A stretch of DNA of 64,000 nt from Acidobacteriota bacterium (GTDB lineage Bacteria; Acidobacteriota; Blastocatellia; RBC074): the NCBI GenBank assembly GCA_016196035.1, contig JACPYM010000123.1:1-64000 (forward strand), in the 5' to 3' direction. Position numbers and translations under genes: made by a program. A model generated the notes under the pieces. That model saw only the letters and a program-made list of their open reading frames with translations. It had not been told where the DNA came from and ran no database searches. Positions within the stretch are counted from its first letter, which is position 1, and each line of letters starts with the position of its first letter. This document shows, one piece after another, positions 1-64,000 of the stretch.

Positions 1-19
1 TGCCATTTGCACCGGCACC

Positions 20-86
20 GCGAAAGTAGGACGGACTTTAGTCTGTCCAGACCAACTGGACAGACTAAAGTCCGTCCTACTTTCGC
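20..86. repeat. Perfect 31-bp intergenic palindrome
   Basis: Two perfect 31-bp arms (20-50 and 56-86) around a 5-nt loop; each arm contains the core ACGGACTTTAGTCTGTCC. It lies downstream of the FecR gene, so the RNA hairpin could help end that transcript, but no T-run follows. It resembles the other perfect intergenic palindromes of this window in size and layout, though not in sequence. No clear target duplication flanks it. Confidence 0.9.
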
Positions 87-175
87 AGTGCAAACCAAAA
101 GGCGGAGTCGAGCCACGCGCTCAACTCCGCCTTTCGTTCATTTCACAGCTTCAGCCATGCCAGCTTGAAGTTTCT

Positions 176-1339
176 TTAGTTGTTGCCCCGCGTTGGCATT
201 GTGCCACCGCCACTGCTGCTCGAACGTTCCGGTGCCGGCGCGGAAATCGTGGCCGCCGGAGCGCTGGTAATCGTCGAAGGCGCGGAAGTTGAAACGCTGC
301 GCGAACCAAAGCCGCCGCTGTCAATGCCGCGGCTTTCGGCGCTACGGCCAAAGCCGTTATCAATGCCGCGGTTGGACGGGATTTCGCGACGAATCGGTTC
401 GCGATCATTCCCAGTCACGACCCGCGCGGGCAACCCGCCAGCGACTACGCCGCCACCATTGTTGTTATTGTTTCCATTTGGATAGTAGTAAGGATAGCCG
501 CCGTAGAACGGATTGTACCAATAGCAATCCGCCCAATTGCGATAAAAGCCGAAGCCGTAGGGCGAGGTCAGGAAGCCGCGATACGGCACAAAGGTGTAGC
601 AGCCGTAAAACGCGTTATAAAACCAGCCGCCTGACAACAGGCTATTCTGCCGCAACGATGACAGATTCGCGGCCACCAGCGTTTGGGCGCGGTTGAAGCT
701 CCAGGCGTCGAAGCTATCTATCGCGTCTTTGTCCACTTTGGCGAGTTCGGGTTTCTCATTGCCGCCCGTCAGACGCACGAGTTTGCCGCGCTTGATCTTT
801 GCGTTGGCTTGATCGGCTAGCGCAACGTCGCGCAAGCCCAAATACGCTTCGCCCTGCCGCACGGCCACCCAGGTCGCCGCCGTTTTCGCGTCAATGCGAA
901 GCAGCGTGGATTCCTTGGTGATGGAAAGCGGGCCATTGGGTGTCAGCACTTCAATCGGCGCTTTCTTGTCAATTTGACCGATCTCAACGATGGCCGAGCC
1001 TTTGAGCAACTCAAAGCGCGTTTCGCTGAAGCTAGTGTTGATGGCCTTCACTTCAGTGTTTTCATCCAGTCGTAAATACGAACCGGGGTTGAGCAGGATT
1101 TCAGCGCGGCTATTGGCGTCGGTGCTCAGTTGGTCGCCATCGCGCAACTGTGTGCCCAGAGATGCGCGCCCGGCCTTGCCGTCTTCGCTATCGTGCCGCA
1201 AAACGTGCACGATGCCATCGGCGCGATTGACGAATCCTGCTTTACTGGAAATCAGGTGTTGTGCACTGGCAGTGCCAGATACGGCCAGCATTAAGCTGAG
1301 CAGCAAACCAACCGTGGCATAAGAGATTCTTTGTTTCAT
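176..1339 (-). CDS. FecR-domain secreted/periplasmic protein
   Basis: A 387-aa protein starting with a signal peptide (about residues 1-26, cleavage after AAs such as TASA). Residues about 35-190 look like a FecR domain: GxQLRDGDQLSTDANSRAEI, followed by a beta-rich stretch ending near an LxRLTGG segment. After residue 240 the sequence becomes Tyr/Gly/Asn/Pro-rich and low complexity, with an Asn run and a Ser/Gly-rich tail. A GGAGG ribosome site lies directly upstream of the ATG. In classical systems FecR is an anti-sigma regulator, but acidobacterial FecR-domain proteins are often free-standing and no sigma factor gene is nearby, so the role is unknown. Confidence 0.75.
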   Translation of the reverse strand: MKQRISYATVGLLLSLMLAVSGTASAQHLISSKAGFVNRADGIVHVLRHDSEDGKAGRASLGTQLRDGDQLSTDANSRAEILLNPGSYLRLDENTEVKAINTSFSETRFELLKGSAIVEIGQIDKKAPIEVLTPNGPLSITKESTLLRIDAKTAATWVAVRQGEAYLGLRDVALADQANAKIKRGKLVRLTGGNEKPELAKVDKDAIDSFDAWSFNRAQTLVAANLSSLRQNSLLSGGWFYNAFYGCYTFVPYRGFLTSPYGFGFYRNWADCYWYNPFYGGYPYYYPNGNNNNNGGGVVAGGLPARVVTGNDREPIRREIPSNRGIDNGFGRSAESRGIDSGGFGSRSVSTSAPSTITSAPAATISAPAPERSSSSGGGTMPTRGNN

Positions 1340-1533
1340 CTGCGGCCTCCAATCGGAAAACGTGATTGTTCGTTGGGACGCGCCATAGATTCACATCCTG
1401 GCAACTCTGCTGTAGATAACTTTCTGACGCGCGGATTCTACTCCCACGAACCGCGCTCTACCAGCCCAAACACGCCCGGCCGAAACTTTTTCCGCGCGCG
1501 ACAATCCCCGTGCTTTTTGCTCGGGCAAAACCA

Positions 1534-1599
1534 ACCAGCACGATAGGCCAGCACGGCTGGCCAACACGGTAGGCCAGCACGGTAGGCCAGCGCGGCTGG
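1534..1599. repeat. Degenerate short tandem repeat (GGCCAGCACGG units)
   Basis: Four to five imperfect copies of a unit of about 13 bp, AGGCCAGCACGGT, run up to the stop codon of the phosphatase-like gene. Unit ends form small inverted repeats (GGCCAGC/GCTGGCC), so the stretch can fold. No coding content is seen between 1340 and 1602 apart from this. Confidence 0.7.
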
Positions 1600-1602
1600 C
1601 GG

Positions 1603-3033
1603 CTATTCAACTTTGCCTGTCAGCGCCAGCGCCAACGCCGGGCCGGCCTGGCAGTGCCCCCGCCCGCTGAGGTGCAGGTCGGCTTTGGCGCGTTGATCCA
1701 GCGCGAACAGGCGATTCAATTCCGTTCCGCGCACCGCCGCAGGTAGCGCTTGACGCGAAGACATGGCGAAGCCTTCCGTTTCACCGCGCAATAGATTGCC
1801 GTGCGTCGCGCGCATCTCGGCCAGCGCGCTCATAAACGGACTGCCAATCAGCCAGCCATCCGCAAAGCTCACGATCACATCGGCGCGATTTTTGACGTGC
1901 AAGTTGAAGCCATCAAACAACCGCCGCAACGGATCAACATATTCGTGCGCCACCGTCGCCTGATACCAGGCTTCACGGTCAGCAAAGCCGTCGGCATCCA
2001 GTCGCCCCGCCTTCCTCATCGCTTGAAGGATCGGATTCAGCCGCAGCGGATCGCCGCCCAGGTCTTCGTATTTGAAGCGCTCGCCCATCTGTGAAAGCTT
2101 CGCGCGTCCACGTTGGCTGACCAGCGCCAGCGAGTTGTCGGCTTGGTAATACAACGCGAAATCTACGCCCTCGGTCGCGGCGCAAACCTCGGCGACTTTG
2201 ACCTTGTTGTCCGGCCAGGTGAACAACTGCGCCGAACCGACCAACCCGTAGCGCGGCAGCACGACGCTCCTTTCCGTCTTCAAGCTCTTTTCGGTCACAA
2301 AGCCCGCCTGCGCCAGCGCCTCATTCAACCGCACGTGTTTATAGCTGTCATAGCGGTTGCCGTGATCCGAAAACAACTCGACTTCCAATTGGTTTCCCGC
2401 TTGGGCGGATTCCGCGATCAACTCTTCCACCCCGCGATCCAGCGTGCGCAGATACGACTTGATCGCCTGTTCGCCGCCCAAATGCGTCAGCGAATCGGTT
2501 GCGCCCAGATAGCCCACAAACACCGGCGCGGACGAGCGGCGAAAAGCCTGCTTGCAGGCCAGCAAATCGAATTGCGCCGCAATCATCGTGCTGAGCGGCG
2601 CGGCCACATACGCCAAGGACCCGCCCAACGCCGAGGCGTGATAATCAAAGGTCTCGCGGAACGTGCCGCGAATGAACCGCGTCCCACGCACACGATCCTG
2701 CAAGCCGCCGATCAGCCGATTCTGCGCGCGGTCGTAATACTGATCTTCGTAACCCGGCGACGAATCGGCCTGCAGAATCTCGACCAGCGACGGATTGGTC
2801 GAAGACGGAAACGTCGCAATCATCCGCGCCGGGTTTTGGAAGTGTTTGAAAAGGCCTTCGGCACGCAGGTCGGCGATGGTTTGGTATGGGACGCCGTCGA
2901 GGACGAGGACGAGACGGCGCGGTTTTAAGGAAGATGTCGTGCCTGAATTCAAGCGCGCACCTAGCGGCAAGATCAGGCAACAAGCAAACAGATAATTCAG
3001 TAGAACAACCGGCGCGCGCAAAAATCTCTTCAT
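1603..3033 (-). CDS. Alkaline-phosphatase-fold / nucleotide pyrophosphatase family protein
   Basis: A 476-aa protein with an N-terminal signal or anchor (about 1-27). The LVLVLDGVPYQTI segment and the later FPSSTNPSLVEIL segment match the metal-binding Asp and nucleophile Ser/Thr region of type I phosphodiesterases. A second metal site is suggested by FVGYLGATDSLTHLG and by the ELFSDHGNR segment (Asp-His pair). The enzyme probably hydrolyses phosphoester or phosphodiester substrates outside the cytoplasm. It lies 6 nt after the stop of the small upstream membrane protein gene, so the two are likely co-transcribed. Substrate cannot be inferred. Confidence 0.75.
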   Translation of the reverse strand: MKRFLRAPVVLLNYLFACCLILPLGARLNSGTTSSLKPRRLVLVLDGVPYQTIADLRAEGLFKHFQNPARMIATFPSSTNPSLVEILQADSSPGYEDQYYDRAQNRLIGGLQDRVRGTRFIRGTFRETFDYHASALGGSLAYVAAPLSTMIAAQFDLLACKQAFRRSSAPVFVGYLGATDSLTHLGGEQAIKSYLRTLDRGVEELIAESAQAGNQLEVELFSDHGNRYDSYKHVRLNEALAQAGFVTEKSLKTERSVVLPRYGLVGSAQLFTWPDNKVKVAEVCAATEGVDFALYYQADNSLALVSQRGRAKLSQMGERFKYEDLGGDPLRLNPILQAMRKAGRLDADGFADREAWYQATVAHEYVDPLRRLFDGFNLHVKNRADVIVSFADGWLIGSPFMSALAEMRATHGNLLRGETEGFAMSSRQALPAAVRGTELNRLFALDQRAKADLHLSGRGHCQAGPALALALTGKVE

Positions 3034-3039
3034 AGCGGA

Positions 3040-3312
3040 TCAAAATTTCTTTCGACGCAATATCAAGCAGCCTGCACTGACACTCGCCCCTGTAACAACA
3101 CCAATCAGCCCACCCAACATACCCCACACGAGTGGCGCGTCTCCCATCAAACAAAGATACGAGCCGGGGTCGCCTTGAACCGAGCGCGGGTCAGTTTGCA
3201 CTTGTTGCCAAGCTCGCTCAAATTGTAACTGACCATAGGCCGTGCCAATTCCGCCACCAAGCAAACTACCAAAGAAAGCTCTGATCAACAGCAAATGCAG
3301 CTTACCCTTCAT
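3040..3312 (-). CDS. Small two-TM membrane protein, unknown
   Basis: A 90-aa protein with hydrophobic segments at about residues 8-26 and 62-83 and a short polar loop between them; it ends in a basic RRKKF tail. The first helix is glycine-rich (GSLLGGGIG). No family recognised. Same strand as the flanking small membrane proteins and only 6 nt before the phosphatase-fold gene, so it probably belongs to the same operon. Confidence 0.55.
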   Translation of the reverse strand: MKGKLHLLLIRAFFGSLLGGGIGTAYGQLQFERAWQQVQTDPRSVQGDPGSYLCLMGDAPLVWGMLGGLIGVVTGASVSAGCLILRRKKF

Positions 3313-3338
3313 CCGTGCCTACCAATCCTGAGTCCGTA

Positions 3339-3698
3339 TCATATGCGTAAGATAGTCAGTCGAGCAGTGCTGTGTTCTCGCTGTTCGCCCAGTCGCAGCA
3401 TCGCCGTGGCCGCCAAGCTACCGAGCAAAAGCAACAAAGCAACGAAAACAAAGATGCGATTCTCGCTCGCCGGTAAAGACCCAATTTCACTCAGTAGCCA
3501 ACACATACAAGCTGCGGCTAGCAGCGTTTGTACCGCCAACCCAATTCGCAACAAGTTCAGCATTTGTGTAGGAAATAAGGTCGCCAGAAGTAAGGAGGCT
3601 AGACAGCAAGAAAAACCGCCCAATGCAGGCCAGAACAAAACCCAAAAACCATAAGCAAGATAGAGCATGCTAGCGAACGCGAGTGCAACAAGACACAA
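3339..3698 (-). CDS. Small multi-TM membrane protein, unknown
   Basis: A 119-aa, strongly hydrophobic protein with about four membrane segments (residues about 3-22, 25-45, 50-72, 85-105) and a short basic C-terminus. No catalytic motifs are visible and no family is recognised. It is followed within about 26 nt by the next small membrane protein gene on the same strand, consistent with a polycistron. Confidence 0.5.
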   Translation of the reverse strand: MCLVALAFASMLYLAYGFWVLFWPALGGFSCCLASLLLATLFPTQMLNLLRIGLAVQTLLAAACMCWLLSEIGSLPASENRIFVFVALLLLLGSLAATAMLRLGEQREHSTARLTILRI

Positions 3699-3730
3699 CC
3701 AAAAGCCTGTTACTATCGAAAATCGTTTTC

Positions 3731-3982
3731 TCAGGGAGCGCTTCTCTCAGTTTCCCCTTGATGGTCTTGCAGGACTGCTTTCACGCCGAACACCATCCCC
3801 AACAACATACCTATGAGGATCGAAAGCCAAGCAATCCCTCCTCCACGAGAACACTCAGTGCTGGGATCAACTGGGTTAAGCCAGGCATACCAGAGGTAAA
3901 TAGGAGCCATCATAAAGTAAAGGATGAACCCGCCACTAATCGAACCTATCAACCCTGCCAATATTGCTAACGACCATTTCAT
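3731..3982 (-). CDS. Small membrane protein, unknown
   Basis: An 83-aa protein starting MKWSLAILAGLIGS. This ATG is chosen over the longer open frame because the upstream residues are basic and unlike a membrane-protein start, and a GGAGG-like ribosome site (AGGTTTTG region, weak) precedes it. Two hydrophobic segments (about 3-27 and 50-70) flank a polar loop with a Cys and a triple Gly. Family unknown. Same orientation and close spacing with its neighbours. Confidence 0.5.
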   Translation of the reverse strand: MKWSLAILAGLIGSISGGFILYFMMAPIYLWYAWLNPVDPSTECSRGGGIAWLSILIGMLLGMVFGVKAVLQDHQGETERSAP

Positions 3983-3998
3983 CACAAAACCTCCATAA

Positions 3999-4498
3999 TT
4001 ACGGCGCCGTATAAACCAGCACGCGCTTCCCACTCCCCGCCAACTTATGCCCCACCACGCCACCCGCAATCGGCAATCCAATCAGCGCCCCGGCAACGCC
4101 CACCTTCTCTTCATTGCAACTGCCACCGCATTGCTGAAAGCCTAGCGGCACTGCAATAAGAATACCCGCCAAAAGCCCTGCGCCTACGCCAAGGCCGCGA
4201 AATAGACGCTGTTTGGCGCGATCAACGCCGGTGACGCGCCAGACCTTCTTGATCTCGGTTTGTTTGAGTACCGTCAGCACGCCTTCTTTTTCAAGCTGCA
4301 ATTCGGTGTCCGTGGCCGTCACCAGAAAGCCGGAGACCTTTTGCTTAATCCGCAACTGCACGCGCACTTCCTGTCCGGCGGCGATTTGCTTGACGGCCTC
4401 CCACTTTGCAGGTCTGGCGTGGCGGTCTGTGCGCACAGCAACGCCGGGTTGGTCACTAGCGGCAGAAAACAAAGACACAAAATCCAGAGAGGTTTCAT
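3999..4498 (-). pseudogene. Frameshifted secreted Sm-like-strand/TM protein (third member of a local family)
   Basis: Two overlapping frames make one gene. The upstream frame (from 4498) gives a signal peptide, MKPLWILCLCFLPLV, ending ALLCAQTATPDLQ. The downstream frame carries the body: AAGQEVRVQLRIKQKVSGFL, then a valine/threonine-rich strand region and a glycine-rich membrane segment. The frame switches near 4405-4407; one extra base in the short T run there (A run on the coding strand) would join ...PDLQ to KWEAVKQIAAG. The body matches the layout of the two genes just upstream (LR-K-K--GY/F strand motif, then one TM), so this is a diverged relative. It is either a real frameshift or a homopolymer base-call error. 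Confidence 0.6.
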
Positions 4499-4547
4499 CG
4501 CCAGCCTCATTTCAGTGCGTCGTGGTAGCCTTTCCGAACCGACGACT

Positions 4548-4949
4548 TCAATTTTCTAACGCGTGGTAAACGATGAACCACGTCAGCAGCAACACGCCAA
4601 AAATCACGCCCGCCGTAATTGCGATCTTGACACCGGTCGAGAGGTTCTTCCCCTTCGCCTGTGTGACGTTGGCGTAAGGCACGTCGGTGGCGATGCCGGT
4701 CTTCGCATCAGTGAGCACAAACGATGCGGCGTTGGTTTGGCTGACGTAACCGGTCAGTTTGGTTTTGTCGCGCAACTTGACGGCAAGCTGAGCGTCAGGC
4801 CCGGTGCCCAACTTGGCTATTTCGGCTTTCATTTTGGCGGCGTGGGCGGCGTTTTTTTCCGCGCTCGTTTCCGCCAAAACGCTGGGCGTTAGGGCGGGGG
4901 CAAACACCAAGACGCTCATCAACACTACGGATAAGCTTGGTTTGAACAT
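4548..4949 (-). CDS. Signal-peptide + Sm/SH3-like strands + C-terminal TM protein
   Basis: A 133-aa protein; start set at the ATG preceded by AGGAGG at good spacing, not at the longer frame. It has a signal peptide (residues 1-26, ending SVLA), a short charged helix, a compact beta-rich domain (VKLRDKTKLTGYVSQTN, then SFVLTDAKTG and VPYANVTQAKGK) and a C-terminal TM segment. The strand pattern resembles an Sm/SH3-like small barrel, by inference only. It is a clear paralogue of the next gene (4969-5379): both share KLRDKTKL-GYVSQ-NA-SFV-TD-KTG and AKGKNLSTG. Function unknown. Confidence 0.65.
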   Translation of the reverse strand: MFKPSLSVVLMSVLVFAPALTPSVLAETSAEKNAAHAAKMKAEIAKLGTGPDAQLAVKLRDKTKLTGYVSQTNAASFVLTDAKTGIATDVPYANVTQAKGKNLSTGVKIAITAGVIFGVLLLTWFIVYHALEN

Positions 4950-4968
4950 AATCGCCTCCTGATCAACG

Positions 4969-5379
4969 CTAATCCAACGTCCGCGCAATCAAGTACAACA
5001 CCAACAAGGTCACCCCCACTGCCACGGCTGCCGTAATCGCAATCGTCGCGCCGGTCGAAAGGTTCTTCCCTTTCGCTTGGATAACGTTCGGATACGGTAT
5101 TTCGGTGGTAGTGCCGGTCTTCGGGTCGGTGATGACGAAGGAATCAGCGTTGGCTTGGCTGACGTAACCGGACAGTTTGGTCTTATCACGCAATTTTACG
5201 GAAATTTGCGCAGCCGGGCCGGTGCCGAGTTTGGCGACACCGGCTTTGACTTCGGCAGCGCGGGCGGCGGCTTTTTCTTCTTTGCTCGTGGCCGCAGCCG
5301 CGGGCGTACTCGCCAACATCAACAACAAGGAACAGACTAACGCAAGAGATATACGTTTTTGGTAAAGGGGTTTGAACAT
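4969..5379 (-). CDS. Paralogue of 4548-4949, secreted Sm-like-strand/TM protein
   Basis: A 136-aa protein starting MFKPLYQKRISLALVC behind an AAGGAG site. Layout is the same as its downstream neighbour: signal peptide (ending AAAA), KEEKAAARAAEVKAG helix, LRDKTKLSGYVSQANADSFV strands, YPNVIQAKGKNLSTG, then a TM helix and a short RTLD tail. The two genes are 19 nt apart and about 60% identical by eye, so they are a tandem duplication. Proteins of this layout are frequent in acidobacterial genomes without assigned function. Confidence 0.65.
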   Translation of the reverse strand: MFKPLYQKRISLALVCSLLLMLASTPAAAATSKEEKAAARAAEVKAGVAKLGTGPAAQISVKLRDKTKLSGYVSQANADSFVITDPKTGTTTEIPYPNVIQAKGKNLSTGATIAITAAVAVGVTLLVLYLIARTLD

Positions 5380-6010
5380 GATGAATCTCCTTTCAGGCAC
5401 CGTCTAAAAATTCTTGCACCGCTGCTCGCAACGCCGCGCTCAGCGACGCCAACAAGAGCGGTGCAAGCTTTTCAAAAATCCTCAACGGTTGCGCTGTGGC
5501 TTAGAGCAAGGCTGGTGCCAGGGCTGGCACGCGGACTGAAATGGGTGCGACTGTGGGGCAAACTCTTCGGTTTGCGACGCTTGCGCGAGCCTTTTACGGC
5601 TGGGCGAGAAGTGGTCATGTTTGGCCGCGCGCCAATAGTCCGCCAATCCTCACACGCTGCCTGCCATGTCCGCCCATCAACCGTCAGGCGAATCTGGCGG
5701 TTCATCACGGAGTGGAAGCGGCCTAAAAAGTTGGCGGCGCGCAACAGTCCGTCCGCGCGTAGCCTAGAGTGTTCGCTGCGCTTGTGCTAAGGTGCCGCGC
5801 GCCAGCGACGATTTCTTAGCGAACTGAATAAACACTCAATTAGATGCGGCGGGCTGTCACGACTTGCCCGAAAGACTTGGTAGTACGCGCGCCTCGACTC
5901 TGACGAATGCTTGCGTTTGGCGTGCACATTGCTCTCGTTGTGGTACTCGCTTTCAACACCAGCGACGCTGAACTCGGTTTCTTTCTTTCACGATAATTCA
6001 AGGCAAAGTC
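5380..6010. other. 630-bp region without a convincing gene
   Basis: Only weak open frames on both strands; the longest (about 90 codons, 5472-5744 minus) is very rich in Arg/Ser/Pro with no recognisable motif. There is an inverted repeat CTTGCACCGCT (5412-5422) / AGCGGTGCAAG (5456-5466) that may form a hairpin. The 3' part should hold the promoter for the kinase gene. I see nothing else I can support. Confidence 0.5.
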
Positions 6011-7683
6011 ATGGCTCCTGAACGTTGGCAACAAATCGAGTCGTTGTATCAAGCCGCCCTGGAACGCGAAGCAGCGCAACGCGAGGCTTTCCTGCTGGAA
6101 GCGTGCGCCGATGATGAAGCCTTACGCCGCGAAATCGCTTCGCTCTTGGCGGCGCGGAACGAAGCGGTGGGATTCCTGGAACAACCGGTGATTGTCACAA
6201 GCGCGGCGGCCAACAGCGGTGCAATTGCCGGGGCCGCGCTGGTTGGCCAGCAGCTCAAGCATTACCAAGTCGTGGCGCTGCTCGGCAAAGGCGGCATGGG
6301 CGAGGTCTATTTGGCCGAAGACCGCCTGCTGGGGCGCAAGGTCGCCCTCAAGCTCTTGCCCGCCAATTCACGCAAGACCGCGAACGCCTGTTTCGCTTTG
6401 AACAGGAAGCCCGCGCGGCCTCGGCCTTGAACCATCCGAACATCATCACCATTTACGAAATCGGCGTGGCCGACGGGTTGCATTTCATCGTCACCGAATT
6501 TGTCGAAGGCCAGACCTTGCGGCAACGCATGCGCACAACAGCTTTGCGGCTGGGCGAAACCCTGGAACTCAGCGCCCAGGTCGCCAGCGCCTTACAGACC
6601 GCGCACGCGGCGGGCATCATTCATCGCGACATCAAACCTGAGAACGTGATGCTGCGGCCTGATGGCTATGTCAAAGTGTTGGATTTCGGCCTCGCCAAAT
6701 TGCTGCATTACGGGCCGCGTCACATCCGCCCGGCCTCCGACCCCGAAGACACGACGCGCGAATTGATCCAAACCGATCCGGGCAAAATGATGGGCACGGC
6801 GCGTTATATGTCGCCCGAACAGATTCGCGGCCTGGAAGTGGATGGCCGCAGCGACATCTTTAGCCTCGGCGTGATGCTCTATGAATTGCTGAGCGGCCAG
6901 GCGCCGTTCCAAGGCGCAACTTCCGGCGAAGTGATGGCGTCCATCCTGAATCGCGAGCCGCTCTCACTGGCGCAACTCGCGCCCAGCGTGCCTGCCGCCA
7001 TGTCGCAACTGGCCACGCGCGCCCTAGCCAAAGAGCGCGAAGCTCGCTATCAAACCGTCGCCGAATTGCTCAAAGAGATCGAAAACCTGAAGCTGGATTT
7101 GGAATTGGCCGCCAAACTGGAACGCAACGGTGCAGCGACCGAATACCTGCTTGATTTGACGAGCGAACCGTCGGCCCAACCGCCCACGACGCAATCGCTT
7201 TATTCCACGCAAATCTCGCCGACTTCGCGCGCCAGCTTGCGCGATGCGCTGGAACCGGTGGGCGGCGCGGTGCCGCTTTCTTCCAAGTTTTACATCACGC
7301 GCCCGACCGATGCCGACTTTCAACCAGCCATTGCCCGCCGCGACAGCATCGTGCTGGTCAAAGGCGCACGGCAGGTCGGTAAGACTTCGCTGTTGGCGCG
7401 CGGGCTGCAATACGCGCGCGAAACCGGGGCCAAAGTGGTGCTGACCGATTTCCAAAGCCTCAATGCCGAATGCCTTGAATCCGTCGAAAAGCTTTTCCTG
7501 ACGCTGGCGCAACTCGGCCTCGGCCAGTCGCTCGATGCCGCCGGACAGCGCGCCCAGGCGCAAACCGAATATCAAAGCGTGTTGAAACGGCAGGATGCGT
7601 TTGATTCGCGCAAAGACGCACGCAAGTATCTGGAACGGCCTTACGCGGCGGAGAAAACCGGTCTGGGCAAATGCGCCGAGTGA
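6011..7683 (+). pseudogene. Ser/Thr protein kinase, frameshifted, with truncated AAA-type ATPase tail
   Basis: The first frame (6011-) has the acidobacterial kinase leader (MAPERWQQIESLYQAAL), the Gly loop [14 protein letters not shown] and the catalytic Lys in VALKLL. It stops making sense after LLPA near 6363; the +1 frame then reads [19 protein letters not shown] and continues through [14 protein letters not shown] and MSPEQ. One missing C at 6362-6364 explains the switch. After the kinase come a linker and the start of an AAA_35-like ATPase with Walker [14 protein letters not shown], but only about 75 residues of it; the protein then ends with a TPR-like tail ([19 protein letters not shown]), as if the ATPase middle were deleted and joined to a different C-terminus. 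Either a decaying gene or a base-call error plus a true deletion. Confidence 0.8.
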
Positions 7684-7776
7684 AACAGTAGCGCGCGCGG
7701 GAGCAAGCGGCGTTTGGCAATCACTGTCATTGTGCGACGGATGACGGCTCCGCTTGCTCACGCGCGCGCTACTGTT
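7684..7776. repeat. 27-bp inverted-repeat element between convergent genes
   Basis: Arms 7684-7710 and 7750-7776 (one mismatch) contain GTAGCGCGCGCG and GAGCAAGCGG and frame 39 nt. The element begins at the stop of the kinase frame and supplies the stop-proximal DNA of the sigma54 activator, so it may serve as a two-way terminator. The core GCGCGCG-(T/G)-(C/A)AGCAAGCGG returns at 19523-19616, showing a repeat family. Confidence 0.85.
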
Positions 7777-9233
7777 CAGCCTTCATCCGGCGCGTCTTCA
7801 TTCAAAACAAAGCGCCGCGTCAGCCCCAAATCCTTCAACTTCTGCTGCAAACTCTGGCGGTGCATGCCCACCCGTTCGGCAGCGCGCGTGACATTGCCGC
7901 CCGTGTCGTTCAGCACACGTTCGATGTAAGCGCGCTCGAACTCTTTGCGGGCTTCGCGGAAGTCGGTGAGATAGGGTACAGGCAGAAAGTCCTCGGCGTG
8001 CGCGGTGGCCGGGCGTTGAAAAGCTTCGACGGGTTTGGCTGTTAGTTGTGCGGGCGAACTCGCGTTGAACAATTCGGGCGGCAAATCGGCGGGTTGCAAC
8101 GCCGCGCCGTCCGCCAGCACCACACTGCGTTCGATGGCATTGCGCAACTCGCGCACATTGCCGGGCCAGTCATACGCCACCAACTGTTTCAGCGCGGCGG
8201 GGCTGAGTTCAGTACATTTCAATTGATACTTGGCGGCGTAGCTTTTCAAAAAGTATTCGGCCAGCAGCGGAATGTCTGCGCGCCGTTCGCGCAGGGGCGG
8301 CAAATCCATTTGCACGACACGCAACCGATAAAACAAATCGGCGCGGAATTTCTCGGCAGTGACCGCCGCCTGCAAATCGTGATTGGTCGCGCTGATCACA
8401 CGCACGTCAAGCGGGAGCGAATGCGCGCTGCCCAGGCGTTCGACCTTGCGCTCTTCCAAAACGCGCAAGAGCTTGGCCTGCGTGTTCAAACTCATATCGC
8501 CAATTTCGTCCAGGAAGATCGTGCCGCCGTGCGCGAGTTCAAACTTGCCTTTGCGCTGCGCCGCCGCGCCGGTGAACGCGCCGCGCTCGTGGCCGAACAA
8601 CTCCGATTCGATCAATTCCGAAGGCAAGGCCGCGCAGTTCATCGCGATGAATTCGCCTTTACGCCGGTGCGATGACTGTTCGTGAATGGCGCGCGCGACC
8701 AACTCTTTGCCGGTGCCCGATTCGCCGCGAATCAGCACAGTCACATCGGTGGCGGCGACTTTCTGAATCAAATCGTAAAGGCGCCGCATCGGCTCGCTCG
8801 CGCCTTGCAATTCGCCGACGCCGCGCACGGCCTGCAATTCGGCCCGCAATTGGGCGTTTTCGCGCTTGAGGCCCACCGCTTCGAGCGCGTTTTTGACGAC
8901 GAGGCGCAGTTCATCAACTTCAAAGGGCTTGGCGAGGTAATCATACGCGCCCGCCTTGATGGCCTCGACGGCGGTGCGTTCGTTACCGTGCGCGGTCAGC
9001 ATAACGACAGGCGGCGCGCCCGCGTCCGTTGCTAATTCGCGCAGATAGTCCAGCCCGCTCATGCCCGGCAGATTGATGTCGAGCAACAACAGATCGGGGC
9101 GTGCGACAGCCAGTTGCTGGCGCGCGGCCTCGACGCTGCCCGCTTCAGACACGTCGTAACTTTTGAGCGCGCGGCGCATGCCGTAACGGGCGGCTTCTTC
9201 GTCGTCAATGATGAGTATTTTCGCTTCCGCCAT
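7776..9233 (-). CDS. NtrC-family sigma54-dependent response regulator
   Basis: A 485-aa protein with the full three-domain plan. Receiver domain: residues 1-120 with acidic DD (10-11), phospho-acceptor D52 in LLLLDINLPGMSG and KPF lysine. AAA+ domain: Walker A GESGTGKE at 170-177, the sigma54-contact GAFTGA loop at 218-223, Walker B FLDEIGDM, and VRELRNAIERS. A Fis-type HTH closes the protein (about 440-475, GGNVTRAAERVGMHRQSLQQ). It activates RNA polymerase-sigma54 when phosphorylated, presumably by the histidine kinase encoded upstream. Its ATG overlaps the stop of the Uma2 gene (TAATG), implying coupled translation. Confidence 0.93.
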   Translation of the reverse strand: MAEAKILIIDDEEAARYGMRRALKSYDVSEAGSVEAARQQLAVARPDLLLLDINLPGMSGLDYLRELATDAGAPPVVMLTAHGNERTAVEAIKAGAYDYLAKPFEVDELRLVVKNALEAVGLKRENAQLRAELQAVRGVGELQGASEPMRRLYDLIQKVAATDVTVLIRGESGTGKELVARAIHEQSSHRRKGEFIAMNCAALPSELIESELFGHERGAFTGAAAQRKGKFELAHGGTIFLDEIGDMSLNTQAKLLRVLEERKVERLGSAHSLPLDVRVISATNHDLQAAVTAEKFRADLFYRLRVVQMDLPPLRERRADIPLLAEYFLKSYAAKYQLKCTELSPAALKQLVAYDWPGNVRELRNAIERSVVLADGAALQPADLPPELFNASSPAQLTAKPVEAFQRPATAHAEDFLPVPYLTDFREARKEFERAYIERVLNDTGGNVTRAAERVGMHRQSLQQKLKDLGLTRRFVLNEDAPDEG

Positions 9234-9937
9234 TACTCCGGATTAACTCCCAGTGCGCGTAGTTGGGCGGCTAGGCGTTCAGCTTGGGCGCGTGCTTCAG
9301 CGGCTTCAGTTCGCGCTCCCGCAGCTTCAGCCTGCGCTTCAGCAGCGCGGGCTTCCGCTGCAACGGCACGTGCAACGGTTTCAACTGGACGCTCAAACCG
9401 TTTGCCATCCGGCCCGTATACGCCAAGCCTGCCGTCTTCCTCTACTTTGAGTGTGACGCCCAAACGCGGGCTGTGCCATTCATTCTCGAACGGCATTGAG
9501 CGGAAGAAGCGCCCTTCACGTTGCCAGACTTCCAGCGTTCCGCTCTCCGGGTCAAATTCGTAATACTCTTCGACGCCATATTGTTTATAAAACTTGCGCT
9601 TTTCGTGCATCTCGCTGGCAGTGTTGCTGGGCGAGAGAATTTCGAACACGACTTGCGGCGCGATGCCGCCCTCTTCCCACTGCTTGTAGGAACTGCGCTC
9701 GCCTTTCGGCCTGCCGAAAGCCACGAGCACATCCGGCGCTTTGTTGATGCCGGGCTGTCCCTGCACCGGATACCAAAGCAAATCGCCCGCGACGAACACA
9801 TTCGGGTCGTGGCTGAAAAGCGCATCCAGACCGACCTGGATGGTGATGATGTACTGATACTGAATGGTGTTGTCAGCCATTGGCCTCCCATCTGAATCGG
9901 GATAAACGATCTCGACTGCGCTTGCGGTACTAACCAT
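9233..9937 (-). CDS. Uma2-family (DUF820) PD-(D/E)XK-like nuclease with coiled-coil tail
   Basis: A 234-aa protein starting MVSTASAVEIVYPDSDG, with AAGGAG upstream; longer in-frame starts lie inside the kinase gene and are not used. The core has the Uma2 signature: SHDPNVFVAGDLLWYPV, APDVLVAFG (acidic residue of the active site), VVFEILSPSN (Glu) and KRKFYKQYGVEEYYEFDPESG. The last 40 residues are Ala/Glu/Arg heptads, a coiled coil, ending ALGVNPE. Uma2 proteins have a restriction-endonuclease fold but no settled role. Position is odd: it sits between the kinase (35 nt upstream) and the regulator (1-nt overlap). Confidence 0.88.
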   Translation of the reverse strand: MVSTASAVEIVYPDSDGRPMADNTIQYQYIITIQVGLDALFSHDPNVFVAGDLLWYPVQGQPGINKAPDVLVAFGRPKGERSSYKQWEEGGIAPQVVFEILSPSNTASEMHEKRKFYKQYGVEEYYEFDPESGTLEVWQREGRFFRSMPFENEWHSPRLGVTLKVEEDGRLGVYGPDGKRFERPVETVARAVAAEARAAEAQAEAAGARTEAAEARAQAERLAAQLRALGVNPE

Positions 9938-9972
9938 AGTTTCACTCCTTGTAGAAGCTGTGCGTTGGGCCG

Positions 9973-12039
9973 CTACTTTACCACAGACGATGGCGCAGGG
10001 AACTCCAGCACGAAGCGCGTGCCGCGTGCGTCTTCCAGCGGGCTTTGCACCTTGATGGTGCCGCCCAACTCGCGCACGCGCCGCGCCACAATCGCCAAGC
10101 CCAAGCCGGTGCCGCGCTGTTTGGTCGTAAAAAACGGCTCGAAGATTTTCGCCTGCAATTCGGCAGGCACGCCCGGCCCATCGTCGCACACGCTGAATTG
10201 CCAGGCGTCAGCGCGTGGTTCGCTGCTCAGCGTAATGACGCCGTCGTGTTGAATCGCCTGCGCGGCATTGAGCAGCAGGTTGAGCAAAATCTCTTTGAGC
10301 GCGGCGCTCGTTTCACCGCTGAGTTGCGGATCGAATTGCAAATCCGATTCGACGCGCACGCGGCGTTCATTCAATTCATTGCGCGTCAATGCCAGCGTTT
10401 CATCCACCGTCGCGCGCAACGAAGCAGGCGCGGCGGCCACGACCGAGGGCCGCGAGAAGCTGAGCAATTGCGAGACGCTGCGGCTCAACCGATCCGCCTC
10501 GCCGGTGATCAAATCGAGATCGCGCCCGTATTCGCGGCTCACCGCTTCGTCTTCGCGCATCACCTGGGCGATGGATTTGATCGCGCTGAGCGGATTCTTG
10601 ACTTCGTGCGCAACGGTTGCGGCCATTTGGCCGAGCGCCGCCAGCCGCGCGCTTTCAGCCAGTTCCTGTTCGAGCTTGACCTTCTCTTCGAGCAGTTGGC
10701 AATTTTCGAGCGCGGCGGCCAGATGGCCCGAAAGCACCGTCAACACTTCGCGTTTCTCGGCGGTCAGGTCTTGTTCGCTGCCACGCACGAGCAACAAGCC
10801 GACGACGCGGCTCTCGCGCCAGAGCGCATAACAGGCCACGGCCTTCAAGCGCGCCAATTGCTGCACCTCTTCGATCTGCGTCAACTGGCGCGCTTCGGCC
10901 AGGCGGCAAAATTCGGCAGCGACATCTTGCGCCTGCGTAGCTGCGACGATTTGCACCTCTTTCAATTCCAGCGCCTCGCGCAAGCGGTATTCGGCAAAGA
11001 CGATGAATTGCGCCAGCTTGCCCAGGTTCGTCGAAGCCGCGCCGACCTGTTCGACCAATTCGCGGTACAAGCCGACTTCGCGGCGAAACAAGCGGCGCAA
11101 ATAGGTCTCGGTTACGCGCCGCAACGGTTCGGCCAGCGCCAGCAACACCAAAATCAACAACGCCTCGACCACATCCGAACGCAAGCCGTAACGCTCCTGC
11201 ATCACCAAACTGAACCGCCGAATGCCGTAGATGTAGGTCATCATCACCGCCGCCGCCAGCACGGCGTAAAGCACGCTCTGGCGCAGCACCAATTCAAAAT
11301 AGCGATAGCGGTAAATGTAATAGGCCACGATGGCCGTCGGCGCGATGGACGAGAGCTTCGCCAGCAAATCCAGGTAACGTCCCAACGCGCCCCAATGCCG
11401 CGCGCCGAGCAGATAGGTCAGCGTGAAAAGCGCCGCGCCCGCCAGCATCGTCGCGGCGAAGGTTTTGAAAAACTGCCGCTCGCGCTGCGCCTGCCAGATC
11501 AGCGATAGCCGCCAGTCAATTGCCGCGCATTCCAAAAAAATAAACACGAACCACGCGATGAACGGCAGCAACAGCACGCCCAGCCGCTCAATCGGCGGCT
11601 CATAAGGTTCCTGCCACAGCCGCGTAAGCGCCCACGGCAACACCGTGCACGGCACATAACCCAGCCACGCCAGCGGCTTCAGCCAGCGTTTTGGGAATTG
11701 CGGATCGAACCAATCCAGCAGCTTGAAATGCGCGTGCGCCAGAAGTGGCGGCAAAAACGCGAGCGCCGAATAAGCCATCACATTCGCCGACTTGCGCCAC
11801 CACCCGGCCATCTCGAAATCGAGCAACTCATAAATCGTGACCGCAAAATTACCTAGATGCCACAAGCCCAACACAACGCCCAAACTCAGCAACACGCGCT
11901 GTGAACCGCGCAGCCCGTAGCGGTTGTACAACATCCGGCAGAGATACAGATGCAAGGCCGCACCGGTGGCAAAGCCTACGAGTTTGATGATGTCGAGGGG
12001 CGCGAGGAGGGTTTGTGGGTAAGGCTGTTGAAGCAGCAT
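9973..12039 (-). CDS. Membrane sensor histidine kinase (7TM N-terminus)
   Basis: A 688-aa protein; the ATG at 12039 (MLLQQPYPQTLLAPLD) is preferred because upstream residues come from a repeat. About eight hydrophobic helices fill residues 15-310, followed by a GAF-like region (about 330-450). The HisKA box LGQMAATVAHEVKNPL places the phospho-His at about H478. The ATPase domain has N-box LLLNAAQA, DDGPGVP, FEPFFTTK and GTGLGLAIV. It is the likely partner of the NtrC-type regulator in the same operon. The membrane segment resembles sensors of the sigma54/PEP-CTERM kinase type, but the signal is unknown. An inverted repeat block lies directly upstream. Confidence 0.92.
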   Translation of the reverse strand: MLLQQPYPQTLLAPLDIIKLVGFATGAALHLYLCRMLYNRYGLRGSQRVLLSLGVVLGLWHLGNFAVTIYELLDFEMAGWWRKSANVMAYSALAFLPPLLAHAHFKLLDWFDPQFPKRWLKPLAWLGYVPCTVLPWALTRLWQEPYEPPIERLGVLLLPFIAWFVFIFLECAAIDWRLSLIWQAQRERQFFKTFAATMLAGAALFTLTYLLGARHWGALGRYLDLLAKLSSIAPTAIVAYYIYRYRYFELVLRQSVLYAVLAAAVMMTYIYGIRRFSLVMQERYGLRSDVVEALLILVLLALAEPLRRVTETYLRRLFRREVGLYRELVEQVGAASTNLGKLAQFIVFAEYRLREALELKEVQIVAATQAQDVAAEFCRLAEARQLTQIEEVQQLARLKAVACYALWRESRVVGLLLVRGSEQDLTAEKREVLTVLSGHLAAALENCQLLEEKVKLEQELAESARLAALGQMAATVAHEVKNPLSAIKSIAQVMREDEAVSREYGRDLDLITGEADRLSRSVSQLLSFSRPSVVAAAPASLRATVDETLALTRNELNERRVRVESDLQFDPQLSGETSAALKEILLNLLLNAAQAIQHDGVITLSSEPRADAWQFSVCDDGPGVPAELQAKIFEPFFTTKQRGTGLGLAIVARRVRELGGTIKVQSPLEDARGTRFVLEFPAPSSVVK

Positions 12040-12055
12040 AGCAATGCGAAAGAAA

Positions 12056-12304
12056 GAGATTACGGAACAGACGGAAATAACGGAGCAACCAGAAACTGAG
12101 TAGTGGTTGGCTGGGGGAAGTACCCAGCCGCAGATCAACGCAGAGCACGCAGATCAATTCAATCGGGTATCAGGTTTGATCGGCGTTGTTCAGCGTTCAT
12201 CTGCGACGAGACCTCTCTGCGCCACGCCACTACCACAGCCCCAGAACCAGAACCAGGATTGCTTCTTCCGTCTGTTCCGTTATTTCCGTCTGTTCCGTAA
12301 TCTC
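12056..12304. repeat. Nested repeat: 29-bp inverted arms enclosing another repeat element
   Basis: Perfect 29-bp arms, 12056-12084 and 12276-12304, built from GGAACAGACGGAAATAACGG. They enclose a copy of the GTAGTGG-ended dispersed repeat (12100-12233). The same outer sequence recurs, with a short loop, at 21453-21548. The arrangement implies that one repeat inserted into the other. Confidence 0.88.
12100..12233. repeat. Dispersed GTAGTGG-ended repeat, copy 1 (divergent)
   Basis: Starts GTAGTGG and ends CCACTAC, with the internal core CCGCAGATCAACGCAGAG and ACGCAGATCAATTCAAT. It is related to copies at 12492-12626 and 26983-27117, from which it differs at many positions. Internal GATCTGCG/CGCAGATC pairs make it self-complementary. 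Non-coding. Confidence 0.82.
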
Positions 12305-12324
12305 AAAAAACCTCTCGATCCAAG

Positions 12325-12492
12325 TTAGATCGTCACCTGACAGCCGCACTGCAAAGTGATCCGATGCGGTGATTGATAATGATGCTTGCCGCCCGGCACA
12401 AAATGACGAATGGCTTTGGTGTAAGGATCGAAGACGAAAACTTCCTTGACGCCCTGGCCCAGATAAAACGGCGGCCCCAATTCCAGGTCTGG
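12325..12492 (-). pseudogene. C-terminal remnant of a Uma2-family gene
   Basis: Reading the minus strand from 12492 to the stop at 12325 gives about 55 residues: PDLELGPPFYLGQGVKEVFV, then FDPYTKAIRHFVPGGKHHYQ, then SPHRITLQCGCQVTI. The GVKEVFVFDP segment is the Uma2 'GV-E-W-DP' region, so this is the tail of a second Uma2 gene. Its 5' end stops exactly at the edge of the dispersed repeat at 12492. No start codon of its own fits; it is a truncated gene. Confidence 0.7.
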
Positions 12493-12626
12493 TAGTGGGT
12501 CAATGGGGAGAGAGCCACGCCGCAGATCAACGCCGACCGACGCAGATCAATTCAATTGGCTAACAGGTCTGATCCGCGTTTTCCAACGTTCATCCGCGGC
12601 AAGACCTCTCCTCTTTGAGCCACTAC
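12492..12626. repeat. Dispersed GTAGTGG-ended repeat, copy 2
   Basis: About 135 bp from GTAGTGG to CCACTAC with an internal CCGCAGATCAACGCCGACCG core. It matches copy 3 (26983-27117, opposite orientation) with only about six differences, so these two are recent relatives. It abuts the truncated Uma2 fragment. No flanking target duplication is evident. Confidence 0.9.
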
Positions 12627-12675
12627 CGCATTTTCTTTGTGTGCCTTCTTCGTATGCCTTCGTGGGCGAGGGAAT

Positions 12676-13146
12676 TTAGATGTACGCGATCACGTCAATC
12701 TCGACCAGCGAATCGCCTGGCACCCAGGCCGCCGCGATGGTCGTGCGCACGGGCGGTTCCGCGCCGAAGCGCCCGCGAAAGACTTCGTTCATGGCCTGGT
12801 AATCTTCGGCCTTCGCCAGATACACATTGGCCTTGAGCACCTTGTCCATCGAAGAACCGGCGTTGACCAGTTCTTTCTCGATTTCATCCAGCACGGTTTT
12901 GGTGTGCTGTTTGATGTCGCCTTTGTAATGCGCGCCCTTGCCCGCGATGAAAAGCAGGTTGCCGTAAGAGACCGCGCCGTTAAACAGCGGCGGCGGCGCG
13001 TCCGGCTTGCGGTCGGGCTGCTTGCCGCCGGGATAATGGACTTTCTTTTTCGGCGCTTGTGTGGCGGCGTTGCCAGCCGGGGCAGCAACCGCCGTGGCGG
13101 CGGTGACGGTGGCGGCTTTAAGCAGTTTTCTACGATTTGAATTCAT
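12676..13146 (-). CDS. RidA/YjgF-family protein with Tat signal
   Basis: A 156-aa protein. The N-terminus MNSNRRKLLKAATVTAATAV is a twin-arginine signal, so the protein should be exported folded. The RidA domain covers about residues 45-156: FNGAVSYGNLLFIAGKGAHY, then a central VLDEIEKELVNAGSSMDKVL, and the family's C-terminal stretch PPVRTTIAAAWVPGDSLVEI with the substrate-binding Arg. RidA proteins deaminate reactive enamines/imines in the cytoplasm; an exported one is less usual. It is the last gene of the operon that begins with the double-RidA gene at 15811, 42 nt after the preceding stop. Confidence 0.88.
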   Translation of the reverse strand: MNSNRRKLLKAATVTAATAVAAPAGNAATQAPKKKVHYPGGKQPDRKPDAPPPLFNGAVSYGNLLFIAGKGAHYKGDIKQHTKTVLDEIEKELVNAGSSMDKVLKANVYLAKAEDYQAMNEVFRGRFGAEPPVRTTIAAAWVPGDSLVEIDVIAYI

Positions 13147-13188
13147 TGAGCAGTCTCCCTGAGTGTGGTTGGTGGTGATTGGTTCGTG

Positions 13189-13554
13189 TTAGTTGGTTGT
13201 GAGCAAACCGGAGCAAGCCAGCAGGCGTTGCGACCAGTCGTCAGCAGTGTCGGAAAGCGCGGCGCGTTGCTGCGCATCCGGCCACAGTGCAGCCCAGCCG
13301 CATTGCCAGCGCGCGAGTTGCCGTTGCAGCGCGCGCAATTCAGCTTGTGTCGCGAGGTCGGCATCACGGGCCGCCCATTCGCTGAAATGCTTGCTCTCGT
13401 AAACGACGCGCTGGGCGGCTTCGCTCAATTCCGGGCGCTGGGCAAACGCCTTGAGCCGGGCCAGATTGGACGCCAGATTGCCAAGCCGGACGGGCAGCGG
13501 GTCACGCAAGAAACGCTGCTGGCGGGCTTGCAATTTGGCCTTGTCGAAATTCAT
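13189..13554 (-). CDS. Trp-rich alpha-helical partner protein A (cassette copy A)
   Basis: A 121-aa protein starting MNFDKAKLQARQQRF; this ATG overlaps the stop of the DUF5674 gene by 4 nt (ATGA). It is predicted all-helical. It shares a clear pattern with the gene at 13892-14284: RLG-LA--L-R, a F-EW motif, L--L---L--W---W-A-W--A-QRAA, and a W-----L--SGLL ending. I do not recognise the family. The strict pairing with DUF5674, twice in one operon, suggests that the two proteins work together. Confidence 0.7.
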   Translation of the reverse strand: MNFDKAKLQARQQRFLRDPLPVRLGNLASNLARLKAFAQRPELSEAAQRVVYESKHFSEWAARDADLATQAELRALQRQLARWQCGWAALWPDAQQRAALSDTADDWSQRLLACSGLLTTN

Positions 13555-13895
13555 AGCGCTGCAACTCCGGCAAACAGCGGCGTGACGACGGCGCAACCGC
13601 GCGCGCGCAAGGCCGGATCAAGCAATTCCATTGACGGATTGTTTTGCCTGGGGCGGATGTTGATGAAGGAGTGATAACGGACTTCTTGCAACAACGGCAG
13701 CCAGTCCGCGCCCCAGACGTCTTCCTGCTGGCTGCCGTCTTCCAGCAACACGGCCTCGCAATCGGCGTGTAACTCACCGCCGCCCGCAACCATGCCGCGT
13801 TCGATGCCCACGGCCAGTTTGACGTAATCGGTTAACTCTTCGAGCATTTCGGCCAATTGCGCCGGGGTGGGTTTGTCAGCCAGTAAATGAATCAT
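13551..13895 (-). CDS. DUF5674-family protein (cassette copy A)
   Basis: A 114-aa protein matching the DUF5674 pattern: start MIHLLADKPTPAQLAEM, then VKLAVGIERGMVAGGGELHA, then LLEDGSQQEDVWGADW and a SFINIRPRQNNPSMELLDP end. The conserved GGGELH(A/C)D and (Q)QED-WGA blocks suggest a fixed acidic/His surface, but no activity has been shown to my knowledge. Its ATG overlaps the stop of the upstream partner gene by 4 nt and its stop overlaps the next ATG by 4 nt, so expression is coupled on both sides. It is an intact paralogue of the frameshifted gene at 14425-14754. Confidence 0.8.
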   Translation of the reverse strand: MIHLLADKPTPAQLAEMLEELTDYVKLAVGIERGMVAGGGELHADCEAVLLEDGSQQEDVWGADWLPLLQEVRYHSFINIRPRQNNPSMELLDPALRARGCAVVTPLFAGVAAL

Positions 13896-14284
13896 CGTGG
13901 GTTGATCTCCGGGTCGAGCAAGCCTGAGTGTTGCAAAAATTTATCTGACCAGCAGCCTGCTTGTGTGGCGACAGCGGCGCGTTGCTCGGCGTTGTCCCAA
14001 ATGGCCGGCCAATTGGCGAGCCAGACAACCAACTCTTGTTTTAACTTCAGCAGGTCAGCTTGCCAAGCTGGTTGTACGTCCGGCATCAGCCACTCAATGA
14101 AATACACGCATTGGTCAAGAAACACTTTTACGTCCTGCTGATGAGCGTTATGATCAGAAAAGGAACGCGCCCTACCTAAACCGACGGCCAACTCGCCCAG
14201 CCGCCACGGCAGGGCCAAGCGCAGATAACTTTCGTGCAAGGCTTCCCAACGGTCCGGTTGCAATTGTACTTGTGCGTTACTCAT
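13892..14284 (-). CDS. Trp-rich alpha-helical partner protein B (cassette copy B)
   Basis: A 130-aa protein starting MSNAQVQLQPDRWEALHESY behind AGGAGTTAT. The frame is open upstream through the inserted 130-bp element into the DUF5674 gene, but the ribosome site and family alignment support this ATG. It aligns with partner A across nearly the whole length (RLGELA--LGRA, FIEW, W-ANWPAIW-NAEQRAAV, SGLL). The protein looks helical and is rich in Trp, without catalytic motifs. The AGGAG used here is the second copy of the element's 9-bp target duplication. Confidence 0.7.
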   Translation of the reverse strand: MSNAQVQLQPDRWEALHESYLRLALPWRLGELAVGLGRARSFSDHNAHQQDVKVFLDQCVYFIEWLMPDVQPAWQADLLKLKQELVVWLANWPAIWDNAEQRAAVATQAGCWSDKFLQHSGLLDPEINPR

Positions 14285-14294
14285 ATAACTCCTA

Positions 14295-14424
14295 GGACTT
14301 ACGCAGAAGCATTGCCACAGAGGCACGGAGCCACAGAGGAAAGACATGAAAGACCGGAAGACTAGATCTCTGGCTCTGCGTCTCCGTGCCTCTGTGGCAA
14401 AGTTTCCGGCTTTTGCGTAAGTCC
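14295..14424. mobile_element. 130-bp MITE-like element with 9-bp target duplication
   Basis: Ends are inverted: both begin GGACTTACGCA-AAGC reading inward, and the interior carries inverted copies of TTGCCACAGAGGCACGGAG. It is flanked by TAACTCCTA at 14286-14294 and again at 14425-14433, a perfect 9-bp target duplication. No coding capacity. Removing the element and one duplicate restores an ATGA stop/start overlap between the two flanking genes, identical to the other junctions of this operon. A non-autonomous element mobilised in trans is the simplest reading; the transposase family is not identified. Confidence 0.88.
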
Positions 14425-14754
14425 TAACTCCTAACAAGTCCTCGATGATTTCGGCGACGCGTGTTTGTGCTGCCGGGTCTTGCAACACAGGTGAATAGTT
14501 TTTTTGCCGAGCACGGATATTGATGATGGAGCCAAAATCAATTTTGCGCGTAACCATATTCCAACTTGCCCCCAAAGGTCTTCTTGCTGACAACCTTCTG
14601 CCAGCAGCGTGGTTTCGCAGTCACAGTGCAATTCGCCGCCGCCCGCCAGAATGCCCAATCGAATATCCACCACAACCTTCACCGTGTTCGTGCCAGCCTC
14701 AAGCATATCCTTGATCTGTTGCCGCGACGCGGGCGAATAGAGCACGTAGATCAT
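14425..14754 (-). pseudogene. DUF5674-family gene, frameshifted and 3'-disrupted (cassette copy B)
   Basis: N-terminal frame from 14754: MIYVLYSPASRQQIKDMLEA, then ILAGGGELHCDCETTLL and QQEDLWG. The family pattern then continues in another frame: ASWNMVTRKIDFGSIINIRA and EIIEDLL. The switch falls in a run of five C (G on the coding strand) at 14569-14573; six would restore frame and give QEDLWGASW, matching the paralogue's QEDVWGADW. The 3' end is interrupted by the 130-bp element. Its start lies 1 nt after the stop of the upstream double-RidA gene. The frameshift could be a homopolymer error. Confidence 0.75.
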
Positions 14755-14755
14755 C

Positions 14756-15811
14756 TCATTCCTTCACCGCCACCAGCGCAATCCGCACCAGCGGCGTGCC
14801 GCGCTGCGCCCGCTCCACTTTCGCAAACGGCTGGACGGTCGTGCGCGTCGGCGGGGCGGCGGCAAAGAAACTTGCATACGTCTCGTTCATCAGCTTGAAC
14901 TCGGTGATGTCGTCCAGATAAACATTCGTCGCCACGGCGTGCGCCAGCGTTGCGCCGTGTTTGGCCAAACCGGCTTGCAGCAACTTGAAGGTCGCTTTGA
15001 CTTCGCCTTGCACGTCCAAGTCATCACACGCACAGGCGGCTTGCGCCTGGCAGAAAACGGTTGCCCCATCCGCCGCGCAAACATCCGAGGCGGGTTTCTG
15101 GCTGCCGGTGTTGCGCAAGGCAATCACGGAGAGGGCCGCCTGTGCGCCTTCCGGCAACGCCGTCATCGGCAGCTTGGCATCCACCTTTGTGCCGTATTCG
15201 TTGCGGAAGACCGCAGTGGCTTTCAATTCAGCCAGCACGCGCTTCAGCGTTTGTTCAGCCTCGGCAGCCGTTTTGCCATAAACCGCCGATGGATAAATGC
15301 GCTGGCCCACGGCGACGGCGGCGCTGGCGTGGCCGAGGGGTTTGAGGCTTTTCAGCGTCAACACTTTCTTCACCTTCAAATCGCGCACGGCAACGGCGGT
15401 CATCTCAATCGGCGTGTCGGTCGGCATCTTGGCCGTGCCCAGAATCACGCGCGCGGGCGGATTGTTCGGAAAGTAGCCGGCATAGACCTTTTCGACTTCG
15501 GGCAGATCGCTCAGGCGTTCGAGATACAACTGCATGTGGACGACGTGTGCCAGCGTCAGACCGCCTGCTTCGACAATGGCTTTGACGTTTTCGAGGCACT
15601 GTTTGGCTTGCGCGGCGACGCCGTTAGGCACGTTGTTTTGCGCATCGCGTACACCTTGGCCCGAGACATACAGATAGTCGCCCGCGCTGATGCCGGGGCT
15701 GTAAGGGCCGACCGGTTTGGCGGCGTTGACGGGCACAATGACTTTGCGTTCGGAAAAAGCGGCGAACACATTCAAGACGAGCAAGCTTGCAAGTAGGAGT
15801 GGTTTGACCAT
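14756..15811 (-). CDS. Secreted double-domain RidA-family protein
   Basis: A 351-aa protein; the ATG at 15811 begins MVKPLLLASLLVLNVFAAFS, a signal peptide, whereas upstream residues of the open frame do not look translated. Two RidA-like domains follow: residues about 27-145 (SAGDYLYVSGQGV, NPPARVILGTAKMP with the family Arg) and about 160-350, the second more diverged but ending PPTRTTVQPFAKVERA. The exact substrate is unknown; classical RidA removes enamine/imine intermediates. First gene of the operon that includes both DUF5674 cassettes and the Tat-RidA gene. Confidence 0.82.
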   Translation of the reverse strand: MVKPLLLASLLVLNVFAAFSERKVIVPVNAAKPVGPYSPGISAGDYLYVSGQGVRDAQNNVPNGVAAQAKQCLENVKAIVEAGGLTLAHVVHMQLYLERLSDLPEVEKVYAGYFPNNPPARVILGTAKMPTDTPIEMTAVAVRDLKVKKVLTLKSLKPLGHASAAVAVGQRIYPSAVYGKTAAEAEQTLKRVLAELKATAVFRNEYGTKVDAKLPMTALPEGAQAALSVIALRNTGSQKPASDVCAADGATVFCQAQAACACDDLDVQGEVKATFKLLQAGLAKHGATLAHAVATNVYLDDITEFKLMNETYASFFAAAPPTRTTVQPFAKVERAQRGTPLVRIALVAVKE

Positions 15812-15981
15812 GGTGGCGTGATTATACGGAAGCTGTCCAAAGCGGCAATAGAGCGAGCCGCCTAAACCTTGACACATTGAAGAAAGCCGGAGTATGGTCT
15901 GACCACTTTAGCGGTAGTATTCAAAAAAACAATTCAGGCATTTACCCCAACGCTGTTCCATCTTCCCTTTGGAGGCTCTCA

Positions 15982-18900
15982 ATGACGCAACGTCCCGTTT
16001 ATTTTGGTAAACAGTGGTGTTACCTATTTCTCCTTTGGCTCCTTATTTGTCCCAATATTTCAGCGCAAACAACTTCCACTTCAATCGTCGGCACGGTCGT
16101 GGATGCCTCGGGCGCGGTTTTGCCCGGCGCAAAAATCACCGCGCTCAACACGCGCACCGGCCAGAAGCGCGAAGACGTGACTTCCTCCACCGGTGATTTC
16201 AGCTTTCCGTTGCTGGACGTCGGCGTGTATGACGTGACGGTGGATGCGAGCGGCTTCAAGCAGGAGATCCGGCGCAGCGTCGTGTTGCAGATCAATGACA
16301 AACTGCGCGTGGATTTCGCCTTGCAGGTGGGCGCGACGACTGAAAAAGTCGAAGTCACGGCCACCGGCGTGACCTTGCAAACTGATGACGCGACGCTGGG
16401 CTTGACGGTCGAACAGCGCCGCGTCGAGGAATTGCCGCTCAACAATCGCAACCTCGGCGTGCTGGCGATTTTGCAACCCGGCGTGCAATACGGCCCGCGC
16501 AGCGGCACCGATGGGCAAGGCTTCGGCCAGCGCCAAGGTGCGAATGGCGTGCCGATTCCCGGCGTCGGTCTGGCCTTCGTCGCCAACGGGCAGCGCGAGA
16601 CGAATCAGCACGCGACGCTCGACGGCGTGGTCGCCACCGAAGCGCGCGTCAACACGATCCCGTTTAGCCCTTCGCCCGAAGCGGTGCAGGAATTCCGCGT
16701 GCTGTCGGGCAGCTATTCGGCGGAATACGGGTTCAATTCGGGCGCGCAAACGATCATCGTCACCAAATCGGGCGGCAACGAATGGCACGGCTCGGCCTTT
16801 GAGTATTTGCGCAACGATGTCTTTGACGCCGAGAACTTTTTCCAGAACTACTTCAATGCAGCGGGCGCGGCGCGCAGCAAGAAAAACAGTCTGCGGCAAA
16901 ATGATTTTGGCGGCGTGTTGACCGGGCCGCTGTGGGTTCCCAAAGTTTACGACGGGCACAACAAGACGTTTTTCATGGTCAATTACGAAGCGCGCCGCCG
17001 CCGTGATGGCGGTATCGCGCAAACGGCCAATCATCCGCCGCTGGCTTTTCGCAACGGCGATTTCAGCTCATTGCTGGCGCTGCCGACGCCGATCAAGATC
17101 GTTGATCCGCTGACCGGCGCCGAGTTCACCGGCAATATGATTCCTGCCAATCGCATTTCAGCCCCCGCCAAAGAGTTCATGAAATTCTGGCCCGAGCCAC
17201 AGCGCGTCAATGCCAATCCGCTGACGGGCGTCAATTACACCGGCTTTGAACAACGCAAGCTGGATGACGATCAGGCTTTTGTGCGCGTGGATCACAATTT
17301 CAGCGAGAAAGACAAAATCTTCGGGCGTTACGCCTTTGACGAAGTGACCTACAGCGTGATTCCGGGCGACAACCCGAACTTCACCTATTTCGTCGCGGGG
17401 CGCAATCAGAACCTGGGCACGGCCTGGATTCACATTTTCAGTCCCAGCTTTATCAACGAAGCGCGCTATGGCTACAACCGTTCGGTGGACAACACGCTCA
17501 ACCCGCGCGCCAACACGAGCTTTGATGTCGAGGCGCTGGGCGTGACGGGTTTCCGCGTCGTCAATGACGGCAATCGCAAATTCACGCCGCGCGAAACGGG
17601 CGTGCCGACGATCACGGTCAATGCTTTTTCGACCCTGTCGGAACAAGATGGCGGCAATGGTTTCGACTTTAACAACCTGCACCAATTCAATGACAACCTG
17701 ACCTGGAGCCACGGCGCGCACAATACGAAATTCGGCTTCGACTTTCGCTGGGTGGATTTGTTCCGCGGCGCGGCCAACACGCCGCGCGGCAACATCACCT
17801 TCAACGGCGACATTGCCAACAACGGCTTTGCCGCGTTCCTGCTGGGCTATCCCAGCAGTACCGGCACGCCCGAAGGTTTGCCGCTGACTTACGCACGGCA
17901 AAAACGCTTTGCCGGTTACGCGACCGACGACTGGAAGGCGACGCGCAAGCTGACGCTCAATCTGGGCCTGCGCTACGAATACAACACGCCCGCGATTGAC
18001 ACGAAAGGACTATGGCGCAGCCTGACCTTTACGCAACAGGTCAACGGTGTGCCAACCGTCGTACCTAACATCGGCACACCGTTCGAATTTTACGAAGCGC
18101 AGAAGAAGCTCTTTATGCCGCGTCTCGGTTTTGCCTATCGCTGGACAGATCGTTGGGTGGTGCGCGGTGGCTTCGGCATTTATTACAACGTGCATCAGTT
18201 GAACAACTACACGATTCTGAATTTGAATCCGCCCAAGTCGGGCACCGCCAACTTTGCGAATTCGTCCACCGGCGGGCGCATCACCAACGCCGCCACGCAA
18301 CCGGTGCTGACGTATGCCGCGCCTTTTGGCGTGGTCAGCCCGACGCTGGCGACCGGCATCAATGCGCTCGACCCGAAGAACGATCAACCCTACGTCAGCC
18401 AGTGGAGCCTGGACGTGCAGCGCCGCTTGCCCGGCGATATCGTGTTGTCGGTCGGCTACGTCGGCAACAAGGGCACGCACATTGACCAGACGGTCGAATT
18501 GAACGCGCCCGCGCCTTCGATCTTGGCGAACCCCGGCGGGCGGCGTCCGATTCCGACCTTTATTGACGGGGCGGGCGGGCCGTCGCGCCCATTGAACCGG
18601 CTGCGCTGGCTCACGTCCGATGGCAATTCGTGGTATCACGCCTTGCAGGTCAATGCGCAAAAACGCTTCAGCAAAGGTTTGCAGATGAACGTCGCGTACA
18701 CCTACAGCAAGGCCGAGGGCGAAGGCTACGGGCGCAACGAAAGCGGCGGCGCGTTGCCCAATTCGTACCAGAACCCGCACAACCGGGCGGCTGAAAAGAC
18801 GCGCTACGGGTTCGATTTCCGCCACAGCCTGGTCACGAGTTACCTGTATGAACTGCCGACGCTGCCGCTGTTCAAAGACAACCCCGGCAAATATGTTTTC

Positions 18901-19458
18901 GGCGGCTGGCAGATCAACAGCATCATTCAACTGCGTTCGGGCCTGCCTTTCACTGTCACGCAAACCAACACGATCAACACCATCGAAGGTCACGTGCGCC
19001 CCGACCGGTTGGCGAGCGGCAAGCTCGACACGCCGACGGTCAACAAATGGTACGACCCGGATGCCTTCCGCGTCGTCACGTGCGCGCAACCGGGTTCGGC
19101 GACGACCACGGCGGGCCAGGCGCTCAACAGTTATCTGGCTGGCTTCTGCCATTTCGGCAGCGCTGGGCAGGGCATTCTGGAAGGGCCTGGTTTCAAGAAT
19201 GTGGACTTCTCGCTGATCAAGAACACGCAAGTGACCGAGAAGTTCAAGCTGCAATTCCGCGCCGAGATTTTCAACCTCTTCAACACGCCGCAATTCGGCA
19301 TTCCGGCGACGGGGTTGAATGCGGCGACGGCCTTCCTGCCGACGGCGACAGGTGGCGCCTTCCCCACCCAAGTGACGGCTTCGCGCGGCCCCGGTTCGAT
19401 TTCGAGCATTGTCGCGCCGATGCGGCAGATGCAGTTTGGGTTGAAGCTGTTGTTCTGA
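15982..19458 (+). CDS. TonB-dependent receptor, Oar-like, with carboxypeptidase-regulatory N-terminal domain
   Basis: A 1158-aa outer-membrane protein. The ATG at 15982 has GGAGG 6 nt upstream and starts a signal peptide that ends NISAQ. Residues about 30-110 form the CarboxypepD_reg domain (TSIVGTVVDASGAVLPGAKI). A plug domain follows (NGQRETNQHATLDGV, GSYSAEYGFNSGAQTIIVTK), then a long beta-barrel (LFGRYAFDEV, NLGLRYEYNTPA, AYTYSKAEG) ending LKLLF, a typical C-terminal Phe. It imports a large or complex ligand with energy from TonB; substrate unknown. Acidobacteria carry large families of these proteins. The operon on the other strand diverges 170 nt away. Confidence 0.93.
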   Translation: MTQRPVYFGKQWCYLFLLWLLICPNISAQTTSTSIVGTVVDASGAVLPGAKITALNTRTGQKREDVTSSTGDFSFPLLDVGVYDVTVDASGFKQEIRRSVVLQINDKLRVDFALQVGATTEKVEVTATGVTLQTDDATLGLTVEQRRVEELPLNNRNLGVLAILQPGVQYGPRSGTDGQGFGQRQGANGVPIPGVGLAFVANGQRETNQHATLDGVVATEARVNTIPFSPSPEAVQEFRVLSGSYSAEYGFNSGAQTIIVTKSGGNEWHGSAFEYLRNDVFDAENFFQNYFNAAGAARSKKNSLRQNDFGGVLTGPLWVPKVYDGHNKTFFMVNYEARRRRDGGIAQTANHPPLAFRNGDFSSLLALPTPIKIVDPLTGAEFTGNMIPANRISAPAKEFMKFWPEPQRVNANPLTGVNYTGFEQRKLDDDQAFVRVDHNFSEKDKIFGRYAFDEVTYSVIPGDNPNFTYFVAGRNQNLGTAWIHIFSPSFINEARYGYNRSVDNTLNPRANTSFDVEALGVTGFRVVNDGNRKFTPRETGVPTITVNAFSTLSEQDGGNGFDFNNLHQFNDNLTWSHGAHNTKFGFDFRWVDLFRGAANTPRGNITFNGDIANNGFAAFLLGYPSSTGTPEGLPLTYARQKRFAGYATDDWKATRKLTLNLGLRYEYNTPAIDTKGLWRSLTFTQQVNGVPTVVPNIGTPFEFYEAQKKLFMPRLGFAYRWTDRWVVRGGFGIYYNVHQLNNYTILNLNPPKSGTANFANSSTGGRITNAATQPVLTYAAPFGVVSPTLATGINALDPKNDQPYVSQWSLDVQRRLPGDIVLSVGYVGNKGTHIDQTVELNAPAPSILANPGGRRPIPTFIDGAGGPSRPLNRLRWLTSDGNSWYHALQVNAQKRFSKGLQMNVAYTYSKAEGEGYGRNESGGALPNSYQNPHNRAAEKTRYGFDFRHSLVTSYLYELPTLPLFKDNPGKYVFGGWQINSIIQLRSGLPFTVTQTNTINTIEGHVRPDRLASGKLDTPTVNKWYDPDAFRVVTCAQPGSATTTAGQALNSYLAGFCHFGSAGQGILEGPGFKNVDFSLIKNTQVTEKFKLQFRAEIFNLFNTPQFGIPATGLNAATAFLPTATGGAFPTQVTASRGPGSISSIVAPMRQMQFGLKLLF

Positions 19459-19522
19459 TGAATTCGGCGCGGTACTTTACTAAATCGGTTTGCAATTGCG
19501 TTTACGAGAGCGTGTTGGGCTG

Positions 19523-19616
19523 GGACGGTACCGCGCGCGTCAGCAAGCGGCGCGTCAAGTTTACGCCATTGGCTGAACCGCCCACGCGCCGCTTGCTGAC
19601 GCGCGCGGTACCGTCC
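19523..19616. repeat. Perfect 33-bp inverted-repeat element
   Basis: Arms 19523-19555 and 19584-19616 are perfectly complementary and contain GGTACCGCGCGCGTCAGC. It shares its GCGCGCG-AGCAAGCGG core with the element at 7684-7776. It fills most of the gap between the receptor gene and the hydrolase gene. Confidence 0.9.
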
Positions 19617-19641
19617 TAATCGCCTGATCACAACGAACACA

Positions 19642-21453
19642 ATGATGAATAACAACGCCGCACTATTTCGTTCCTTTCCGCTGATCGCTGGTGTGCTGGC
19701 GGTTGGCCTCTTCACCTGCTGGCCTGTGACTACAAGCTCCGCCCTCGAAGAAATCAAAATCCTGCGTTACCAACCCGTGCCGATGCGCGACGGCATCAAG
19801 CTCTTTGCCGACGTTTATCTGCCGCGGGCGACGGGCCGCTATCCCACGCTCATCGTGCGCACGCCTTACGGGGTACAGCGTGACGCCGTGCACGAGACGA
19901 TGATCAAATTCGCCCAGCGCGGCTACGCCGTCGTGATGAACGATGTGCGTGGGCGTTATGAAAGCGAAGGTAAATGGGAGCCGTTCCGCAACGAAGCCAA
20001 AGACGGTTACGACACGATTCAATGGGCGGCCCAACAACCGTGGTCGAATGGCAAAGTCGCCACGCAAGGCGGCTCGTATCTGGGCCACGTGCAATGGGCG
20101 GCGGGGAAATTACAACCGCCGAATCTGGTGGCGATGTTCCCGGCGCTGGCTTCGACCAACATCTACCGCGATTGGATCACGCTGAATGGCGCGTGGCGCT
20201 TGTCATTCAATTACGGTTGGGGCGTCGTGCGTATGCCGAACCGGATCATGCTGCCGCAATACTGGCACACCGAAAATTACGCGCCGCCGGAATTGAAATA
20301 CGAGACCATCTTGAAACATTTGCCGCTCAACGATGGTGATCTCGAAAGCGCAGGCTATACCGTGCAGCATTACCGCGACTGGGTGGCGCATCCGAGCTAC
20401 GACGCCTATTGGAAAGAGATCAGCGACGAAGAGAGCTTCAACAAGATCAATGTGCCGGTGCATACCAGCGGCGGCTGGTTCGACATCTTTTTGCAAGGCA
20501 CGCTCAACGGCTTCACCGGCGTGCGCAAGCAGGGCGCGAATGAAAAGACGCGCCGCGAATCGCGCATGATCATCGGCGCCTGGGGGCACGGCCCGACGCA
20601 AAAATACGGCGACGTGGATTTCGGCCTCGCCAACAACCGCAACCAGTTCGAAACCGAGTTGCGCTGGTTCGAGCATTACGTCAAAGGCGTGGACAATGGG
20701 ATTGATCGCGAACCGCCCGTCGAGATTTTTTACATGGGCGTCAACCAATGGCAGCACGAACGGGATTGGCCGATTCCAGGGACGAAGTTTACGCCGTGGT
20801 ATCTTGATAGCGGCGGCGCGGCGAACAACTGGGACAGCAACGGCACGCTCAGCGCCAAACTGCCAGCCGGTGCGGCGAGCGATCAATACACCTATGACCC
20901 AGATCGTCCGGTACCATCGGTTGGCGGCAACAACTGTTGCGGTACGCCCACGCTGGCCGGGCCGAAAGATCAAAGGATAATCATCAGCCGCAAAGACATT
21001 CTTGTTTATACCAGCGAACCGATGATCGAACCTTTGGCAATTGCCGGGCCGGTCAAAATGAAACTATTCGCCGCGACCGACGGCCCCGACACTGATTGGG
21101 TCGTCAAGCTGATTGACGTAGCCCCCGATGGCTTTGCGATGAACCTTTGCGAAGGCATCATCCGCGCGCGTTACCGCAAAGGTCTGGACAAAATCGAATT
21201 GCTCAAACCCAACGAAGTTTACGAATACGAGATTGATCTGGTCGGCACGGCGAACGTCTTCCTGTCCGGCCACCGGCTGCGCGTGGACATCACCAGCAGC
21301 CACTTCCCACAATTCGACCGCAACCCTAATACGGGCGCACCGTTCGGCACGTCGGCCCAAGTGCGCATAGCGAAACAAACGATCTTTCATGCCGCCGGGC
21401 GCGCCTCGCACATCGTGTTGCCGGTCGTGCCTGTGCCAAAACTCAAATCATAG
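19642..21453 (+). CDS. CocE/NonD-family serine hydrolase, secreted
   Basis: A 603-aa protein with a signal peptide (about 1-33) and the PepX/CocE layout. The alpha/beta-hydrolase part has RYPTLIVRTPYG, YAVVMNDVRGRYESEG with the oxyanion-hole tyrosine region, and the nucleophile elbow GGSYLG (S145). GGWFDIFLQG supplies the acid and GAWGHGP the His. The C-terminal jelly-roll domain (about 400-600) is present, ending RASHIVLP. Family members cut X-Pro peptides, cocaine esters or glutaryl-acyl groups; which applies here is unknown. It starts 25 nt after a palindromic repeat. Confidence 0.88.
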   Translation: MMNNNAALFRSFPLIAGVLAVGLFTCWPVTTSSALEEIKILRYQPVPMRDGIKLFADVYLPRATGRYPTLIVRTPYGVQRDAVHETMIKFAQRGYAVVMNDVRGRYESEGKWEPFRNEAKDGYDTIQWAAQQPWSNGKVATQGGSYLGHVQWAAGKLQPPNLVAMFPALASTNIYRDWITLNGAWRLSFNYGWGVVRMPNRIMLPQYWHTENYAPPELKYETILKHLPLNDGDLESAGYTVQHYRDWVAHPSYDAYWKEISDEESFNKINVPVHTSGGWFDIFLQGTLNGFTGVRKQGANEKTRRESRMIIGAWGHGPTQKYGDVDFGLANNRNQFETELRWFEHYVKGVDNGIDREPPVEIFYMGVNQWQHERDWPIPGTKFTPWYLDSGGAANNWDSNGTLSAKLPAGAASDQYTYDPDRPVPSVGGNNCCGTPTLAGPKDQRIIISRKDILVYTSEPMIEPLAIAGPVKMKLFAATDGPDTDWVVKLIDVAPDGFAMNLCEGIIRARYRKGLDKIELLKPNEVYEYEIDLVGTANVFLSGHRLRVDITSSHFPQFDRNPNTGAPFGTSAQVRIAKQTIFHAAGRASHIVLPVVPVPKLKS

Positions 21454-21548
21454 AGATTACGAAACAGACGGAAATAACCGAACAAACAGAAACAGCCAGC
21501 CTGGATGAGTTCCGTCTGTTCCGTTATTTCCGTCTGTTTCGTAATCTC
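21453..21548. repeat. Inverted repeat of the GGAACAGACGGAAATAACGG family
   Basis: Left arm from 21453 (GAGATTACGAAACAGACGG) and right arm ending 21548 are imperfect complements around a short loop. The same sequence makes the outer arms of the nested repeat at 12056-12304. It begins with the last base of the hydrolase stop codon and could act as its terminator hairpin. Confidence 0.85.
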
Positions 21549-21572
21549 CTTCCAGCAAAGGCAGGGAACCCA

Positions 21573-22799
21573 ATGTCCACTCGTCGCAATTTCATCCAAG
21601 CAATGTCGAGCCTTCCGTTGATCGGCGGCCTGTTTTCGGCGCACACGCTAACCGCCGTCGCCAAAGCGCCCGCGCGCGATTATTTGAAAGAACTCGGCGT
21701 GCGCCCCTTCATCAATGCCGCCGGTACATACACTGCGCTGACGGCTTCGCTGATGCATCCCGAAACGATGGAGGCGATCAATTACGCGTCGAAACATTTT
21801 GTCGCGTTGAATGATTTGCACGACGCCGTGGGCAAACGCATCGCCACGCTCGTGCACAGCGAAGCGGCGATGGTGACGTCGGGCGCGGCCTCGGCGTTGA
21901 CGTTGGCGACGGCAGCCGTTTTGACGGGTAAGTCGCCGGAACGCGCCCGCCAATTGCCCGACCTGACCGGCATGAAAAGCGAAGTGCTGATTCAGAAAAC
22001 GCATCGCGTAGGCTATGACCACGCGATTCGCAACTGCGGCATCCGGCTGATCGAAGTCGAAACTGCTGCCGAATTGGATAGCGCCATCAACGACAAAACG
22101 GCGCTGCTGTTTTTCCTCAACGATGCCGATCCGAAAGGCCAGATCAAGGCCGCCCAATTCGTCGAAATCGCCAAGCGCCACAACGTGCCGACGCTGATTG
22201 ATTGCGCCGCCGATGTGCCGCCGACCGAAAACTTGTGGAAGTTCACCAAGCTGGGCTTTGACCTAGTGGCCTTTTCCGGCGGCAAAGGTATGCGCGGCCC
22301 GCAAAGTTCCGGCCTGCTGCTCGGACGCAAAGACCTGATCGAAGCCGCGCGCGTGAACGCGCCGCCCAACGGCGACACCATCGGGCGCGGAATGAAGGTC
22401 AACAAGGAAGAAATGATCGGGATGCTGGCCGCGCTCGAGGTGTATCTAAAACGCGACGCCGACGCCGAATGGAAAGAGTGGGAGCGCCGCGCCAAGCTCA
22501 TCATTGACACGGCGGCGAAAGCGAACCCGGCGATCAAGGGCGAAACCTATGTCCCGCCCGTCGCCAATCATGTGCCGACCGTGCGCCTCAAATGGGAAAA
22601 GGCCGCGTTCAACTTGATCGCCGATGACGTGCGCAAACAGATGCGCGCAGGCACACCGGCGATTGAGATCACACCGGGTTCATCATCGGCATCAGCCACG
22701 ACGCAAGAGTTCTCCATCGGCGTCTGGCAATTGCAACCGGGCGAAGCTGAAATCGTCGCCAAACGTTTGCGCGAGGTTTTCGGCAGCGTTAAGGGATAG
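21573..22799 (+). CDS. SelA-like PLP-dependent enzyme with Tat signal
   Basis: A 408-aa protein. MSTRRNFIQAMSSLPLIGG is a twin-arginine-like leader, so the enzyme is probably exported. The fold is that of SelA/selenocysteine-synthase-like and D-glucosaminate-6-phosphate ammonia-lyase-like aminotransferases: INAAGTYTAL at the start, SEAAMVTSGAASALTLAT, PTLIDCAADVPP (PLP-ring Asp) and the PLP Lys in SGGKGMRGPQSSG (K238). Not selenocysteine synthase itself, as no selenium genes are near and that enzyme is cytoplasmic. The reaction is probably an elimination on an amino sugar or amino acid. Confidence 0.82.
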   Translation: MSTRRNFIQAMSSLPLIGGLFSAHTLTAVAKAPARDYLKELGVRPFINAAGTYTALTASLMHPETMEAINYASKHFVALNDLHDAVGKRIATLVHSEAAMVTSGAASALTLATAAVLTGKSPERARQLPDLTGMKSEVLIQKTHRVGYDHAIRNCGIRLIEVETAAELDSAINDKTALLFFLNDADPKGQIKAAQFVEIAKRHNVPTLIDCAADVPPTENLWKFTKLGFDLVAFSGGKGMRGPQSSGLLLGRKDLIEAARVNAPPNGDTIGRGMKVNKEEMIGMLAALEVYLKRDADAEWKEWERRAKLIIDTAAKANPAIKGETYVPPVANHVPTVRLKWEKAAFNLIADDVRKQMRAGTPAIEITPGSSSASATTQEFSIGVWQLQPGEAEIVAKRLREVFGSVKG

Positions 22800-22814
22800 C
22801 CAGCGAGCATTGCA

Positions 22815-22889
22815 AACACCAAGGGGCAAAGAAACAAAGCCGGTAATTTGGCTGGCTGATTTCTTTGCCCCTTTGTCCCTTTGTGTTGT
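22815..22889. repeat. Imperfect intergenic inverted repeat
   Basis: Left AACACCAAGGGGCAAAGAAA and right TTTCTTTGCCCCTTTG form a stem, with the right arm extended by a second CCCTTTGTG half-copy. It lies just after the PLP-enzyme gene; a hairpin terminator or a repeat remnant. Confidence 0.7.
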
Positions 22890-22934
22890 AAAAGGCCCTT
22901 GACCGAACACTTCTCAACAAAGGAAATTCACCAA

Positions 22935-23627
22935 ATGACAACGATCAACGCCTTTGATGGCGGCCAATTCGACGCCTATCTGGCCTTGCCGCCCAGCGGA
23001 CGCGGCCCCGGCATTGTGCTCTTGCAGGAAATTTTCGGCGTCAATCAGGAGATGCGTCGCATCGCCGACTGGTACGCCGCGCGCGGTTATGTCGTGCTTT
23101 GCCCCGATTTGTTTTGGCGGCAAGAGCCGGGCATTCAACTGACCGATCAAACCGACGCCGAATGGAAACGCGCGTTTGAACTTTATCAAGGACTGGACGA
23201 AGCCAAGGCCGTAGACGATGCGGGCGCGGCGCTGGCCTTCTTGCGCGGGCATCCGGCCTGCACTGGCAAGGTCGGCGCAGTCGGTTTTTGTTTGGGCGGC
23301 AAACTGGCTTATCTGATCGCCACGCGCTACCAGACGGATGGCAGCGTCGGTTATTACGGCGTCGGCATCGAGAACGCGCTGGATGAAATTACCAACCTGA
23401 GCGGCCATTTGCTGCTGCACATCGCTGAGAAAGATCAGTACTGCCCGCCCGAAGCGCAGGCCAAAATTCAGGCGGCGCTGGCTGGGAATGCGCAGGTCAC
23501 GATTCACGCTTACGCCGGACAGGATCACGCCTTCGCCCGCGTGGGCGGCGCGCATTACAACGCGGCAGCGGCGGAGCTGGCGAATCAACGTTCGCTGGCG
23601 TTTTTCGCGGAGCACCTCAATGGATAA
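22935..23627 (+). CDS. Dienelactone hydrolase-family protein
   Basis: A 230-aa alpha/beta hydrolase of normal family length. The ATG at 22935 follows an AAAGGA site; residues encoded upstream are not family-like. The nucleophile is Cys, in GAVGFCLGGK (C119), as in carboxymethylenebutenolidase; PGIVLLQEIFGVN carries the Glu/Asn segment and AGQDHAFAR gives the catalytic His. Such enzymes open dienelactone rings in aromatic catabolism, but many relatives act on other esters. The next gene starts inside its last 8 nt. Confidence 0.9.
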   Translation: MTTINAFDGGQFDAYLALPPSGRGPGIVLLQEIFGVNQEMRRIADWYAARGYVVLCPDLFWRQEPGIQLTDQTDAEWKRAFELYQGLDEAKAVDDAGAALAFLRGHPACTGKVGAVGFCLGGKLAYLIATRYQTDGSVGYYGVGIENALDEITNLSGHLLLHIAEKDQYCPPEAQAKIQAALAGNAQVTIHAYAGQDHAFARVGGAHYNAAAAELANQRSLAFFAEHLNG

Positions 23628-24141
23628 CTTGGCCGCGCTGTGGGAAGAGCACGTCAAATACGAATTCGAGACGCGCGATACCGAAGACACGCTCAAGACG
23701 ATGGTGGCCGATGCTTACGTCAACCACGTGCCGGTGCTGACGGGCGGCGTTGGGCACGATCAGTTGCGGACGTTTTATTCGCAACGCTTCATCCCGCAAA
23801 TGCCGCCTGACACGGCGATGACGCCGGTCTCGCGCACGGTCGGCGTTGAGCGCGTAGTGGACGAGATGGTTTTCGAGTTCACCCATACGATCAAGATGGA
23901 CTGGATGCTGCCGGGCGTCGCGCCCACGGGCAAGCATGTCAAAGTGCCGCTGGTCGTCATCATCCACTTCCGTGACGGTAAGCTGGCGCACGAACACATT
24001 TACTGGGATCAAGCCTCGGTGCTCGTGCAACTGGGCTTGCTTGACGCCGCGACGCTGCCGGTCGCGGGCGTCGAGAGCGCCGAAAAAGTGTTGAATCCAA
24101 ACCTGCCGTCGAACGCATTGATGGAGCGCACGAATGACTGA
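23620..24141 (+). CDS. NTF2/SnoaL-like fold protein
   Basis: A 173-aa protein starting MDNLAALWEEHVKYEFETRD; the start overlaps the dienelactone hydrolase stop by 8 nt and its own stop overlaps the permease ATG by 8 nt. The pattern is that of NTF2-like cone proteins: DTLKTMVADAYVNHVPVLTG, FYSQRFIPQMP, VDEMVFEFTHTIKMDW, VPLVVIIHFRDGKLAHEHIY. Such small proteins act as isomerases, cyclases or hydratases or bind small ligands. Coupled translation with the hydrolase implies a common pathway. Confidence 0.75.
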   Translation: MDNLAALWEEHVKYEFETRDTEDTLKTMVADAYVNHVPVLTGGVGHDQLRTFYSQRFIPQMPPDTAMTPVSRTVGVERVVDEMVFEFTHTIKMDWMLPGVAPTGKHVKVPLVVIIHFRDGKLAHEHIYWDQASVLVQLGLLDAATLPVAGVESAEKVLNPNLPSNALMERTND

Positions 24142-25525
24142 TGCGCCGCTGGCTGCCCCATTGACGGGAAGACTCAGGCGCGATCTGGGCACGTTGGAAT
24201 CCTATGCGGCGCTGCTTGGCATCCTGATTGGCGCGGGCATTTTCACCGTGACCAGTCATGCCTGGACGCTGACCGGGCCGAGCGTGATTCTCGGTTATGT
24301 CGTGCTCTTCCCGATGGTGCTGGCGACTTCGGTGCCGTATGCAGCTTTTCTTTCGACGCCGCTCGGACGCGAGCCGGGCGGCGAATACACGCACCTGTCG
24401 CGCACGCTCGGCAACTTCCGGCTGGCCTTTGTCGGCGCGTGGCTGAAGATCATTTCCTACCTCGGCGCGCTGGCCTTCCTGGCAAATTCATTGGCGGATT
24501 ATCTGATCGCGGCAGCGGGCGGACGCTTGAATGCAACGCACCGCTTGCCGTTGGCGCTGCTGAGTCTGGTGTTCTTTTTCGTAGTGCACAGCGTCGGCGT
24601 GCGCTGGTTCGGACGCTTGCAGGTGACGATGTGCGCGCTGCTGGGCTGTTCGCTGGTGGTGCTGATTGTGCCGGGCCTGTTCGCCATTCGCCCGGCGAAC
24701 TATCAGCCGTTTATCACGCACGGGTTGAGCGGCTTTCTGGCGAGTCTTGCGCCGCTGTTTTTTTCCTACGCGGGGTTTGAATCATTGGCGCAAACGGCGG
24801 GCGAGGTCAAAGACAGCACGCAGAGATTGCCGCTGGTGTTTTTGAAAGGCTTGAGCCTGACGGCGCTGATTTTCATCCTGATGTCGGCGGTCGCGTTTGG
24901 CGTCTTGCCGGGCGCGCGCCTGGGCGCGAGCCACGCGCCGATGGCCGAAGTCGCGGCGGTTTATCTGCCCGTCGGCCCGGCCTGGTTCGTCGGCTTTGGC
25001 GCGATTATGGCGCTGACGACGTCGCTCAATTCGACGATGCTGGTGCCGTCGCGCTTGATGTTCATTTTGGCGCGCGATGGTTTGGCTCCTGGTTGGTTGG
25101 GGGCGATCAATGCGCGCACGGGCACGCCGGTGCGCGGGTTGGCGCTGTCGCTGGCGACGTCGGCGTTGTTGCTGATCAGCGGACAACTGGCGCTGGCGCT
25201 GAATGTGGCGGTCTTTGCGTTAATCATTTTGTACTTCCTGCACAGCCTGACGTTTGTGTTGCTGCCGCGTCGCAATCCCGCGCTCTATCGAGAGATTACC
25301 GTGGCGATCAAACCCGCGTGGCAATTTGCGGCGGCGTGGGTGTCGTTGCTCACGATGGGCGGGTTGATTGCAGTGCAGGTCGTGCAGGACATTCAAACGC
25401 TAACGAAGCTGAGCTTGCGCCAACGCTTGGCCGAACACGCGCTGACCAGTTTGGAGTTGGTGTTGCTGTGGGGCTTGGTGGGGCTGGTGTTGTATGCGTT
25501 GAGGAGTCGGCGAGTGAAAGCGTAG
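24134..25525 (+). CDS. APC-superfamily amino acid/polyamine permease
   Basis: A 463-aa integral membrane protein with about 12 hydrophobic helices. The first helix has the family motif GILIGAGIFTVTSHA, and the GEYTHLSRTLGNF segment matches the intracellular loop of APC permeases. Its start overlaps the SnoaL-like gene by 8 nt. It most likely imports an amino acid or related amine for the enzymes encoded around it. The stop codon TAG is supplied by the palindromic repeat that begins at 25521. Confidence 0.88.
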   Translation: MTDAPLAAPLTGRLRRDLGTLESYAALLGILIGAGIFTVTSHAWTLTGPSVILGYVVLFPMVLATSVPYAAFLSTPLGREPGGEYTHLSRTLGNFRLAFVGAWLKIISYLGALAFLANSLADYLIAAAGGRLNATHRLPLALLSLVFFFVVHSVGVRWFGRLQVTMCALLGCSLVVLIVPGLFAIRPANYQPFITHGLSGFLASLAPLFFSYAGFESLAQTAGEVKDSTQRLPLVFLKGLSLTALIFILMSAVAFGVLPGARLGASHAPMAEVAAVYLPVGPAWFVGFGAIMALTTSLNSTMLVPSRLMFILARDGLAPGWLGAINARTGTPVRGLALSLATSALLLISGQLALALNVAVFALIILYFLHSLTFVLLPRRNPALYREITVAIKPAWQFAAAWVSLLTMGGLIAVQVVQDIQTLTKLSLRQRLAEHALTSLELVLLWGLVGLVLYALRSRRVKA

Positions 25526-25614
25526 GGGCAGACCTGCGTGTCTGCCCCGGTCGCGTTTGACGCCAGCGAATCCGCCTGATGCCGCCGGGGCAGACACGCA
25601 GGTCTGCCCCTACG
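25521..25614. repeat. Perfect 30-bp inverted-repeat element
   Basis: Arms 25521-25550 and 25585-25614 are perfect complements with the core GGGGCAGACCTGCGTGTCTG. The left arm overlaps the stop codon of the permease gene and the right arm ends 10 nt before the start of the next gene, so it fills the whole gap. Confidence 0.9.
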
Positions 25615-25624
25615 TTATTGAGGA

Positions 25625-26788
25625 ATGAAGATGCCCGAACAACCGATCAACCGCCGCCGCGAAGAGTTTTCGACGCTCGCGTCTGGCATCCATTTGTTGA
25701 GCCACAGCCTCGGCCCAATGCCGCGCAGGGCGCGTGAAGCCATGCAAAGCTACTGCGATTTGTGGGAGCAACACACCAGCGAGGACGCCTGGGCGGCGCG
25801 TTGGTGGGAACTGTCCGAAGAGGTCGGCAACCGGCTGGCGCGCATCCTGGGCGGCGCGCCCGGTTCGGTGCAGGTGCAACCGAACGCTTCGGTGGCAATG
25901 TCGGCGGTCGCTTCGTGTTTCGATTTCAATGCGACACCGCGCAATAAAGTCGTTACGACGGCGCTCGATTTTCCTTCGATGGGTTACATCTGGGAGGCGC
26001 AACAACGGCTGGGCGCGCGTGTGCATGTTGTTCCGTCGGATGACGGCATCGGCGTGCCGCTCGAGCGCATTCTCGCAGCGATTGACGAAACGACGTGTCT
26101 GGTGGCGCTCTCGCACGTCTCGTATCGCAGTTCGTCTCGTGTGGACGCCCGCGCCCTGGTCGAACGCGCGCACGCGCAAGGCGCGCTGGTCTTGCTGGAT
26201 GTCTATCAATCGGCGGGCGCGGTGGAACTGGCGGCGGCGGATTGGGAGGTGGATTTCATGATTGGCGGCACGATCAAATGGCTCTGCGGCGGCCCGGCCT
26301 GCGGTTATTTGTACGTGCGGCCTGCTTTGCAAAACGAATTGCAGCCGCGCCTGACCGGTTGGATCGCGCACGCTGAACCCTTCGCCTTCGCGCACGCGGG
26401 CATGCATTACGCATCTGGCGCGCGCCGCTTCGCGCAAGGCACGCCGGGCATTCCCGGCTTGCATTCGTGTCTGGCCGGGTTGCAGTTGATCGAAGAGGTT
26501 GGTGTGCCGTTGATCGCGGCGGAGTCGCGGCGGCGCACGGCGCGGATGGTCGAATTCATGCAGGCGAAAGGCTGGCCGTTGCACAGCCCGGCGAATGTAA
26601 ATGAGCGCGGCGGCACGGTGATGTTGGGCGTTGCGGACGGGCCGCAGATGGTGGCGCGCTTGGCCGAGCACAAGGTTTTTGTGGATTGCCGTCCGGGCGT
26701 TGGGTTGCGCATGTCGCCGCACTTTTTTAATACCGATGAAGAGGTCGAGGCGGCCCTGGCCGTTCTGGCCGAGGTGCTGGGTGATTGA
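25625..26788 (+). CDS. Kynureninase-like class-V PLP enzyme
   Basis: A 387-aa PLP enzyme related to kynureninase: HLLSHSLGPMPRRAREAM at the start, NASVAMSAVASCF for phosphate binding, LVLLDVYQSAGAVEL with the Asp that pairs with the PLP ring, and the Schiff-base Lys in GGTIKWLCGG (K218). ARRFAQGTPGIPGL is the typical active-site Thr/Gly segment. Two ATGs lie at 25625 and 25631. Kynureninase splits 3-hydroxykynurenine or kynurenine; the lack of other tryptophan-pathway genes here makes a related beta-eliminating activity equally possible. Confidence 0.78.
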   Translation: MKMPEQPINRRREEFSTLASGIHLLSHSLGPMPRRAREAMQSYCDLWEQHTSEDAWAARWWELSEEVGNRLARILGGAPGSVQVQPNASVAMSAVASCFDFNATPRNKVVTTALDFPSMGYIWEAQQRLGARVHVVPSDDGIGVPLERILAAIDETTCLVALSHVSYRSSSRVDARALVERAHAQGALVLLDVYQSAGAVELAAADWEVDFMIGGTIKWLCGGPACGYLYVRPALQNELQPRLTGWIAHAEPFAFAHAGMHYASGARRFAQGTPGIPGLHSCLAGLQLIEEVGVPLIAAESRRRTARMVEFMQAKGWPLHSPANVNERGGTVMLGVADGPQMVARLAEHKVFVDCRPGVGLRMSPHFFNTDEEVEAALAVLAEVLGD

Positions 26789-26982
26789 TTGAGTTCCTGG
26801 GAATCGAGTGTTGCCCGCAACGCCTGTCTAGCTGTTTTGTCCCGCCCGCCAGGCGCGAAATCAGAACAATAAGGCCATTGCGTTCTAAATATCTGTCTCA
26901 TAGACTCTGCCGCCGAAACCCAAAACAAAATTGCAGTGCCGTCGCTTAACCGCAAGGCCGGTGGTCATTGCAAGCAGATTGG

Positions 26983-27117
26983 ATAGTGGCTCAAAGAGGA
27001 GAGGTCTGGCCGCGGATGAACGCTGGAAAACGCGGATCAGACATGTTCGCCAATTCAATTGATCTGCGTCGGTCGGCGTTGATCTGCGGCGTGGCTCTCT
27101 CCCCATTGACCCACTAC
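26983..27117. repeat. Dispersed GTAGTGG-ended repeat, copy 3 (inverted relative to copy 2)
   Basis: Matches the reverse complement of 12492-12626 with about six differences; starts ATAGTGG and ends CCACTAC. It lies in the 480-bp gap before the giant oxidase gene; the first 190 bp of that gap (26789-26982) hold nothing I can identify. The conserved leader shared with the next large gene begins a few bases after this repeat. Confidence 0.9.
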
Positions 27118-27122
27118 CGCAA

Positions 27123-27165
27123 ATTGTTCGTACCCCTCCAAAATGAATCTCCCACGGTGACTGGC
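27123..27165 (+). promoter_or_regulatory. Conserved leader upstream of NPCBM gene 1
   Basis: TTGTTCGTACCCCTCCAAAA followed by a less conserved stretch and GGTGACTGG. A nearly identical block occurs at 34518-34562 before the second NPCBM gene. Each lies about 110-155 nt before its start codon, and the DNA between differs. This suggests a common promoter/operator or structured leader. No clear -10 box is seen. Confidence 0.55.
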
Positions 27166-27268
27166 GGCTGTCAGTGGGTGGGCTTGGTTTGCCTGCAAAC
27201 GCGCTCCACTTTAATCCGCCTTCGCTAAAGCTCTCGCAGCAACACACACACTTCGGAGGGATCACCCC

Positions 27269-30200
27269 ATGGTCTCAGCACGGCTCACCCACGCTTGGCA
27301 ACGCATGTTCGCGCTGCTTTTCTGTTTCGGCTGGTTGCTGGTCAGCGGACAGCCATTTGGTTCCGGCCACACGTCCGCCCAACAAAAGAAAGCCCCGCCC
27401 AACACTGAGCATGTTTACCTGAGCGACCTGACGCCGGTGTATCAAACCAACGGCCGCGGCCCGGTCGAACGCGACCAGAGCAACGGCGGCGCGCAGGTGC
27501 TGGATGGCCGACCGCTGGCGATCAACGGCGTGCCGTACCGCAAAGGGCTGGGTATTGCGGCATACTCCGAAATCCGTTACGCACTGGATGGGCAATACGC
27601 GGCCTTGCGTGCCGACATTGGCGTGGCCGACGAAGCGGGCGCGCGCGGCTCGGTTGTCTTTCGTGTGTTGGTAGATGGCGTGAAGGTGTTTGAGAGCGGT
27701 GTGTTGAAAGGCGGCATGGCGGCGCAGCCGATTTCGATCAATGTGGCGGGCCGGAAGGAGTTGGTGTTGATCGTGCGCGCTGCCGGAGATGGCGACGAAG
27801 ATGATTCCGCCATCTGGGCCGAAGCACGGCTGGAAGTTGCGCCGGGCGGCGTTGCGTCTGTCGCCAATATGCCAGAGGGCAATGCGCCAGCGGCGAACGA
27901 CGGCGACGCCATGCCCGCGCATTCGCACGCGCCGGGCACAGTGGATGAAGATCACGTGGCGCACGATGCCGAGTTGGCGAAACGGGCGCGCAACTTCGCC
28001 GGGTTCATCACGCCCAAAGACATCGTGTATGCCGCCGCGCCGGAGCAACTGTCGCAACTGGGGTTGTGGAGCGGCGTGACGACGTGGCCGTTCGCCTTTG
28101 CCTCCGTCGCCACCTTGCCGGATGGCCGGTTGCTGGCTTGGGGTGGCAACAATCTGCGCTATTTCAATGGCGGCGCGAACACGTTTGCCGCGCTTTGGAA
28201 TCCCGCCAACAATCAAATTACTTCGATCAACAACGACGACCACAGCATGTTTTGCGCGATCCCGACGATGCTCGAAGACGGGCGCGTTTTCGTCAACGGC
28301 GGCGACGGCACGCGCGAACGGGTCAGCATCTTCGACTGGCGCACCAATCTGTGGACGCGCGCCGAAGATATGAACCGGGGCCGCTGGTATCCGGGCAGTG
28401 TGGCTTTGCCGAATGGGCAGGTCTTCACGGCGCTGGGCGAACCGGGCGATGTTTATCCCGAAGTGTGGACGGCGGGGCAGGGCTGGATGCTGTTAAACGG
28501 CGCGAACCTGCAAGCTCCCGTGCTGGATTTCCCCGGCTATCAAAACAACTGGCTGCCGTATTTTCATCTTGCGCCAAACGGCAACATTTTCCATTCCGGC
28601 CCGACGCAGCAGATGAATTGGATCAATCCCACGGGCAGCGGCAGCGTGGTGAGCGCGGGTCTCAACAACACCTGGTATCCCAAATATGGCGGCGCGGTGA
28701 TGTATGACAAAGGCAAGCTGCTGGTCACGGGCGGACAGATTGACGGCAACACTGTGGCCGCCACCAGTCTGGCGCAGGTGATTGACGTGAACGGCGCGAA
28801 TGCGACGCGCACACCGGTGGCGGCGATGCAATACGCGCGCAAATTCCATAACGCGCTGGTGCTGCCCAACGGCGAAGTCATGGTAGTGGGCGGCAATACG
28901 GTGGGCCAGGAATTCGACGATACCGGCACCGTGCTCGCGCCCGAAATATGGAATCCCGACACCGGCGTTTGGCGCACCGTCGCCGACATCGCGGTGCCGC
29001 GCAACTATCACTCGGTCGCGGTGCTGCTGACCGATGGGCGCGTCTGGTCGGGCGGCGGTGGCCTGTGCGATTGCGCGGCGGATCATCCCGATCATCAGAT
29101 TTTCACGCCGCCTTATCTTTACACGGCGGCGGGCACGCTGGCCGCGCGTCCGACCATCAGCAGCGCACCGGCCCAGGTCGTCGCGGGCCAAACGATCAGC
29201 GTGCAAGCCACCGCGAGCCTGGCGAAATTCAGCCTGATCAAATTCACGGGGCTGACGCATGATCTCAACTCCGACCTGCGTTACTTGCGCGTGCCGTTCA
29301 CCTCGCCAGCGAGCGGGCAGTATCAACTGACGCTGGATGGCAATCGCAACGTGCTGACGCCCGGTTACTGGATGCTGTTTGCGCTGAACTCAGCCGGCGT
29401 GCCGTCGGTCGCCAAAGTCATTCAGGTCGTGACGGCGTTGGGGCCGGTCGTGACGACGCCGGTCGTGCAGAACAGCACGCTCAACACCGCCGTCAGTTTG
29501 CAGGTGCGCGCCACCAGCCCGACCGGCGCAATCTTGAGTTACAGCGCGACCGGCTTGCCGCCGGGCACGAGCATCAACAGTCAAACCGGTGTTATTGCCG
29601 GCACGGTGACGCAAACCGGCACCTTCCGCGTGACGGTGACGGTCAGCGATGGCACCAGTGCGCAAGTCGCCTTCGACTGGTTTGTGCGCCGCCCCAATCT
29701 GGCGCAGGGCAAGCCGGCGACACAGGCTTCGATCTATGAAGTCGCCGCCGCCGGGCTGGCCGTGGATGGGAACACCAACGGCAATTACGCCGCCGGTTCG
29801 GTGTCGCATACCAACAGCGCCGCCGCCAACGATTGGTGGCAAGTTGATCTGGGCGCGACCTACACGATTGACAGCTTGCAATTGTGGAATCGCACCGATT
29901 GCTGCCAGTCGCGGTTGCAGAATTTCTATGTCTTTGTTTCGACGACCAACCAAACAGGCCGCAGTTTCAGCACGATTCTCAACGACGCGACGGTCTGGCG
30001 TTTTTATCAGGCGGCAACCGCGCCCAGTACGTTGAACATTCCGGGCGGCGTCAATGGCCGTTATGTGCGCGTGCAATTGGCGGGCACGAATTACCTGTCG
30101 CTGGCCGAGGTGCGCGCGTTCGGCGCGTTGCCGCAAGCCAATCGTCCGCCCGTGTTGGGCGCGCTGCCCCCACGCGTGAATTCGGTCGGCAACACGGTCA

Positions 30201-33200
30201 ACGCCACGCTCACGGCGACTGACCCCGATGGCGACACGCTGGCTTTCAGCGCGACAGGCTTGCCGCCCGGCGTCAGCTTGAGCAGTGCGGGTGTGTTAGC
30301 GGGCACAACAACGACGGCGGGCAATTACAACGTCAACGTCAGCGTCAGCGATGGCCGGGGCGGCACCGCGACAGGCAGCTTCACCTGGGCGGTGAATGCG
30401 CAACTGGCATTGAACGCCATCACGTCTACGCCAAAGCCCGTGAACAGCAACATCACCTACACAGCCAGCGCCATCAACGGCCTCAATCCGCGTTTCAAAT
30501 GGCTCTTCGGCGACGGCACGGCGGAGACGGCGTATGCGACGTCGGCCAGCGTGACCAAGAGTTTCGCGCAACCGGGTCTGTATGTCGTGCGCTGCACGGC
30601 CACCGATGATCGCGGCCTCGAAGTCGTCACGACCTTTGTGCAGGCGGTGCATCTGCCCAGCACGGCCAACCGTCCGGCGGTCTCGATGAACATTGTGCTC
30701 GAAGACCGCGCGGCGGCGAACGACCGGCTCTGGGTGGTCAATCAGGACAACGACACGGTCAGCGTCTTTGACGTCGTGACCAATGCCAAAGCCGCTGAGA
30801 TCGCCGTCGGCGCCGCGCCGCGCAGCCTGGCCATCGCGCCGAATGGCCGCGTCTGGGTGACGAACAAACGCGCGGCGACCATCAGCATCATTGACCCGGC
30901 GACGTTGACCGTCGCACAGACGTTGACGCTGCAATACGCCGCGCAACCCTTCGGCATCGCCTTTGGCGGCGGTGCGGCCTGGATTGCGCTCGAAGCAGTG
31001 GGCAAATTGATTCGGCTGGATGCGGTCACGGGCGCAGTGACAGGCACCGTGAACACCGGGCCGAACGTGCGCCACGTTTCAATCACCAGCGACGGCAGCC
31101 GCGTCTATCTCTCGCGCTTCATCTCGCCGCGCGTGCCGGGCGAAGAGACCGCCGCGCCGCAAGTCGCCAATGGCGGCGGCGAAGTGCTGGTCGTCAACAC
31201 CGCCACGCTGGCCGTCACGCAAACGATTCGCTTGCAACATAGCAACGAACCCGATGCCGAAAATTCCGGACGCGGGATTCCCAACTATCTGGGCCCGGCG
31301 GTCATCTCGCCCGATGGTGTGAACGCTTGGACGCCGTCAAAACAGGATAACCTGTTGCGCGGCACCTTACGTGACGGGCGCAATCTGACCTTTGACAGCA
31401 CGGTGCGCAGCATCACTTCGCGCCTCAACCTGACGACGAACGCCGAGGATTACGCCGCGCGCGTTGACCACAACAACGGCGGCATCGCCAGCACGGGGTT
31501 GTTTGATCGCACGGGCAATTACCTCTTCGTCGCGTTGGAAGGCAGTCGCGAGGTGGCGGTGCTTGATTCGTATGGCAAACGCGAGATCATCCGCGTCAAC
31601 GTAGGCCGCGCGCCGCAAGGGCTGGCTTTGTCGGCGGACGGGCAACGCCTGTTCGTCAGCAACTTCATGGAGCGCACCGTCTCGGTGCTCGATCTGACCG
31701 GCTTGCTCAATGGTGGCGCGCAAACTGTGCCGGTGCTGGCGACGCTCAATGCCGTGGCGACCGAACGCCTGACGGCGCAGGTGCTCAGCGGCAAGCAGCT
31801 CTTTTATGACGCCAAAGACCCGCGCCTCGCGCAGGATGCTTATTTGAGTTGCGCGTCTTGCCACAACGACGGCGGGCACGATGGGCGCGTGTGGGATTTG
31901 ACCGGCTTTGGCGAAGGCTTGCGCAATACCATCGCCTTGCAAGGGCGCGCGGCGGCGCACGGCTTTTCGCACTGGTCGGCGAACTTCGACGAGATTCAGG
32001 ATTTCGAGGGGCAGATTCGCAATCTGTCCGGCGGCACCGGCTTGATGACCGACGCGCAATTCAACACCGGCACGCGCAGCCAGCCGCTCGGCGACCGCAA
32101 GACCGGCGTCAGCGTTGACCTCGACGCGCTGGCGGCGTATGTGGCTTCGCTCAGCGCCTTCTCGCAAAGTCCGTATCGCAACGGCGGCACGTTGACGGCG
32201 GACGCCGTAACAGGCAAGCAAATTTTCCAGACAGCCAATTGCGCGCAATGCCATAGCGGCGTGCTGTTCACCGAAGCGCTGAACGGTACGCTGCGCAACA
32301 TCGGCACGCTCAAACCGTCGAGTGGCTCACGGCTGGGCGGGCCGCTGACGGGCATTGACACGCCGACGCTGCGCGACGTGTGGGCGACCGCGCCCTATCT
32401 GCACGACGGTTCCGCCGCCACGCTGGAAGAGGCCGTCAACGCCCACAATAACGTGACGATCAGTGCGACTGACCTGCCCAAGCTGGTCGCCTACCTGCAA
32501 CAAATCGGCAGCGAAGAGGCGAGTGCACCCGCAGCCAACCAATCCCCGACGGCCAGTCTGACCGCGCCAGCGAACAATGCGACGTTCACCGCGCCCGCCA
32601 CGATCAATCTGGCGGCGAACGCGGCGGATGGCGACGGCACCATCGCTCGTGTTGAGTTTTATCAGGGCGCAACGAAGCTCGGTGAAGACACATCTGCGCC
32701 GTACACCTTCGCTTGGACGAATGTGGCGGCGGGTTCGTATAGCCTGACCGCGCGGGCTGTTGATAACGGGAGCGCGAGCACGAATTCGACCGCCATCAAC
32801 GTGACGGTGACACCGGCGGGCGGCGGCGGCGTGCAGGATGTCATTTGGACGAGTCTCGTCAATACCACCGTCAGCGGCACGACGTTGCGCAAAACGGCGG
32901 GCAGCAATGAGGGCAGCCCGGACGGCAGCGCCAGTTCGCAACAAACGATTGCGAGCGGCGACGGCTATGTCGAATTCACCGCCACGGGGCCGAATGTGTA
33001 CCGCGCGGTGGGGCTGAATGGCGCTGACGCGCTCACTTCGTTTGACGCGTTGGATTACGCGGTCGTCTTCACCAACACGAACATCGCTGAATTCCGCCAG
33101 GCGGGCGCCTATCGCGGCGACACGTTTTTCGCCCTCAACGACGTGTTTCGGGTGGCGGTCGAAAGCGGCGTCGTGAATTTTTATAAGAACGGCGTGCGGC

Positions 33201-34141
33201 TGGCGAGCGGTTCCAGCGCGCCGGTTTATCCACTCAAGGCAGGCGCGGTGTTCACTTATCTCAACGGCGAAATCGCCGCCGCCAAAATCTCCGGCGGTGG
33301 CGGCGGTGGCGGCACTTGCACCTATTCCGTCGCGCCGCTCAGCTTGAGTTTCGCCACGGCGGGCGGCGCGGCGAATGTCAACGTGACCGCGCAAGCCGGT
33401 TGCGCCTGGACGGCCACGAGCAATGCCGCCTGGTTGACGGTGACGGCGGGCGCGAGTGGCACGGGCAACGGCGTGGTGAGCGTATCGGCGGCGGCGAACG
33501 CCGGCGCGCAACGCAACGCCGTCTTGACCGTGGCCGGGCAAAGCGTGGCGGTGACGCAAGCGGCGGCAGCGGCGACCGGCAACAACATCGTCTGGACGGA
33601 GTTGGTGAATACGATTGTGAGCGGCAACGTCTTGCGCAAGACGGGCGGCGCGAGTGACGGCACCTGGGATGGCAGCGCGGCTTCGCAGCAGTCGTTGGCG
33701 AGCGGCGCGGGCTGGCTCGAATTCACCGCGACCGGGCCACAGGTTTATCACGCCGTCGGCTTGAACGCCCAAGGCGCGTTGGGGAAAGAGAGTTCGATTG
33801 ATTTTGCGGTGGTGTTCACCAACGCCAACATCGCCGAATTCCGCGAAAACGGCGCTTATCGCGGCGACACCCTTTTCGTCACGGGCGATGTGTTCCGCGT
33901 GGCCATCGAAGGCACGAGTGTCAACTTTTACAAGAACGGCAGCCTGCTGGCGCAAAGCGCGACCGCGCCTGCCTATCCGATTCGTGCGGCAGCGGTCTTT
34001 GCCCAAGCCGGCGGCGAAGTGAGCAATGCCAAGTTGACGGCGGGCACGGTCGCGGCCAGCGGCTTCAATGTGACACCGTTGTTTTGGTGGCAGCGCGGCA
34101 AGGAATGGCTGGGTTCGTTGGTGGCGGTTTTGCTCCAATAG
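27269..34141 (+). CDS. Giant secreted multidomain oxidoreductase: NPCBM + copper-radical-oxidase-like + di-heme cytochrome c
   Basis: A 2290-aa protein with a signal peptide (about 1-37). Domains in order: NPCBM carbohydrate-binding (48-190); galactose/glyoxal-oxidase-like kelch propeller with C-terminal Ig-like domain (about 255-735); Ig (740-805); F5/8 type C discoidin (810-955); Ig (958-1045); PKD (1047-1130); YVTN-type beta-propeller (1150-1475); cytochrome c region with CASCH (1528-1532) and CAQCH (1658-1662); Big-type Ig (1759-1850); two copies of an unrecognised beta module (1856-2007, 2105-2257) around a BACON domain (2016-2097). Copper-radical ligands appear present: C329 (SMFC), Y374 (RWYP), Y580-H581, H664 (LTHD). 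It should oxidise an extracellular alcohol or sugar, with electrons perhaps passed to the hemes. Start follows GGAGG. Confidence 0.85.
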   Translation: MVSARLTHAWQRMFALLFCFGWLLVSGQPFGSGHTSAQQKKAPPNTEHVYLSDLTPVYQTNGRGPVERDQSNGGAQVLDGRPLAINGVPYRKGLGIAAYSEIRYALDGQYAALRADIGVADEAGARGSVVFRVLVDGVKVFESGVLKGGMAAQPISINVAGRKELVLIVRAAGDGDEDDSAIWAEARLEVAPGGVASVANMPEGNAPAANDGDAMPAHSHAPGTVDEDHVAHDAELAKRARNFAGFITPKDIVYAAAPEQLSQLGLWSGVTTWPFAFASVATLPDGRLLAWGGNNLRYFNGGANTFAALWNPANNQITSINNDDHSMFCAIPTMLEDGRVFVNGGDGTRERVSIFDWRTNLWTRAEDMNRGRWYPGSVALPNGQVFTALGEPGDVYPEVWTAGQGWMLLNGANLQAPVLDFPGYQNNWLPYFHLAPNGNIFHSGPTQQMNWINPTGSGSVVSAGLNNTWYPKYGGAVMYDKGKLLVTGGQIDGNTVAATSLAQVIDVNGANATRTPVAAMQYARKFHNALVLPNGEVMVVGGNTVGQEFDDTGTVLAPEIWNPDTGVWRTVADIAVPRNYHSVAVLLTDGRVWSGGGGLCDCAADHPDHQIFTPPYLYTAAGTLAARPTISSAPAQVVAGQTISVQATASLAKFSLIKFTGLTHDLNSDLRYLRVPFTSPASGQYQLTLDGNRNVLTPGYWMLFALNSAGVPSVAKVIQVVTALGPVVTTPVVQNSTLNTAVSLQVRATSPTGAILSYSATGLPPGTSINSQTGVIAGTVTQTGTFRVTVTVSDGTSAQVAFDWFVRRPNLAQGKPATQASIYEVAAAGLAVDGNTNGNYAAGSVSHTNSAAANDWWQVDLGATYTIDSLQLWNRTDCCQSRLQNFYVFVSTTNQTGRSFSTILNDATVWRFYQAATAPSTLNIPGGVNGRYVRVQLAGTNYLSLAEVRAFGALPQANRPPVLGALPPRVNSVGNTVNATLTATDPDGDTLAFSATGLPPGVSLSSAGVLAGTTTTAGNYNVNVSVSDGRGGTATGSFTWAVNAQLALNAITSTPKPVNSNITYTASAINGLNPRFKWLFGDGTAETAYATSASVTKSFAQPGLYVVRCTATDDRGLEVVTTFVQAVHLPSTANRPAVSMNIVLEDRAAANDRLWVVNQDNDTVSVFDVVTNAKAAEIAVGAAPRSLAIAPNGRVWVTNKRAATISIIDPATLTVAQTLTLQYAAQPFGIAFGGGAAWIALEAVGKLIRLDAVTGAVTGTVNTGPNVRHVSITSDGSRVYLSRFISPRVPGEETAAPQVANGGGEVLVVNTATLAVTQTIRLQHSNEPDAENSGRGIPNYLGPAVISPDGVNAWTPSKQDNLLRGTLRDGRNLTFDSTVRSITSRLNLTTNAEDYAARVDHNNGGIASTGLFDRTGNYLFVALEGSREVAVLDSYGKREIIRVNVGRAPQGLALSADGQRLFVSNFMERTVSVLDLTGLLNGGAQTVPVLATLNAVATERLTAQVLSGKQLFYDAKDPRLAQDAYLSCASCHNDGGHDGRVWDLTGFGEGLRNTIALQGRAAAHGFSHWSANFDEIQDFEGQIRNLSGGTGLMTDAQFNTGTRSQPLGDRKTGVSVDLDALAAYVASLSAFSQSPYRNGGTLTADAVTGKQIFQTANCAQCHSGVLFTEALNGTLRNIGTLKPSSGSRLGGPLTGIDTPTLRDVWATAPYLHDGSAATLEEAVNAHNNVTISATDLPKLVAYLQQIGSEEASAPAANQSPTASLTAPANNATFTAPATINLAANAADGDGTIARVEFYQGATKLGEDTSAPYTFAWTNVAAGSYSLTARAVDNGSASTNSTAINVTVTPAGGGGVQDVIWTSLVNTTVSGTTLRKTAGSNEGSPDGSASSQQTIASGDGYVEFTATGPNVYRAVGLNGADALTSFDALDYAVVFTNTNIAEFRQAGAYRGDTFFALNDVFRVAVESGVVNFYKNGVRLASGSSAPVYPLKAGAVFTYLNGEIAAAKISGGGGGGGTCTYSVAPLSLSFATAGGAANVNVTAQAGCAWTATSNAAWLTVTAGASGTGNGVVSVSAAANAGAQRNAVLTVAGQSVAVTQAAAAATGNNIVWTELVNTIVSGNVLRKTGGASDGTWDGSAASQQSLASGAGWLEFTATGPQVYHAVGLNAQGALGKESSIDFAVVFTNANIAEFRENGAYRGDTLFVTGDVFRVAIEGTSVNFYKNGSLLAQSATAPAYPIRAAAVFAQAGGEVSNAKLTAGTVAASGFNVTPLFWWQRGKEWLGSLVAVLLQ

Positions 34142-34151
34142 GGCAACGCGC

Positions 34152-34188
34152 AACCCGTACAGCAGACTGGCAGTCTGCTGTACGGGTT
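34152..34188. terminator. 17-bp perfect hairpin after the giant gene
   Basis: Arms 34152-34168 and 34172-34188 (AACCCGTACAGCAGACT) around a 3-nt loop, 10 nt after the stop codon. A very stable stem but no T-run, so either a terminator helped by Rho or another member of the intergenic palindrome population. Confidence 0.6.
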
Positions 34189-34517
34189 CCTCCATGCTCT
34201 TGCGCAAAAAATCTAACGCCTTGTTCGACAGGTGGCGCAGGTCGTGAGTATTGGTCTCTGGCGAGCGCGCTACGTTTGCTCAATCATGCGTGCTGGCTGT
34301 GCGGTGCCGGTTGAAAGAAGGCTGGCCTGAATTGGCGCAGCGCCAGTATTGACGGCCATTTTGCGCGTCGTAACGTTTTTCTTTCGCCTCCACTCTTGGG
34401 CGTAAACCCAAAACTTCTTTCCTGCTTTGGCAACCGGTTTGGCGAGAAAGAAAGGCCGGGAACGCGGCGTTCGTCCAAACGCGCAGACCTGGTTTGAGTG
34501 AACCCGTGCCGAAGCAG
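34189..34517. other. 330-bp gap without a supported gene
   Basis: Contains short Lys/Arg-rich open frames on the minus strand (for example a stretch reading SRPFFLAKPVAKAGKKFWVY) with no start, ribosome site or recognised family. They may be remnants of an old coding segment or chance frames. Nothing else is visible. Confidence 0.4.
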
Positions 34518-34562
34518 CTTGTTCATACCCCTCCAAAATTAGTGTCCAAAAGGTGACTGGTG
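34518..34562 (+). promoter_or_regulatory. Conserved leader upstream of NPCBM gene 2
   Basis: Begins CTTGTTCATACCCCTCCAAA and ends GGTGACTGG; it matches 27123-27165 almost base for base in the first 20 and last 9 positions. It lies about 117-160 nt before the ATG at 34679. The spacing and duplication point to shared control of the two large secreted proteins. Confidence 0.55.
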
Positions 34563-34678
34563 CAGTGCGCGGTGTGTGTGTGTGTAGACGTTTGTCCCTC
34601 AGTCTCGCCGTCAGCTTCACCAATCCAATTGGCAAAACGCCGTCCGCATTTTTAACCAGGTGTTCGGGAGAGCTATTT

Positions 34679-37432
34679 ATGCGCACGGTGTTGTTGAGTC
34701 TTTTTCTACTCTTATCTTTGCTCGCCAGTCTGGCGGGCGTATATGCCAAATCCGGCCCGAAAGAAATTGTGGCCACGCCGACCGCGCCGACGGGCTTCCT
34801 GAATGAAAGCTTTATCAGCACCGGGCTGGTGTTGCCGACGGCCATCGCCTTTGCGCCGGGCAATACCGTCTTCATTGCCGAAAAGCGCGGCGTCGTGCGC
34901 GTCTGGCGGCAAGGGGCCTTGTTGGCCGCGCCTTTTATTGACATCCAGGATGATGTGAACAGCCTCGGTGATCGCGGCATGTTGGGGTTGGCTGTGCATC
35001 CTGATTTCCCCAACACGCCTTACGTTTATCTGCTTTACACCTACGACCCGCCGGGCGCGCCCAAAGATGGCGTGGGCGCGCGCGTGAGCCGTTTGTTGCG
35101 TGTGACGGCGCAGGCGGACAACCCTTACGTTGCGGCCACCAGCGAAGGCAGCCGCGTGGTGATCTTGGGCACGAACAGCACGCTGGCCAACAGCGGGAAC
35201 GTGGGGAATCTTGAGGATTCGGATCATCCGGCTTGCGGGCGCGGGCCGGTGTTTGATGAACCGTTTGTGCGCGATTGCGTGCCTTCGGACGCCGATACGC
35301 ACAGCATCGGCACGGTGACGTTCGGGCCGGATGGCAATCTGTATGTTGGCACGGGTGACGGAGCCGGTTACACGACGGCTGATCCGCGCGCCTTGCGGGC
35401 GCAAGAATTGGACAGCATGGGCGGCAAGATTTTCCGGCTTGATCCAATCACAGGGCGCGGGTTGCGCGACAATCCGTTTTGGGACGGCGATGCTGACAGC
35501 AACCGTTCAAAAGTGCTGAGTTATGGCTTGCGCAATCCGTTCCGCTTCACGCTTCATCCGCGCACGGGCGAGTTGTATACGGGCGATGTCGGTTGGGCGA
35601 CGTGGGAAGAGATCAATGTCGGCAACGGCAAGAATTTCGGCTGGCCTTGTTACGAAGGCGGCGACCAGGGGAGCGCGCGCCAGGGGCAATACGCCAACAA
35701 CGGCGGCACGCTGCAACGCTGCCAGCAGCTTTACGCCGAAGGCGAAGGCGCGGTGCAAGCGCCCGCATACGCCTATCAGCACTTTCTGATTTCGGCCTCG
35801 GTAGCGGCGGGCGGTTTTTATGCGGGTACGGCGTGGCCGGTGCAATATCGCAACGCGCTGTTTATTTCGGATTACAGCCGCAACTGGATCAAGTTTGCGA
35901 CCTTTGACGCGGACGGGCGCGTGACGGTGCACGATTTTGCCGAGAGCGTGGCGGATCGCGGCGGGCCTGCGCAAGTGACTTTCGGGCCGGATGGCAATTT
36001 GTATTATGTGGCGCTGGGCATGCTGAGCGAGATTCGCCGCATTCGTTATGTGCCGAATGGGAACAGCGCTCCCACCGCCGACATCGTGGCGGACAAAACC
36101 AGCGGATCAGCGCCGTTGACGGTGAAGTTTTCGGGCCGCGGTTCAGCCGATGCCGAAGGCCAGACGCTGTCTTATGCCTGGGATTTCGGCGACGGCGGCA
36201 AGTCCACGCAAGCGGAGCCGGAACACGTATACACCCGCGAGGGCCGCTTCACCGCGACGCTGATCGTGACTGACCCGCAAGGATTGGCGGGCAGCGCACA
36301 ACTTGAAATCATTGTCGGCAACAGCCGCCCGGATTTCTACTTCACCTCGCCCGGGCCGCAATGGACGTATTACAGCGGCGGCGAAGTCGGCTTCAGCGTT
36401 ACGGCCACTGATCCCGAAGAGGGCGACGTTTCTTACCTGACGCAATACAAGGTGCTGCTGCATCACGGCGAACACGTGCATTTCGACCAATCAAGCTATA
36501 AAGGCTCCAGCGGGACTTTCATCGCCGAAGATCACGGCGATAACACCTATTACGAAGTCTGCGCCGTGGCCTATGACACGCAAGGCGCGGCGTCGGTGGG
36601 GAAATGTCTGGATGTGCGCCCGTTCACGGTGCGTTACACCATTGACACTGTGCCGAGCGGCTTGCGCATTGATTACGGTGGGGCGAGCTACACGACGCCT
36701 TTCACTGTGCCGACGATCACCAATTCCAAACGCGACCTAAGCGCGCCCACGACGCAGAACGGCTACCAATTCAGCGACTGGTCAGACGGCGGCGCGCGTG
36801 CGCATACGCTGACCATCGAAGACGGCCCGCGCACCTTGATTGCCCGGTATCAACCTGTGGGGCCTGTGACAGCAGACACGCCGGTTTACCTGAGCGATCT
36901 GACGCCGACCTATCAAGCGAACGGCTGGGGGCCAATGGAACGCGATCTGAGCAATGGCGAAGCGGCGGCGCGGGATGGCCGCGTGCTAACGATCAACGGC
37001 GTGCAATATCCCAAAGGGTTGGGCGTGCATGCGCTCTCGGAAGTGCGTTATGCCTTGGATGGCCAGTACAGCCGTTTCCAAACGGATGTTGGTGTGGATG
37101 ACGAGGTCGGGTTGCACGGCTCGGTCGTCTTTCAGGTCTTTGCTGATGGCGAGAAGCTGTATGACAGCGGGTTGATGTTTGGCTATCAGTCGGCCAAACA
37201 CGTCAGCCTGAGCATCGCGGGCAAACGCGAATTGCGCTTGCTGGTGCTGACCGGCAACGGCAACCGTGATCAGGATCACGCCGATTGGGCCGGAGCCAGA
37301 TTAATTCGTGCGGTCAGCGCCGCTGTTCCAATTGCAGACGCCACCCAGGCGGCAGTACAGACGGGTGGCAAGGTGGCAGGGTTCAAACAACCCTCTTTCT
37401 TTACCGGGCGCGCCCGCACGTGGCGGCGGTAA
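34679..37432 (+). CDS. Secreted PQQ sugar-dehydrogenase-like protein with PKD and NPCBM domains
   Basis: A 917-aa protein. The ATG at 34679 is chosen because it starts a clear signal peptide (MRTVLLSLFLLLSLLASLAG) behind GGGAG. Residues about 40-460 are a soluble glucose-dehydrogenase-type propeller: TAIAFAPGNTVFIAEKRGVV, LGDRGMLGLAVHPDF, DADTHSIGTVTFGPDGNLYV, YGLRNPFRF and GDVGWATWEEINVG. A PKD domain follows (about 475-555), then a beta region and an InlB-like repeat (to about 735), and a C-terminal NPCBM domain (about 740-885) related to the N-terminal domain of the upstream giant protein. It likely oxidises a sugar outside the cell with PQQ; ligand residues cannot be verified by eye. Confidence 0.85.
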   Translation: MRTVLLSLFLLLSLLASLAGVYAKSGPKEIVATPTAPTGFLNESFISTGLVLPTAIAFAPGNTVFIAEKRGVVRVWRQGALLAAPFIDIQDDVNSLGDRGMLGLAVHPDFPNTPYVYLLYTYDPPGAPKDGVGARVSRLLRVTAQADNPYVAATSEGSRVVILGTNSTLANSGNVGNLEDSDHPACGRGPVFDEPFVRDCVPSDADTHSIGTVTFGPDGNLYVGTGDGAGYTTADPRALRAQELDSMGGKIFRLDPITGRGLRDNPFWDGDADSNRSKVLSYGLRNPFRFTLHPRTGELYTGDVGWATWEEINVGNGKNFGWPCYEGGDQGSARQGQYANNGGTLQRCQQLYAEGEGAVQAPAYAYQHFLISASVAAGGFYAGTAWPVQYRNALFISDYSRNWIKFATFDADGRVTVHDFAESVADRGGPAQVTFGPDGNLYYVALGMLSEIRRIRYVPNGNSAPTADIVADKTSGSAPLTVKFSGRGSADAEGQTLSYAWDFGDGGKSTQAEPEHVYTREGRFTATLIVTDPQGLAGSAQLEIIVGNSRPDFYFTSPGPQWTYYSGGEVGFSVTATDPEEGDVSYLTQYKVLLHHGEHVHFDQSSYKGSSGTFIAEDHGDNTYYEVCAVAYDTQGAASVGKCLDVRPFTVRYTIDTVPSGLRIDYGGASYTTPFTVPTITNSKRDLSAPTTQNGYQFSDWSDGGARAHTLTIEDGPRTLIARYQPVGPVTADTPVYLSDLTPTYQANGWGPMERDLSNGEAAARDGRVLTINGVQYPKGLGVHALSEVRYALDGQYSRFQTDVGVDDEVGLHGSVVFQVFADGEKLYDSGLMFGYQSAKHVSLSIAGKRELRLLVLTGNGNRDQDHADWAGARLIRAVSAAVPIADATQAAVQTGGKVAGFKQPSFFTGRARTWRR

Positions 37433-37457
37433 GCGGCCCGGAGTATCCCCAACCGCC

Positions 37458-37494
37458 GACGAACCGCTGTTTTTCAAGCCTCCAGCGGTTCGTC
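37458..37494. terminator. 12-bp hairpin downstream of the sugar dehydrogenase
   Basis: GACGAACCGCTG (37458-37469) pairs with CAGCGGTTCGTC (37483-37494); a T-run sits in the loop, not after the stem. It lies 26 nt after the stop codon and probably contributes to ending that transcript. Confidence 0.5.
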
Positions 37495-37878
37495 AGCGGT
37501 CACGCCACAGCCCGACACGGCACCTAACCCCATTATCTGTCCAGCACTTATTGATACTTATTGGCTTGCCTGCGCCCACTGACCAAGCTACAATCCGCCC
37601 GGCGTGCGTAACTTACGCGATTGCTGTTTTGACTGTGAAGTATTGATTCGAGCGGCGTCGGGTGTTGCCCTTCAATTTCGGCCCGGTGTTTGCCCCGCTG
37701 AACCGGCCAGTCCTTCCAGTGTTTAGAAGCACAGCCCGCGCGACCCTCTCGCACCCATCCGGTTAACCGGCGTCCCAAGTCAGGTGGAGCCACAGGGCCT
37801 TCAATGCCGGCCGTCACAACAGATGAAACTGGGGACTGAGGACGGCAATAACTATAACCACAACGGAAGAGAGAACCC
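37495..37878. other. 384-bp intergenic region before the SPOR gene
   Basis: No convincing open frame. The last 20 bases carry the GAAGAGAG ribosome site of the next gene. The stretch should hold its promoter, but I cannot assign -35/-10 boxes with confidence. Confidence 0.4.
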
Positions 37879-39297
37879 ATGAGAGTCACTTGCCCAAAAT
37901 GCCAGTTTGAAAACCAGGCCGATTCAAACCGCGTCGTCTGCGCGCGTTGTGCCACGATTATCGAGGTGCGGCCTGAGGCGGGTGTGGGCGGCTACGATAC
38001 CTATAGCACGAATTTCGATGATGGCAGCTTCGGCGGCGGCGGCTATGACAATGGCGCGCGGCGCACCGCTGGCTATCAGGCGCCAGGCTATAGCGGCGGC
38101 GGGGCTGCCGATGCGGGCGGCTATGGCGCGAACTATCCGGGCTCGAATTACCCGACGCAGAATTACTCAAACGCCAGCTATCCGACGACGCCGGTCGCGC
38201 ATCAATCCGACCAGGATGTTTACGCCACCAAGATTGATGATGATTTTGACGACGTGCTCGACATTCCGCGCACGACCGTGCAACAGCCGCAAAGCTACCA
38301 GCCAAACGAAGCGGCCCCGGTCTTTGAAGATGTTTTCGCGACGCCGGATTACGGCATGGGTGGCAATCAACGCAACGCGCCGGATCAATATCAAATGGGC
38401 ATGGGCGGGATGCCCGGCGCCAATGACCCGTATCAGGGGAATGATCCCTATGCGGGCGGCGGGCAGCAATATCGCGGCGGCCACATGCCTGAAGCGAATT
38501 TTGATAACCCCAGTTATGGCGTGCCGCCCGAACCGGAATTCATGGGCTGGCCGGTCTTGCCGGAAGATTCGACCGATCCGGGCATTCCAACGACCTCCGG
38601 CTTTGCCAAAAAGAATTCGCTCTTCCGCACGGTCTTGATCGTGGCGGCGGCGTTGGGTTTGCTCTTCATTGCTTATTCGCTGTTTAGCGGCCCCGTTACG
38701 CGCAAACCCACGCCGAAACCGGCGGACACAGACACGGCCAGCACCTCCACCACGGGCGAGCAGTCCAAAGCCGATGATTCGGCCAAAGGCGACATTGCTG
38801 CCGTCACGAAGTCGGACAAAAACGCAGCCGAGAAGCCGCCGGTCGGCCCTTCGGGGACTGAAACGAAACCGCCGGTAACGCAACCCAAATCTGAAAAGGT
38901 GACTGTTCCGCCCGTCACCGTCACGACGCCTGCACCCAAAGTGTTGCCGCCGGAAACCACGACGGTCAAGAAACCGGAAGTAAAGAAACCTGAAGCGGCG
39001 AAGCCCGAAACTGCCAAACAACCTGAAAATGCGGGTGTGCCACCGACGCCGAATCGCGGCGGCATCACGTTACAGGTCGGCTCGTTTAATGACCGCGCGC
39101 AGGCCGATGAGCGGGTCAGCCGGTTGAAAGCCGCTGGGGTCGAGGCGCATATCGTGTCGGCGAATATCCCCGGTCGCGGTCTTTGGCACCGTGTGCAAGT
39201 AGGCCGCTTTGTTTCGCGTGAACAGGCCGCCGGGTATGCCAGTCAATTGCGGGGCCGTGGTTTGGTGCAGGATTTCATGGTCACGCCGGTGAACTGA
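37879..39297 (+). CDS. Zinc-ribbon, single-TM, SPOR-domain protein
   Basis: A 472-aa protein. It opens with a zinc ribbon, CPKCQFENQADSNRVVCARC (residues about 5-24). Residues 35-240 are Gly/Tyr/Asn/Pro-rich and disordered. One TM segment (about 250-272, TVLIVAAALGLLFIAYSLF) is followed by a Pro/Lys/Thr-rich spacer and a C-terminal SPOR domain (about 390-470, TLQVGSFNDRAQADERVSRL, GLWHRVQVGRF). SPOR domains bind denuded peptidoglycan at division sites. The cytoplasmic zinc ribbon joined to a periplasmic SPOR resembles other acidobacterial and deltaproteobacterial proteins. The downstream amidase gene fits a cell-wall role. Confidence 0.85.
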   Translation: MRVTCPKCQFENQADSNRVVCARCATIIEVRPEAGVGGYDTYSTNFDDGSFGGGGYDNGARRTAGYQAPGYSGGGAADAGGYGANYPGSNYPTQNYSNASYPTTPVAHQSDQDVYATKIDDDFDDVLDIPRTTVQQPQSYQPNEAAPVFEDVFATPDYGMGGNQRNAPDQYQMGMGGMPGANDPYQGNDPYAGGGQQYRGGHMPEANFDNPSYGVPPEPEFMGWPVLPEDSTDPGIPTTSGFAKKNSLFRTVLIVAAALGLLFIAYSLFSGPVTRKPTPKPADTDTASTSTTGEQSKADDSAKGDIAAVTKSDKNAAEKPPVGPSGTETKPPVTQPKSEKVTVPPVTVTTPAPKVLPPETTTVKKPEVKKPEAAKPETAKQPENAGVPPTPNRGGITLQVGSFNDRAQADERVSRLKAAGVEAHIVSANIPGRGLWHRVQVGRFVSREQAAGYASQLRGRGLVQDFMVTPVN

Positions 39298-39383
39298 GTT
39301 TCACCGGTATAACTGAAACAAATGAAGCGGAGAGTTGGGCTAAGCCCCCGGCTCTCCGCACTTGTCGTAAAAGCAGGGCCGCA

Positions 39384-40850
39384 GTGGTGCAGCAACCCCC
39401 CATCAGCAGCAATCGCAAACCTACCGATGCGCTTTACGCGCAGGTCGTCGAGCGGTATGCCAAGCTTTTCGACAACCCTTCGGCGCGGCTACGCTTTTTG
39501 CACAGTACCTTGGCCAAACAGGCTGCCCGCCAAGAAGAATTGCGGCAATCGCTGCAACGGTTCAAATTCCTCGAAAAAACGCCTTTCTATAATTGGATTA
39601 TGGAAGCGCGTCTCTACAGTTCGATTCTGGAAGAGATTCGCGCCCTGATGGGCAACGTGCCGCCGGAACAACGCGCGCGCTTGCAGGCGGTCGAGATGCC
39701 TTTCAAGGCCAGGGCCTTTTTCTATTGCTATCAGGCGCGTCACGCCTTGTATGCCGTGGGCGTCGTGCTGGCCGGACTGCTGCTTTTCGGGTTGTATTCG
39801 GGCGTGATGAAAACGGGGCATTATGTTGCGCAACGCTTTGGCCAGCCGGGCAGAACAATTGTGGTCAATGCCAGCAGCCAATCCGGGGCGACTCCGCCCG
39901 TTACGAAAACGCTGGATCGGTTATACAATCTGGAAAAGGTCTGGCTGGTCGAACGCACCGGCAAATATGAACGCTACAGCAATAACGGGCGCATCAATAC
40001 TGAATACGAGGTGGACAATCATCCGCGCGCCTATTACCTGATTCCGCGTAACTCGGAAGCCGCGCCGGAAGAGGTCAGCGGCGCGCCGATTGGCATCGTT
40101 TACCACACGACCGAAGGCGAGCAGATCAATTTCTCGCAAGATAACAATTCTTCGATCCAGGAACGCTCAAAGAATCTGATCAAGCATGTCATCCAGGCCA
40201 ACAAGTCATACAACTATCTGATTGACCGCTTCGGCGAAATTTTCAGGGTGGTGCGCGACGAACAGACGGCCAATCACGCGGGCTATTCGCTCTGGGCCGA
40301 TCAGAAATATGTTTACATCGGGTTGAACGAGAGCTTTATCGGCGTCGCGTTTGAGTCCAAACAATCCAACTCGCTCGAAGACACGCTCACCGAAGCGCAG
40401 GTGGTGTCAGGCCGCCAACTGACCGCGATTTTGCGCGGCAAGTACAAAATCGCCGACGTCAATTGCACGACGCACGGGCTGGTTTCGGTCAATCCCGACA
40501 ACGGCGCCATCGCGGCACATTACGATTGGGTCAGGAACTTTCCCTTTGAAGGCATGGGCCTGTCGGACAAATACAAAGTGCCCACGCCCAACATGGCCGA
40601 TTACGGCTTCACCTGGGACGAAGAGATTTTGGAAAAGCTGAACAAGACGCTCTGGCCCGGTGCCATCACCGCCGACGAAGAGTTCAAACGCCGCGCCGAA
40701 AAACAGCACATTGGCGTGGAAACGCTGCGCCTCAAATTGCGCGACCGGTATCGTGATCTGTATGCGCGGCAAAAGGCGTTGCAAACTTCGTCCGCCCCCC
40801 AAAACGCCAAGCTGACCTTGCAGTCCGAGGCCGCCGAAAATCCTCGCTGA
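39384..40850 (+). CDS. Membrane-anchored N-acetylmuramoyl-L-alanine amidase (Amidase_2/PGRP type)
   Basis: A 488-aa protein with a GTG start; no strong ribosome site, so the start is moderately sure. A cytoplasmic helical region (1-118) precedes one TM (about 121-140). The periplasmic part contains the Amidase_2 fold: GIVYHTTEG (zinc His H241), KSYNYLIDRFGEIFRVVRDE, NHAGYSLW, YIGLNESFIGVAFES and a later His in AAHYDWVRNFP. A helical tail follows. It should cleave the MurNAc-L-Ala bond. It starts 87 nt after the SPOR gene, and the two probably act together in wall remodelling. Confidence 0.82.
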   Translation: MVQQPPISSNRKPTDALYAQVVERYAKLFDNPSARLRFLHSTLAKQAARQEELRQSLQRFKFLEKTPFYNWIMEARLYSSILEEIRALMGNVPPEQRARLQAVEMPFKARAFFYCYQARHALYAVGVVLAGLLLFGLYSGVMKTGHYVAQRFGQPGRTIVVNASSQSGATPPVTKTLDRLYNLEKVWLVERTGKYERYSNNGRINTEYEVDNHPRAYYLIPRNSEAAPEEVSGAPIGIVYHTTEGEQINFSQDNNSSIQERSKNLIKHVIQANKSYNYLIDRFGEIFRVVRDEQTANHAGYSLWADQKYVYIGLNESFIGVAFESKQSNSLEDTLTEAQVVSGRQLTAILRGKYKIADVNCTTHGLVSVNPDNGAIAAHYDWVRNFPFEGMGLSDKYKVPTPNMADYGFTWDEEILEKLNKTLWPGAITADEEFKRRAEKQHIGVETLRLKLRDRYRDLYARQKALQTSSAPQNAKLTLQSEAAENPR

Positions 40851-40978
40851 ATTACCCGATGACGGGTACCGCAATCTCCCCCATTAGCACGACTGTTGTG
40901 GTTCGACAGTTCAAGCTCTGCGCGCTGTAACGACAGGCTGTAGAGGCAACGGTATTGAGTTAGGTGCGGCAATAAGGC

Positions 40979-41041
40979 GTTCAGAGTTCACGCTTCAGCG
41001 TGTTAATTCGACTGAGACACGCTGAAGCGTGAACTCTGAAC
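40979..41041. repeat. Perfect 25-bp intergenic palindrome
   Basis: Arms 40979-41003 and 41017-41041 (core TTCACGCTTCAGCGTG) around 13 nt. It lies in the 445-bp gap between the amidase and the actin-like gene; apart from it and the ribosome site at 41287-41292, I see nothing in 40851-41295. Confidence 0.88.
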
Positions 41042-41295
41042 ACGAATTCAATGCCATTGGGCTATAGATGGAGTATGTCCCCTTCTGTTGAGCGCGGCTG
41101 GCCCTTAAAATAAGACCTGCTTGGGTCTTTGCTGCCGAGACAATTCCGCTACTTGAAACTTTTCGCGCCAATTCAACAAAGCCGCTCGTGCTGTTTCTGA
41201 CAAGCTCCGGCGGAGTATTGCAATTTCGCGGGAAAGCAAGTAAGAAAGGCTTTCTTTTAATGCCAAAAACACCAAGTAAAAACGACGGAGGAATA

Positions 41296-42318
41296 ATGGA
41301 AGAGAAGAATCCCGCGACACCCGAAGCCGGCGGCGAAGCCGGTGCGCTCGGACTCGACATCGGCACCAGCCGCATCGTGCTGGCTGGCGGCCCCAACGGT
41401 CACAAAGCCCAGACCCAACTCAACGCTTTTGTCAGTGTGCCTTATTCAAAAATGACCGAAGCCATCTTGCAGCAGAACAAGATGGTCTATCAACGCAACG
41501 GCAAAGAACTGTTTGTCTTCGGCAGCGATTCCGATAAGTTCGCCAGCTTTTTCAACGCCGTGCCGCGCCGTCCCATGCAACTGGGCGTGCTCAATGCCAG
41601 CGAACCGATGGGCCAGCAGATCATCCAGGCCATCATCGAAGCGATGGTGCCGCGCGCCAAGAAAAACGAACTGCTCTGTTTCAGCGTGCCGGGCCGCGGC
41701 GAAGGCACCGATTCCAACCTCGTCTATCACGAAGCCGTGCTCCGGACCTTCCTGCAATCGCTCGGTTACGAAGCCAAAGCGATCAACGAAGGCCTGGCGA
41801 TTGTCTTTGCCGAACTGCAAAGCGAAAACTTCACCGGCATCGGCATCAGTTGCGGCGGCGGCATGTGCAACGTTTGCGTCTCGTTCCTGTCCGTCCCCAT
41901 GCTGACTTTCAGCATTCCCAAGGGCGGCGATTACATTGACCAGAGCGTTTCCGCCGTGACTGACGAACCGCTCACCCGCGTGCGCCTCGCCAAAGAAGAA
42001 TCCCTCGACCTCTCGCGCCAGCCCAAAGACAAGGTTTCGAGCGCCCTGCACATCTATTACGATGAGGTCATCAACACCCTCGTCGAAAAGCTGCGCGAAG
42101 AGTTCGAGAACTCCAAGCAACTGCCCAAACTCGACCGCGCGATCCCGATTGTGCTCTCGGGCGGCACCGCCAAACCGCGCGGCTTCCTGCAAAAATTCGA
42201 AGCGGCGCTCAAACGCGACGGCTTTCCCGTCCAGATTTCCGACGTGCGGCTGGCCAGCGATCCGCTGACGGCGACGGCGCGGGGCTGTTATATCGCGGCG
42301 ATTTCCGAGATTCGGTAG
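41296..42318 (+). CDS. Actin/Hsp70-fold ATPase, MreB/ParM/FtsA-like, orphan
   Basis: A 340-aa protein. The ATG at 41296 follows GGAGGAAT at ideal spacing; upstream in-frame ATGs lack one. It has all nucleotide-binding segments of the fold: phosphate-1 ALGLDIGTSRIVLAGG, connect-1 ELLCFSVPG region, phosphate-2 GIGISCGGGMCNVCVSF, connect-2 and the adenosine motif IPIVLSGGTAKPRGF. Length and the lack of MreB- or FtsA-specific inserts make it an atypical actin-like protein. No partner such as MreC, FtsZ or a plasmid adaptor is adjacent, though wall genes lie upstream. Confidence 0.72.
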   Translation: MEEKNPATPEAGGEAGALGLDIGTSRIVLAGGPNGHKAQTQLNAFVSVPYSKMTEAILQQNKMVYQRNGKELFVFGSDSDKFASFFNAVPRRPMQLGVLNASEPMGQQIIQAIIEAMVPRAKKNELLCFSVPGRGEGTDSNLVYHEAVLRTFLQSLGYEAKAINEGLAIVFAELQSENFTGIGISCGGGMCNVCVSFLSVPMLTFSIPKGGDYIDQSVSAVTDEPLTRVRLAKEESLDLSRQPKDKVSSALHIYYDEVINTLVEKLREEFENSKQLPKLDRAIPIVLSGGTAKPRGFLQKFEAALKRDGFPVQISDVRLASDPLTATARGCYIAAISEIR

Positions 42319-42356
42319 GCGTTGCAGAAGAGACCGCAAGAGTTTACAAAAGTATG

Positions 42357-42409
42357 AAGGGTGAGAAGGCTGGCTGTGATTTTGCTCACCAGCACAGCTT
42401 CTCACCCTT
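42357..42409. terminator. Two-way terminator between convergent genes
   Basis: AAGGGTGAGAAG (42357-42368) pairs with CTTCTCACCCTT (42398-42409), followed by TCTTTTTGAG on the plus strand. It lies between the actin-like gene and the helicase-HNH gene, which converge here. Confidence 0.7.
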
Positions 42410-42437
42410 TCTTTTTGAGAAGGATTGGCTGTAACCC

Positions 42438-45173
42438 TCAGTCACGCTGGACAGTGATGGGTTCTCGATCTGGTGCCTTGATCACCAAGCTGTCTGGCCC
42501 CTGCCGTCCCGCTTCGGCACGCCGCTGGCGAATACGTTGAAGCAACTCTTTCAAGTATGGTTCCAGCCATTCTGGATTGTTACCGTCGTAAAGATAGATT
42601 TCCCACTTGTAGAAGTACTGGCCTTTCTTGCCAATCGTCACATAATCCACCGCCCCACAACGGTAGAAAAAGTTGAGACTACGGCGTAATAACTTCTCCC
42701 ATTCATCAGCATCATTGGCATCACTCACCGCTGGTAATTCAAAGCGGAAGAACGTCTGTGGCAAATGGGCCAAGAGCGTGTGATTGTTGCGGAAGTTGAT
42801 CTCGTTGATTCCGGCTTTGTGGTTGTTGCACAGGCGGCAAAGCGTTTGTAGATTTCCGAGCGCACTGGTGCCGCCCAGGTAACTAGGTGCAACGTGGTCT
42901 ACTTCGAGTAATCGGCGATTGCTTTCCCCGCAAGATAGACAGCTGAAACCATCACGGGCTTTGGTCTGCTCTTTGACTTCGGCTGATGGCTCGCGAAGAA
43001 ACTGCTTCTCCGGGAATTCGACTGGCACCTTTGCTGCGGGCTGCATAAATTCCTGGCAGAGCAACTTGTTTTCGCAAGCGTCATACTGCGATTTGAAGAG
43101 CGGATAATTGGGATAAAGTACGCGCCAGTAGCGGTCAGTGCGACTGTATTCGGCCAACAGTGCCTCGTGTTTTTTGCGTGCGCCAAGATCGGCTTGGACG
43201 GAATGTTGCACCAACTCATCCAAGTCGTGGTGATTGCGTTCAGCGAAGGCAAAGAATCTAGGCAGGCTGTTGTTTTGCGCCAAGTGGCGGGCAAGGTGGA
43301 AAAGATTGGTCAGTAAATCGGCAGCCGAGCGTTCAGTCACTTGCGCAAAGTACTTCTGACGCCAAAACTCAAGCTCTTCTTGATGGGCTTCAAGCGTTGT
43401 ATCGGGACTGGCAAAGCTACGCAAATCCATACATTCAAGCAACTCAAGCAAGCGTCGGTAGAGTTCGACCTCGTTGTCAAAGACCATCATCATCTGCGGC
43501 ACCGTCACCTGATCATCGCTGCCAGCCACCACTGTTTCGAATTCGACGAGATACCAGCCGACAGGCAGTAGCGAAAGAAAAGGCGCGGGCGCGACGTTTT
43601 CACCGCTGTCCATCTGTCGAGCCAAGCGCCGCACCAAGTCTATCGAAATGTACTGCAGCGGCGGACGCTGGGCGTGTTCCGGCATGCTCTCGTCAGCGCG
43701 CCCAGCATTGAGTTGCTGATAATTGGCCCAGTTGATGAGATGTTTCCAGTTGTCCGTGAACGAGACTATAAACGCTTCGTCCGTGCCGCCGAATTTAGGG
43801 CCACGCAGCGCCCGCCCGATCATTTGCGTCAGCAGAATGCTGCTGGTGGTTTGGCGCGTCAGAAAGACGGTACGCACATCCGGCACGTCGGTGCCTTCGG
43901 TCAGCATCCGCACGTTGAGCAACACATCAAGTTCGTTATTTTTGAAAGCCGCCAGCACTTGCTTGTTTTCGTCGGCGGTGCGGCGGTTGCGCGTTTCTGG
44001 ATTACCAGGGTTGGCGTCCACATGCGTGTAGACAGCATCGGCACGCACACCGCGCTCACACAGGAATTCGCGCAGTTGTTCGCATTGGAACCAACGGTCG
44101 GCAAACATGATCGTCTTGCCGTAGCGTTCGCGGTTATTGACATAGGTATTGGCGATGTAAAGGTTGCGTTCGCGGCTCTGCGCCAGTTGGGTAATAACAT
44201 CTTCGGGTAAATCGCGGTAAGTGCCACGCCATTTCTCGTACTCGCGCTCGTCGAATTCTGTCTCAAAGTTTGTCTGGAAGTCTTCAAAGATAGGTTTGGC
44301 GAGAATGCCTGCGGCCATCAACTCCTGTGGTGTCGTCTGATAAACGATCTGCTGCGGGAAGAGTCGTGTGAGCCAGCCGCGTTTCTTCTCTTCGCTGTGA
44401 GTCGGCGTTGCGGTCAAGCCCAAGAGTACCAACTTCGGCAGTCGCTGACGCAACTCATCAATCAACGTGCGATAGCTGTAAGCTGGCGAATGATGCGCTT
44501 CATCGAAGACTACGCAGAGGCGTTCACCAGCGGCTTGAAGAAAGGCGGTAAATTGCGGATGTTGGTTGCGCCAGGCCTGGGTAAAGGTTTGCAGCGTGCC
44601 GATCACGACATCATCGGTGTGTTTGAGTTGATGCACGCGGCTGTGGCCCGGCGTGCCGGAGATCACACGCGCCGAAAGTTTCGGCTTCGGCTCAGGAATG
44701 CCGCCGAGTTCGCGTTCCAGATTCTCCAATGCTTGCTCCAACAGATGATGCGTATGTGCTAACCAGAGGACGCGGTAACCAGTGGACAATGGCGCGGTGC
44801 AAAGAAACCGCATTGCCGTGAATGTCTTGCCGCCGCCCGTAGGAAGCACAAGTAGGCCGCCTGAAGGAGCAATTTGAGTATTCTCAAACCACATGCTTAA
44901 CCTGCTCAAAGCTTGGTTTTGATGATTGGCAGGAGTTCTTACGCAGTAAGACTTACGCGCTTCGATAAGGTTATATTCGCGGAAAAACTGATTGTCTGGT
45001 TGGGGGAGCACAATCTTACCTCCCGATGTTTTATGCTGAAATTGTTTGGCAAGCCAATGGGGCTGACTGGCGTAATACTTCGACGCGGTGCAGTCTAATG
45101 TATTGCAATCTGACACGGCAATACGTTTGATTGAACGCGAGAATAGATGTTCGAATGGTTGTGTCGCAAACAC
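42438..45173 (-). CDS. Superfamily-2 helicase fused to HNH nuclease
   Basis: An up to 911-aa protein with a GTG start (start uncertain; conservation seems to begin near residue 35-70). Helicase part: Walker A LPTGGGKTFTA (about 110-120), DEAHHS (224-), LLGLTATPTHSEEKK, FADRWFQCEQLREFL, VRMLTEGTDVPDVRTVFL and QMIGRALRG, the layout of DEAD/DEAH restriction-type helicases. An HNH domain lies near residues 740-790: FSCLSCGES, LLEVDHVAPSYLGG and LQTLCRLCNNHKAG, with two CxxC pairs for zinc. A helical tail follows. Such fusions occur as single-gene candidates for phage defence or DNA repair. It has no neighbouring methylase. Confidence 0.85.
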   Translation of the reverse strand: MFATQPFEHLFSRSIKRIAVSDCNTLDCTASKYYASQPHWLAKQFQHKTSGGKIVLPQPDNQFFREYNLIEARKSYCVRTPANHQNQALSRLSMWFENTQIAPSGGLLVLPTGGGKTFTAMRFLCTAPLSTGYRVLWLAHTHHLLEQALENLERELGGIPEPKPKLSARVISGTPGHSRVHQLKHTDDVVIGTLQTFTQAWRNQHPQFTAFLQAAGERLCVVFDEAHHSPAYSYRTLIDELRQRLPKLVLLGLTATPTHSEEKKRGWLTRLFPQQIVYQTTPQELMAAGILAKPIFEDFQTNFETEFDEREYEKWRGTYRDLPEDVITQLAQSRERNLYIANTYVNNRERYGKTIMFADRWFQCEQLREFLCERGVRADAVYTHVDANPGNPETRNRRTADENKQVLAAFKNNELDVLLNVRMLTEGTDVPDVRTVFLTRQTTSSILLTQMIGRALRGPKFGGTDEAFIVSFTDNWKHLINWANYQQLNAGRADESMPEHAQRPPLQYISIDLVRRLARQMDSGENVAPAPFLSLLPVGWYLVEFETVVAGSDDQVTVPQMMMVFDNEVELYRRLLELLECMDLRSFASPDTTLEAHQEELEFWRQKYFAQVTERSAADLLTNLFHLARHLAQNNSLPRFFAFAERNHHDLDELVQHSVQADLGARKKHEALLAEYSRTDRYWRVLYPNYPLFKSQYDACENKLLCQEFMQPAAKVPVEFPEKQFLREPSAEVKEQTKARDGFSCLSCGESNRRLLEVDHVAPSYLGGTSALGNLQTLCRLCNNHKAGINEINFRNNHTLLAHLPQTFFRFELPAVSDANDADEWEKLLRRSLNFFYRCGAVDYVTIGKKGQYFYKWEIYLYDGNNPEWLEPYLKELLQRIRQRRAEAGRQGPDSLVIKAPDREPITVQRD

Positions 45174-45325
45174 CAGCCGAGGGCGTAGGCGTGATCAGCG
45201 TGCATTTGTCAGCGTCCCAAGCGACCTTGTAAAAAGCTCAGCAATTGGAGGATAGTTCGAGCATGCCAACGGTGCTCAGAAAGGATGGCTTCAATTTTGC
45301 TGATGCTAACGAATTTTGTGGTTTT

Positions 45326-45476
45326 AGCCCCAGCGGGGCGAGATGTTTATAGCTCCGGGAGCGAGAAGCTTTTCAAGCTCCGTTAGGAGCGAAATGTGGG
45401 GCTGCGGGTGTCGCCCCGCTGGGGCTTGGGAAATATTTGGCCTGCGTTGCTATAAACATCTCGCCCCGCTGGGGCT
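45326..45476. repeat. Intergenic repeat with perfect 26-bp terminal arms
   Basis: Arms 45326-45351 and 45451-45476 contain AGCCCCAGCGGGGCGAGATG. An internal TCGCCCCGCTGGGGCTT forms a further copy of the half-site. A related but different sequence (GCCCC-ACGGGGC-AATACGAAAG) makes the repeat before ApbE at 53161-53351. Such GCCCCGCTGGGGC blocks are common intergenic repeats in several phyla. No other feature is seen in 45174-45543 except the next gene's ribosome site. Confidence 0.85.
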
Positions 45477-45543
45477 GAAGAAAAGGCGCTACAAATCGCC
45501 GCTGAGCAGCATGATTATTTGCTTGAACAATGGAGGAGAATTC

Positions 45544-45999
45544 GTGGCAACGCATAAAGCGGGCAAGTGGACATACACCGACGAAGAGTTTGAGGTAATG
45601 TTCGCCGAAGCTGACCGGCGCGGGAAAGAAGCAATGAAGACCGAGATCACGGCGCGCCATGCCTATTACGACCCCACCACTCACCGGCTGGTCATCGAAT
45701 TGAAAAACGGTGCGACGCACAGCGTGCCGTGCCAGTTGATTCAAGGCTTGCGCGACGCCGACCCGGCGGACATCGCGGCGGTCGAGTTGGGTTTGCGTGG
45801 GGCTTCGTTGCATTGGGAGAAGCTGGACAATGATTTCACCGTCGGCGGGTTGGTGCGCAGCATTTATGGCACCAAAAAGTGGATGGAGCGACTGGCGCGC
45901 GAGAACGAAGAAGCTGTGCAGGCCAAAACCGCGCCCAAACGCCCGCGTGTTCCGGCGGCGGCCACGGTAACGGGGAAGCGCCGACGGAAAGCCGCTTGA
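45544..45999 (+). CDS. DUF2442-domain protein
   Basis: A 151-aa protein. The GTG at 45544 is chosen because TGGAGGAGAA sits directly upstream; the open frame before it comes from the repeat. The DUF2442 pattern runs from YYDPTTHRLVIELKNGATHS to LHWEKLDNDFTVGGLV. An additional C-terminal tail is Lys/Arg/Ala-rich (PKRPRVPAAATVTGKRRRKA) and could bind nucleic acid. DUF2442 proteins often pair with DUF4160 toxin-antitoxin-like genes, but no such partner is seen here. Confidence 0.8.
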   Translation: MATHKAGKWTYTDEEFEVMFAEADRRGKEAMKTEITARHAYYDPTTHRLVIELKNGATHSVPCQLIQGLRDADPADIAAVELGLRGASLHWEKLDNDFTVGGLVRSIYGTKKWMERLARENEEAVQAKTAPKRPRVPAAATVTGKRRRKAA

Positions 46000-46129
46000 G
46001 CTAAAGCTGTAAGGAGGAGCAACGATGATAGACTTCAATCTGTTTGACCCGCTACCGAAAATGCAATCAGTTTTTGTGCTGCTTCGTGTGTCTTCGCGGG
46101 CGAATCATCTTTTTCCGGGGGCCTTTCCA

Positions 46130-47272
46130 ATGGATCGCAGAACCTTCGTCCAATTTCTCGCCGCCACGCCGCTGGTCACGACGCTGCCTGCGGACGAGCA
46201 TAAGCCGCAATATCGCATCGTCACGCCGCACAAACCGCAAGGCGCGCTGGGTATGCCCGGCCCCTATCCCGGTCAAGTCGTCAAAGTGACTTCGGCCAAA
46301 TGTGTGGATGAAGCGACCGCCGCGACCAATGCCGAGGTCGTGCGCGAAATGATGGCGCGCGGCATGTGCGAATTGACTGGCGAGAAACAACCGCTGGCTG
46401 CGTGGCAACGCTTTTTTACGCCCGCCGATGTGGTCGGCATCAAGGTCAATTGCGGCGGCTATCCGTATTGCATGTCCGATTACGAGGTGGTGGCCGAAAC
46501 GATTCGCAACCTGGTGGCCGTCGGCGTCAAGCCCGCGCAGATTTACATCTACGAGCGGTTTGAGAATCAGATCAGCGAAACGAACTACACGCCGCACGTG
46601 GCCGAGGGCGTGCGCATTCACGCGGCTGAACGCCAGAACCGCCGGACGGATCAATCGAATTACGACCCGCGCGTCTATGTCGAAGCCGACTTCTTTGGCG
46701 AAGACGACACGCGGTCGAACATGATGAAGCTGGTTTCGCAAGCCGTCACCAAGATCATCAACATCCCGAACATGAAAGATCACGGTGCGGTGGGCGCGAC
46801 CGGCTGTCTGAAAAACGTCGCGTATGGCAGTTTCTCGAATGTGGCGCGCACGCATTTCAAAGGTGTCTCGCATACGCTGTCGTTCGTCGGCACGCTGGCG
46901 GCGGTCGAGCCGCTACGTTCCAAGACGGTCTTGCAAATCATGGATGGTTTGCGCGGCGTCTGGCACGCGGGGCCGTTTGCGCGCACGCTGAAATACGTCT
47001 TCTTTCCCAAACAACTCATGTTCGGCACCGATCCCGTCGCCATTGACCGCCTCTTGCTCGACATCATTGACGATGAACGCAAGCGGCGCGGCGTGATTTC
47101 GATTTGGAACCGCGACGTGCAAACGCTGGATTTCAACAACGGCAAGCAACGCGACGAAGACCCCAATACCAACATCATCATCCGCGAACCGGGCCACGTC
47201 GAATTCGCGGGCAAGCTGGGCTTGGGCGTGCACGAACTCGATAAAATCCGCGTCAAGGAGATTGCGCTATGA
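46130..47272 (+). CDS. DUF362-domain protein, possibly exported
   Basis: A 380-aa protein starting MDRRTFVQFLAATPLVTTLP, a Tat-like leader with RR. The DUF362 region covers most of the length: TPADVVGIKVNCGGYPYC, VAETIRNLVAVGVKPAQIYI, KLVSQAVTKIINIPNMKDHG and FGTDPVAIDRLLLDIID. No ferredoxin-type cysteine clusters are present, unlike many DUF362 iron-sulfur proteins. Its stop overlaps the next ATG by 4 nt (ATGA), implying coupling. Function unknown. Confidence 0.8.
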   Translation: MDRRTFVQFLAATPLVTTLPADEHKPQYRIVTPHKPQGALGMPGPYPGQVVKVTSAKCVDEATAATNAEVVREMMARGMCELTGEKQPLAAWQRFFTPADVVGIKVNCGGYPYCMSDYEVVAETIRNLVAVGVKPAQIYIYERFENQISETNYTPHVAEGVRIHAAERQNRRTDQSNYDPRVYVEADFFGEDDTRSNMMKLVSQAVTKIINIPNMKDHGAVGATGCLKNVAYGSFSNVARTHFKGVSHTLSFVGTLAAVEPLRSKTVLQIMDGLRGVWHAGPFARTLKYVFFPKQLMFGTDPVAIDRLLLDIIDDERKRRGVISIWNRDVQTLDFNNGKQRDEDPNTNIIIREPGHVEFAGKLGLGVHELDKIRVKEIAL

Positions 47273-48183
47273 TCCGCCAAAGCCGTGCGGCGGGGATTGG
47301 CCTGCTCATCTCATTGGCTTGCGCGCTGAGCAGCGCGACAGCGCAAAAGCCAGCCCAGCCGACACAGCGCCTGCCCGTGCTTTATGACGCGAAGAAGCTG
47401 GGCGCCGCCGCGTTGCAAAAACGCGAAAAGCTATTGGTGCCCAAGCTGGCGGGCCGCGCCGCCAATGTGGCCTCGGCCACGCGCCGTCCGTGGATTGACG
47501 CGAACGGCTGGCGCATCGGGCGCAATCCGGCGGGCAAGTTTTATTACGAAGTCCCGGCGGGCAAAGCCGCGCTGGCACTGGCCGAAGCGTTTGTTTATAA
47601 CGCCGATGCCATCGTCAAAATTGAGGAAGCCGATGCCGCACAGGCTGAAACGATGCTCGCGTTTTTGCGCACTCTGCCGCCTGCCAACTGGCCCGGCGTC
47701 GCCGACCTCGGCGTCATTGACGATGGCTCGCCCGACATCGGCGAAGTGCTCAACCTGCTCACGCGCCGCAATCTGCTCTTCCGAATCGTCAAAACACCCG
47801 CGCCGGACTTGCGGCTCAACATTCAACTAGGCACCCAGGAATTCCCGCGCGAAGCCGCCGCCGATCCCAGCGAATTTGTTTTGCGTGTACGCCGTCAACT
47901 CACCGACGAACAGCGTTCATTGCGCCTGTACGGCACTGAGTTGGTCATCTGCCGCATGCAAAGTGACGGCCCGCACGCCCGCGTGCATCTGCTGAATTAC
48001 AGCGGACGCGACATGGAAGGTGTGCGCGTGCGTTTGCGCAGCGTGTTTGGGTCGAGTTCGGCCTATGCGTTTGGGGTCAAGAAAGTGACGGTCGAAGATT
48101 TCGCGCTGGACGCCACCGGGACGGAATTCACGTTGGATCAGTTGGGCGCATATACCGTCGTGGATTTGAGCGCGGCGAAATAA
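47269..48183 (+). CDS. Secreted protein of unknown function, coupled to DUF362 gene
   Basis: A 304-aa protein with a signal peptide (about 1-25, ending SATAQ). After a basic segment, a region of alpha/beta character contains LALAEAFVYNADAIVKIEEA and DLGVIDDGSPDIGEVLNLLT; the C-terminus has beta strands with GRDMEGVRVRLRSVFGSSSA, resembling a carbohydrate-binding or Ig-like end. No catalytic motif is recognised. Coupled translation with the DUF362 gene suggests joint function. Confidence 0.6.
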   Translation: MIRQSRAAGIGLLISLACALSSATAQKPAQPTQRLPVLYDAKKLGAAALQKREKLLVPKLAGRAANVASATRRPWIDANGWRIGRNPAGKFYYEVPAGKAALALAEAFVYNADAIVKIEEADAAQAETMLAFLRTLPPANWPGVADLGVIDDGSPDIGEVLNLLTRRNLLFRIVKTPAPDLRLNIQLGTQEFPREAAADPSEFVLRVRRQLTDEQRSLRLYGTELVICRMQSDGPHARVHLLNYSGRDMEGVRVRLRSVFGSSSAYAFGVKKVTVEDFALDATGTEFTLDQLGAYTVVDLSAAK

Positions 48184-48219
48184 GGCGCGCCTTGTTTTTG
48201 CCGCGCTCACTCCTGCGGC

Positions 48220-51200
48220 TCAGCCAATTTGCAGATGCGGGTGGCCGTAAACAGCATAGGCCAGCCAGGTGGCTTCCTGCGCCGTGCGCGCTTGCTCGCG
48301 CGCTTGAATCGTCGCCTCGGCCAGCGTCGCGCCCTTCAGCAATTGCGTATAAAGCTCCTCGGTGAAACCGCGCGCGGGATCATCGCCCACAGCCCACAGC
48401 GCTCCGATAAACACGCCCGCCCCGCGTTTCAAGAAGGCTTGCGCGAAGCCGCCCAACCCCGTCAGTTTGTAGCCCGCGCGTCCGGCCTGGCAGGCGTTCA
48501 GCACGATCATGGGGCGGTTGTCCGGGCCTTTCAAATTAGCGAATTGCTCGGTCACCGTCGCCGTCAGCGCGTCGGTGATGTATTGGCCGTTCTCGATGCG
48601 CCCTTCCAGCAGCAGTTGCGCCCCGGTGATGTTGTTGGTTTCCGCCGCGCCGTGGCAGGCAAAGTGCAGCAGGTCGAAGGCGCCCGGCTGGCCGAGCAGC
48701 TTACGGACTTCGCCGGATTTGGGCACGACGGGCGTGGCCCGAAATTTGGCCTTGAGGAATTTGGCTTCTGCCTGCGTGGCGGCCAGTGTCAAGCGCGGAT
48801 CAGGATAATCGGGCACGACGTAACGGGCACGGTCTTTTCTGATGAGCAGCTTATCCGGCGGCCAGAAGCCGGCTTCGTGCAACCAGCGCACCAATCCCAT
48901 TTGGCCGAGGAAGTGCGTCTCAGCAGGCAACGGTTGGCCCGGCTCTTTCAGATGCACCAACTCCCAGGGGATGAACGGCTCGGTCGAGATGACCTGAATA
49001 CTGCGAATTTTATCGCGATGCTCCCAGAGCCGTTGTTGCAGTTTTTCCGGCAACAGTTCATCCAGCAACTCGGCCCCGAAGGCGCGCAACTCGGCGTTGA
49101 AATCGTCGAAGTCCTGCGCGCTGCTGAGCCAGCGGTCTTCAATTTTCTGATACAGATCGGCGACGTATTGGCCGCGGTCGCCCACAAACGATTTTGACTC
49201 GAAAGACTCGAACAAGCCCAAGTCCGGCGATTGCAGTTCATACATGAAGCTGGTCTGGTTGCCCCGCAGCAGTTCGATGATCCGCAGTTGGTGAAGCGCT
49301 TCTTTCAAGGGCGGCGCGGGCGTCACGGTTTGGCTGGCAGCAGTCTTGGCCGTCGCACCGCTTTTCGTTTTCACGATCTGCGGTTTGAGTTGGAGCGTGA
49401 TGAGCGGTACCTGCCCCTGGCGCGCGACGATCCAGACTTCGCCGTCACCGACGTTAGTCGCTTTGAGATCGAAGTAAAGCTGTTGCGGCGCGCCCGGTGC
49501 AGGCGGCTCAATTTCCGCGCGGCCTTCATCCAGCAACTCGAAATTCTGTTTCGGAATCGCCTGCACGATGATGCGCTTGGTGGCTTCGATTACAGCTTGA
49601 CCGCCCGCCGCAGCGACACCGGTGGCGCGTTCGATAACTTCGCGCGAGATGAGCACCTCGACGGTCGTGGCGCGTTTGACCACCACTTCTTCATCCATCT
49701 CCGCGTGGAAGTAGCATGTCTCTGTGGGCGCAGCAGCAGCGGGGGCCTGCTTGGGCGGCTTGGCGCGTGTGGTGGGCGGTGCGACCGGTGTGGCGCCGCC
49801 GCCGCGTGTGGTGCGCCCGCCGCGCGTCCTTCCTGCTGGTGCATCAAATTCCCCACCGCCGCCACCCTCACCAGCAAGAAGCTCGTCGCCGCCAGAGTCG
49901 CCAGCATCTTCCCGCATGCCGCGCCTGCCACGCGGCCTCGCGGCAGGCAATTCAATCGCTCTCGGCCCCCTGCCTGCCGGCACAATGGAACTCACCCCGC
50001 CGCCACCGATGTAACCGCTCAGGCCTTCCAGCGAAAGAAACGTCGGCATCGCCCGCTGCGCCTCGGCGCGTTCGAGGGGTTTATTCGCGCTGGTGGGTGG
50101 TGTTGGCTTGGCTAGTTTTTGCGCCAACGCGACGAGTTGTGCGGTCGTGCGTAATTCAACGGTTTCGGCCACCACACCGACGGGCCGACCATCCGCGATA
50201 ACCACGCCGCGCCCCGCTGTTTCCCGGCACTTTTGCGGAGCCGCCGCCAAGGTCAGCGGCTGATTGACCGTGCGCGGCTGCGAGGCGTCCTCTTCGCGCA
50301 AGCCGAGGGCGATGCTCAGGGTGCGCTGGTCATTGGGTTTGAGTTCTTGGAAGATTTGCTCATACGTGAAAGCGTAATTGAGCACATCGCCGTAATGTGC
50401 GCGGCGCAAAACGACGAAGCTGGCGACCTGCGTTTCGAGGCGTTGCCGCAACTCCGCCGCGAGCATCACATCCGCATCCACCACGATGATGTCCGTATCC
50501 ACCGCTGCCGGAAGCGGCGCTTTGGCCGCTTCGCCCGCCTGGCCAATACGCTGGGCCGCCGCCACTGCGGCCAGCGCGCCCGGACGCTCCGGCACAGGCG
50601 CAAGGTCAGTGGCGATACCGCGCCTGCCGCCTCTGGTCACCGCCGGACTCGGCGGGCTTGCCGGACGCGGCTCCAGCAAACCCAACCAACGCGCCAAGAC
50701 ATCGGTGACGCGCGGCTGAACGAAGTAATTGGTGTGATAAACCTGCGGATTGGCGCTGAAATCCAAACTGTCTTTGATGAACTTCCCTGCTTGCGGATCA
50801 ATCGCGATCATCGAGGCCGTATTCACGACCAGGTCATTCGCTTCTTTCATCAACTCGCTCATAAAGCCCGTGCCCAACATTTGCAGCAGCCGTTTCGGCA
50901 ATTCGCTGGGCTGGTGGTCGCCGTCAAGCTGGGCTTTGAATTGGGCGGTGATGGCGAAGTAGTTGCTCTGCTGAATGGTCGGCTGTCCGGGTTGCGTCTC
51001 GTTGAGCTTGGTGACGAAAGCCCCCGCCGGTTCCATCGCGGCCAAGCCGGGCGCGGCACTGTCGCTGATGGTATGCGTGGCGGCGTATTTAACGAACGCG
51101 CCCAAGCTCTGCACGGCCTCGCTCAACACCAGCGCCGCGACATTCACCTGGGGCAGCAGTTTGAGCAGCTTGCAAGCCCCGACGACCAGATTGGTGTAAA

Positions 51201-52263
51201 GGTCAACCAGCGTTTTCCAATTCGCCGGCTCAGCCAGCAAGGTGCCGCCGTTGGTAGCGGCGACGAAAATCACGCGCCCAAGCTGCGGCTTCCAGGGCGA
51301 AAGTGGCAACAGGTGTTCGATCAAACTGCGCGTCACCAAGCCGCCGCGACTGTGCGTGATGATGTCTATTTGCGGATTGAAGGGCCAAGCGTAGCCCTGC
51401 AACTGTTTGAGCAACTCGGTGGCGTTGGCTAACGGGTCTTCGCTCAAGGTCTGGTGGTCGAAACCGATGACCGCGTCGTAATTGGCGCGCGCGCCCGCGA
51501 GAAACTTCTGCCCCCAGGGCGTGGCGGCCAGCGCGCCAAAGCCGCCAATCGTGCTGCTGAAGGTACCGTGAATAAACAGCAACAGCCGCGCGGGCCGGTC
51601 AGCGGGCAACTTGAGCGTCGCCAGATCACTGACCAGCGGCCATTGCTGCGGATCATCCCCAGCCAAATTGACAAGGCCGGTTCGCACGTTCCGTTCCAGG
51701 TATTTGATGGCATTGCCCACGGCGATGCGGGCGGCGAATTTAAGCACATAGCCTTTGACCGTGCCCCAAACGAAGTTGCTGACGATGCCACGCTTGGCTG
51801 TCCCGCGCGTCGGCGCGGCAGGCGCGGCAGGGCCGGGCAAGTCAATGCTGAAGGTGGCTTGGCGCGCAGGCGCCGGGCCGCGCTGGCCGCCGCGTGCGCG
51901 CGGTGCGGCTTGCGCGTCAGGAAATTGCCAGGTGTACATGCCGTCCTGTTCCAACAAAAGTACGGCGTCTTCATTCGCGGCCAGCGGAACGTCAAAAGCC
52001 GCCCGGCCCGTGGTCGCAGCCCGCGTCTTCGGCGCGGCGCTCGGCGTCAAATCGAATTGATCGAATAGTCGCATCTCTTGTTGTTCGAGCGCCGCGAGCA
52101 AGGGGTCGCTTTCCCCAGCGGACGGCGGCAGCGGAATAGCGCCCCTCAGGCTGCCAGGGTTGATGCGGCGCGTTCGCGGCGGCGTGACAGCAACTGCATC
52201 GCCAAGCTGATAATCGTCAGGAAGAGTGATTTGCAAACCGCTTGCGCGGCTGATGCTGGCCAT
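48220..52263 (-). CDS. Lipase-like alpha/beta-hydrolase fused to CHAT caspase-like protease
   Basis: A 1347-aa protein without a signal peptide, start supported by AAAGGAG. N-terminal 1-160: unknown, Pro/Arg-rich. Residues about 215-560: alpha/beta hydrolase with oxyanion HGTFSS (232-237) and nucleophile elbow THSRGG (S305). Residues 560-760: beta/alpha region. About 770-860: Gly/Arg/Pro-rich linker. 870-1010: beta-rich domain. 1030-1347: CHAT protease with catalytic His in FACHGAAE (H1204) and Cys in LNACQAGRAG (C1258). CHAT proteases act in programmed death and antiphage systems by cleaving partner proteins; a lipase on the same chain could damage membranes. No partner gene or sensor is adjacent. 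It converges with the DUF362 pair. Confidence 0.88.
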   Translation of the reverse strand: MASISRASGLQITLPDDYQLGDAVAVTPPRTRRINPGSLRGAIPLPPSAGESDPLLAALEQQEMRLFDQFDLTPSAAPKTRAATTGRAAFDVPLAANEDAVLLLEQDGMYTWQFPDAQAAPRARGGQRGPAPARQATFSIDLPGPAAPAAPTRGTAKRGIVSNFVWGTVKGYVLKFAARIAVGNAIKYLERNVRTGLVNLAGDDPQQWPLVSDLATLKLPADRPARLLLFIHGTFSSTIGGFGALAATPWGQKFLAGARANYDAVIGFDHQTLSEDPLANATELLKQLQGYAWPFNPQIDIITHSRGGLVTRSLIEHLLPLSPWKPQLGRVIFVAATNGGTLLAEPANWKTLVDLYTNLVVGACKLLKLLPQVNVAALVLSEAVQSLGAFVKYAATHTISDSAAPGLAAMEPAGAFVTKLNETQPGQPTIQQSNYFAITAQFKAQLDGDHQPSELPKRLLQMLGTGFMSELMKEANDLVVNTASMIAIDPQAGKFIKDSLDFSANPQVYHTNYFVQPRVTDVLARWLGLLEPRPASPPSPAVTRGGRRGIATDLAPVPERPGALAAVAAAQRIGQAGEAAKAPLPAAVDTDIIVVDADVMLAAELRQRLETQVASFVVLRRAHYGDVLNYAFTYEQIFQELKPNDQRTLSIALGLREEDASQPRTVNQPLTLAAAPQKCRETAGRGVVIADGRPVGVVAETVELRTTAQLVALAQKLAKPTPPTSANKPLERAEAQRAMPTFLSLEGLSGYIGGGGVSSIVPAGRGPRAIELPAARPRGRRGMREDAGDSGGDELLAGEGGGGGEFDAPAGRTRGGRTTRGGGATPVAPPTTRAKPPKQAPAAAAPTETCYFHAEMDEEVVVKRATTVEVLISREVIERATGVAAAGGQAVIEATKRIIVQAIPKQNFELLDEGRAEIEPPAPGAPQQLYFDLKATNVGDGEVWIVARQGQVPLITLQLKPQIVKTKSGATAKTAASQTVTPAPPLKEALHQLRIIELLRGNQTSFMYELQSPDLGLFESFESKSFVGDRGQYVADLYQKIEDRWLSSAQDFDDFNAELRAFGAELLDELLPEKLQQRLWEHRDKIRSIQVISTEPFIPWELVHLKEPGQPLPAETHFLGQMGLVRWLHEAGFWPPDKLLIRKDRARYVVPDYPDPRLTLAATQAEAKFLKAKFRATPVVPKSGEVRKLLGQPGAFDLLHFACHGAAETNNITGAQLLLEGRIENGQYITDALTATVTEQFANLKGPDNRPMIVLNACQAGRAGYKLTGLGGFAQAFLKRGAGVFIGALWAVGDDPARGFTEELYTQLLKGATLAEATIQAREQARTAQEATWLAYAVYGHPHLQIG

Positions 52264-52373
52264 GGAATGCTCCTTTCGAGTGAGTGTGGTTGGGTTAACG
52301 CCGAGCTACACGTCGCGGCAGATATTTCCAATGCAAGTGAATTGGACTTCAAACTATTCTGTGACTGACTGCT

Positions 52374-53078
52374 TCATCTCAAGCGTAACGTGCCAAACGC
52401 TTCCGGCGTGTGGTAATTGTCGCTGTTGGTCGGTTGCCACGCGATGCGTTTGCGGTTGGGCGGCGGCCCCTGGAAGCGGTAAAAATTGACGCGCAGTTCG
52501 TTGCCGGCTTTCGGCGCGCGCTTGTCCAGTTTGTCATAGGGGATGCGCATCGCACCGTACCAAACCTTTTTCTCTTTGACGATTTGCGCTTTGACTTCGT
52601 AGCCGGAGTTCCAGCCAACGTCGTGATTCACGGGCGTTGAGCCACGATCAATGTCGAGGTCAACCCATTCGCCCTGCGGCGAGACTTGAAATTCGGTGTA
52701 GCGCTTGATGTTGGCGAAATCGCTGCCGATGAAAGCTTCGGCCACGTCCCATTCCCACAGCTTGTTGGTTTCGGTTGTCGTCGAAGGGTTGGCTTTCAAG
52801 AACAGTTCTTCATAAGGACAGATAAACAGCAAGTACAGATTTTTGTCCGTCCAGCGCGCGCGAATCTCGGTGCGATGCCCCGGCGTCAGTTCGCCGCGCG
52901 GGCCGCGTTCCGAAAAAACGCCCTTGACCGACTTCCAGTTTGGATCATTCGGGTCGGCCTTGAGCGCGAAATCGGCTTTGGCATGATAGCTGTTGATGAC
53001 GTTGGCGGCTTGCGCCCAGCCCGTGGTCGCCAGCAACAATACGAGCCCAAGCGTTGGTAGATTGCAGCGAAGTTTCAT
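52374..53078 (-). CDS. CBM9/DOMON-like secreted carbohydrate-binding protein
   Basis: A 234-aa protein with a signal peptide (about 1-24, ending WAQA). The rest resembles a family-9 carbohydrate-binding-like domain: WTDKNLYLLFICPYEELF, WEWDVAEAFIGSDFANI, YTEFQVSPQGEWVDLDID, and a C-terminal FYRFQGPPPNRKRIAWQPT. These beta-sandwich modules bind sugars or heme; free-standing forms are common in Acidobacteria and Bacteroidetes. It is divergent from the ApbE gene. Confidence 0.78.
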   Translation of the reverse strand: MKLRCNLPTLGLVLLLATTGWAQAANVINSYHAKADFALKADPNDPNWKSVKGVFSERGPRGELTPGHRTEIRARWTDKNLYLLFICPYEELFLKANPSTTTETNKLWEWDVAEAFIGSDFANIKRYTEFQVSPQGEWVDLDIDRGSTPVNHDVGWNSGYEVKAQIVKEKKVWYGAMRIPYDKLDKRAPKAGNELRVNFYRFQGPPPNRKRIAWQPTNSDNYHTPEAFGTLRLR

Positions 53079-53160
53079 TGGGTTTGCTCCTGATGGTTGG
53101 TTTAACGCGCGGCATCATCGCCCAAGCCGCCGTGAGTCGCAAGATGGACAAGCAAATACA

Positions 53161-53351
53161 AGCTCCAACGGAGCGCGATACGAAAGCCCGGGGCAACGCC
53201 CTGGGTGGGGTGATCAAAATTGAGAAAGCCCTGAAGGGACGCAATAATCACGCGCTATTGCGCCCTTTCGGGGCTTGGTTAAACAGCACGACTTACCAGG
53301 GGCGCCGCTTCGCCTGCCCCTGGCTTTCGTATTGCGCCCCGTTGGGGCTTG
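53161..53351. repeat. Intergenic repeat overlapping the 5' end of the ApbE gene
   Basis: Left arm from 53161 (AGCTCCAACGGAGCGCGATA) and right arm ending 53351 (complement AAGCCCCAACGGGGCGCAATAC) are imperfect complements; both contain ATACGAAAGCC and GGGGCA parts, and the inside repeats GCCCTGAAGGGACGC. The right edge provides the probable TTG start of the ApbE frame. Frame openness across the repeat is probably incidental. Confidence 0.8.
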
Positions 53352-54334
53352 TCTCGCTCGTTTGTTTAGCCATCTTCGCTTCCCTTCCAATAACCAACGC
53401 TCGTGAACTAATCCGTTACGAAGACAGCCGCGTCTCGATGGCTTCCACCTACACCATCGTTGTGTATGGCCGCGACACCCAAACGTCGCGCCTCGCCGTC
53501 AATGCCGCCTTTGACGAAGTTGACCGCCTTGACCGGCTGATGAGCCATTACAAACCCGCCAGCCCACTCTCACGCCTGAACCGCGAGGCCGCTCAACAGT
53601 CGGTCAAAACCGAAGCCGAACTCTTTGACTTCCTGACCGAATGTTTACGCTACAGCCGCGCGTCTGACGGCGCGTTCGACATCACGGTCGGCGCGCTGAT
53701 GAAAGCCTGGGGCTTCTTTCGCGGCGAAGGGCGGATGCCCAGTGACGCTGAACTTGCCATCGCCCGCGCGCGCACTGGCTATCAGCACCTGCGCTTGAAT
53801 CCGACCGACCGCACCGTCAGCTTTGCCACATCCGGTCTCGAACTCGATCTGGGTGGCATCGCCAAAGGCTACGCCGCAGATCGTGCCGTCGCCGTGCTCA
53901 AACAACACGGCATCCGCAGCGCGCTGGTCAGCGCCGGGGGCAGCACGATATACGGGTTGGGCACGCCGCCCGACCAAGTCGCTGGCTGGGAGGTTCAACT
54001 CCGAGACCCGCTCGATGCGCGCAAGACGGCGCTGACCGTGCGGCTGAAAGACCGCGCGTTGTCGGTGTCGGGCAATTACGAAAAGTTTTTTGAACTGGGC
54101 GGTGTGCGCTACTCGCACATTATGGATCCGCGCACCGGGCGGCCTGTGCCGGACATGCTTTCTGTCGCGGTGTTGACGGCTGACGGCACGGCGGGCGATG
54201 CGCTCGACAATGTGTTTTACGTGCAAGGCGTCGCGTGGAGCCGCGCGCATCTGGCGGACTGGCCGGGCACTGAGGTTTACTTTTTCCTGCCGCAAGCGGG
54301 CGGCAAATGGACACTCACGCACTTACCGGATTGA
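53342..54334 (+). CDS. apbE: FAD:protein FMN transferase (ApbE family)
   Basis: About 330 aa. The open frame runs further upstream through the repeat at 53161-53351; the first plausible start is TTG at 53342, followed by a signal-peptide-like stretch (LGLVSLVCLAIFASL). The enzyme covers the rest: ASTYTIVVYGRD, DEVDRLDRLMSHYKPASPLS, DLGGIAKGYAADRA, SAGGSTIYGLG, and SHIMDPRTGRPVPDM, the Mg/FAD-binding end. It transfers FMN to Thr of flavoproteins such as NqrB/NqrC or RnfG. The repeat may have replaced the native 5' end. No NQR or RNF genes are visible here. Confidence 0.85.
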   Translation: MGLVSLVCLAIFASLPITNARELIRYEDSRVSMASTYTIVVYGRDTQTSRLAVNAAFDEVDRLDRLMSHYKPASPLSRLNREAAQQSVKTEAELFDFLTECLRYSRASDGAFDITVGALMKAWGFFRGEGRMPSDAELAIARARTGYQHLRLNPTDRTVSFATSGLELDLGGIAKGYAADRAVAVLKQHGIRSALVSAGGSTIYGLGTPPDQVAGWEVQLRDPLDARKTALTVRLKDRALSVSGNYEKFFELGGVRYSHIMDPRTGRPVPDMLSVAVLTADGTAGDALDNVFYVQGVAWSRAHLADWPGTEVYFFLPQAGGKWTLTHLPD

Positions 54335-54417
54335 CCCTGCGGCGAACCGGCCAGCAAGTTGACTTCCCTGCCTTGGGCGGCTAATTTGACGCCTCTTTCA
54401 AATCATCCATCACAACT

Positions 54418-54690
54418 ATGGTCGCACGTCGTTTCATCATCTCCGGCTCTGTACAAGGCGTAGGCTATCGCTTCTTTGCGATGCGTGCCGCTGCGCGCTA
54501 TCAGGTGCACGGCACGGTGCGCAACCTGCCCGATGGCCGCGTCGAAGTCGTGGCCGAAGGCGACCGCGACGAGATGGATGAATTCAAAACCGATCTGACG
54601 GCAGGCCCGACGTTCGCCGTCGTCTCTGACATCGAAGAGACCGACCTGCCCGTCACGGGCCGCTACCGCGAATTCCGCATTGATCACTGA
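54418..54690 (+). CDS. acyP: Acylphosphatase
   Basis: A 90-aa protein of usual family length. It has the signature SGSVQGVGYRFFAM with the phosphate-binding Arg, and GTVRNLPDGRVEVVAEGD with the catalytic Asn. It hydrolyses acyl phosphates such as acetyl phosphate or carbamoyl phosphate in the cytoplasm. It sits 24 nt before apt and 83 nt after ApbE on the same strand. Confidence 0.93.
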   Translation: MVARRFIISGSVQGVGYRFFAMRAAARYQVHGTVRNLPDGRVEVVAEGDRDEMDEFKTDLTAGPTFAVVSDIEETDLPVTGRYREFRIDH

Positions 54691-54714
54691 TTCCGAAAAG
54701 GAGCTTCCCAATTC

Positions 54715-55260
54715 ATGTCCGCTGTTGATCCCGCCATCGAAAAAGAACTGAAAGCCCTGATCCGCGAAGTCCCCGACTTCCCCAAACCCGGCATTCTGTT
54801 TTACGACATCACGACGCTGCTCAAACATCCGGCGGGCCTGAAAACCGCGCTCGATCAATTGACGGCCAAATACCAGGGCCACGCCATTGACACCGTCATC
54901 GGCATCGAATCGCGCGGCTTCATCTTTGCGCCTTACATCGCCGCGCAACTCGGCGCTGGCTTCGTGCCCGTGCGCAAACCCAAGAAGCTGCCCGCCGAAT
55001 GCGAGAGCGTTAGTTACGATCTCGAATACGGCAGCGACACATTGCAAATCCACAAAGACGCCATCGGCACGGGCCACAACGTCATTATCGTAGACGACCT
55101 GCTCGCCACCGGCGGCACTGCCAAAGCCGTCACCCAACTGGTCGAAAAACTTGGCGGCAACGTCGTCGGCCTGTCGTTCATGGTCGAACTCGAATTTCTG
55201 CCCGGTCGCGCCAAGCTCGCTGGTTATGATGTCTTCTCGCTGCTAAAATACGCCGCGTAA
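54715..55260 (+). CDS. apt: Adenine phosphoribosyltransferase
   Basis: A 181-aa protein matching Apt over its whole length: [48 protein letters not shown], and the PRPP loop [16 protein letters not shown]. It converts adenine and PRPP to AMP (purine salvage). AAAGGAG lies upstream of the ATG. The tRNA-Arg gene follows 11 nt after the stop. Confidence 0.96.
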
Positions 55261-55271
55261 TTTGATAGCTC

Positions 55272-55345
<74 letters not shown>

Positions 55346-55503
55346 TTAAGGAATTCAACAACTTACCGTCAGACAATATGCATGCAATTGGCAGCGATGC
55401 CACATTGAATGCCACATTGCCTGATTTTATTTTTCCCTCAGTCATCACTGACCTTCTGCTTTTTCAATCCTGTTTTCGTTTTTCTTTAGAGGCACCTGTC
55501 TCT
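55346..55503. other. Junction between tRNA-Arg and the integrated element
   Basis: AT-richer than the preceding genes, including CATTGAATGCCACATTG direct-repeat-like words. A minus-strand open frame runs from here across the tRNA (reading GLEPAAYCLGGSRSIH antisense to the tRNA), which is typical of att regions and is not taken as a gene. No integrase is seen at this end; it may lie beyond 64000 or be lost. Confidence 0.45.
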
Positions 55504-55803
55504 TCAGGCAGCTCCCAGTGTGTTTTGAATCATTGACCGTAATTCCTCTATAAAACCCTCTTTTTCTTTTTTATTTACGGCTATGGCCGCAAGCAGGTCT
55601 TCATTGCTTCTGGCAGCTTGGTCTAAAAGGCCAAGTAATCGCTCCTTATCTGGGAAAGGAGGTTTACTTGCAATGATCGCTTTGTGCTGAGTTATGGCGT
55701 CAGCCTCTTGCTGACAAAATTCAATTTCCTTTTCCATCCGATCAATACCGAGAATCTCATAGAAAGTTTGGGGCTGGTCGGAATCGTTTTTATGTTGGCT
55801 CAT
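55504..55803 (-). CDS. Small helical protein of the integrated element, unknown
   Basis: A 99-aa protein starting MSQHKNDSDQPQTFYEILG behind AAGGAAG. It is predicted mostly helical and acidic/basic in blocks (DRMEKEIEFCQQEADAITQH, DKERLLGLLDQAARSNEDLL). No family recognised. Codon use is AT-richer than the chromosomal genes to the left, which suits foreign origin. It follows the HTH gene on the same strand after 69 nt. Confidence 0.6.
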   Translation of the reverse strand: MSQHKNDSDQPQTFYEILGIDRMEKEIEFCQQEADAITQHKAIIASKPPFPDKERLLGLLDQAARSNEDLLAAIAVNKKEKEGFIEELRSMIQNTLGAA

Positions 55804-55872
55804 ATTGTTCTTCCTTTGTGAATTATAGTTGTGCATCATCGCGCTTAATAGTTAAGAGCAATTGGATCCCCT

Positions 55873-56184
55873 TTACTTCCCTTTCGCCTTACTATCTCGC
55901 TTCTTTGCCGTTGGCTTCGTCTCGGCTGCGCCGGTTTTGGCCTTCTTCGTCTTGGCGTTCACCGGCGCAGATTCGCGTGTTACTTCTATAGCCTCGGCTT
56001 CATCAGTTTTTTTGGGACGGCCTGGCTTACCATAAATGGTGACGTTGGCCAGTGCCGATTCTTGAATAACGTACTCTCGCCCTATCTGTTGCGCAGCAAG
56101 CTTGCCCTCGTAAATCAGTGCAAGGATGCGCCGAACGCTCACACCCAACTTATCTGCTGCCTGTTGTGTTCCGAGTAGGTTCAT
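55873..56184 (-). CDS. Excisionase/MerR-type HTH DNA-binding protein
   Basis: A 103-aa protein. Residues 1-50 are a winged-HTH of the excisionase/MerR class (LLGTQQAADKLGVSVRRILA, then LIYEGKLAAQQIGREYVI). The remaining half is Lys/Ala-rich and basic (KTKKAKTGAAETKPTAKKRD). No Shine-Dalgarno site precedes the ATG; the promoter at 56191-56219 would start transcription at or next to the ATG, so the mRNA may be leaderless. It could be the directionality factor or repressor of the element and may act on the divergent promoter region beside it. Confidence 0.72.
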   Translation of the reverse strand: MNLLGTQQAADKLGVSVRRILALIYEGKLAAQQIGREYVIQESALANVTIYGKPGRPKKTDEAEAIEVTRESAPVNAKTKKAKTGAAETKPTAKKRDSKAKGK

Positions 56185-56190
56185 ACATGT

Positions 56191-56219
56191 CTTATAGCGG
56201 AAAAAAAAAGTTCCGTCAA
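56191..56219 (-). promoter_or_regulatory. Sigma70-type promoter, leftward
   Basis: On the minus strand: TTGACG (56219-56214), 17-bp spacer containing nine T, TATAAG (56196-56191). The ATG of the HTH gene begins only 6 nt after the -10 box, implying a leaderless transcript. The -35 box is a mirror image of that of the rightward promoter. Confidence 0.68.
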
Positions 56220-56232
56220 ACGACTATTTAGC

Positions 56233-56261
56233 TTGACGAAATATACCGACAGCCGTATATT
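56233..56261 (+). promoter_or_regulatory. Sigma70-type promoter, rightward
   Basis: TTGACG (56233-56238), 17-bp spacer, TATATT (56256-56261). It lies 41 nt before the SWIM gene start. CGTCAA and TTGACG of the two promoters form an inverted repeat with a 13-bp centre (56220-56232), a natural operator for a dimeric regulator. Confidence 0.68.
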
Positions 56262-56302
56262 ATTCCCGTCAGTTGGACATCACAAACGAAAGGTACACGG
56301 CA

Positions 56303-56680
56303 ATGATCAAACTGGAACGCGGCGACAAGATGAACAAGGCGATTGAAAGAGCGAAAGCGGTTCGCCCCTTCGTCAAATGGCTGGGTGAGCGCACCTACAC
56401 GGTGAGTTCCAGCGATGGTCAGCGCGTCTACATCGTGCGCTTCGTGGTTGCCAACGGTCACAAGCTGGCCGAATGCAACTGCAAGGCGGGCGAGGCTGGC
56501 ATGCTTTGCTACCACGTCGCCGCCGCAGCGGCGGTCAACATCGCGGTGGCTTCGATTCATCGGCAGGCTGAGCAATCAGCCGCGCCCGTGATCGAGACGA
56601 AGCCCGTCACGACAAGCAATGTGCGCTTCGTCAGCAACGGTCAATTGAGCGGCTGGTATTACGGCAGCGTGATGATCTGA
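56303..56680 (+). CDS. Small SWIM zinc-finger protein
   Basis: A 125-aa protein; ATG at 56303 with AAAGG upstream. A SWIM motif CxCx8CxH is present: CNCKAGEAGMLCYH. Around it are beta strands (RTYTVSSSDGQRVYIVRFVV) and a helix after the His. SWIM fingers bind DNA or proteins and occur in transposase-like and recombination-associated proteins. First gene behind the rightward promoter of the element. Confidence 0.75.
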   Translation: MIKLERGDKMNKAIERAKAVRPFVKWLGERTYTVSSSDGQRVYIVRFVVANGHKLAECNCKAGEAGMLCYHVAAAAAVNIAVASIHRQAEQSAAPVIETKPVTTSNVRFVSNGQLSGWYYGSVMI

Positions 56681-56754
56681 CGCGACGCAACGGGCTGGCG
56701 GTTCGCGCGCCAGCCTTTCCCCCAAACCCAAAGCAAAGAATGGAGAACCCAAAA

Positions 56755-57144
56755 ATGGAAATGGAAGTGGCAACGAAAACGAATACGCACCTTCGCATGG
56801 TGCCCAAACCGAAGGCCGCGCCCAAACTCACGGCGGATCAGCTCGTCAATCAGGTGGCAGAGCACACCTTTGAGGCGCTGAGCTATTGCTGGTTCACCAC
56901 ACGTCAGCGGCCTATGTCCGATGTGCCGATTGATCGGTTTATGACGGCGCTCTACCGCGTGACAGATGAGAGCGGAGCCATGTGGCAGCCGCTGGTGATG
57001 GCCTATCTCGCGCCGGTCATTTACGCGCTTGATGCTGAACTTGATGCCGCTGCGACGGGTCAGAAGATCAAGCCCGAAGTTTTGCAACGCGCCATCCGCG
57101 AAGCCCAAGTTGCGGCACTTGCTTCTTTGCGCGTTGGCGTTTAA
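56755..57144 (+). CDS. Unknown protein of the integrated element
   Basis: A 129-aa protein, start at ATG 56755 (GGAG 9 nt upstream); an in-frame ATG at 56740 is possible. A basic N-terminus (MVPKPKAAPKLTADQLV) precedes a helical body with FEALSYCWFTTRQRPMSDV and IREAQVAALASLRVGV. No family recognised. Same strand and operon-like spacing with the SWIM gene and the next small gene. Confidence 0.55.
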   Translation: MEMEVATKTNTHLRMVPKPKAAPKLTADQLVNQVAEHTFEALSYCWFTTRQRPMSDVPIDRFMTALYRVTDESGAMWQPLVMAYLAPVIYALDAELDAAATGQKIKPEVLQRAIREAQVAALASLRVGV

Positions 57145-57204
57145 CCGTGCTGGCCTGCCCCGCCAGCCATTACCACGAACTCGAATATAAACGGAGAAAA
57201 CAAG

Positions 57205-57450
57205 ATGCAAACTGAAATGACTTCCACGACTAACCCGTCTGTCGCGCAGGCCCGTGCGCTGCGCCCGGTGTATGAGCAGTTTACGCAAGCGACGGTCGCC
57301 TTGCTGTCTGACCCGGCGACCCCCGCCATCGTGCGGGATTACGCGATTGAAGCCGCCGTTTCAATTGGCAATGAGTTCGGTTTCCTCGGCGGGGAGTCTA
57401 CGGCTGATGCTGAGCGCTGCCTGCGTAGCGCGTTCGGCTCAATCTCATAA
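57205..57450 (+). CDS. Unknown small helical protein of the integrated element
   Basis: An 81-aa protein behind ACGGAGAA. Helical throughout: ARALRPVYEQFTQATVALLS, then DPATPAIVRDYAIEAAVSIG and ESTADAERCLRSAFG. No motif recognised. Followed by a hairpin at 57458-57491. Confidence 0.55.
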   Translation: MQTEMTSTTNPSVAQARALRPVYEQFTQATVALLSDPATPAIVRDYAIEAAVSIGNEFGFLGGESTADAERCLRSAFGSIS

Positions 57451-57457
57451 CGCGAAA

Positions 57458-57491
57458 GGGCTTTCCGAGTGCGTCTACACCAGGAAAGCCC
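57458..57491 (+). terminator. Possible hairpin terminator
   Basis: GGGCTTTCC (57458-57466) pairs with GGAAAGCCC (57483-57491), 8 nt after the stop of the 81-aa gene. The T-run is absent, so weak evidence for termination. Confidence 0.45.
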
Positions 57492-57578
57492 CTAACAACA
57501 ACCACACGCCGAAGCGCGCAGATGCTGCCTTCATTGTCATCCTACCGCTTCGGCCCTTCCCATTGAAAGGCAATTGAA

Positions 57579-58391
57579 ATGCAGTCCTATCAAGCTTATC
57601 AAACGAAGCAAACCCAATTTGAAGAACAGGCCGACAAAAAACACGAAACCACCGGCGCAATTGCCCATTGGCTTTTTCTTCTCATTGGCGCGGCGATCAG
57701 CGCGGGCGCGAGCTACTTCATTGGCCACAAGGGCATGGCGGGCAATGATTTCTACGAAAGCACCATCGGCGCGAAGAATGCAGCTTGGCTGGTCGTGTTT
57801 GCGTTGGATGGCTCATTTCTCGCGCTGGTCTATGGGATGGCCTCGTTTCTCAAAAGCAGCGAGCAACGCGAACTGGCTGGCCGTGCGTTGGTCGTGTTGA
57901 AGGTTATCTTGTGCCTGAACATCCTCGCCGCTTTCCTGCTGATTCAGCGCGCCAACGTCTTACCGTGGATTGAGAACTATACGGTCTACGGTTCCCCGCT
58001 GGTGATCGGCGCGGTGCTTTGGTTGTGGTCATCGCTCTACGCGAAACGACGCCAGAACGTGATGATGGCGAACGCGCTCGACACGCAAGCCACGCGCGAC
58101 GCGGCATGGGCGCAACAGTATCTGAATGATCAGGCCCGCAACCGCGAAGCCTACGATCTGGCTGCCAATTCACCCGCGATGAACGCGCTCCGCAATGCCG
58201 CTGCTCGACGGAAAGCCATTGAGGCTGTCGCGGCTGAATTCGCGCTGCCCTTTGCCGAAGCGGAGCGGATATACAGCGAGGCCGAACACGCGCGCATCAC
58301 GCCGCAGTCAACAGCGAAGCCTACAGCCGTCTGGCGCGGTGGCCAGCAAGTAGGCAACGGCGTGGATTGGGACTCAGCCCCAAAAGTCTAA
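57579..58391 (+). CDS. Four-TM membrane protein with cytoplasmic helical tail
   Basis: A 270-aa protein behind AAAGG. N-terminal 1-25 is Gln/Lys-rich; TM segments lie at about 29-48, 69-90, 103-121 and 135-152. The rest is helical and Ala/Arg-rich (RREAYDLAANSP-like, AARRKAIEAVAAEFALPFAE), ending in a Trp/Gly segment. No family recognised; similar four-TM proteins occur in conjugative and phage-like elements. Confidence 0.6.
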   Translation: MQSYQAYQTKQTQFEEQADKKHETTGAIAHWLFLLIGAAISAGASYFIGHKGMAGNDFYESTIGAKNAAWLVVFALDGSFLALVYGMASFLKSSEQRELAGRALVVLKVILCLNILAAFLLIQRANVLPWIENYTVYGSPLVIGAVLWLWSSLYAKRRQNVMMANALDTQATRDAAWAQQYLNDQARNREAYDLAANSPAMNALRNAAARRKAIEAVAAEFALPFAEAERIYSEAEHARITPQSTAKPTAVWRGGQQVGNGVDWDSAPKV

Positions 58392-58399
58392 GGCCGGTG

Positions 58400-58777
58400 A
58401 TGGATGCCCCGCCGCCTTCACCCGGTGGCGCATCACTGGCGCTAATCTCGACAACGGCCGCGCCTGTCCGAAAAGCCGAGACGAAGGCTCCAACGGAAAA
58501 ACGTGGCGGTAGCGGGTCAACGAAAAAACGTGGCGGTAGCGGGTCTGATTCGTTGCCGCCGCTGCCTGCGATCCAGTGGGAGAAGAGAACCGACCGGCCC
58601 GGCTTCAGTTGCTGGCACGCGCCAGACGGCGCACAGGCGCACCGCCAGACCAAAACCTACTTGGGATATGTCAGCAGGAAATTGCTGGCTGAATGGCTGG
58701 CGTTGCCGAAAGCTGAACTACTGGGCACCGTCACCGCATGGGTGGCGGATCGGCGCACAGAGAAGGGGATGGACTAA
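58400..58777 (+). CDS. Unknown protein with internal 9-residue repeat
   Basis: A 125-aa protein, ATG at 58400, starting 8 nt after the previous stop. The N-terminal half is Pro/Ser/Ala-rich with a duplicated (T)(E/K)KRGGSGS unit from the DNA repeat at 58497-58545. The C-terminal half has PGFSCWHAPDGAQAHRQTKT and YLGYVSRKLLAEWLALPKAE, a compact fold of the type in small phage proteins. Function unknown. Confidence 0.55.
   Translation: MDAPPPSPGGASLALISTTAAPVRKAETKAPTEKRGGSGSTKKRGGSGSDSLPPLPAIQWEKRTDRPGFSCWHAPDGAQAHRQTKTYLGYVSRKLLAEWLALPKAELLGTVTAWVADRRTEKGMD
58497..58545. repeat. Tandem repeat, two 22-bp identical units, 27-bp period
   Basis: AAAAACGTGGCGGTAGCGGG(TC) at 58497-58518 and 58524-58545. 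The 27-bp period keeps frame and encodes the KRGGSGS duplication of the gene around it. Confidence 0.85.
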
Positions 58778-58841
58778 CTGTTAGATCGTTGGCGAGGCTG
58801 AGCACCAATCCGTCCTCGTATTGAGTTCATACGTATTTAGA

Positions 58842-59564
58842 TCAAGAAGAGGCTTTCACGACTTGATTGTTCTGAATCAGAAAAGTGTAGGCTTTAATGA
58901 CCTTAGCGCCAAAACCATTCTTTGCTCGCAGAGTCAACTGGACTGTCCAATAGGTGATTCCTTTTTTCTTTATCTTGGCAGGACCACGCCACTCAAGATA
59001 TTCGGCGCTGTCGTAGTCGTTGAGAACTCGTTTCAGATAATAATCCACGCAATAAACTTTGCCATCATAGTTCCTCCGGGCAGGGATTGGTCCGGCAGCT
59101 TCTTCGTATAAAAAGGTCTGTCCTGCTTGTTTCAAAAGCCGCCCGGCTTCTCTGTATTCACGGGCCTTTTCGGGGATAACAGACAAATGCTTCATAGCCA
59201 ATTCGTAATTCTCTTTGTCATAAGAGCGGCCAATTAAAGTCTTGGCTTCTGCGAGATGGTCATTTGAAGAAAGTTCCGGCATTGGACTTGGTGAGGGGGG
59301 AGGCGTGGTTGCTGTGGTAGGGGTGAAAGCAGTATCAGTTGCTGGATAGGAATTACTCTGAATGGAATGGTTTAGCGGCCAGTTAGAAATGAAGACGATA
59401 ATCCGGAGTCCTAGAAATAACAGTAAGAAGGCAACAATAACTTTCGCAGAACTGAATTTCGGTTTGCTTGGGGCCGCCTCCAAGATGAACGAGAGTGGCT
59501 GGCCGCAGTTACTACAGAACTTTGCTTGTTTGCTATTTTCAAACTGGCAATGAGTACAAATCAC
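58842..59564 (-). CDS. Zinc-ribbon, single-TM protein with Ser/Thr/Pro linker
   Basis: A 240-aa protein. Zinc ribbon CTHCQFENSKQAKFCSNCG at residues 3-21, one TM at about 40-62 (VIVAFLLLFLGLRIIVFIS), then a Thr/Pro linker and a C-terminal domain with GDS-less helical TPR-like and beta parts (AEAKTLIGRSYDKENYELAM, YWTVQLTLRAKNGFGA). Family not recognised. Plan (N-terminal zinc ribbon + TM + periplasmic domain) recalls the SPOR protein at 37879. AT-richer than the left part of the window. Confidence 0.62.
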   Translation of the reverse strand: MICTHCQFENSKQAKFCSNCGQPLSFILEAAPSKPKFSSAKVIVAFLLLFLGLRIIVFISNWPLNHSIQSNSYPATDTAFTPTTATTPPPSPSPMPELSSNDHLAEAKTLIGRSYDKENYELAMKHLSVIPEKAREYREAGRLLKQAGQTFLYEEAAGPIPARRNYDGKVYCVDYYLKRVLNDYDSAEYLEWRGPAKIKKKGITYWTVQLTLRAKNGFGAKVIKAYTFLIQNNQVVKASS

Positions 59565-59736
59565 GGGTCGAACCTTTCCGGGGCACGGCGAAGTTTGATA
59601 GTGCTGTGTTTCTATTCAGGGCTTTCCAGTGAGTCACACAGGACGTGCGGCGGCGGGAAATTACGCCTGACCACGAGAAAGGTCAAGTGCGAGATGCTAA
59701 CTGTAACCCATTCTGGAAGCACGAGATTCTACCGGT

Positions 59737-59784
59737 CAACCGGTCGGTCAACCGGTCGGTCAACCGGTCGGTCAACCGGTCGGC
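59737..59784. repeat. 12-bp tandem repeat (CAACCGGTCGGT), four units
   Basis: Units at 59737, 59749, 59761 and 59773, the last with one change. Each unit holds the palindrome ACCGGT. It lies in the 319-bp gap 59565-59883, in which no gene is supported; short frames there read the repeat as (VNRS)n or (STGR)n and look accidental. Confidence 0.9.
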
Positions 59785-59860
59785 TAACAAACCGGCAAAA
59801 CGACAAAACGACCGACGTTACAACTGGTAATCAGGCTTTCAGGCCATCTGGCAATTTGGC

Positions 59861-59892
59861 AAGCCAGCTAGCTGGCTTGCCAGCTAGCTGGC
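59861..59892. repeat. 18-bp perfect palindrome plus partial copy
   Basis: AAGCCAGCTAGCTGGCTT at 59861-59878 is a perfect palindrome; GCCAGCTAGCTGGC repeats at 59879-59892 and overlaps the stop region of the next minus-strand gene. Could be an operator, a terminator or a protein-binding site of the element. Confidence 0.8.
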
Positions 59893-60141
59893 TCCAACCG
59901 GCTTTGCAAGAGCCCAGGCCAGGGCACTGCTGGCTGTTGGGGCCTCGATCAAAGTTACCGTCTGGCGTTCGATCAGCTTGCCGTCTGCGTCATAGAGCGC
60001 GCCGCATCTGCCACAGAAGTACGCGCCACGATCCACCTGAAACGCACACTCGCGTGCCGGGTGCAACGGATAGCAGCGAAGCCATTGCGCTGGCTGGGCG
60101 GTTTCGATTCGGAGCAAGTTTGATGACGGGCGACGTGGCAT
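59884..60141 (-). CDS. Small protein with CxxC zinc-ribbon-like segment
   Basis: An 85-aa protein starting MPRRPSSNLLRIETAQPAQW. It contains C-x(8)-C and YFCGRCGALYDADGKLIERQ, so a zinc ribbon is likely. No family recognised. It follows the HTH/terminase-like gene on the same strand after about 40 nt. Confidence 0.5.
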   Translation of the reverse strand: MPRRPSSNLLRIETAQPAQWLRCYPLHPARECAFQVDRGAYFCGRCGALYDADGKLIERQTVTLIEAPTASSALAWALAKPVGAS

Positions 60142-60181
60142 GATTGAAATCCTGAAATCGCGAAAGCCTTTAACCTCAAAA

Positions 60182-60565
60182 TCACGTGGTTTTCTTTCCA
60201 GCCAATAGGACCTCTTCCAGCGCTGACAAACGATCATCCAACTCCAGTGCCTCCCGTGCTTTTAACGAGAATTCAAGGATGGTGCGTGCGGCTGAAACGC
60301 GCGCTGGCGCTTGTGCGAGTGGGTCCGTGAGTGTTTCGTGGAGAGTTTTGACCGCATCAGAAGATACGTGCTGCAAACGGGTCAACGTGGTTTCGAGTAA
60401 GCGCGATCGAGCTGACTTATATGCCTTGTCGAAGGCGGGGTCGTTTAGCCAACGATAGAGCGATGCCTCGCCCACCCCTGCCGCGACAGCCGCATCTGCA
60501 ATAGTTCTTTCAGACAGAAGCGCTTCAATTGCGCGAACTTGTTTTGCGGTGAGTTTTATTCCCAT
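60182..60565 (-). CDS. HTH protein, terminase-small-subunit-like
   Basis: A 127-aa protein. Residues 1-60 have the homeodomain-like HTH of phage terminase small subunits and related helix-turn-helix proteins (LTAKQVRAIEALLSERTIAD, then AAVAAGVGEASLYRWLNDP). The rest is a helical oligomerisation region, ending LSALEEVLLAGKKTT. In phages this protein binds packaging-start DNA; no large subunit is visible within the window, so a different DNA-binding role is possible. Confidence 0.72.
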   Translation of the reverse strand: MGIKLTAKQVRAIEALLSERTIADAAVAAGVGEASLYRWLNDPAFDKAYKSARSRLLETTLTRLQHVSSDAVKTLHETLTDPLAQAPARVSAARTILEFSLKAREALELDDRLSALEEVLLAGKKTT

Positions 60566-60600
60566 TAGCTCGAAAGCCTCTCAAAAACTCTCAAAAACTC

Positions 60601-60945
60601 TCAAACCTTGTCACCAGAAATCGCCAACCATTGATCGAATAGGCGGACTGAGATGATGCGCTTGGCGTCTTCACCAACAGGAAGGTCCTTTATTTTTCCG
60701 GGCAATGCTTTCACGTATGCCGCAAATTTATTATGTGATTTGTCCCTTAATTCTATGATGTTTTTGTAGCCTGATGGCAGCGGCGGCGCGACTCCCAATT
60801 TGATGAAGTTTTCAAGCAGAAATGCAGCAAAGGCGAAGCTCTTTTTCGCAGGTAGCGCATGTGTTTGCTTCAAATACGCGATTAATTCTTGCTCTCTTTT
60901 TTTGAAGTAGGCATCAAGCCTGTTTGCTCGTGTGCTCAGGTTCAT
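60601..60945 (-). CDS. Unknown element protein, paralogue of the next gene (copy 1)
   Basis: A 114-aa protein behind AAAGGAG. It shares a pattern with the gene at 61024-61368: a helix with REQELIAYL, F-F-AFL-E--I-LG--PP-P-G, ELRD-S, and a C-terminal (I)-V-LF--WL---G-K. The conserved ends suggest a duplicated small fold. No family recognised. Confidence 0.6.
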   Translation of the reverse strand: MNLSTRANRLDAYFKKREQELIAYLKQTHALPAKKSFAFAAFLLENFIKLGVAPPLPSGYKNIIELRDKSHNKFAAYVKALPGKIKDLPVGEDAKRIISVRLFDQWLAISGDKV

Positions 60946-61023
60946 AATTTTACTCCTTTGGTTATTTGTCTAGCTTGCTTCTTGGTTGGCTTTTTCTTTT
61001 GTGTCGGCACTCGTTACCTCAAA

Positions 61024-61368
61024 TCAAAGTTTCTCACCAGTGTGCAATAGCCACTCTTCAAAAAGCCCAACCAGGATGGCGCCTTCCGCATTTTTGCCAC
61101 CTACCGGCTTGCTTACTATTTTTTGAAAGTTGCTCAAATACGTTTTGCACTCCTGCACTGACCGATCCCGCAGCTCCCCCATCGTTCGGCACCCAAAGGG
61201 GAACGGGGGGAGGTAACCCAGTCGGATCAAGCTCTCAACCATGAAGGCTCCAAGGCCGAACTGCCTTTCGGTTGACCAGGCAGCGGATTGATCAAGGTAT
61301 GTCAGCCACTGAGATTCACGAGCTGACAGGTAGTCAGGAAATTGAGATATTTGGGTATTGGAAAGCAT
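61024..61368 (-). CDS. Unknown element protein, paralogue (copy 2)
   Basis: A 114-aa protein, same length as copy 1, with GAFMVESLIRLGYLPPFPFG, MGELRDRSVQECKTYL and LFEEWLLHTGEKL at equivalent places. The tandem pair lies between the 146-aa gene and the HTH gene. Function unknown; a structural-gene neighbourhood suggests a virion-associated or accessory role. Confidence 0.6.
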   Translation of the reverse strand: MLSNTQISQFPDYLSARESQWLTYLDQSAAWSTERQFGLGAFMVESLIRLGYLPPFPFGCRTMGELRDRSVQECKTYLSNFQKIVSKPVGGKNAEGAILVGLFEEWLLHTGEKL

Positions 61369-61456
61369 AGATTCGCCTCAGAATCGCCCCAGATTGCATA
61401 GGCTGCGCCGCCGCCAAAACGTTTAACAGCGGCAGCGCAACGTAGGCCATAGGCCA

Positions 61457-61897
61457 TCAGAATCTGGCGACGTGTTGCTCATAAAGACCGGGATTCTGGC
61501 GCACGGCCAAACCCAAGGCTTCGGTGTACTCCATCGCCCCGCCACTTTCGCTCATCAGCTTGCGGGCCTTAGCGTCGAGCAGGCCAGTGGCTGTACCTGC
61601 CGCCGCCGTTGGATTGCCGAAGCCGATTGAAGGGAAGGGATTGGGATGGACGCCGTGTTTAGCCAGCGTTTTCTGGTCGGCAATATAGGTATCAACCTCT
61701 ACCGAATTTTCGCCAAAGAGTTTGGCGAGTTTTTCCAAGTGCTCCAGGTGCTTGGCGTGGTTGCCAACCCAGCGGACACCGCCAATCCGGTTGCCCTGAA
61801 TCTCATCCGTAAACCGCTGTTTGCGCAGGGAATTGTTCGAAGCAACAATTTGTTCTTGGGCGCGCTTCAAAATGAGTTGGTTTTCGATTGATGACAT
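61457..61897 (-). CDS. Unknown protein next to the tape-measure-like gene
   Basis: A 146-aa protein with a strong CGGAGG ribosome site. N-terminal helical (LKRAQEQIVASNNSLRKQRF), central HLEHLEKLAKLFGENSVEVD, and a C-terminal Gly/Ala-rich part. No family recognised. It starts 28 nt after the tape-measure-like gene, same strand, so probably co-transcribed with it. Confidence 0.55.
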   Translation of the reverse strand: MSSIENQLILKRAQEQIVASNNSLRKQRFTDEIQGNRIGGVRWVGNHAKHLEHLEKLAKLFGENSVEVDTYIADQKTLAKHGVHPNPFPSIGFGNPTAAAGTATGLLDAKARKLMSESGGAMEYTEALGLAVRQNPGLYEQHVARF

Positions 61898-61925
61898 GGT
61901 TCAAATCCTCCGTGGTTGTCAGTGG

Positions 61926-64000
61926 TTAAAGTTGATCTCGAAACAAAGCTCGCTTTGCGTCGGGGTTATTCCGCAGGTTTTCTGCGATGGTTTGCGCGCT
62001 CTCTCGACCCGATTCCCGAAGTCCGGTCATCACCACGTGCCCGGCAGGCCGGGTTTCCAAGCTTTCGAGCGCCGCCGTGTTTCGCTCAATTGCGGCGGCA
62101 ACAATTCGCTCGCCCATTGTTGGCGCACCGCTCGCGCGTGTTGATGTGGTTGCGGGGATTCGTTGGGCTAAGCTCGTGGTGAGACGTTCAAAGAAGTCAT
62201 CAAAGGGGAAGATGTTGCCATTTGTTTGGGGCACAAAAATTTCAGCCCCGCTGCCGACGTTGATTCCGCGCAGGCCGTCGAATACTTGGTCTCCGGCGCT
62301 GACCGGGCCGCCAAACAGCCTCCGGGTAAAGCGATTGGCAGAATTGAATTGATCTTGGAGTTGCTGAGTTTCGCGCAGTTGCTTGACCAAGCGGCTGTTG
62401 GTTTGGCCGGTGGACTCTGCGTAGGCGGCGAGCAGTTCTTTGGCCTGTTCGTTGCGGATCGTGGTGAGCATGTTGTTTTTGAATTGGCCTTTGCCATACA
62501 ACGATTCGCCAAGTTGTTTAATCTGCTCGAACACAGCCTTACCTGACTTGCCATCCACGCTGACATCGTATTCGTCTTTGACGGTTTTTTTGAACTTGCG
62601 AAAGTCCTTGCCGCCAAAATAGTTAAAAAGCAGCGCACCACCGACCAGTCCACCCGCCACAATCGCCGTGATTGGATTGCTGAACAGCGCCGGCAAGGCC
62701 GACCCGAACGCGCCACCAAAGATGCCCGCGCCCGCCGCCGTGCCGCCCAGCGCGCCCGCCAGCACACCAGCGCCCAACGTCCCGCCGAGGCCACCAAGCA
62801 GTTGACCAATCTGTGAACTGCCGCCTGCCTTTTGGCCCAACAGTCCGCCGCCCAACAATGCACCGGCTGCGCCCAGTCCGCCCACTGCCGAACCAGCCGC
62901 CGCCACGCCGCCACCTAACTGCGGGATCGCTACGCCAGGTATCTTCGGTAAGTCGCCCAATGCGCTTGTGGCCGTCCCCGCATAACTGCCAAATCCACTG
63001 CGGCCAAATAATCTACCCAAGGCGGGAATGCGTTGCAGGATGCCGCGAATGTTGAAGCCACCATTGCTTACTGCACTGCCACCACTGCCCGCACCCGGAA
63101 TTGGTGCGCCAGAATAGGAAGGGGTCAGAAACCCGCCGTATCCGCCACCGCTGCCAGTCAAAAAATTGGAGGCTGAGTTCAAAAGCCCGCCGCCCGTTGT
63201 GCCAGTTGGCGAGGTGGTGCCGGTGGACGTGGCTTTTGGGTTAAAGAGATTGCGCAAAACCTTGATCAATTCAGACGTGAGCAAGTCCGCTGCCAACCGC
63301 TTCAGCAATTTGCCGAACGAGAGGGAAGCGCCCGCAAAGCCGTCGTCAAAGCCTTGTCGGATCGTGTCGCGCAGGCCACCACCAAGCCCCTCAAAGAAAT
63401 CGCCCGTGGTAAATTCGCTGCCCAGTCCTTTGGCGAACCGGCCAGTGTTGTTGAGTTCTTTGCCAAGGGTTTTGAGTTGCTCGATCTCAACATCCAAGTT
63501 TGCTAGTCCGATTTCTTTGGTGAGCGGGGCTTTGCACAAAAAGTCCCGTTTGCACAAAAAGTCGAGTGATTGCGTAGAAGCGCGCGCAAATCCAAATGAC
63601 TTATCGCCGCTTTTTTTCAACCTGCACAAAAAGTCCGTCATTTTTAGAGGTTTTTGTGCAAAGCCGGTGAGCGGGTCGAGTTGTGTGGCGCGCACCAGTT
63701 CCTTTTGGGCTTGGTAGGCTTCGATCAGTTTGTCGCGATATTTCGTTTGCACGCCCAAGAGTTCGCGGCGACCTTGCGTCTCACTCACGACGCCTTGTGT
63801 GGTGCGCGCTTGTACCTGCTCCTCGTCACGACGCAATTGTGCCTGCAACAATTCCGCTGCCGCACCTCGTTGCCGCAATCCAGCTAAGGGGTCTGGAACT
63901 TCACCCAGTTTTAACTCTGGCGGCTTACTGGCCAACTCTTTGAAGTAGTCAAGATTGATGATGGGCTTGAGTAGCTTCTCGCGTTCGTGAGCGCGCAGAC
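61926..64000 (-). CDS. Phage tail tape-measure-like protein, 5' end cut by window edge
   Basis: The frame is open to the window edge; codons up to 64000 read as charged helical protein (EREKLLKPIINLDYFKEL), so at least 691 aa are present. N-terminal coiled-coil region (LLQAQLRRDEEQVQARTTQG), central amphipathic segment (GGGLRDTIRQGFDDGFAGAS), and a long Gly/Ala/Leu-rich hydrophobic region with membrane-like stretches, then a polar C-terminus. This is the usual pattern of tail tape-measure proteins, which set tail length and act in DNA entry. It contains a 138-bp inserted element at 63528-63665 that adds 49 residues in frame. Confidence 0.7.
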   Translation of the reverse strand, partial: LRAHEREKLLKPIINLDYFKELASKPPELKLGEVPDPLAGLRQRGAAAELLQAQLRRDEEQVQARTTQGVVSETQGRRELLGVQTKYRDKLIEAYQAQKELVRATQLDPLTGFAQKPLKMTDFLCRLKKSGDKSFGFARASTQSLDFLCKRDFLCKAPLTKEIGLANLDVEIEQLKTLGKELNNTGRFAKGLGSEFTTGDFFEGLGGGLRDTIRQGFDDGFAGASLSFGKLLKRLAADLLTSELIKVLRNLFNPKATSTGTTSPTGTTGGGLLNSASNFLTGSGGGYGGFLTPSYSGAPIPGAGSGGSAVSNGGFNIRGILQRIPALGRLFGRSGFGSYAGTATSALGDLPKIPGVAIPQLGGGVAAAGSAVGGLGAAGALLGGGLLGQKAGGSSQIGQLLGGLGGTLGAGVLAGALGGTAAGAGIFGGAFGSALPALFSNPITAIVAGGLVGGALLFNYFGGKDFRKFKKTVKDEYDVSVDGKSGKAVFEQIKQLGESLYGKGQFKNNMLTTIRNEQAKELLAAYAESTGQTNSRLVKQLRETQQLQDQFNSANRFTRRLFGGPVSAGDQVFDGLRGINVGSGAEIFVPQTNGNIFPFDDFFERLTTSLAQRIPATTSTRASGAPTMGERIVAAAIERNTAALESLETRPAGHVVMTGLRESGRESAQTIAENLRNNPDAKRALFRDQL
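63528..63665. mobile_element. 138-bp MITE-like element inserted in frame in the tape-measure gene
   Basis: 15-bp terminal inverted repeats GGCTTTGCACAAAAA (63528-63542 and 63651-63665). Flanked by a perfect 9-bp target duplication GGTGAGCGG (63519-63527 and 63666-63674). Inside, TGCACAAAAAGTC occurs three times in direct orientation (63533, 63551, 63623). Element plus duplication is 147 bp, exactly 49 codons, with no stop in the coding frame. Removing it restores LDPLTKEIGLANL. Ends differ from those of the 14295-14424 element, but the 9-bp duplication is the same size. Confidence 0.88.

Follow-up and report, generated by a model that had tools for sequence, protein, structure and literature searches.

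A copper-radical-oxidase domain joined to a propeller and a di-heme domain in one secreted protein: an apparently undescribed, recurrent redox architecture

Can a copper-radical oxidase (CRO) and c-type hemes that are encoded in a single reading frame act as one redox unit? This question is raised by an ORF in the window, i.e. the whole stretch of 64,000 nucleotides analyzed here (contig JACPYM010000123.1 of an Acidobacteriota bacterium, a soil-type host). The initial annotation, made from the sequence alone, had described the single ORF at 27269..34141 (+) as a secreted protein of 2290 aa combining a CRO-like domain, a YVTN propeller, a di-heme cytochrome c and several accessory modules. The reading frame was confirmed and contains no internal stop, and its N-terminus reads as signal-peptide-like over about residues 1-37. 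A Pfam scan of the protein returned NPCBM, F5/8C, PKD, He_PIG, Big_7, BACON, YNCE and CCP_MauG, so that the NPCBM, F5/8C, PKD, Ig-type and BACON modules proposed earlier were matched. The propeller/di-heme unit is hereafter called the chassis. The features of the locus are as follows.

27410..27832 (+): carbohydrate-targeting NPCBM domain, residues 48-188 (Pfam PF08305, E 1.3e-43)
28058..29428 (+): galactose-oxidase-like (AA5-type) copper domain with its early-set domain, residues 264-720
28253..28255 (+): C329, partner in the Cys-Tyr cofactor (alignment to galactose oxidase; 17/17 fused proteins)
28388..28390 (+): Y374, cofactor tyrosine (alignment; 17/17 fused proteins)
29006..29011 (+): Y580-H581, axial Tyr and first His copper ligands (alignment; 17/17 fused proteins)
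29258..29260 (+): H664, second His copper ligand (alignment; 17/17 fused proteins)
29444..30643 (+): linker domains, namely He_PIG-like (about 726-806), F5/8 type C (827-947), He_PIG (960-1043) and PKD (1051-1125) (Pfam)
30680..31708 (+): hydrazine-synthase-beta-like beta-propeller, residues about 1138-1480 (Pfam YNCE and fold match of the model)
31784..32524 (+): di-heme domain of the CCP/MauG/HZS-gamma superfamily, residues about 1506-1752 (sequence)
31850..31864 (+): heme 1 site CASCH, residues 1528-1532 (sequence)
31970..31975 (+): H1568-W1569, with W at the CCP/MauG inter-heme Trp position (alignment)
32240..32254 (+): heme 2 site CAQCH, residues 1658-1662 (sequence)
32444..32446 (+): H1726, at the CCP axial Met position (sequence alignment only)
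32546..34045 (+): tail with Big_7 (1760-1828), an unnamed domain in two copies (1857-2010 and 2106-2259) and BACON (2020-2098) between the copies (Pfam; repeat comparison)
34679..37432 (+): next gene, GSDH (PQQ-type sugar dehydrogenase-like) with PKD and NPCBM, a possible partner (Pfam; start codon assumed)

The two copies of the unnamed tail domain (~154 aa each; 32837-33298 and 33584-34045) are 60% identical (E 3e-67), and the Pfam scan assigned no family to either copy.

We compared residues 264-720 with known proteins and obtained matches to crystallised galactose oxidases (phmmer, E 2.4e-97), while Pfam placed the early-set domain PF09118 at residues 627-720, preceded by kelch and by a weak match to glyoxal oxidase. 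The candidate ligands of the initial annotation (C329, Y374, Y580-H581 and H664) lie exactly where it had placed them and align to identical residues of a bacterial galactose oxidase, at positions that we take to be the copper and Cys-Tyr cofactor residues of that enzyme. A model of the copper domain computed with 24 sequences (pLDDT 92) gave a predicted galactose oxidase fold, for which the best PDB match was galactose oxidase 9g43, with a Z of 58.8 and an rmsd of 2.1 across 464 residues. The phmmer match, the high pLDDT of the model and the fold match to 9g43 rule out a chance motif as the source of the copper-site pattern. From these comparisons, we conclude that the window copper domain is a true AA5-type domain with a predicted intact CRO site.

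All five copper and cofactor residues are intact in the 17 single-ORF fusions described below (17/17), and a binding-only propeller is therefore unsupported; none of the fused homologues has lost any of the five. The same residues are present in 38/38 unfused CRO rows aligned, so that their conservation is not special to the fusion. These 38 rows are a selection, consisting of 29 rows from 28 of the 34 unfused loci of the contig scan, L003, and the closer 8 of the 22 unfused places in the window's class; loci that were partial or broken (L070, L072, L074, L076, L077 and L078) were omitted. The R-x-Y-H-S motif is absent from several more distant CRO frames of the window's class. The window protein shares with AA5 CROs (fungal galactose/alcohol oxidase, glyoxal oxidase and bacterial 9g43) the Kelch propeller and early-set domain, the Cys-Tyr pair, the axial Tyr and the two His, and differs from them in its fusion to the propeller/di-heme unit. 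A further difference concerns the window's clade (7 rows), in which the GGSW motif is absent and a Trp directly precedes the cofactor Tyr; this motif contains W290, presumably the stacking Trp of galactose oxidase after the cofactor Tyr, and is present in five Burkholderiales rows of clade II (see below).

The copper part is separated from the heme part by Ig, F5/8C and PKD domains. The model of the chassis had a mean pLDDT of 67, and values below 50 ran over long parts of its di-heme half. The earlier designation of the propeller as YVTN held in part, since an archaeal YVTN protein is a close match (Z 35.7), but the best PDB match was hydrazine synthase beta (5c2v_B, Z 36.8). Both CxxCH sites start at residues 1528 and 1658, as annotated, and belong to a domain assigned by sequence to the CCP/MauG/HZS-gamma superfamily, with MauG and MbnH family models among its matches. 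Because the model of the di-heme half is poor, the assignment of axial ligands rests on alignment. In di-heme CCP, the residues of interest are the inter-heme Trp, a distal His and an axial Met on the high-potential heme, and the six-coordinate heme of MauG carries an axial Tyr. When aligned to peroxidase 3o5c, the window protein has W1569 at the place of the inter-heme Trp and H1726 at that of the axial Met, and it has no counterpart to the distal His of the peroxidatic heme. Thus, the domain resembles both di-heme CCP and MauG in its two CxxCH sites and its Trp at the inter-heme position, and differs from CCP in the missing distal His and in the replacement of the axial Met by H1726. The axial Tyr of MauG would also correspond to this His, which was placed through the CCP alignment. 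By alignment, the domain thus appears to be distinct from classical peroxidases and from MauG. Bis-His ligation is probable for heme 2, and an open or weakly ligated state for heme 1.

Both CxxCH sites, H1568, W1569, E1575, D1578 and H1726 were invariant in 14/14 CRO-bearing chassis aligned (an alignment that leaves out L151-L153), whereas among 8 other chassis W1569 was kept in 7 and a His was found at the H1726 position in 4. The heme residues are much alike without a CRO, and nothing found in the hemes is therefore CRO-specific. The window's genome encodes a second, distant propeller/di-heme protein without a CRO (L129, on G000:C88; a 769-aa frame), which has Asn-Tyr at the place of the His-Trp of CRO-bearing chassis. 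With hydrazine synthase beta-gamma and its fused homologues, the chassis has in common the order of propeller and then di-heme domain, the propeller being recognized by fold and the di-heme domain by sequence. The window protein differs in the copper oxidase at its N-terminus and in its match to NCBIfam hydrazine_BC (E 1.7e-21), which at 76 bits is far under the family cut-off of 1250 bits. In addition, hydrazine synthase gamma has a third heme-binding residue, Cys165, according to excerpts of PMC12758564; no third heme-binding Cys was found in the window protein, in which residues 1110-2016 hold only the four cysteines of the CxxCH sites.

We further searched for proteins with the same domain order and found 16 additional single-ORF fusions, i.e. 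17 including the window, from 14 genomes and six phyla by record title. A plasmid search yielded a Comamonadaceae protein (L002) that aligns over residues 240-1752 (41.5%). A scan of genome contigs gave 44 loci, of which 34 were unfused CRO loci and 10 had the complete order in one ORF: L037 (Blastocatellia MAG), L038 (Rubrivivax), L039, L040, L041 (Myxococcota), L042 and L043 (Opitutaceae), L044 (Sphaerotilus natans ATCC 13338), L045 (Phycisphaerae) and L073 (Chloroflexi). The first of these is the same record as G147/L028, a genome of the window's family with the identical domain order in one frame; in a genome of the same genus (G146), a fragment with 78% identity is cut by the end of its contig. 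Two further copies were found in the Rubrivivax genome (L122 and L123) and three fusions in two more genomes of the Sphaerotilus order (L151; L152 and L153). Among the Burkholderiales rows of the relative search, H2, H3, H4, H10 and H11 were examined, and H14, H16 and H17 were left out. A near chassis is encoded in 12/399 genomes of the Sphaerotilus order, and the CRO early-set domain in 20 of 162 genomes of the window's class, where a frame of >2000 aa occurs only in the window and G147. An assembly chimera is rejected as a general explanation, because the fusion is also present in Sphaerotilus natans ATCC 13338 and in a complete plasmid record (L002), besides MAGs.

At the 34 unfused CRO loci (≤8 kb on each side, less on short contigs), no separate adjoining CRO and di-heme genes were found, and the unfused CRO ORFs of the contig scan carry no CxxCH. 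The fusions scanned contain many lectin-like or carbohydrate-binding modules (NPCBM, F5/8C, PA14, ricin and jacalin). The chassis also occurs behind another N-terminal propeller, labelled LVIVD by eye, in 9 rows (L125, L126, L154-L156 and L161-L164, the N-terminus of L164 being cut off); of two such proteins submitted to Pfam, L156 matched LVIVD and Big_5, and L162 matched Big_5 with no LVIVD match. Finally, four proteins (L157-L160) consist of the chassis alone behind an N-terminus that is lipobox-like by eye, and the 14-kb stretches retrieved for them contain no CRO gene.

Phylogenetic trees of the two parts were then compared. In the chassis tree (35 rows, leaving out L128 and L129), one clade (97/99) of 23 rows comprised 17 CRO-bearing chassis, 4 chassis-alone proteins and 2 cut by contig ends, and was adjoined by a clade of 8 rows with the other N-terminal propeller. 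A strict clade of CRO-bearing chassis alone was rejected (p 0.0049, 22-row set), because L124, the N-terminus of which is cut by a contig end, falls inside the CRO-bearing chassis; in the 35-row tree, the CRO-bearing clade also takes in L165, which is truncated too, and the four chassis without a CRO, as if L157-L160 had lost theirs. In the CRO tree (51 rows), fused rows formed three separate clades: clade I (the window, L028, L041, L042, L043, L045 and L073), clade II (L002, L038, L039, L040, L044 and L151) and clade III (L122, L123, L152 and L153). A single clade of fused CROs was rejected (p 1.4e-6; with 12 rows, p 0.0008); the 51-row tree and the constraint tests below also leave out L075, L012, L007 and L015. 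When each tree was constrained to the grouping of the other, the constraint was rejected (p 0.0004 and 0.0036), the groupings having been chosen after the trees were seen. The conflict between the CRO and chassis trees rules out a single fusion origin with plain vertical descent. The simplest reading is that a single chassis lineage changed its copper oxidase on at least two occasions, receiving each time one with intact catalytic residues. That the pairing outlasted the exchange of CROs is the best evidence obtained here, of an indirect kind, for functional coupling of the copper and heme parts, and such recurrent joining across phyla suggests that the two parts work together.

We also analyzed the genes adjacent to the fusions. 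The GSDH gene downstream of the window gene has an NPCBM domain with 57% identity to the fusion's own, and the intergenic stretch between them contains no promoter-like site and one terminator-like site, no more than in shuffles. A GSDH-NPCBM gene also follows three Burkholderiales chassis genes of the other-propeller type (L154-L156; Pfam on L156). However, GSDH is not beside the chassis in the nearest relatives G147 (L028) and G146 (L131), and the association of GSDH with the chassis is therefore only suggestive.

A small monoheme cytochrome c gene and an SCO gene follow 5/6 clade-II fusions (L002, L038, L039, L044 and L151, not L040); in this type of neighbourhood, Pfam found SCO1-SenC in both SCO proteins tested and returned no match for the cytochrome in both tested. 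The same two genes flank the CRO at 6/8 unfused Burkholderiales loci searched (L003, L049 and L132-L135), counts that were obtained with SCO and cytochrome c profiles built partly from loci later matched (6/10 cytochrome loci; 9 SCO rows), with L132-L135 and L151 outside the training sets. Neither SCO nor cytochrome c was matched at the two other loci, L066 and L075. Since the six loci lack a chassis, the cytochrome c goes with the CRO, and it could serve SCO rather than the CRO. A conserved set of SCO, CRO and monoheme cytochrome c is thus seen in Burkholderiales, whether or not the chassis is fused to the CRO. In the window's class, five unfused CROs (L006, L010, L011, L014 and L019) likewise have an SCO gene next to them, with no match to the cytochrome profile in these mostly short stretches; weak SCO matches were found beside L060, L063 and L064 (E 1e-6 to 1e-7), and the truncated chassis L165 has an SCO match. 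Beside the window gene and the remaining fusions of clades I and III, no match to SCO or cytochrome c was found; the window's genome has four SCO matches at other places.

MbnP and MbnH are a copper-binding pair, and in Opitutaceae a gene with Pfam matches to MbnP and CCP_MauG (4228-6054 in L042) lies 3 bases upstream of the fusion; a 70% identical copy (5990-7786 in L043) lies 19 bases upstream of the second one. Directly downstream of the G147 fusion gene, a 326-aa protein with a heavy-metal-binding domain is encoded (L028, 4808-5785). The window gene has no SCO, cytochrome c, MbnP/CCP_MauG or heavy-metal-binding-domain neighbour. Copper-handling genes that recur beside fusions in some lineages (SCO, and MbnP with CCP_MauG), the heavy-metal-binding-domain protein next to the G147 gene and the monoheme cytochrome c support coupling. 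Against coupling speak the occurrence of the chassis alone or behind the other propeller, the heme residues that change little without a CRO, the apparent loss of the CRO in L157-L160, the lack of all these neighbours at the window gene and the domains interposed between its copper and heme parts.

Published CROs have been paired with heme enzymes in two cases. In the fungal Perox-AlcOx pair (Colletotrichum/Magnaporthe), the heme peroxidase activates the CRO by one-electron oxidation, which CROs need for activity (excerpts of PMC9770985); these are two separate proteins, and the peroxidase is of class II. In Streptomyces, excerpts of PMC4736821 describe the CRO GlxA as working with the copper chaperone Sco and the heme peroxidase DtpA, both being needed for GlxA maturation when copper is short; DtpA is a separate DyP-type protein, whereas in the window protein the heme part is of the c-type di-heme kind and shares its chain with the CRO. 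As to the chassis, in hydrazine synthase the product of gamma reaches alpha by way of a tunnel, and homologues in which beta and gamma are fused occur widely (excerpts of PMC12758564). Taken together, the published CRO activation, GlxA maturation and hydrazine synthase tunnel lead us to infer that the chassis may serve the CRO in cis as its heme oxidant.

We consider that there is about an even chance that the protein is a secreted, probably glycan-targeted CRO in which the hemes are the in-cis one-electron partner that oxidizes or activates the copper-radical site. The CRO would oxidize a primary alcohol (of a sugar, a polysaccharide or a glycan end) to the aldehyde, and the di-heme chassis would take single electrons from the copper-tyrosyl site. 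At the minimum, the chassis would lift the inactive, one-electron-reduced CRO back to the Cu(II)-radical state. The oxidant for the chassis could be H2O2 made by the CRO, and/or electrons could be passed on to cytochrome c, and the arrangement would then be an in-cis counterpart of the GlxA-DtpA and AlcOx-Perox pairs. An outflow of electrons is favoured by the cytochrome c genes next to unfused CROs, and peroxide-driven activation by the di-heme superfamily and the published pairs. The initial annotation had proposed that coupling to c-hemes would allow electron delivery to an acceptor other than O2, or use of H2O2 by the heme part. It is supported in part, namely in the pairing of a CRO site with a di-heme module in one chain; the cytochrome c genes beside clade-II fusions and unfused CROs bear on its first proposal, and the inter-heme Trp, kept while the distal His and axial Met of CCP are missing, bears on its second.

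Among the other readings, the protein may be a copper-radical dehydrogenase, a doubtful possibility in which both electrons of each turnover would leave through the di-heme domain to cytochrome c and respiration rather than reducing O2 to H2O2, and in which the chassis would be a general acceptor for copper enzymes in cis and perhaps, in trans, for the PQQ-type sugar dehydrogenase of the next gene. It is unlikely that the CRO is a peroxide feeder, making H2O2 at the surface for a chassis peroxidase that uses it on an external substrate or just removes it, with no direct electron exchange between copper and heme. In the alignment, the distal His and axial Met of CCP are absent, and cytochrome c accompanies the CRO at six loci without a chassis; on the other side, the CCP/MauG-superfamily domain keeps its Trp, a chassis that exists without a CRO probably has an activity of its own, and DtpA is proposed to remove H2O2 made by GlxA (excerpts of PMC4736821). 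Mere co-targeting, in which two independent secreted enzymes share one chain and common binding modules with no redox contact, would account for the many carbohydrate-binding modules of the fusions, the exchangeable CRO and the existence of CRO-less chassis. It is rather improbable, since three CRO lineages, all catalytically intact as judged by their residues, sit on one chassis lineage, and since cytochrome c adjoins unfused CROs. Because galactose oxidase forms its Cys-Tyr cross-link with copper and O2 alone and unfused CRO ORFs of the contig scan lack CxxCH, the di-heme domain is quite unlikely to be a built-in maturase that acts once per molecule, like MauG or MbnH, in aiding the cross-link or setting the copper oxidation state, even with MauG and MbnH family models among its matches and an MbnP/CCP_MauG gene abutting the Opitutaceae fusions. 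The need of GlxA maturation for a heme peroxidase when copper is short (excerpts of PMC4736821) also points to such a role.

The protein contains a true AA5-type domain in what is apparently a recurrent and undescribed redox architecture. Among the matches listed in the open-access literature, no CRO shared a chain or an operon with a cytochrome, and there was no described enzyme of the same domain set, in line with the initial annotation. The reference list of PMC11267884 includes work on a bacterial AA5 enzyme that carries a fused CE3 domain.

The wider meaning lies in the activation of CROs. The natural one-electron oxidants that activate bacterial CROs are, to our knowledge, mostly unknown, and a natural CRO-heme fusion found across phyla and CRO lineages makes the question of the activation partner addressable in one purified protein. 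If it is true that the hemes accept electrons in each turnover, the protein would be an oxygen-independent enzyme of the galactose oxidase type, for use on electrodes and in peroxide-free sugar oxidation. The fusion also gives a partner to the widespread and unexplained hydrazine-synthase-like propeller/di-heme proteins.
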